Source: a bacterium (lineage in GTDB: Bacteria > SZUA-182 > DTGQ01). Taken from it: a stretch of DNA of 11,092 nt. Shown in pieces: positions 1 through 11,092 of the stretch; the stretch's first letter is position 1, and each line of letters opens with the position of its first letter. Location of the stretch: contig JBFLZW010000039.1 in the NCBI GenBank assembly GCA_040755755.1, forward strand, positions 1-11,092. The letters run 5' to 3'. The translations under genes were made by a program, and so were the position numbers. The notes beneath the pieces were generated by a model, which was not told where the DNA came from, made no database searches, and saw nothing but the letters and a program-made list of their open reading frames with translations.

Positions 1-26
1 ATCAGGACCTTGCCGGATTGGTTGTT

Positions 27-54
27 CTCTGCGTCTCTGCGTCTCTGCGGGAGA
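27..54 (+). repeat. Left copy of 28-bp outer inverted repeat
   Basis: This 28-bp stretch is built from tandem GCGTCTCT units and ends in GCGGGAGA. Its reverse complement occurs at 10996-11023 with one mismatch (27/28 identical by eye). The inner tandem structure (CTCTGCGTCTCTGCG) resembles simple dispersed repeats seen between genes in many environmental bacterial genomes. The copy may therefore be a genome-wide dispersed repeat rather than the tip of one mobile element. It sits outside all genes, left of the HU-like gene. Confidence 0.7.
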
Positions 55-101
55 TCTTTTTTCCCTGTGTGCTTTGTGTCCTCTCTATATTATAAGCTTG
101 G

Positions 102-119
102 CTTATGTAAGTGCCATTC
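102..119 (+). repeat. Left copy of 18-bp inner inverted repeat
   Basis: CTTATGTAAGTGCCATTC is perfectly repeated in inverted orientation at 10968-10985. Locally it is embedded in small hairpins: ATAAGC/GCTTAT (92-97 with 101-106) and TAAGTG/CACTTA (108-113 with 120-125). Together with the 28-bp repeat it forms a two-part block found in opposite orientation at both ends of the window. The two parts are 47 bases apart here and 10 bases apart on the right. Confidence 0.7.
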
Positions 120-156
120 CACTTAAAAGCTTTATAGGAATCTCTTCCCAATATAT

Positions 157-198
157 CCAATCCCAGCCTGTCCGAGAGCCAAGACAGGCTGGGATTGG
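157..198 (-). terminator. Perfect 16-bp stem-loop after the HU-like gene
   Basis: Arms 157-172 (CCAATCCCAGCCTGTC) and 183-198 are perfect reverse complements around a 10-base loop. On the minus strand the hairpin begins one base after the TAA stop of the HU-like gene (stop codon 200-202). That position suggests a transcription end or 3' mRNA-stabilising structure. No run of T follows on the minus strand (the continuation reads ATATATTGGG), so it is not a textbook intrinsic terminator. A repeat-type palindrome is the alternative. Confidence 0.6.
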
Positions 199-199
199 G

Positions 200-496
200 T
201 TATTCTGAAGTCCCATGCCCATTCAAGACCTCCTCCTTGAAAATATTTGAGGGCTTGAAGGTTACTACTTTTCTTTCTTTGATCACTGCCTCCTTACCGT
301 TCCTTGGATTCCTTCCTAATCTCTGATTTTTCTCCCGGACACTGAATCTGCCGAATCCTCTTATTTCAACCGATTCACCCCTGGCAAGTGAATCCCTGAC
401 CAGATTCACAGTGCTTTCGTAGATCTGCCTTGACTTCTGCAAAGTGAGATCCGGAAATTGGTCCTTGATAGCTTTGATAATTTCCTCTTTGGTCAT
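200..496 (-). CDS. HU/IHF-family DNA-bending protein
   Basis: This is a 98-aa nucleoid-associated protein of the bacterial histone-like HU/IHF family, usual length 90-100 aa. It would act as a dimer that binds the minor groove and bends DNA. The N-terminal helical half (about residues 1-40) is followed by GFGRF at 47-51 and the beta-arm signature GRNPRNGKEA at 61-70. P64 is the family's intercalating proline, and the C-terminal VTFKPS segment is also typical. Wording around residues 40-52 (RGESVEIRGFGRFSV) looks closer to IHF subunits than to HU, but one sequence read by eye cannot separate them. The start is ATG at 494-496 with only a weak purine stretch (AAGAG) upstream. It is probably transcribed separately from the DprA-like gene about 290 bp upstream. 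It could be a housekeeping neighbour or an accessory bending factor for the locus. Confidence 0.93.
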   Translation of the reverse strand: MTKEEIIKAIKDQFPDLTLQKSRQIYESTVNLVRDSLARGESVEIRGFGRFSVREKNQRLGRNPRNGKEAVIKERKVVTFKPSNIFKEEVLNGHGTSE

Positions 497-784
497 TGAG
501 GGCTCTTGAATATAAGTTGATGTTAATTGAGCAAAGGATTCTTATTGGCAAGAATAATACTGTAAAATGGATTCACTTGCAAGAAGTAGGTCTTACAGAA
601 AGATGGATATTCACTGGGATAGGCATAGGGATTAGGAATACCTGTTTCTATCCCCCAGCACGCCTTGATATTCCCGTAACCTACTGAAACATTGGTAAAT
701 CGCTTATTAAATCCTTTCAGATTTTATCAGATTTTTCTGCTGATTCCAGGAAAAGTTACTCATAAAGTTACTCATAGGATGGAT
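497..784. other. Intergenic region between HU-like and DprA-like genes
   Basis: No convincing gene is present in these 288 bases. The HU promoter should lie here on the minus strand, but I see no clear -35/-10 pair. Small structures are a 6-bp inverted repeat ATTCTT-N6-AAGAAT (538-555) and a tandem 12-bp duplication, AAGTTACTCATA twice (753-776), directly downstream of the DprA-like stop. A 63-codon plus-strand frame that opens with TTG at 496 has no ribosome site and no recognisable content. Confidence 0.5.
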
Positions 785-1396
785 CTACGGATAACTATGT
801 TCATATAGCTGGGCTCCATTCTGGATGAGGTTGGCGTTTTCTTTATCTGCAAATGTCACAACGATTTGTCCCCTCCTGATCGCATGGTGAGCAACGGCCT
901 CGGTCTTACCGCCAGATGAGGCGTGAGGAATGAATACAATATCTGCTAATGCGGCGATAAGTTCATTTCGTTTCGCTGCTTGGGCTGACGTAGTCCTTCG
1001 AATCTCAGGTCCAAACATCGACAGCACAAGAAGTCTGCCATTCTCCAATGCCTGCCGACTCGATTGTCCGATATGTAGCCCGATAAGACTTCTGGCCGGA
1101 CAAAGGATTATAGGCTGTGATCCGCGCAGGAGTAAATCCAGGCATTCCCGCTCCATGGGTGAATGGAACCCTCCAGCGATCACAACGCCCGCATCCCGCA
1201 GTTCGCGGATGGCATCGAAGGTCTTGAGTACGATGCTCCCTGGGCAGCGAACCGAGCACAGCAGGCCCATCCGGTGCAGTAGCAGGATGGTTGGGTTACC
1301 CAAGACTGCAATAGTCAATGGCGCTTCAGTGCCCATCCTCTCAGTAAGTATCTTAGGGTAGTGATCATCACCTTGTTGAATCCACTGGATTTCCAT
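785..1396 (-). CDS. Minimal DprA/Smf-like Rossmann-fold protein
   Basis: This 203-aa protein looks like a stand-alone DprA/Smf (SLOG-like) Rossmann domain. Visible family features are GDDHYPKIL near residues 9-17, APLTIAVLGNP near 25-35, SVRCPG at 48-53, and GGFHSP at 75-80 in the place of the DprA GGA.GID turn. The C-terminal half has KRNELIAALADIVFIPHASSGGKTEA (split here: KRNELIAALA, then SSGGKTEA at 160-167), matching the RNR.I..LS ... SG.L.TA pattern of DprA. Canonical DprA is longer and has extra N- or C-terminal helical domains, which are absent. DprA binds ssDNA and loads RecA, whereas SLOG relatives can bind nucleotides; which applies here is unknown. I chose ATG at 1394-1396 because AAGGAA lies just upstream. 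A TTG nine codons earlier (1421-1423) has no ribosome site. The neighbouring nuclease and restriction-like genes suggest a defence role. Confidence 0.8.
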   Translation of the reverse strand: MEIQWIQQGDDHYPKILTERMGTEAPLTIAVLGNPTILLLHRMGLLCSVRCPGSIVLKTFDAIRELRDAGVVIAGGFHSPMERECLDLLLRGSQPIILCPARSLIGLHIGQSSRQALENGRLLVLSMFGPEIRRTTSAQAAKRNELIAALADIVFIPHASSGGKTEAVAHHAIRRGQIVVTFADKENANLIQNGAQLYEHSYP

Positions 1397-1423
1397 CTCG
1401 TTCCTTATAACACTTTCATTCAA

Positions 1424-1662
1424 AGCAGGTCCAGCAAGTCATCCTCCGGCTTTGAATCTATCCCAAAACTATAGATATCGATAGGCGGAGTATCCTAATC
1501 CTACATCCCTTTCATCTATTGGTGCGGGATAAGGATGTCTGAGACGTCGTTTCAGGACTTTAAGGGTGGGATTTTGATGTCTGAAACCTCAAGGCAAAAT
1601 ATGCCATTTACTCCCTATCCATTGTTGTGCATCAGTTTGAGATTCCTCCAGTTGACTTAAAT
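1424..1662 (-). promoter_or_regulatory. Intergenic region with operator-like palindromes
   Basis: This gap separates the YhcG-like stop from the DprA-like gene and probably holds the latter's promoter. Two palindromes stand out. One is a 16-base near-palindrome CTATAGATATCGATAG (1469-1484, one mismatched pair), about 75 bases before the chosen start. The other is CTGAGACGTCGTTTCAG (1539-1555, 8-bp arms with one G-T pair). A related GTCTGAAAC motif recurs about 30 bases further on. I could not identify a strong -35/-10 pair, so the regulatory role is a guess. Confidence 0.3.
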
Positions 1663-2817
1663 CTATGGTACATCACCAACCTCCCGGAGTTTCTCTTCAA
1701 GGAATCGCTGGAGATCCTCTTTCTTGGGCAGTTCGAGTTGGTATTTGGAGACGAATAATTTATTATCTATGCCAGCGAGGGCATATTCGACGAGAGTGTG
1801 GTCCTTATGAGTGCAAAGCAGAATACCGATTGGTGGGTTGTCACCTGCGGCCATCATGTTCTTGCGGTACCAGTTTACGTAGGTGTTGAGCTGGCCGAGG
1901 TGTTCGTGCTTGAACTCATCCACCTTGAGCTCGAGTAATATATGGCACTTCAAGATGCGATGATAAAAAACCAGGTCCACAAACCCGGTGGTCTTGCCGA
2001 TGAGAATATGCTTCTGTCGCGCCTCAAAGCAGAAGCCGTGACCAAGTTCCAGCAGGAAGTCCTGTAACTTATCCAGCAAGGCATCCTCCAGATCAGACTC
2101 GCTCATAACTTCCTTTGATTTGATGCCGAGAAACTCGAAGATGTATGGGTCCCGGACGGTAAGTTTCGGCTCAGCCTGCTCCGCTCCTGACTGTACCAGT
2201 TCGGCCAATTTTTTCTTGTTGTTGGAAAGCCCGGAACGTTCATAGTAGAGGCTGGCGATCTGGCGTTTGAGTGCCCGTACAGACCAGTTGCCACGGATGC
2301 ACTCAACCTCGTAAAATGCCCGTTTAAGGGGATCATCAAGCTTGATCAGCTCGACAATATGCGTGAAAGATAACCGATCAATTAACTTCTCAGGCGGAAT
2401 GCCCAATTGTGAAGTCTCCGATCCCACAATTTGGGAGTCAGCGGCCTCCAAGACTGCCGGAAATTCGGAAATCGCCGATTTCCTTTTTTCCAGCATGCCG
2501 AATTTGGAAATCAGTGATTTCCGAATCTGGGGATATACCTCGTAGAACTGGCGGCATAGTCCCAGGTAGCGCCCCGTATAGCATTTATCTAAAGCTGCCT
2601 GTAGCGTCTGAGCCAATGTATCCAGGAGCTGCTGTCCGTACTGAGCCCGGTCCTCCCCGTTCTGTTCATACTCACGAATATAGAAGCCAATAGCCCAATT
2701 TCGCATGGTAAGGCTGATGTTGACCGCCTTGCCCGCCTGCGCGGCGCACTGCTCATGCACATCCTGAATTGCCTTAACCAGGGCACCAAAGTCCATCATC
2801 TGCAGATTATCGGCCAT
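1663..2817 (-). CDS. YhcG/DUF1016-family PD-(D/E)XK nuclease
   Basis: This 384-aa protein matches the two-domain plan of the YhcG (DUF1016) family, which is about 350-380 aa long. The N-terminal helical DUF1016_N part covers about residues 10-190, with typical phrases such as RNWAIGFYIREYEQ near 39 and FYEVYPQIR near 91. The C-terminal PD-(D/E)XK nuclease covers about 222-372. Its candidate catalytic residues are E244, D281 (in GFVDLVFYH) and E296-x-K298 (LLELKVDEF), followed by the conserved GQLNTYVNWY at 308-317. All catalytic residues are present, so the enzyme looks intact. The family is often found in defence and restriction islands; its substrate is not well established. The start ATG (2815-2817) has GGAGG nine bases upstream, and the gene lies 70 bp after the methyltransferase stop, so cotranscription is likely. 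Residues about 100-145 are a variable linker carrying repeated palindromes. Confidence 0.9.
   Translation of the reverse strand: MADNLQMMDFGALVKAIQDVHEQCAAQAGKAVNISLTMRNWAIGFYIREYEQNGEDRAQYGQQLLDTLAQTLQAALDKCYTGRYLGLCRQFYEVYPQIRKSLISKFGMLEKRKSAISEFPAVLEAADSQIVGSETSQLGIPPEKLIDRLSFTHIVELIKLDDPLKRAFYEVECIRGNWSVRALKRQIASLYYERSGLSNNKKKLAELVQSGAEQAEPKLTVRDPYIFEFLGIKSKEVMSESDLEDALLDKLQDFLLELGHGFCFEARQKHILIGKTTGFVDLVFYHRILKCHILLELKVDEFKHEHLGQLNTYVNWYRKNMMAAGDNPPIGILLCTHKDHTLVEYALAGIDNKLFVSKYQLELPKKEDLQRFLEEKLREVGDVP
2467..2526 (-). repeat. Paired GGAAATC-N3-GATTTCC hairpins inside the yhcG-like gene
   Basis: Two hairpins share the same 7-bp stem: GGAAATC-GCC-GATTTCC at 2467-2483 and GGAAATC-AGT-GATTTCC at 2506-2522. 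The second extends to 11-base arms with one mismatch (2502-2526). A third imperfect inverted repeat lies just beyond, pairing CCCAATTGTGA (2402-2412) with TCCCACAATTTGGG (2422-2435). They encode the linker around residues 98-139 of the nuclease, with recurring SKF/SEF/SQ-type residues. Linkers at this place in DUF1016 proteins commonly vary in length and sequence. Confidence 0.6.
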
Positions 2818-2887
2818 AGTTGAGGTCCTCCGATACCTTGGATGTCAACGTCAAGTTGTAGGGACCATTCTCATTCATGAATGGCTC

Positions 2888-5800
2888 CTATTCACTGTCA
2901 TCATCGCAGTCTGACTGTCCGCCAGACAAGCCCATCCGGTACTTGATATCGTAATTGATGATAAAGTCCAACTCCTCCTCCGTGAACCCATAGTGCCGTG
3001 CCAGCACCCGGTCAATTTCATCGATGATGGGTTTGCAGGTGCGTGGTCGGAATTGCTCATATCTTATTGCACCGGTAATGCTATGGGATGCGGCAATGAT
3101 TTCTGCCGATTTATCGAGTTGATTCTTCAGCTTGTAGGCTGTCTTGCTCATGTCCTCGTTTCCGAAAGATTTGGGGACGGGAAAGGATTTATAATCTGAA
3201 GGATTAAAGTCCCGGCAATTAGTGCGGACTTGATAAAACCAATAAAACAGTGTGCTGTTTAAGATGCAAAAGGCTCGGTCGCGAATCATATTAGAAGCAA
3301 ACGCCATCTTGTTCTCACGGGTTGATGACGATTCCATATCGCCCCGGAAGAATTTCGGCGGGCGCGGTGTGATGGTAAACCAGCTTCCAACGCCAGTAAT
3401 CTTGTAGAATAGCTTGTGGGGTAAGTCAGTTTTCGACAACCAGCTCTCAAACCAGTCCTTGCATTGCAGCATCTTATTGATCACTCCAACCTCCATTTCG
3501 GTTGAAATTTTTGGAAAGACACCCGGCAATGTATCGACCGAAATGGTAATAAAGGCCAACCTCTGAAAGACATGTTCACGCTCTTCATTGAACCACTTGT
3601 TATAGGGAGTGACGGATAAGATAGTGGTTGGCGTCTTTGTGGCAGCCCGTTTGGCGAGAATGATGGCCAACCGCGCATGGTGCATCCCGTCGAAAAGCTT
3701 TGAGGGGCGATCATCGTAGGTCGAAGACCATACAAAGCTGGAACTTTTTAGAATGACTTCCCGGCAAGAAGCCATACGGATTGTCGAAGTGATGGGCTGC
3801 TGAACAATGAACCCGAAGCGGGAATTTTCATGCTGAAGGGCAAATGACCGCTCAGTACAAAGGGCGTAAAGGTTGCCGCAAGACTCGGTAAAGAAGTTCC
3901 GGGGGTGGTATTGGACGCTGACCTTTGAAAGCTCCACATACGGCGGATTCCCAATAATTACATCAAATCCGCCGCTGTTCATGATCCCATAAAACTCGAC
4001 AAACCAGTGAAACGGCTGATGGCTGGCCTTCCATTTGGCGAATGCCTCCTCGTAGGCCTTTTTCGTCTTGAAACTATTGGCTGCAATGCCATACTCCCCG
4101 GCAAGGTAACGGTCAAGCTCATCGTCGAGCTTCTTCAGTCGGCAGTGCAGTTCCTGTTTATCCTCATGGGTGACCTTGCCGCCGTAAATAGTCTGCTGTG
4201 CGCGGAACTGTTGGAATGCGCGCTTGATGAGCTCGACGTCCTCCTCAAACCGGCGATAGACGGCTTCGGAATCACCGAGCATGAGCCTCATTTGCCCGCC
4301 AGCTTCCTGCTTGAAAGCCTTACGTGCCTGCTTATCGGTGGCATAGCCGATAAGAGTATTTCCAGCGCGGATATTAAAGTCTATATCAGGCAGGGGCTCG
4401 ATTTGCTCCACCGCCTCGACTTGGGCGACCAGTTTAAGGAAAAGCCGGAGCTTGCAGATTTCGACCGCTTCTTCCATAATGTCCACACCGAAGAGATTGT
4501 TGATAATGATGGATTTGAGGATAAAGTAGCGCTCGTTGGGATGTTTGGCGATTTGTGCCAGAACTTTCTTGAAGTCGCTGTACTTGAGATTTTTCGTGGC
4601 ATGGGCATCCTGCCCATGAATAGCAGATGATACAACTGTGGCTGCAGGTTTCACGGGCGGGACGCCCGTGAAACAATTACCAGTACCCACCCAGCGCCAG
4701 TTTGACAAGCCGGCACCGTCTGGATTTTGGAGAACGTATTCCACTTGCTTGTAAAAGTCTTTCTCGTCGCGGATGAGATGGTCATAATACTCGGACTGCC
4801 ACAACTCGCCGCTGCGTCCGAGCAGACGATTGATCTCCTTGGAAGTGTAGGACTTCCAGGAGTGGAGAATAGCAGGCAAGTCATGCCCCTGAGTAGGGGT
4901 CAACACAACATGCACGTGGTTTGGCATGATACACCAGGCTATGAGGTAGTAGCGCTGGCCGTCGAAATGCCGCAGCGCGTTTTCGACTATCGCTGCCACA
5001 CGTTCATCGCGCAGGCAGCAGCAACCCTGACCGCGATCAAGCCATGCCTCGATCTTTTGGGAGTGAAGGCTGGCCAGACGATGGCGTTCGCTATCGCTTA
5101 ACGTGCGTCCCGATTGTGCGGCGGTCTTGACGATATTCTCCCGCTCGAACAGCCATTCCTTAAGCACTGTGGCTGGCAGCGAGTCGAATAGACGGAAAGT
5201 AACAGCATAAGTGGCGCCTTCCTGGGTCCAATGCGGCAGGTAGGCACCTTGACGGCAAATGAGAGTGGCATGGGCATCCTGCCCATGAATAACAGATGGT
5301 ATCACTGTGGCGGCATGCTTCACGGGCGGGACGCCCGTGCCATTATTTGTATCACTACCCATGCCAGTGCCTATGTCATTATCCACATCCTCGATAAAGC
5401 GCTCCATGCGTTCGAGGCAATCGCTGTACAGGGTTTCCAGGATGCGCAGGGCAGCGAAGAGAAACGCGCCAGAGCCGCAGGTGGGATCCAGGATAGTGAC
5501 CTTTTCAATGGCCTGCCAGAAAGCACGGAGCATTTCAGGGCTCTCGGTATTGAGGATAGCATCGCGGGCAAACTGCCAGATGTCCAGGTTCAGGGTAATC
5601 AGGTCATTGATAGTGTGGACCTCGCCAGCTCGGAGTTTTTGGCGCAGTTCCAGACAGCGCTGGCGCCGTGCGACATGCTCGCGCCATATCTCGGTGGGAA
5701 GTGCGTAAGAGTCATCAGCGGGTTTATTCCAGCCGCTGCGCTGAGAAACGTCCTGAATGCCTGCTTCAATTTCTTGCGGCAACTCAATTACGTTGCCTTC

Positions 5801-7003
5801 TTCGTCAACTACCCCATATCGCATGGCCGGATAGATGTAGCGGTCGGGATTATCGGCCAGCAGGCGCCAGAGGAAGCCATCTTTTTTGAAAATTGCAGGG
5901 CATTTTTTCTCGGCAGCATCAAAAAGGAATGGGATAATGGTATTCTTGCTGATGTATTCGGTAATGTCTTCTTTGGTATAGTAAGCCCCCATTTGTTTTT
6001 GGTTGATATACTTCTCGAAAATATAGCCAACCACATCCGGGTTGATCTCGTTATCGGCACGCAGGGGCCGCTCATCCAGGTGCCAGGAATATTGGTCGAA
6101 AAAGTCGAAGAGTTTCTCAAATGCCTTGTCCGGAATATCGATACTGGAGTTTCGCTCTTCAATCTGGTGAACCTCGAAAAAACCGCCATCGAGGAAGGGA
6201 ACCTTGCCCAGGAGTTTTTCGAGATCAGCGTCAATTTTGCGGTCTTCAGGGGACTTGCCCAAACCTTCGTGGAAGAGGCGCAACAGGAAATAGCGGTAAA
6301 ATGACTGGAACTTGTCCTTGCCTTTGGCCTCTTGGACCATCTGAAGACGATTACGCAAGTAGTCGATATCGCCATCGAGAAAGCCCTTCTTCTGGATGAA
6401 ATAGACGAACATAAGGCGGTTGAGCATGAGGGACGTGTACCACTGGAGGTCAGCATCTTCTTTAATGCCCTTGATGAGTTTGAGGAAAGCGGTGTGCTCG
6501 GCCTTGAAGCGATCATAAAATCTTTTGGTAATCCTGTCTACGTCGAAGGCGGCCCGGGCTCGGCCAGCCACATCCACAATGGTGATATTTTCCTCCTCGT
6601 CAAGGCTGATGGCGATCTGTTCGAGCCGCTGGATGAGCCGGTCACCGGATTGATGCACATCGAAGTGGTGGTCCCGGCTGGACATGGGTTTTCCGGGCTC
6701 ACGGCGGACCCACTGCCAGACCTGCCTGCCAGAAGGCTGGTCGGCATAGATCACGAAATGTTCGCGAACGGATTTGGTGATCTGGTGATCAATCTTGAGG
6801 CGTGTAGACCGGTCGGGAATGGAATCGCAGATAAAAGCCACAAAGCCTCGTTTCTGGGCGATAGTGGCCAGGCGGATGCTGCTGCCATCTACGGGGATAT
6901 CGATCTGGCTTTGGTAATTATCCCAGCCCAGATGCTCGCGGAAGAGTGTGTTGAAGTCGAAGGACTTGAGACATTCCCTCACTTGGGCAAAATCTATCTT
7001 CAT
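2888..7003 (-). CDS. Eco57I-type DNA adenine methyltransferase with in-frame RAYT insertion
   Basis: This 1371-aa protein is an N6-adenine DNA methyltransferase of the Eco57I/type IIG class interrupted by a transposase domain. An N-terminal region (about 1-180, with VWQWVRREPG near 95) leads to a helical methyltransferase part (YYTKEDITEYISKNTIIPF near 341). Motif I is DPTCGSGAF at 506-514 (S-adenosylmethionine binding) and motif IV is NPPY at 1019-1022 (target adenine). Residues about 820-870 (FGVDIMEEAVEICKLRLFLKL) resume the fold. The probable target-recognition region runs about 1040-1290. Residues 555-803 are a RAYT with flanking repeats, read in frame; without them the enzyme would be about 1122 aa. 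I see no clear PD-(D/E)XK nuclease motif in the N-terminus, so cleavage probably depends on the helicase/PLD partner. ATG (7001-7003) follows the helicase stop by three bases, with GGAGAG upstream inside the helicase gene, indicating translational coupling. Whether the interrupted enzyme is active cannot be seen. Confidence 0.9.
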   Translation of the reverse strand: MKIDFAQVRECLKSFDFNTLFREHLGWDNYQSQIDIPVDGSSIRLATIAQKRGFVAFICDSIPDRSTRLKIDHQITKSVREHFVIYADQPSGRQVWQWVRREPGKPMSSRDHHFDVHQSGDRLIQRLEQIAISLDEEENITIVDVAGRARAAFDVDRITKRFYDRFKAEHTAFLKLIKGIKEDADLQWYTSLMLNRLMFVYFIQKKGFLDGDIDYLRNRLQMVQEAKGKDKFQSFYRYFLLRLFHEGLGKSPEDRKIDADLEKLLGKVPFLDGGFFEVHQIEERNSSIDIPDKAFEKLFDFFDQYSWHLDERPLRADNEINPDVVGYIFEKYINQKQMGAYYTKEDITEYISKNTIIPFLFDAAEKKCPAIFKKDGFLWRLLADNPDRYIYPAMRYGVVDEEGNVIELPQEIEAGIQDVSQRSGWNKPADDSYALPTEIWREHVARRQRCLELRQKLRAGEVHTINDLITLNLDIWQFARDAILNTESPEMLRAFWQAIEKVTILDPTCGSGAFLFAALRILETLYSDCLERMERFIEDVDNDIGTGMGSDTNNGTGVPPVKHAATVIPSVIHGQDAHATLICRQGAYLPHWTQEGATYAVTFRLFDSLPATVLKEWLFERENIVKTAAQSGRTLSDSERHRLASLHSQKIEAWLDRGQGCCCLRDERVAAIVENALRHFDGQRYYLIAWCIMPNHVHVVLTPTQGHDLPAILHSWKSYTSKEINRLLGRSGELWQSEYYDHLIRDEKDFYKQVEYVLQNPDGAGLSNWRWVGTGNCFTGVPPVKPAATVVSSAIHGQDAHATKNLKYSDFKKVLAQIAKHPNERYFILKSIIINNLFGVDIMEEAVEICKLRLFLKLVAQVEAVEQIEPLPDIDFNIRAGNTLIGYATDKQARKAFKQEAGGQMRLMLGDSEAVYRRFEEDVELIKRAFQQFRAQQTIYGGKVTHEDKQELHCRLKKLDDELDRYLAGEYGIAANSFKTKKAYEEAFAKWKASHQPFHWFVEFYGIMNSGGFDVIIGNPPYVELSKVSVQYHPRNFFTESCGNLYALCTERSFALQHENSRFGFIVQQPITSTIRMASCREVILKSSSFVWSSTYDDRPSKLFDGMHHARLAIILAKRAATKTPTTILSVTPYNKWFNEEREHVFQRLAFITISVDTLPGVFPKISTEMEVGVINKMLQCKDWFESWLSKTDLPHKLFYKITGVGSWFTITPRPPKFFRGDMESSSTRENKMAFASNMIRDRAFCILNSTLFYWFYQVRTNCRDFNPSDYKSFPVPKSFGNEDMSKTAYKLKNQLDKSAEIIAASHSITGAIRYEQFRPRTCKPIIDEIDRVLARHYGFTEEELDFIINYDIKYRMGLSGGQSDCDDDSE
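4596..4670 (-). repeat. REP-like 75-bp repeat, downstream copy
   Basis: This copy is identical to 5265-5339 at 68 of 75 positions and in the same orientation. It contains two GC-rich hairpins: ATGGGCATCCTGCCCAT (4601-4617) and CACGGGCGGGACGCCCGTG (4652-4670). The latter extends to 11-bp arms at 4649-4673 (TTT/AAA flanks). All seven differences fall between the hairpins, which are themselves identical in both copies. It is translated as residues about 778-803, ending HGQDAHAT. Confidence 0.9.
5265..5339 (-). repeat. REP-like 75-bp repeat, upstream copy
   Basis: This is the second copy of the 75-bp unit, on the methyltransferase-motif-I side of the RAYT. Hairpins lie at 5270-5286 (ATGGGCATCCTGCCCAT) and 5321-5339 (CACGGGCGGGACGCCCGTG). 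It is read in the same frame as the other copy and encodes residues about 555-580, again ending HGQDAHAT. The two-hairpin layout resembles bacterial interspersed mosaic elements (paired REPs). Confidence 0.9.
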
Positions 7004-7006
7004 AGT

Positions 7007-10000
7007 TTAGTTCTCTCCATCAGGTTTAGCCAAGCCCATCGAACAGATGACCTGCGGTTCGGTCGACTCTTCATCTTCTGAAACCCGGCACAGGCGACCA
7101 TCCTGGCGGAGTGAAATCACCAGTTCGGCCAGTGCCTCATTGGTGATACCGCTCTTGAGTTGTCGGTTTAGTATGTCGATGGCTGATTGGAGCAACGGGT
7201 ACTTATAAATGTCTTCAATGGCTTTCATCAGTTCGGGCATGGCAGAAAAAAGTATGCCCTTGCAGTTGTCCGTATAGGTTTTGAGCCGCTCGTAGGTGCG
7301 AAACCTCGCGCCGGATGGCCGACCAAGCTGACCGCCCACGGATTTCCCTGTCTCGATGATCAGTTTCACGCCCTGGGCGACCATAGCATGGTGCTGCTCA
7401 TGGCGGGGCAGTGCTGGTGTATCCGGCAGGCATTCGGCTGCTTTCAGAATGGCGAACTGTGATTCGGTGACACTCCTGCCTGCCTTGTCAATCCATGCCA
7501 GAGCGTCATGGCCTGTTGTGGTTCGCAGATAAACCAGCGTTCCTTCCGGCTGGTCATGAGTAGGCTGGTAAGGCCGGGTGGAGTAGACCACATTCGGCAA
7601 AGCCGTGATGACCTTTTCCAGTTTCGGGTCCTGATCAATGGCGTTCTTCCATATCTGGTAGGCATAGGAGGCCAGGTCCACTTCAGTATCATCATCGCCG
7701 TCCAGAATGCCGGACTTTTCATTGTAGATATCGATTAACGGGAGGTCATCCTTTTCATCATCGAAAAACGCCTCGTCTGTACCGACAACCTCGGCGTTCT
7801 CCCGCAGGCGCTGACGTACGCGGCTGCGAAGGCGAATAATGCGCTCAACTCCATCAGCAGGCAGAAAGGAATAGCAGAGGATGCTGTCAGCCTTTTGCCC
7901 GATACGGTCTACGCGGCCAGCGCGCTGGATCAGGCGGATAATAGCCCAGGGCAGATCGTAATTGACAATGATGGCGCAATCCTGGAGGTTCTGTCCTTCG
8001 CTCAAAACGTCGGTCGCCAGCACGATGCGAAGTTCATCGCTGGCCGAGACCTTATCGCGCTTATTGTTGCTAACGGGGCTAAACCGGCAGGCGATGGCCG
8101 TGGGGTCAGCGCTATCGCCCGTGACACCCGCAACTGCGGCAATTCCACGGCCTTTGAGCTGGCTCTCGAGGTAATTCACTGTGTCAGCGAATTGGGTGAA
8201 GATAAGAACCTTATCTTGTGGATGTTGCTTTGCCAGCAGGTTTATAAGCGCATGGAGTTTCTCATCCCGGTCAGGGTCCCACGGCCCGGCTAAAGTCAAA
8301 ACGCTCATCAGTGCATTGGCATCATTGCGGAGATCCTTAGCCAATGCATTGCCAAAGAGATCTGCCCGCAGCCACTTGAAACGCCTCCGGAAATGCGATG
8401 CATACATATTGTAAACCCCGGCGGCACGCCGGGCAAAGTCATCCTCGGTGAGCGCTTGGCCGACCTGGCGGATCGGGTCACTTGTGCTGTCGTCATCCTC
8501 ATCGCCAGCCGGATTCCACAAATCACTGTCTTCATCAGTGGCCCAAGTGTCGAGAAGCCCGATGTCCTGAGTACCGATAGGCAGCAGCAGGTCATTCTCG
8601 ATGGCATGCAGGAAGATGTAGTTACGGAGAATATGCCGTTCCAAAGACAGAATGAAGGCATGGCCGCTGCTCTCCAGCCGTTTGAAAAGGTTGGTGCGGC
8701 AGAATCCTTTGAGGTGTGAACCAGCCCGTGAAAGGTCAGCCAGTATTTTAGCTTCATCCGGTGCTGGCGGTTTGTGGGGAGTAGGTTTCTGGTAATTGCC
8801 CAAACCGTACCGGGGCAAAGCGAGATGGTTGACTGTATTTACTACATTATCTGCAAAAAGGCGGGCGTACTGATCTTTTTTATCTCCTGGATTGATCACG
8901 AACTTGACAGTTTTAGGGACACGGGTCGGGAAATATGATCTGGTGCCGTCGATGAATTCGAGACACTTGCGATTGCAGGCCGGATCGAGTTTTGCGTAGT
9001 TTCCCTGGATAAAGCTGCGGGTGCGGCGTACGAGGTATAACCTCATCAGGTCACGCCAGTCATCGGCATACTCGCTCTTCTCGAATGCTGCCAGTGACCT
9101 CACGGGACACTGGTGGCGACGGATAAACTCCGTCTCTCCAAGTTCACGAAGCAACCGCTCAGGCCGAACACCGATGTCCTCCTGCTCGTCGATAAAGAGG
9201 CGGAGCTGATTCGAGAGGTCGATATACGTCTTATTGTAGGGCGTGGCGGACAGCAATATCACCCGGCTGTCATTAGAGCTGATGTAATCCGCAATAAAGC
9301 GGTATCGTTTGCCTTCGCGATTGCGGAGGTTATGGCTCTCGTCAATGAGTACAAGCCGGTAACGGGGCAGATCGGGCAACTCCCGTTGAACATTGGTAAT
9401 CGATAATACCTTGGCACGAAGTCGATACTGCTGACGGTAATCCTCCCACATCGAAACAAGGTTTTTGGGACAGATGATCAATGTCTCCACTCCGTGGTCA
9501 TCCTCGAAGATGCGGGCGAGCGCGGTAGCCATTAATGTTTTCCCAAGCCCCACAACATCGCCGATCATGACACCCCCACGTTTATTCAGGTGATGGGCGG
9601 CGATCTTCACCGCAGCCTTCTGGAACTCGAACAGGGTATCGCCAAAGTCACTGGGGATGCGGAATTCAGTCAGTCCGGCGCGTGCCTCCTGGGAAAGGTG
9701 ATAGGCCATTTTCACATAGATATGATATGGCGGGATCGGCTCCGGACGCGCCCAACTGCTATTGATGATCTCGACGAGTTCCTTTGAAATGTCCAGGCAA
9801 AACCGGTCATTCCATCGCTTCTCGAACCACTGGGCAAGCTTATCGCAGGCGTCATGGTCGAGCACGTCTATGTTAAGCTCACCCTGCTTGCATAAGCCCG
9901 CAAGGGTAAGATTGCTGCTGCCCAGATAGCCGATTTTGGGGTTGATGGGATCTTGTCGAAAGAGCAGGTATAATTTGGCGTGAAGAGGGTACCGCAGGAA

Positions 10001-10396
10001 CAGCTTGACCACCAGTTTGTTAGCAGTAATCTGGTTAGCCAGCCGGCGGAGCCCTGCTTCATCCTCGTTGGTCGGAATGCCGATCATGAGCTGATCTCGG
10101 AAATCCTGGGCGAGTCTTCTCTTCAGTACAAGAGCTGTACCTTGATCGATCTGATCCTGGCCTGGCAGTAGACTCATCACAGAACGAAGCTGATCCTGGG
10201 GCATCTGCTGCATACCAACCAGAAGCCTGCAGCAATGGCCGACACCGCCTTGCCACTTCTCGACCAGCTCATCAACCAGCCGCCATCCTCGAAGATTAAA
10301 ATACCCAACGCAAAAGTCAGCCCGTTCGGACAATCCCATTGCTTCTGAAAGAGCAGTCAGAAGATGATTATCGATGTTATCAAATACCTGGGGCAT
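7007..10396 (-). CDS. PLD-nuclease / SNF2-like helicase fusion protein
   Basis: This 1129-aa protein joins a PLD-like nuclease to a superfamily 2 helicase. The PLD part (about 1-200) has H139-x-K141 (LHAKLYLL), then GSSNLT at 159-164 with N162, and E173. This is the H-x-K...N...E pattern of PLD endonucleases; the classical HKD Asp is absent. Helicase motifs are Walker A DVVGLGKT (280-287), DESH (352-355), SAT (383-385), IFTQF (732-736), ATDVLSEGQNL (794-804) and QRAGRVDRIGQ (824-834), which is SNF2/RapA-like. Residues 900-1129 are unassigned. Expected role: ATP-driven translocation on dsDNA coupled to cleavage, guided by the downstream methyltransferase. The start ATG (10394-10396) has AGGAGG six bases upstream, a strong ribosome site. 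It overlaps nothing and is first in the operon. Related architectures occur in NgoAVII/CglI-type ATP-dependent restriction systems and DISARM- or Mokosh-like defence sets, but the gene set here does not match those as I know them. Confidence 0.92.
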   Translation of the reverse strand: MPQVFDNIDNHLLTALSEAMGLSERADFCVGYFNLRGWRLVDELVEKWQGGVGHCCRLLVGMQQMPQDQLRSVMSLLPGQDQIDQGTALVLKRRLAQDFRDQLMIGIPTNEDEAGLRRLANQITANKLVVKLFLRYPLHAKLYLLFRQDPINPKIGYLGSSNLTLAGLCKQGELNIDVLDHDACDKLAQWFEKRWNDRFCLDISKELVEIINSSWARPEPIPPYHIYVKMAYHLSQEARAGLTEFRIPSDFGDTLFEFQKAAVKIAAHHLNKRGGVMIGDVVGLGKTLMATALARIFEDDHGVETLIICPKNLVSMWEDYRQQYRLRAKVLSITNVQRELPDLPRYRLVLIDESHNLRNREGKRYRFIADYISSNDSRVILLSATPYNKTYIDLSNQLRLFIDEQEDIGVRPERLLRELGETEFIRRHQCPVRSLAAFEKSEYADDWRDLMRLYLVRRTRSFIQGNYAKLDPACNRKCLEFIDGTRSYFPTRVPKTVKFVINPGDKKDQYARLFADNVVNTVNHLALPRYGLGNYQKPTPHKPPAPDEAKILADLSRAGSHLKGFCRTNLFKRLESSGHAFILSLERHILRNYIFLHAIENDLLLPIGTQDIGLLDTWATDEDSDLWNPAGDEDDDSTSDPIRQVGQALTEDDFARRAAGVYNMYASHFRRRFKWLRADLFGNALAKDLRNDANALMSVLTLAGPWDPDRDEKLHALINLLAKQHPQDKVLIFTQFADTVNYLESQLKGRGIAAVAGVTGDSADPTAIACRFSPVSNNKRDKVSASDELRIVLATDVLSEGQNLQDCAIIVNYDLPWAIIRLIQRAGRVDRIGQKADSILCYSFLPADGVERIIRLRSRVRQRLRENAEVVGTDEAFFDDEKDDLPLIDIYNEKSGILDGDDDTEVDLASYAYQIWKNAIDQDPKLEKVITALPNVVYSTRPYQPTHDQPEGTLVYLRTTTGHDALAWIDKAGRSVTESQFAILKAAECLPDTPALPRHEQHHAMVAQGVKLIIETGKSVGGQLGRPSGARFRTYERLKTYTDNCKGILFSAMPELMKAIEDIYKYPLLQSAIDILNRQLKSGITNEALAELVISLRQDGRLCRVSEDEESTEPQVICSMGLAKPDGEN

Positions 10397-10453
10397 GATA
10401 GTCCTCCTTGCGGTTCTCCGGGGTATTCGTGGTCGTGGAAAATACTGATGTAT

Positions 10454-10474
10454 ACCTGTAGGTTACATACAGGT
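10454..10474. promoter_or_regulatory. Operator-like palindrome ACCTGTA-N7-TACAGGT
   Basis: Two perfect 7-bp arms, ACCTGTA and TACAGGT, are separated by GGTTACA. The centre lies about 68 bases upstream of the helicase start, between the promoter candidate and the gene. The 21-bp size and symmetry fit a dimeric repressor site, or a hairpin in the mRNA leader. No regulator gene is present in the window, so the binding factor is unknown. Confidence 0.4.
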
Positions 10475-10566
10475 CGGTCGATAGCCACTTTTCGGAATCG
10501 CTCATGGCGGATGGTTTTCTGGGAGGGACAACTGCCTTCCCTGCTCAATTTGTTGAGAGTTGACTT

Positions 10567-10620
10567 TTTTATCTTTAGATAAAAGGTTAAATCTTGATGG
10601 TCAGAATATCACTTAACCTT
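10567..10620. promoter_or_regulatory. Nested A/T-rich palindromes in the operon leader
   Basis: A perfect palindrome TTTTATCT-TT-AGATAAAA (10567-10584) abuts a second inverted repeat, AAGGTTAA (10583-10590) with TTAACCTT (10613-10620). If the promoter at 10688-10716 is used, both would be transcribed in the leader and could form alternative stems. They could equally be protein-binding sites. Confidence 0.35.
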
Positions 10621-10687
10621 CCATAATCAGAAGCACATTTCCATCTACGGGCAGGAATCAATCCAATGTACCTTATAATGATTTTTT

Positions 10688-10716
10688 AGTTTACAGTTAG
10701 CGACTGTTGCTGTCAA
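10688..10716 (-). promoter_or_regulatory. Sigma70-type promoter candidate for the operon
   Basis: On the minus strand a perfect -35 TTGACA (10711-10716) is followed after exactly 17 bases by TAAACT (10688-10693, 4/6 match to TATAAT). It points toward the helicase gene, with a predicted start near 10681. That leaves an unusually long leader of about 285 bases before the ATG. It is the best promoter I found in the region; none was confirmed closer to the gene. Confidence 0.5.
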
Positions 10717-10967
10717 GCGCTTTTCCCGGAGGGGACATCATTACGTAACAACGCTTGCCGAGATTTCTCCTGTCCTGCTGTCCCCCGGAGTGCTTCCAGG
10801 GCTCTGGGAAGGAGCAGAAACAACCATGCTTCGGGAGGTGGTGAGCATCTACCTTCTGCTGAGATTATTATAAGATCCAGATATCTGGTGGGTATTCCAA
10901 AAAACATTCAATTGAGGTAAAGGATCGGGAAAAATAGGGCAGAAGGAGCGATTTTCGGCCTTAATCT

Positions 10968-10985
10968 GAATGGCACTTACATAAG
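10968..10985 (-). repeat. Right copy of 18-bp inner inverted repeat
   Basis: This is the exact reverse complement of 102-119. Similarity weakens but continues inward for a few more bases (TTAA shared after three differing positions). It abuts a perfect short palindrome AGAATTA-G-TAATTCT (10984-10998). Confidence 0.7.
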
Positions 10986-10995
10986 AATTAGTAAT

Positions 10996-11023
10996 TCTCC
11001 CGCAGAGACGCTGAGACGCAGAG
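10996..11023 (-). repeat. Right copy of 28-bp outer inverted repeat
   Basis: This is the reverse complement of 27-54 with one mismatch. It lies 10 bases outside the 18-bp inner repeat, so both ends have the same order (28-mer outside, 18-mer inside) in mirrored orientation. The two 28-mers enclose about 10.9 kb containing all five genes. Confidence 0.7.
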
Positions 11024-11092
11024 GATATCATTGAAAAGTAAAAGTAAAATAAGTTCCTCCTTGTGCCTTTTTACTTTTTGCTTGCTTCCAGG

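Follow-up and report, generated by a model that had tools for sequence, protein, structure and literature searches.

A complete RAYT transposase with REP-type ends is open in frame within a type IIG-like methyltransferase gene, and relatives lie inside other host proteins

A whole RAYT transposase flanked by two REP-type repeats is read in frame within a type IIG-like restriction enzyme/adenine methyltransferase gene of the stretch of DNA analysed here (the window, 11,092 nucleotides), which constitutes an entire contig of a 5.26 Mb genome in 88 contigs. Relatives of this transposase are embedded in many proteins, sole copies of essential enzymes among them, so that it has the appearance of a mobile element which persists by being translated within its hosts instead of disrupting them. 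We put at roughly 78% the probability that RAYT-REP elements persist in this manner, as translated guest domains carried on REP-encoded linkers and made together with the host protein.

The host ORF occupies positions 2888 to 7003 on the minus strand and encodes 1371 aa. As an earlier note on this DNA had read it, a single open frame passes from methyltransferase motif I through a repeat, the RAYT and a second repeat to the NPPY motif, running from 7003 down to 2888. The PADLOC profile PDLC03628 (REase_MTase_IIG) matched the ORF with 1144 bits, split over two stretches that correspond to both outer parts of the protein, and the Pfam families Eco57I and MmeI_Mtase were detected in the same outer parts, with the Eco57I profile covering aa 835–1090. 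Motif I (DPTCGSGAF, aa 506–514, positions 5462–5488, minus strand), aligned with four insert-free homologues, lies 5′ of the insert, and motif IV (NPPY, aa 1019–1022, positions 3938–3949, minus strand), read from the sequence, lies 3′ of it. With motifs I and IV on a single chain and the whole-family profile matched, the host was assigned as type IIG-like. Its surroundings look like a defence island; the neighbours of the host are a YhcG/DUF1016 nuclease gene (window 1663–2817), a gene for a 1129-aa PLD-SNF2 helicase (7007–10396) and a DprA-like gene (785–1423). The same sequences were found in inverted orientation at both contig ends (window 27–126 and 10961–11023; 28 nt at 96% and 25 nt at 88%), and the contig therefore stops at repeats.

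Alignment to insert-free methyltransferases, which the earlier note had proposed, revealed the empty site. Four homologues of 1087–1166 aa (L085–L088), compared as insert-free members of the type IIG family, aligned on both sides of the window insert and had at that point a loop about 10 residues long (in one case LVRSGEKHRPEKFADF). In place of this loop the window protein has extra sequence at about aa 543–806 (positions 4586–5377, minus strand, with boundaries good to a few residues), slightly wider than the 4596–5339 given in the earlier note, an extent that does hold for the repeats. Comparable empty sites were observed for other hosts. A CarB host (L243) aligned to residues 1–487 and 488–1070 of E. 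coli CarB with 249 residues in between, leaving a clean empty site between 487 and 488, and residues 757–985 of a MetH host (L125), 229 in all, corresponded to about 3 residues in relatives of around 80% identity.

The RAYT domain itself (aa 589–775, positions 4679–5239, minus strand) was recognised by Pfam, NF047646, the solved structure 4er8, AF2 and Foldseek. It contains LPHW, the HUH motif as HVH at 696–698, the catalytic Tyr756, and Asn760 at the Tyr+4 position, residues whose role in RAYTs has been described (PMC6006769). The NF047646 model (REP_Tyr_transpos, cut-off 80) scored 85.3 bits on the inserted segment and 80.3 on the whole ORF, and Pfam Y1_Tnp matched the domain as well. The RAYT of known structure, 4er8, was a sequence match with an E value of 1.3e-6 and the top Foldseek match of the modelled domain. 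Motifs, NF047646, PDLC03628 and Pfam thus agree with the earlier note that HVH and Tyr are intact and that both parent domains look intact. Of the structure modelling that the note had also proposed, the guest part succeeded: in an AF2 model of aa 430–1110 the RAYT domain was confident (pLDDT 80–98 over most 10-residue blocks) and the flanking linkers fell below 50, with the methyltransferase part poor and uninformative because the alignment was shallow, few homologues having been supplied. An AF2 model of a FabZ-RAYT protein (L109) gave a confident RAYT domain and a weak FabZ half.

The two REP-type units that bound the transposase are each 25 codons long and each form two hairpins with a GTGG head on the plus strand. 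The upstream unit (positions 5265–5339, minus strand) reads TGVPPVKHAATVIPSVIHGQDAHA and the downstream unit (positions 4596–4670, minus strand) reads TGVPPVKPAATVVSSAIHGQDAHA; they are direct repeats of 75 bp, 91% identical, with a start-to-start distance of 669 bp, and both 75 and 669 are divisible by three. In the host frame both are read as TGVPPV...HGQDAHA with no stop, and one other minus-strand frame is closed by a stop. The earlier note's claim that 744 bp had entered with the frame kept holds up, since no stop interrupts the stretch 4596–5339 in the frame used, against 7 in either of the other two minus-strand frames. At the level of the DNA sequence, both repeats and the RAYT are thus open in frame, with unit lengths that are multiples of three, host halves that align and residues that are kept. 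Hairpins of this type, with the GT(A/G)G head, occur at four further sites in the same genome (G000), far below the more than 100 usual for REPs. These four copies of the GGCATGGGCATCCTGCCCATG hairpin (C6:19457, C22:10800, C22:128688 and C79:251) lie outside recognisable genes; downstream of the hairpin all four share a conserved tail containing CCCTTTAAAAAGCTTAATCTCT or a slight variation on it. No REP-only coding insertion was found in G000, all other copies of the window REP being outside recognisable genes.

A RAYT with REP-type ends would accordingly have entered a loop of the type IIG-like methyltransferase gene in the orientation and frame of the host. The gene would be translated as one long protein, with the RAYT as a separately folded domain on flexible REP-encoded linkers; the host enzyme probably still works, and the single-strand nicking of the guest may be retained. 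As the guest retains the residues for cutting REP hairpins in ssDNA, mobilisation of REPs or of the guest itself may still occur. For the window host, essentiality is no argument for function, since the gene is dispensable and comes from a metagenome-assembled genome.

Relatives suggest that the clade of the window RAYT often lives inside host proteins. With four RAYTs as queries we scanned 84,980 named genomes (alignment A2 taking the place of the eight-sequence A1, whose diversity was too great) and took the best 80 loci. Among the 78 usable RAYT relatives of these best 80 loci, 42 were embedded in frame with long extensions on both sides. Hosts for all 42 were assigned by HMM matches for representatives, by reading of the flanks and by comparing same-family flanks with blastp; for most, a partner from the same family matched both flanks. 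The hosts comprised ValS (6), MetH (9), IspG (4), FabZ (3), AlaS (2), TsaC (1), a DinG-type helicase (1), HsdR (2), DUF1156 methylases (5) and type IIG or other methyltransferases (9). We discarded the idea that methyltransferases are specially favoured, since 16 of the 42 hosts are restriction or methylation enzymes and the others are not. In 288 evenly drawn Verrucomicrobiota genomes, frames of at least 430 aa made up 52 of the 150 matches among those listed, adding LeuS, CarB, PriA, HypF, XseA, NspC and RarA as hosts; long frames in this sample that extend solely upstream of the RAYT (for example L220, L222 and L248) may be due to chance, and no host is claimed for them. The corresponding figure for 199 evenly drawn Planctomycetota genomes was 17 of 65 full-length matches among those listed. 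Collections of plasmids and phages yielded distant stand-alone relatives only, or none. The earlier note had called a RAYT fusion within a restriction-type methyltransferase unusual; for insertions of this kind that is right for the literature searched and wrong for genomes of Verrucomicrobiota and Planctomycetota.

Some of these hosts are the sole copy found of an essential gene. In three Planctomycetota genomes (G145, G146 and G148) the RAYT-bearing frame was the only valS over the cut-off, and lesser matches scored like paralogous synthetases. The RAYT-bearing copy was likewise the only ispG found in four Verrucomicrobiota genomes and the only leuS over the cut-off in four genomes of the same phylum. 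A missed second host copy is unlikely as a general explanation because the genomes agree, drafts though they are. ValS and LeuS are indispensable, and the interrupted genes must therefore yield a working protein, either fused or processed. The note's suggestion of a tolerated, intein-like guest without splicing is in this respect well supported and extends more broadly than proposed, with RAYT relatives in frame in single-copy essential genes. One LeuS frame with a RAYT (L226, in G394:C9) reaches 2175 aa, about 1100 aa beyond the usual end of LeuS.

As long-frame searches detect in-frame cases only, in-frame placement is partly built into these counts, and free RAYTs served as a control. Around 10 of the 28 free RAYTs with enough flank lay between oppositely oriented neighbours; five pairs of same-strand neighbours proved by Pfam to be different genes, each with its own complete domains, and no split gene was found at those of the 28 copies that were looked at. 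This control argues against a pure detection effect.

Embedded copies have kept their catalytic residues (HxH in 42 of 42, the Tyr+4 Asn in 41 of 42). Of 95 embedded or long-frame cases, 90 have a pair of repeats across the insert. Codon-position variation in embedded RAYTs follows a purifying-selection pattern, and two unsaturated pairs from ValS gave dN/dS values of 0.11 (dS 0.73) and 0.20 (dS 0.76), dS being saturated for most other pairs, those of the window RAYT among them. In a quick tree with many weak forks, same-site guests of MetH, of IspG and of ValS, and the guests of HsdR, each formed one group, consistent with a single insertion that was then inherited in each case. In the same tree, weak forks included, type IIG guests fell by starred branches into at least five separate origins, with the window RAYT standing alone. 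The position of the RAYT in methyltransferase hosts also varies: it precedes the catalytic motifs, lies between them or follows them.

In the 35 codons preceding the domain, an ATG was present in 10 of 42 embedded copies versus 21 of 36 free ones (Fisher p=0.0026). Any possible start (ATG, GTG or TTG) within the same distance was present in 27 of 42 versus 33 of 36, which makes reliance on translation of the host a tendency and not a rule. Frame-keeping insertions may survive because they cost little and are expressed whenever the host protein is, often without a nearby ATG of their own, and in essential genes the guest would not easily be lost by frameshift. Taking this further, it is about an even bet that the RAYT-REP lineage has settled in protein-coding sequence as a niche. 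Its units would have evolved to stay open in the frame of the host and lost their own start, would lodge in loops of essential and other proteins, be expressed only therein and remain active for long periods; a cell's sole ValS, LeuS or IspG would then also be a transposase.

The kept catalytic residues and the purifying selection on the guests would also be expected of a domesticated fusion, in which the single-strand nicking of the RAYT HUH domain serves the host, in restriction or DNA repair for example, and is maintained by selection on that account. Long vertical retention in the MetH, IspG and ValS groups and the frequency of nucleic-acid enzymes among hosts point the same way. However, FabZ, IspG, MetH, CarB and NspC have no DNA role, the insert is absent from close relatives, and the position of the guest relative to the motifs varies among methyltransferases, all of which make domestication improbable, although it is the strongest of the competing explanations. 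The earlier note's version, a nuclease adding nicking to the enzyme, found no specific support, given guests also in tRNA synthetases, MetH, IspG, FabZ and CarB and the separate origins and varied positions of type IIG guests.

Tolerance in essential enzymes would also be accounted for if the guest were removed before the host works, whether by protein splicing or cleavage or by excision at the DNA or RNA level as in IStrons, and IS200-type transposases are capable of precise excision. Against this, no intein or Hint family was detected in any scanned host (Pfam, NCBIfam), no intron or ribozyme match was found in the window (Rfam), and removal at the DNA or RNA level needs no open frame across both repeats; we regard guest removal as distinctly unlikely. 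Slightly lower still we rank an ordinary insertion that disabled a dispensable restriction gene, reads open by chance and has left nothing functional. The window host is indeed a restriction-modification gene, and a RAYT-bearing type IIG gene related to it (L022/L082, in G062:C5) is decaying, but 1371 stop-free codons, intact motifs and lengths in multiples of three speak against it, as does the same arrangement in single-copy essential genes. The G062 gene has lost its motif I region and carries a frameshift downstream, and some embedded copies therefore decay. An assembly or binning chimera, which a single short contig ending in inverted repeats might suggest, is very improbable, as in-frame RAYTs with repeats occur in dozens of independent assemblies, some deep within contigs of more than 200 kb (e.g. 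G394), a recurrence that excludes an assembly artefact for the arrangement in general.

Translated guest domains on REP-encoded linkers, the reading we prefer, were compared with several known systems. RAYT/TnpA_REP proteins and REPtrons such as E. coli TnpA_REP (PDB 4er8) have been described as stand-alone genes (PMC2817692, PMC6006769). The window RAYT resembles them in its HUH motif, single Tyr, Asn at +4 and flanking REP-type hairpins with a GTGG head, and TnpA_REP is its best structural match; it differs in being embedded in frame within a 1371-aa ORF and not stand-alone. In-frame REPs and Rickettsia palindromic elements are read through in host proteins, with tRNA synthetases and repair genes among them, as inserts of about 20–82 aa with no transposase (PMC3733652). 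Both window units are likewise palindromic repeats translated within an ORF, whereas the window insert adds a whole transposase between two of them. In-frame REPs were thus known before, and the new part is the whole RAYT in frame in its hosts, for which no earlier description was found in the open literature searched, subscription papers and preprints being outside it. Inteins with homing endonucleases are similar in that a mobile nuclease domain sits in frame within essential proteins. They are usually located in conserved active-site motifs, and RAYT guests differ from them in occupying variable loops, in single-strand HUH chemistry and in having no splicing domain, no Hint domain being detected in the window ORF (Pfam, NCBIfam). 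IStrons and IS200/IS605 elements have in common with it the Y1 HUH transposase family, but the window has no Rfam match to a group I intron and no TnpB, and the frame is kept.

A 2018 survey of the transposase family discarded unexpectedly long proteins as fusions or annotation errors (PMC6006769), and our counts suggest that long RAYT proteins set aside in this way form a genuine class that is widespread in Verrucomicrobiota and Planctomycetota. An insertion element could survive in a gene without breaking it, as a domain translated within an essential protein, and tRNA synthetases and metabolic enzymes provide natural examples of tolerated large domain insertions. The entry of REPs into coding sequence becomes a directly testable question. 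Within one frame of a DUF1156 methylase from a Methylococcaceae MAG (L149:3883–8175), two RAYT domains were detected as two Y1_Tnp stretches. In another DUF1156 methylase (L157:5206–9261), tandem REP-derived peptides flank the RAYT, with GTQAARPHPSP present about five times, which points to repeat expansion within coding sequence.
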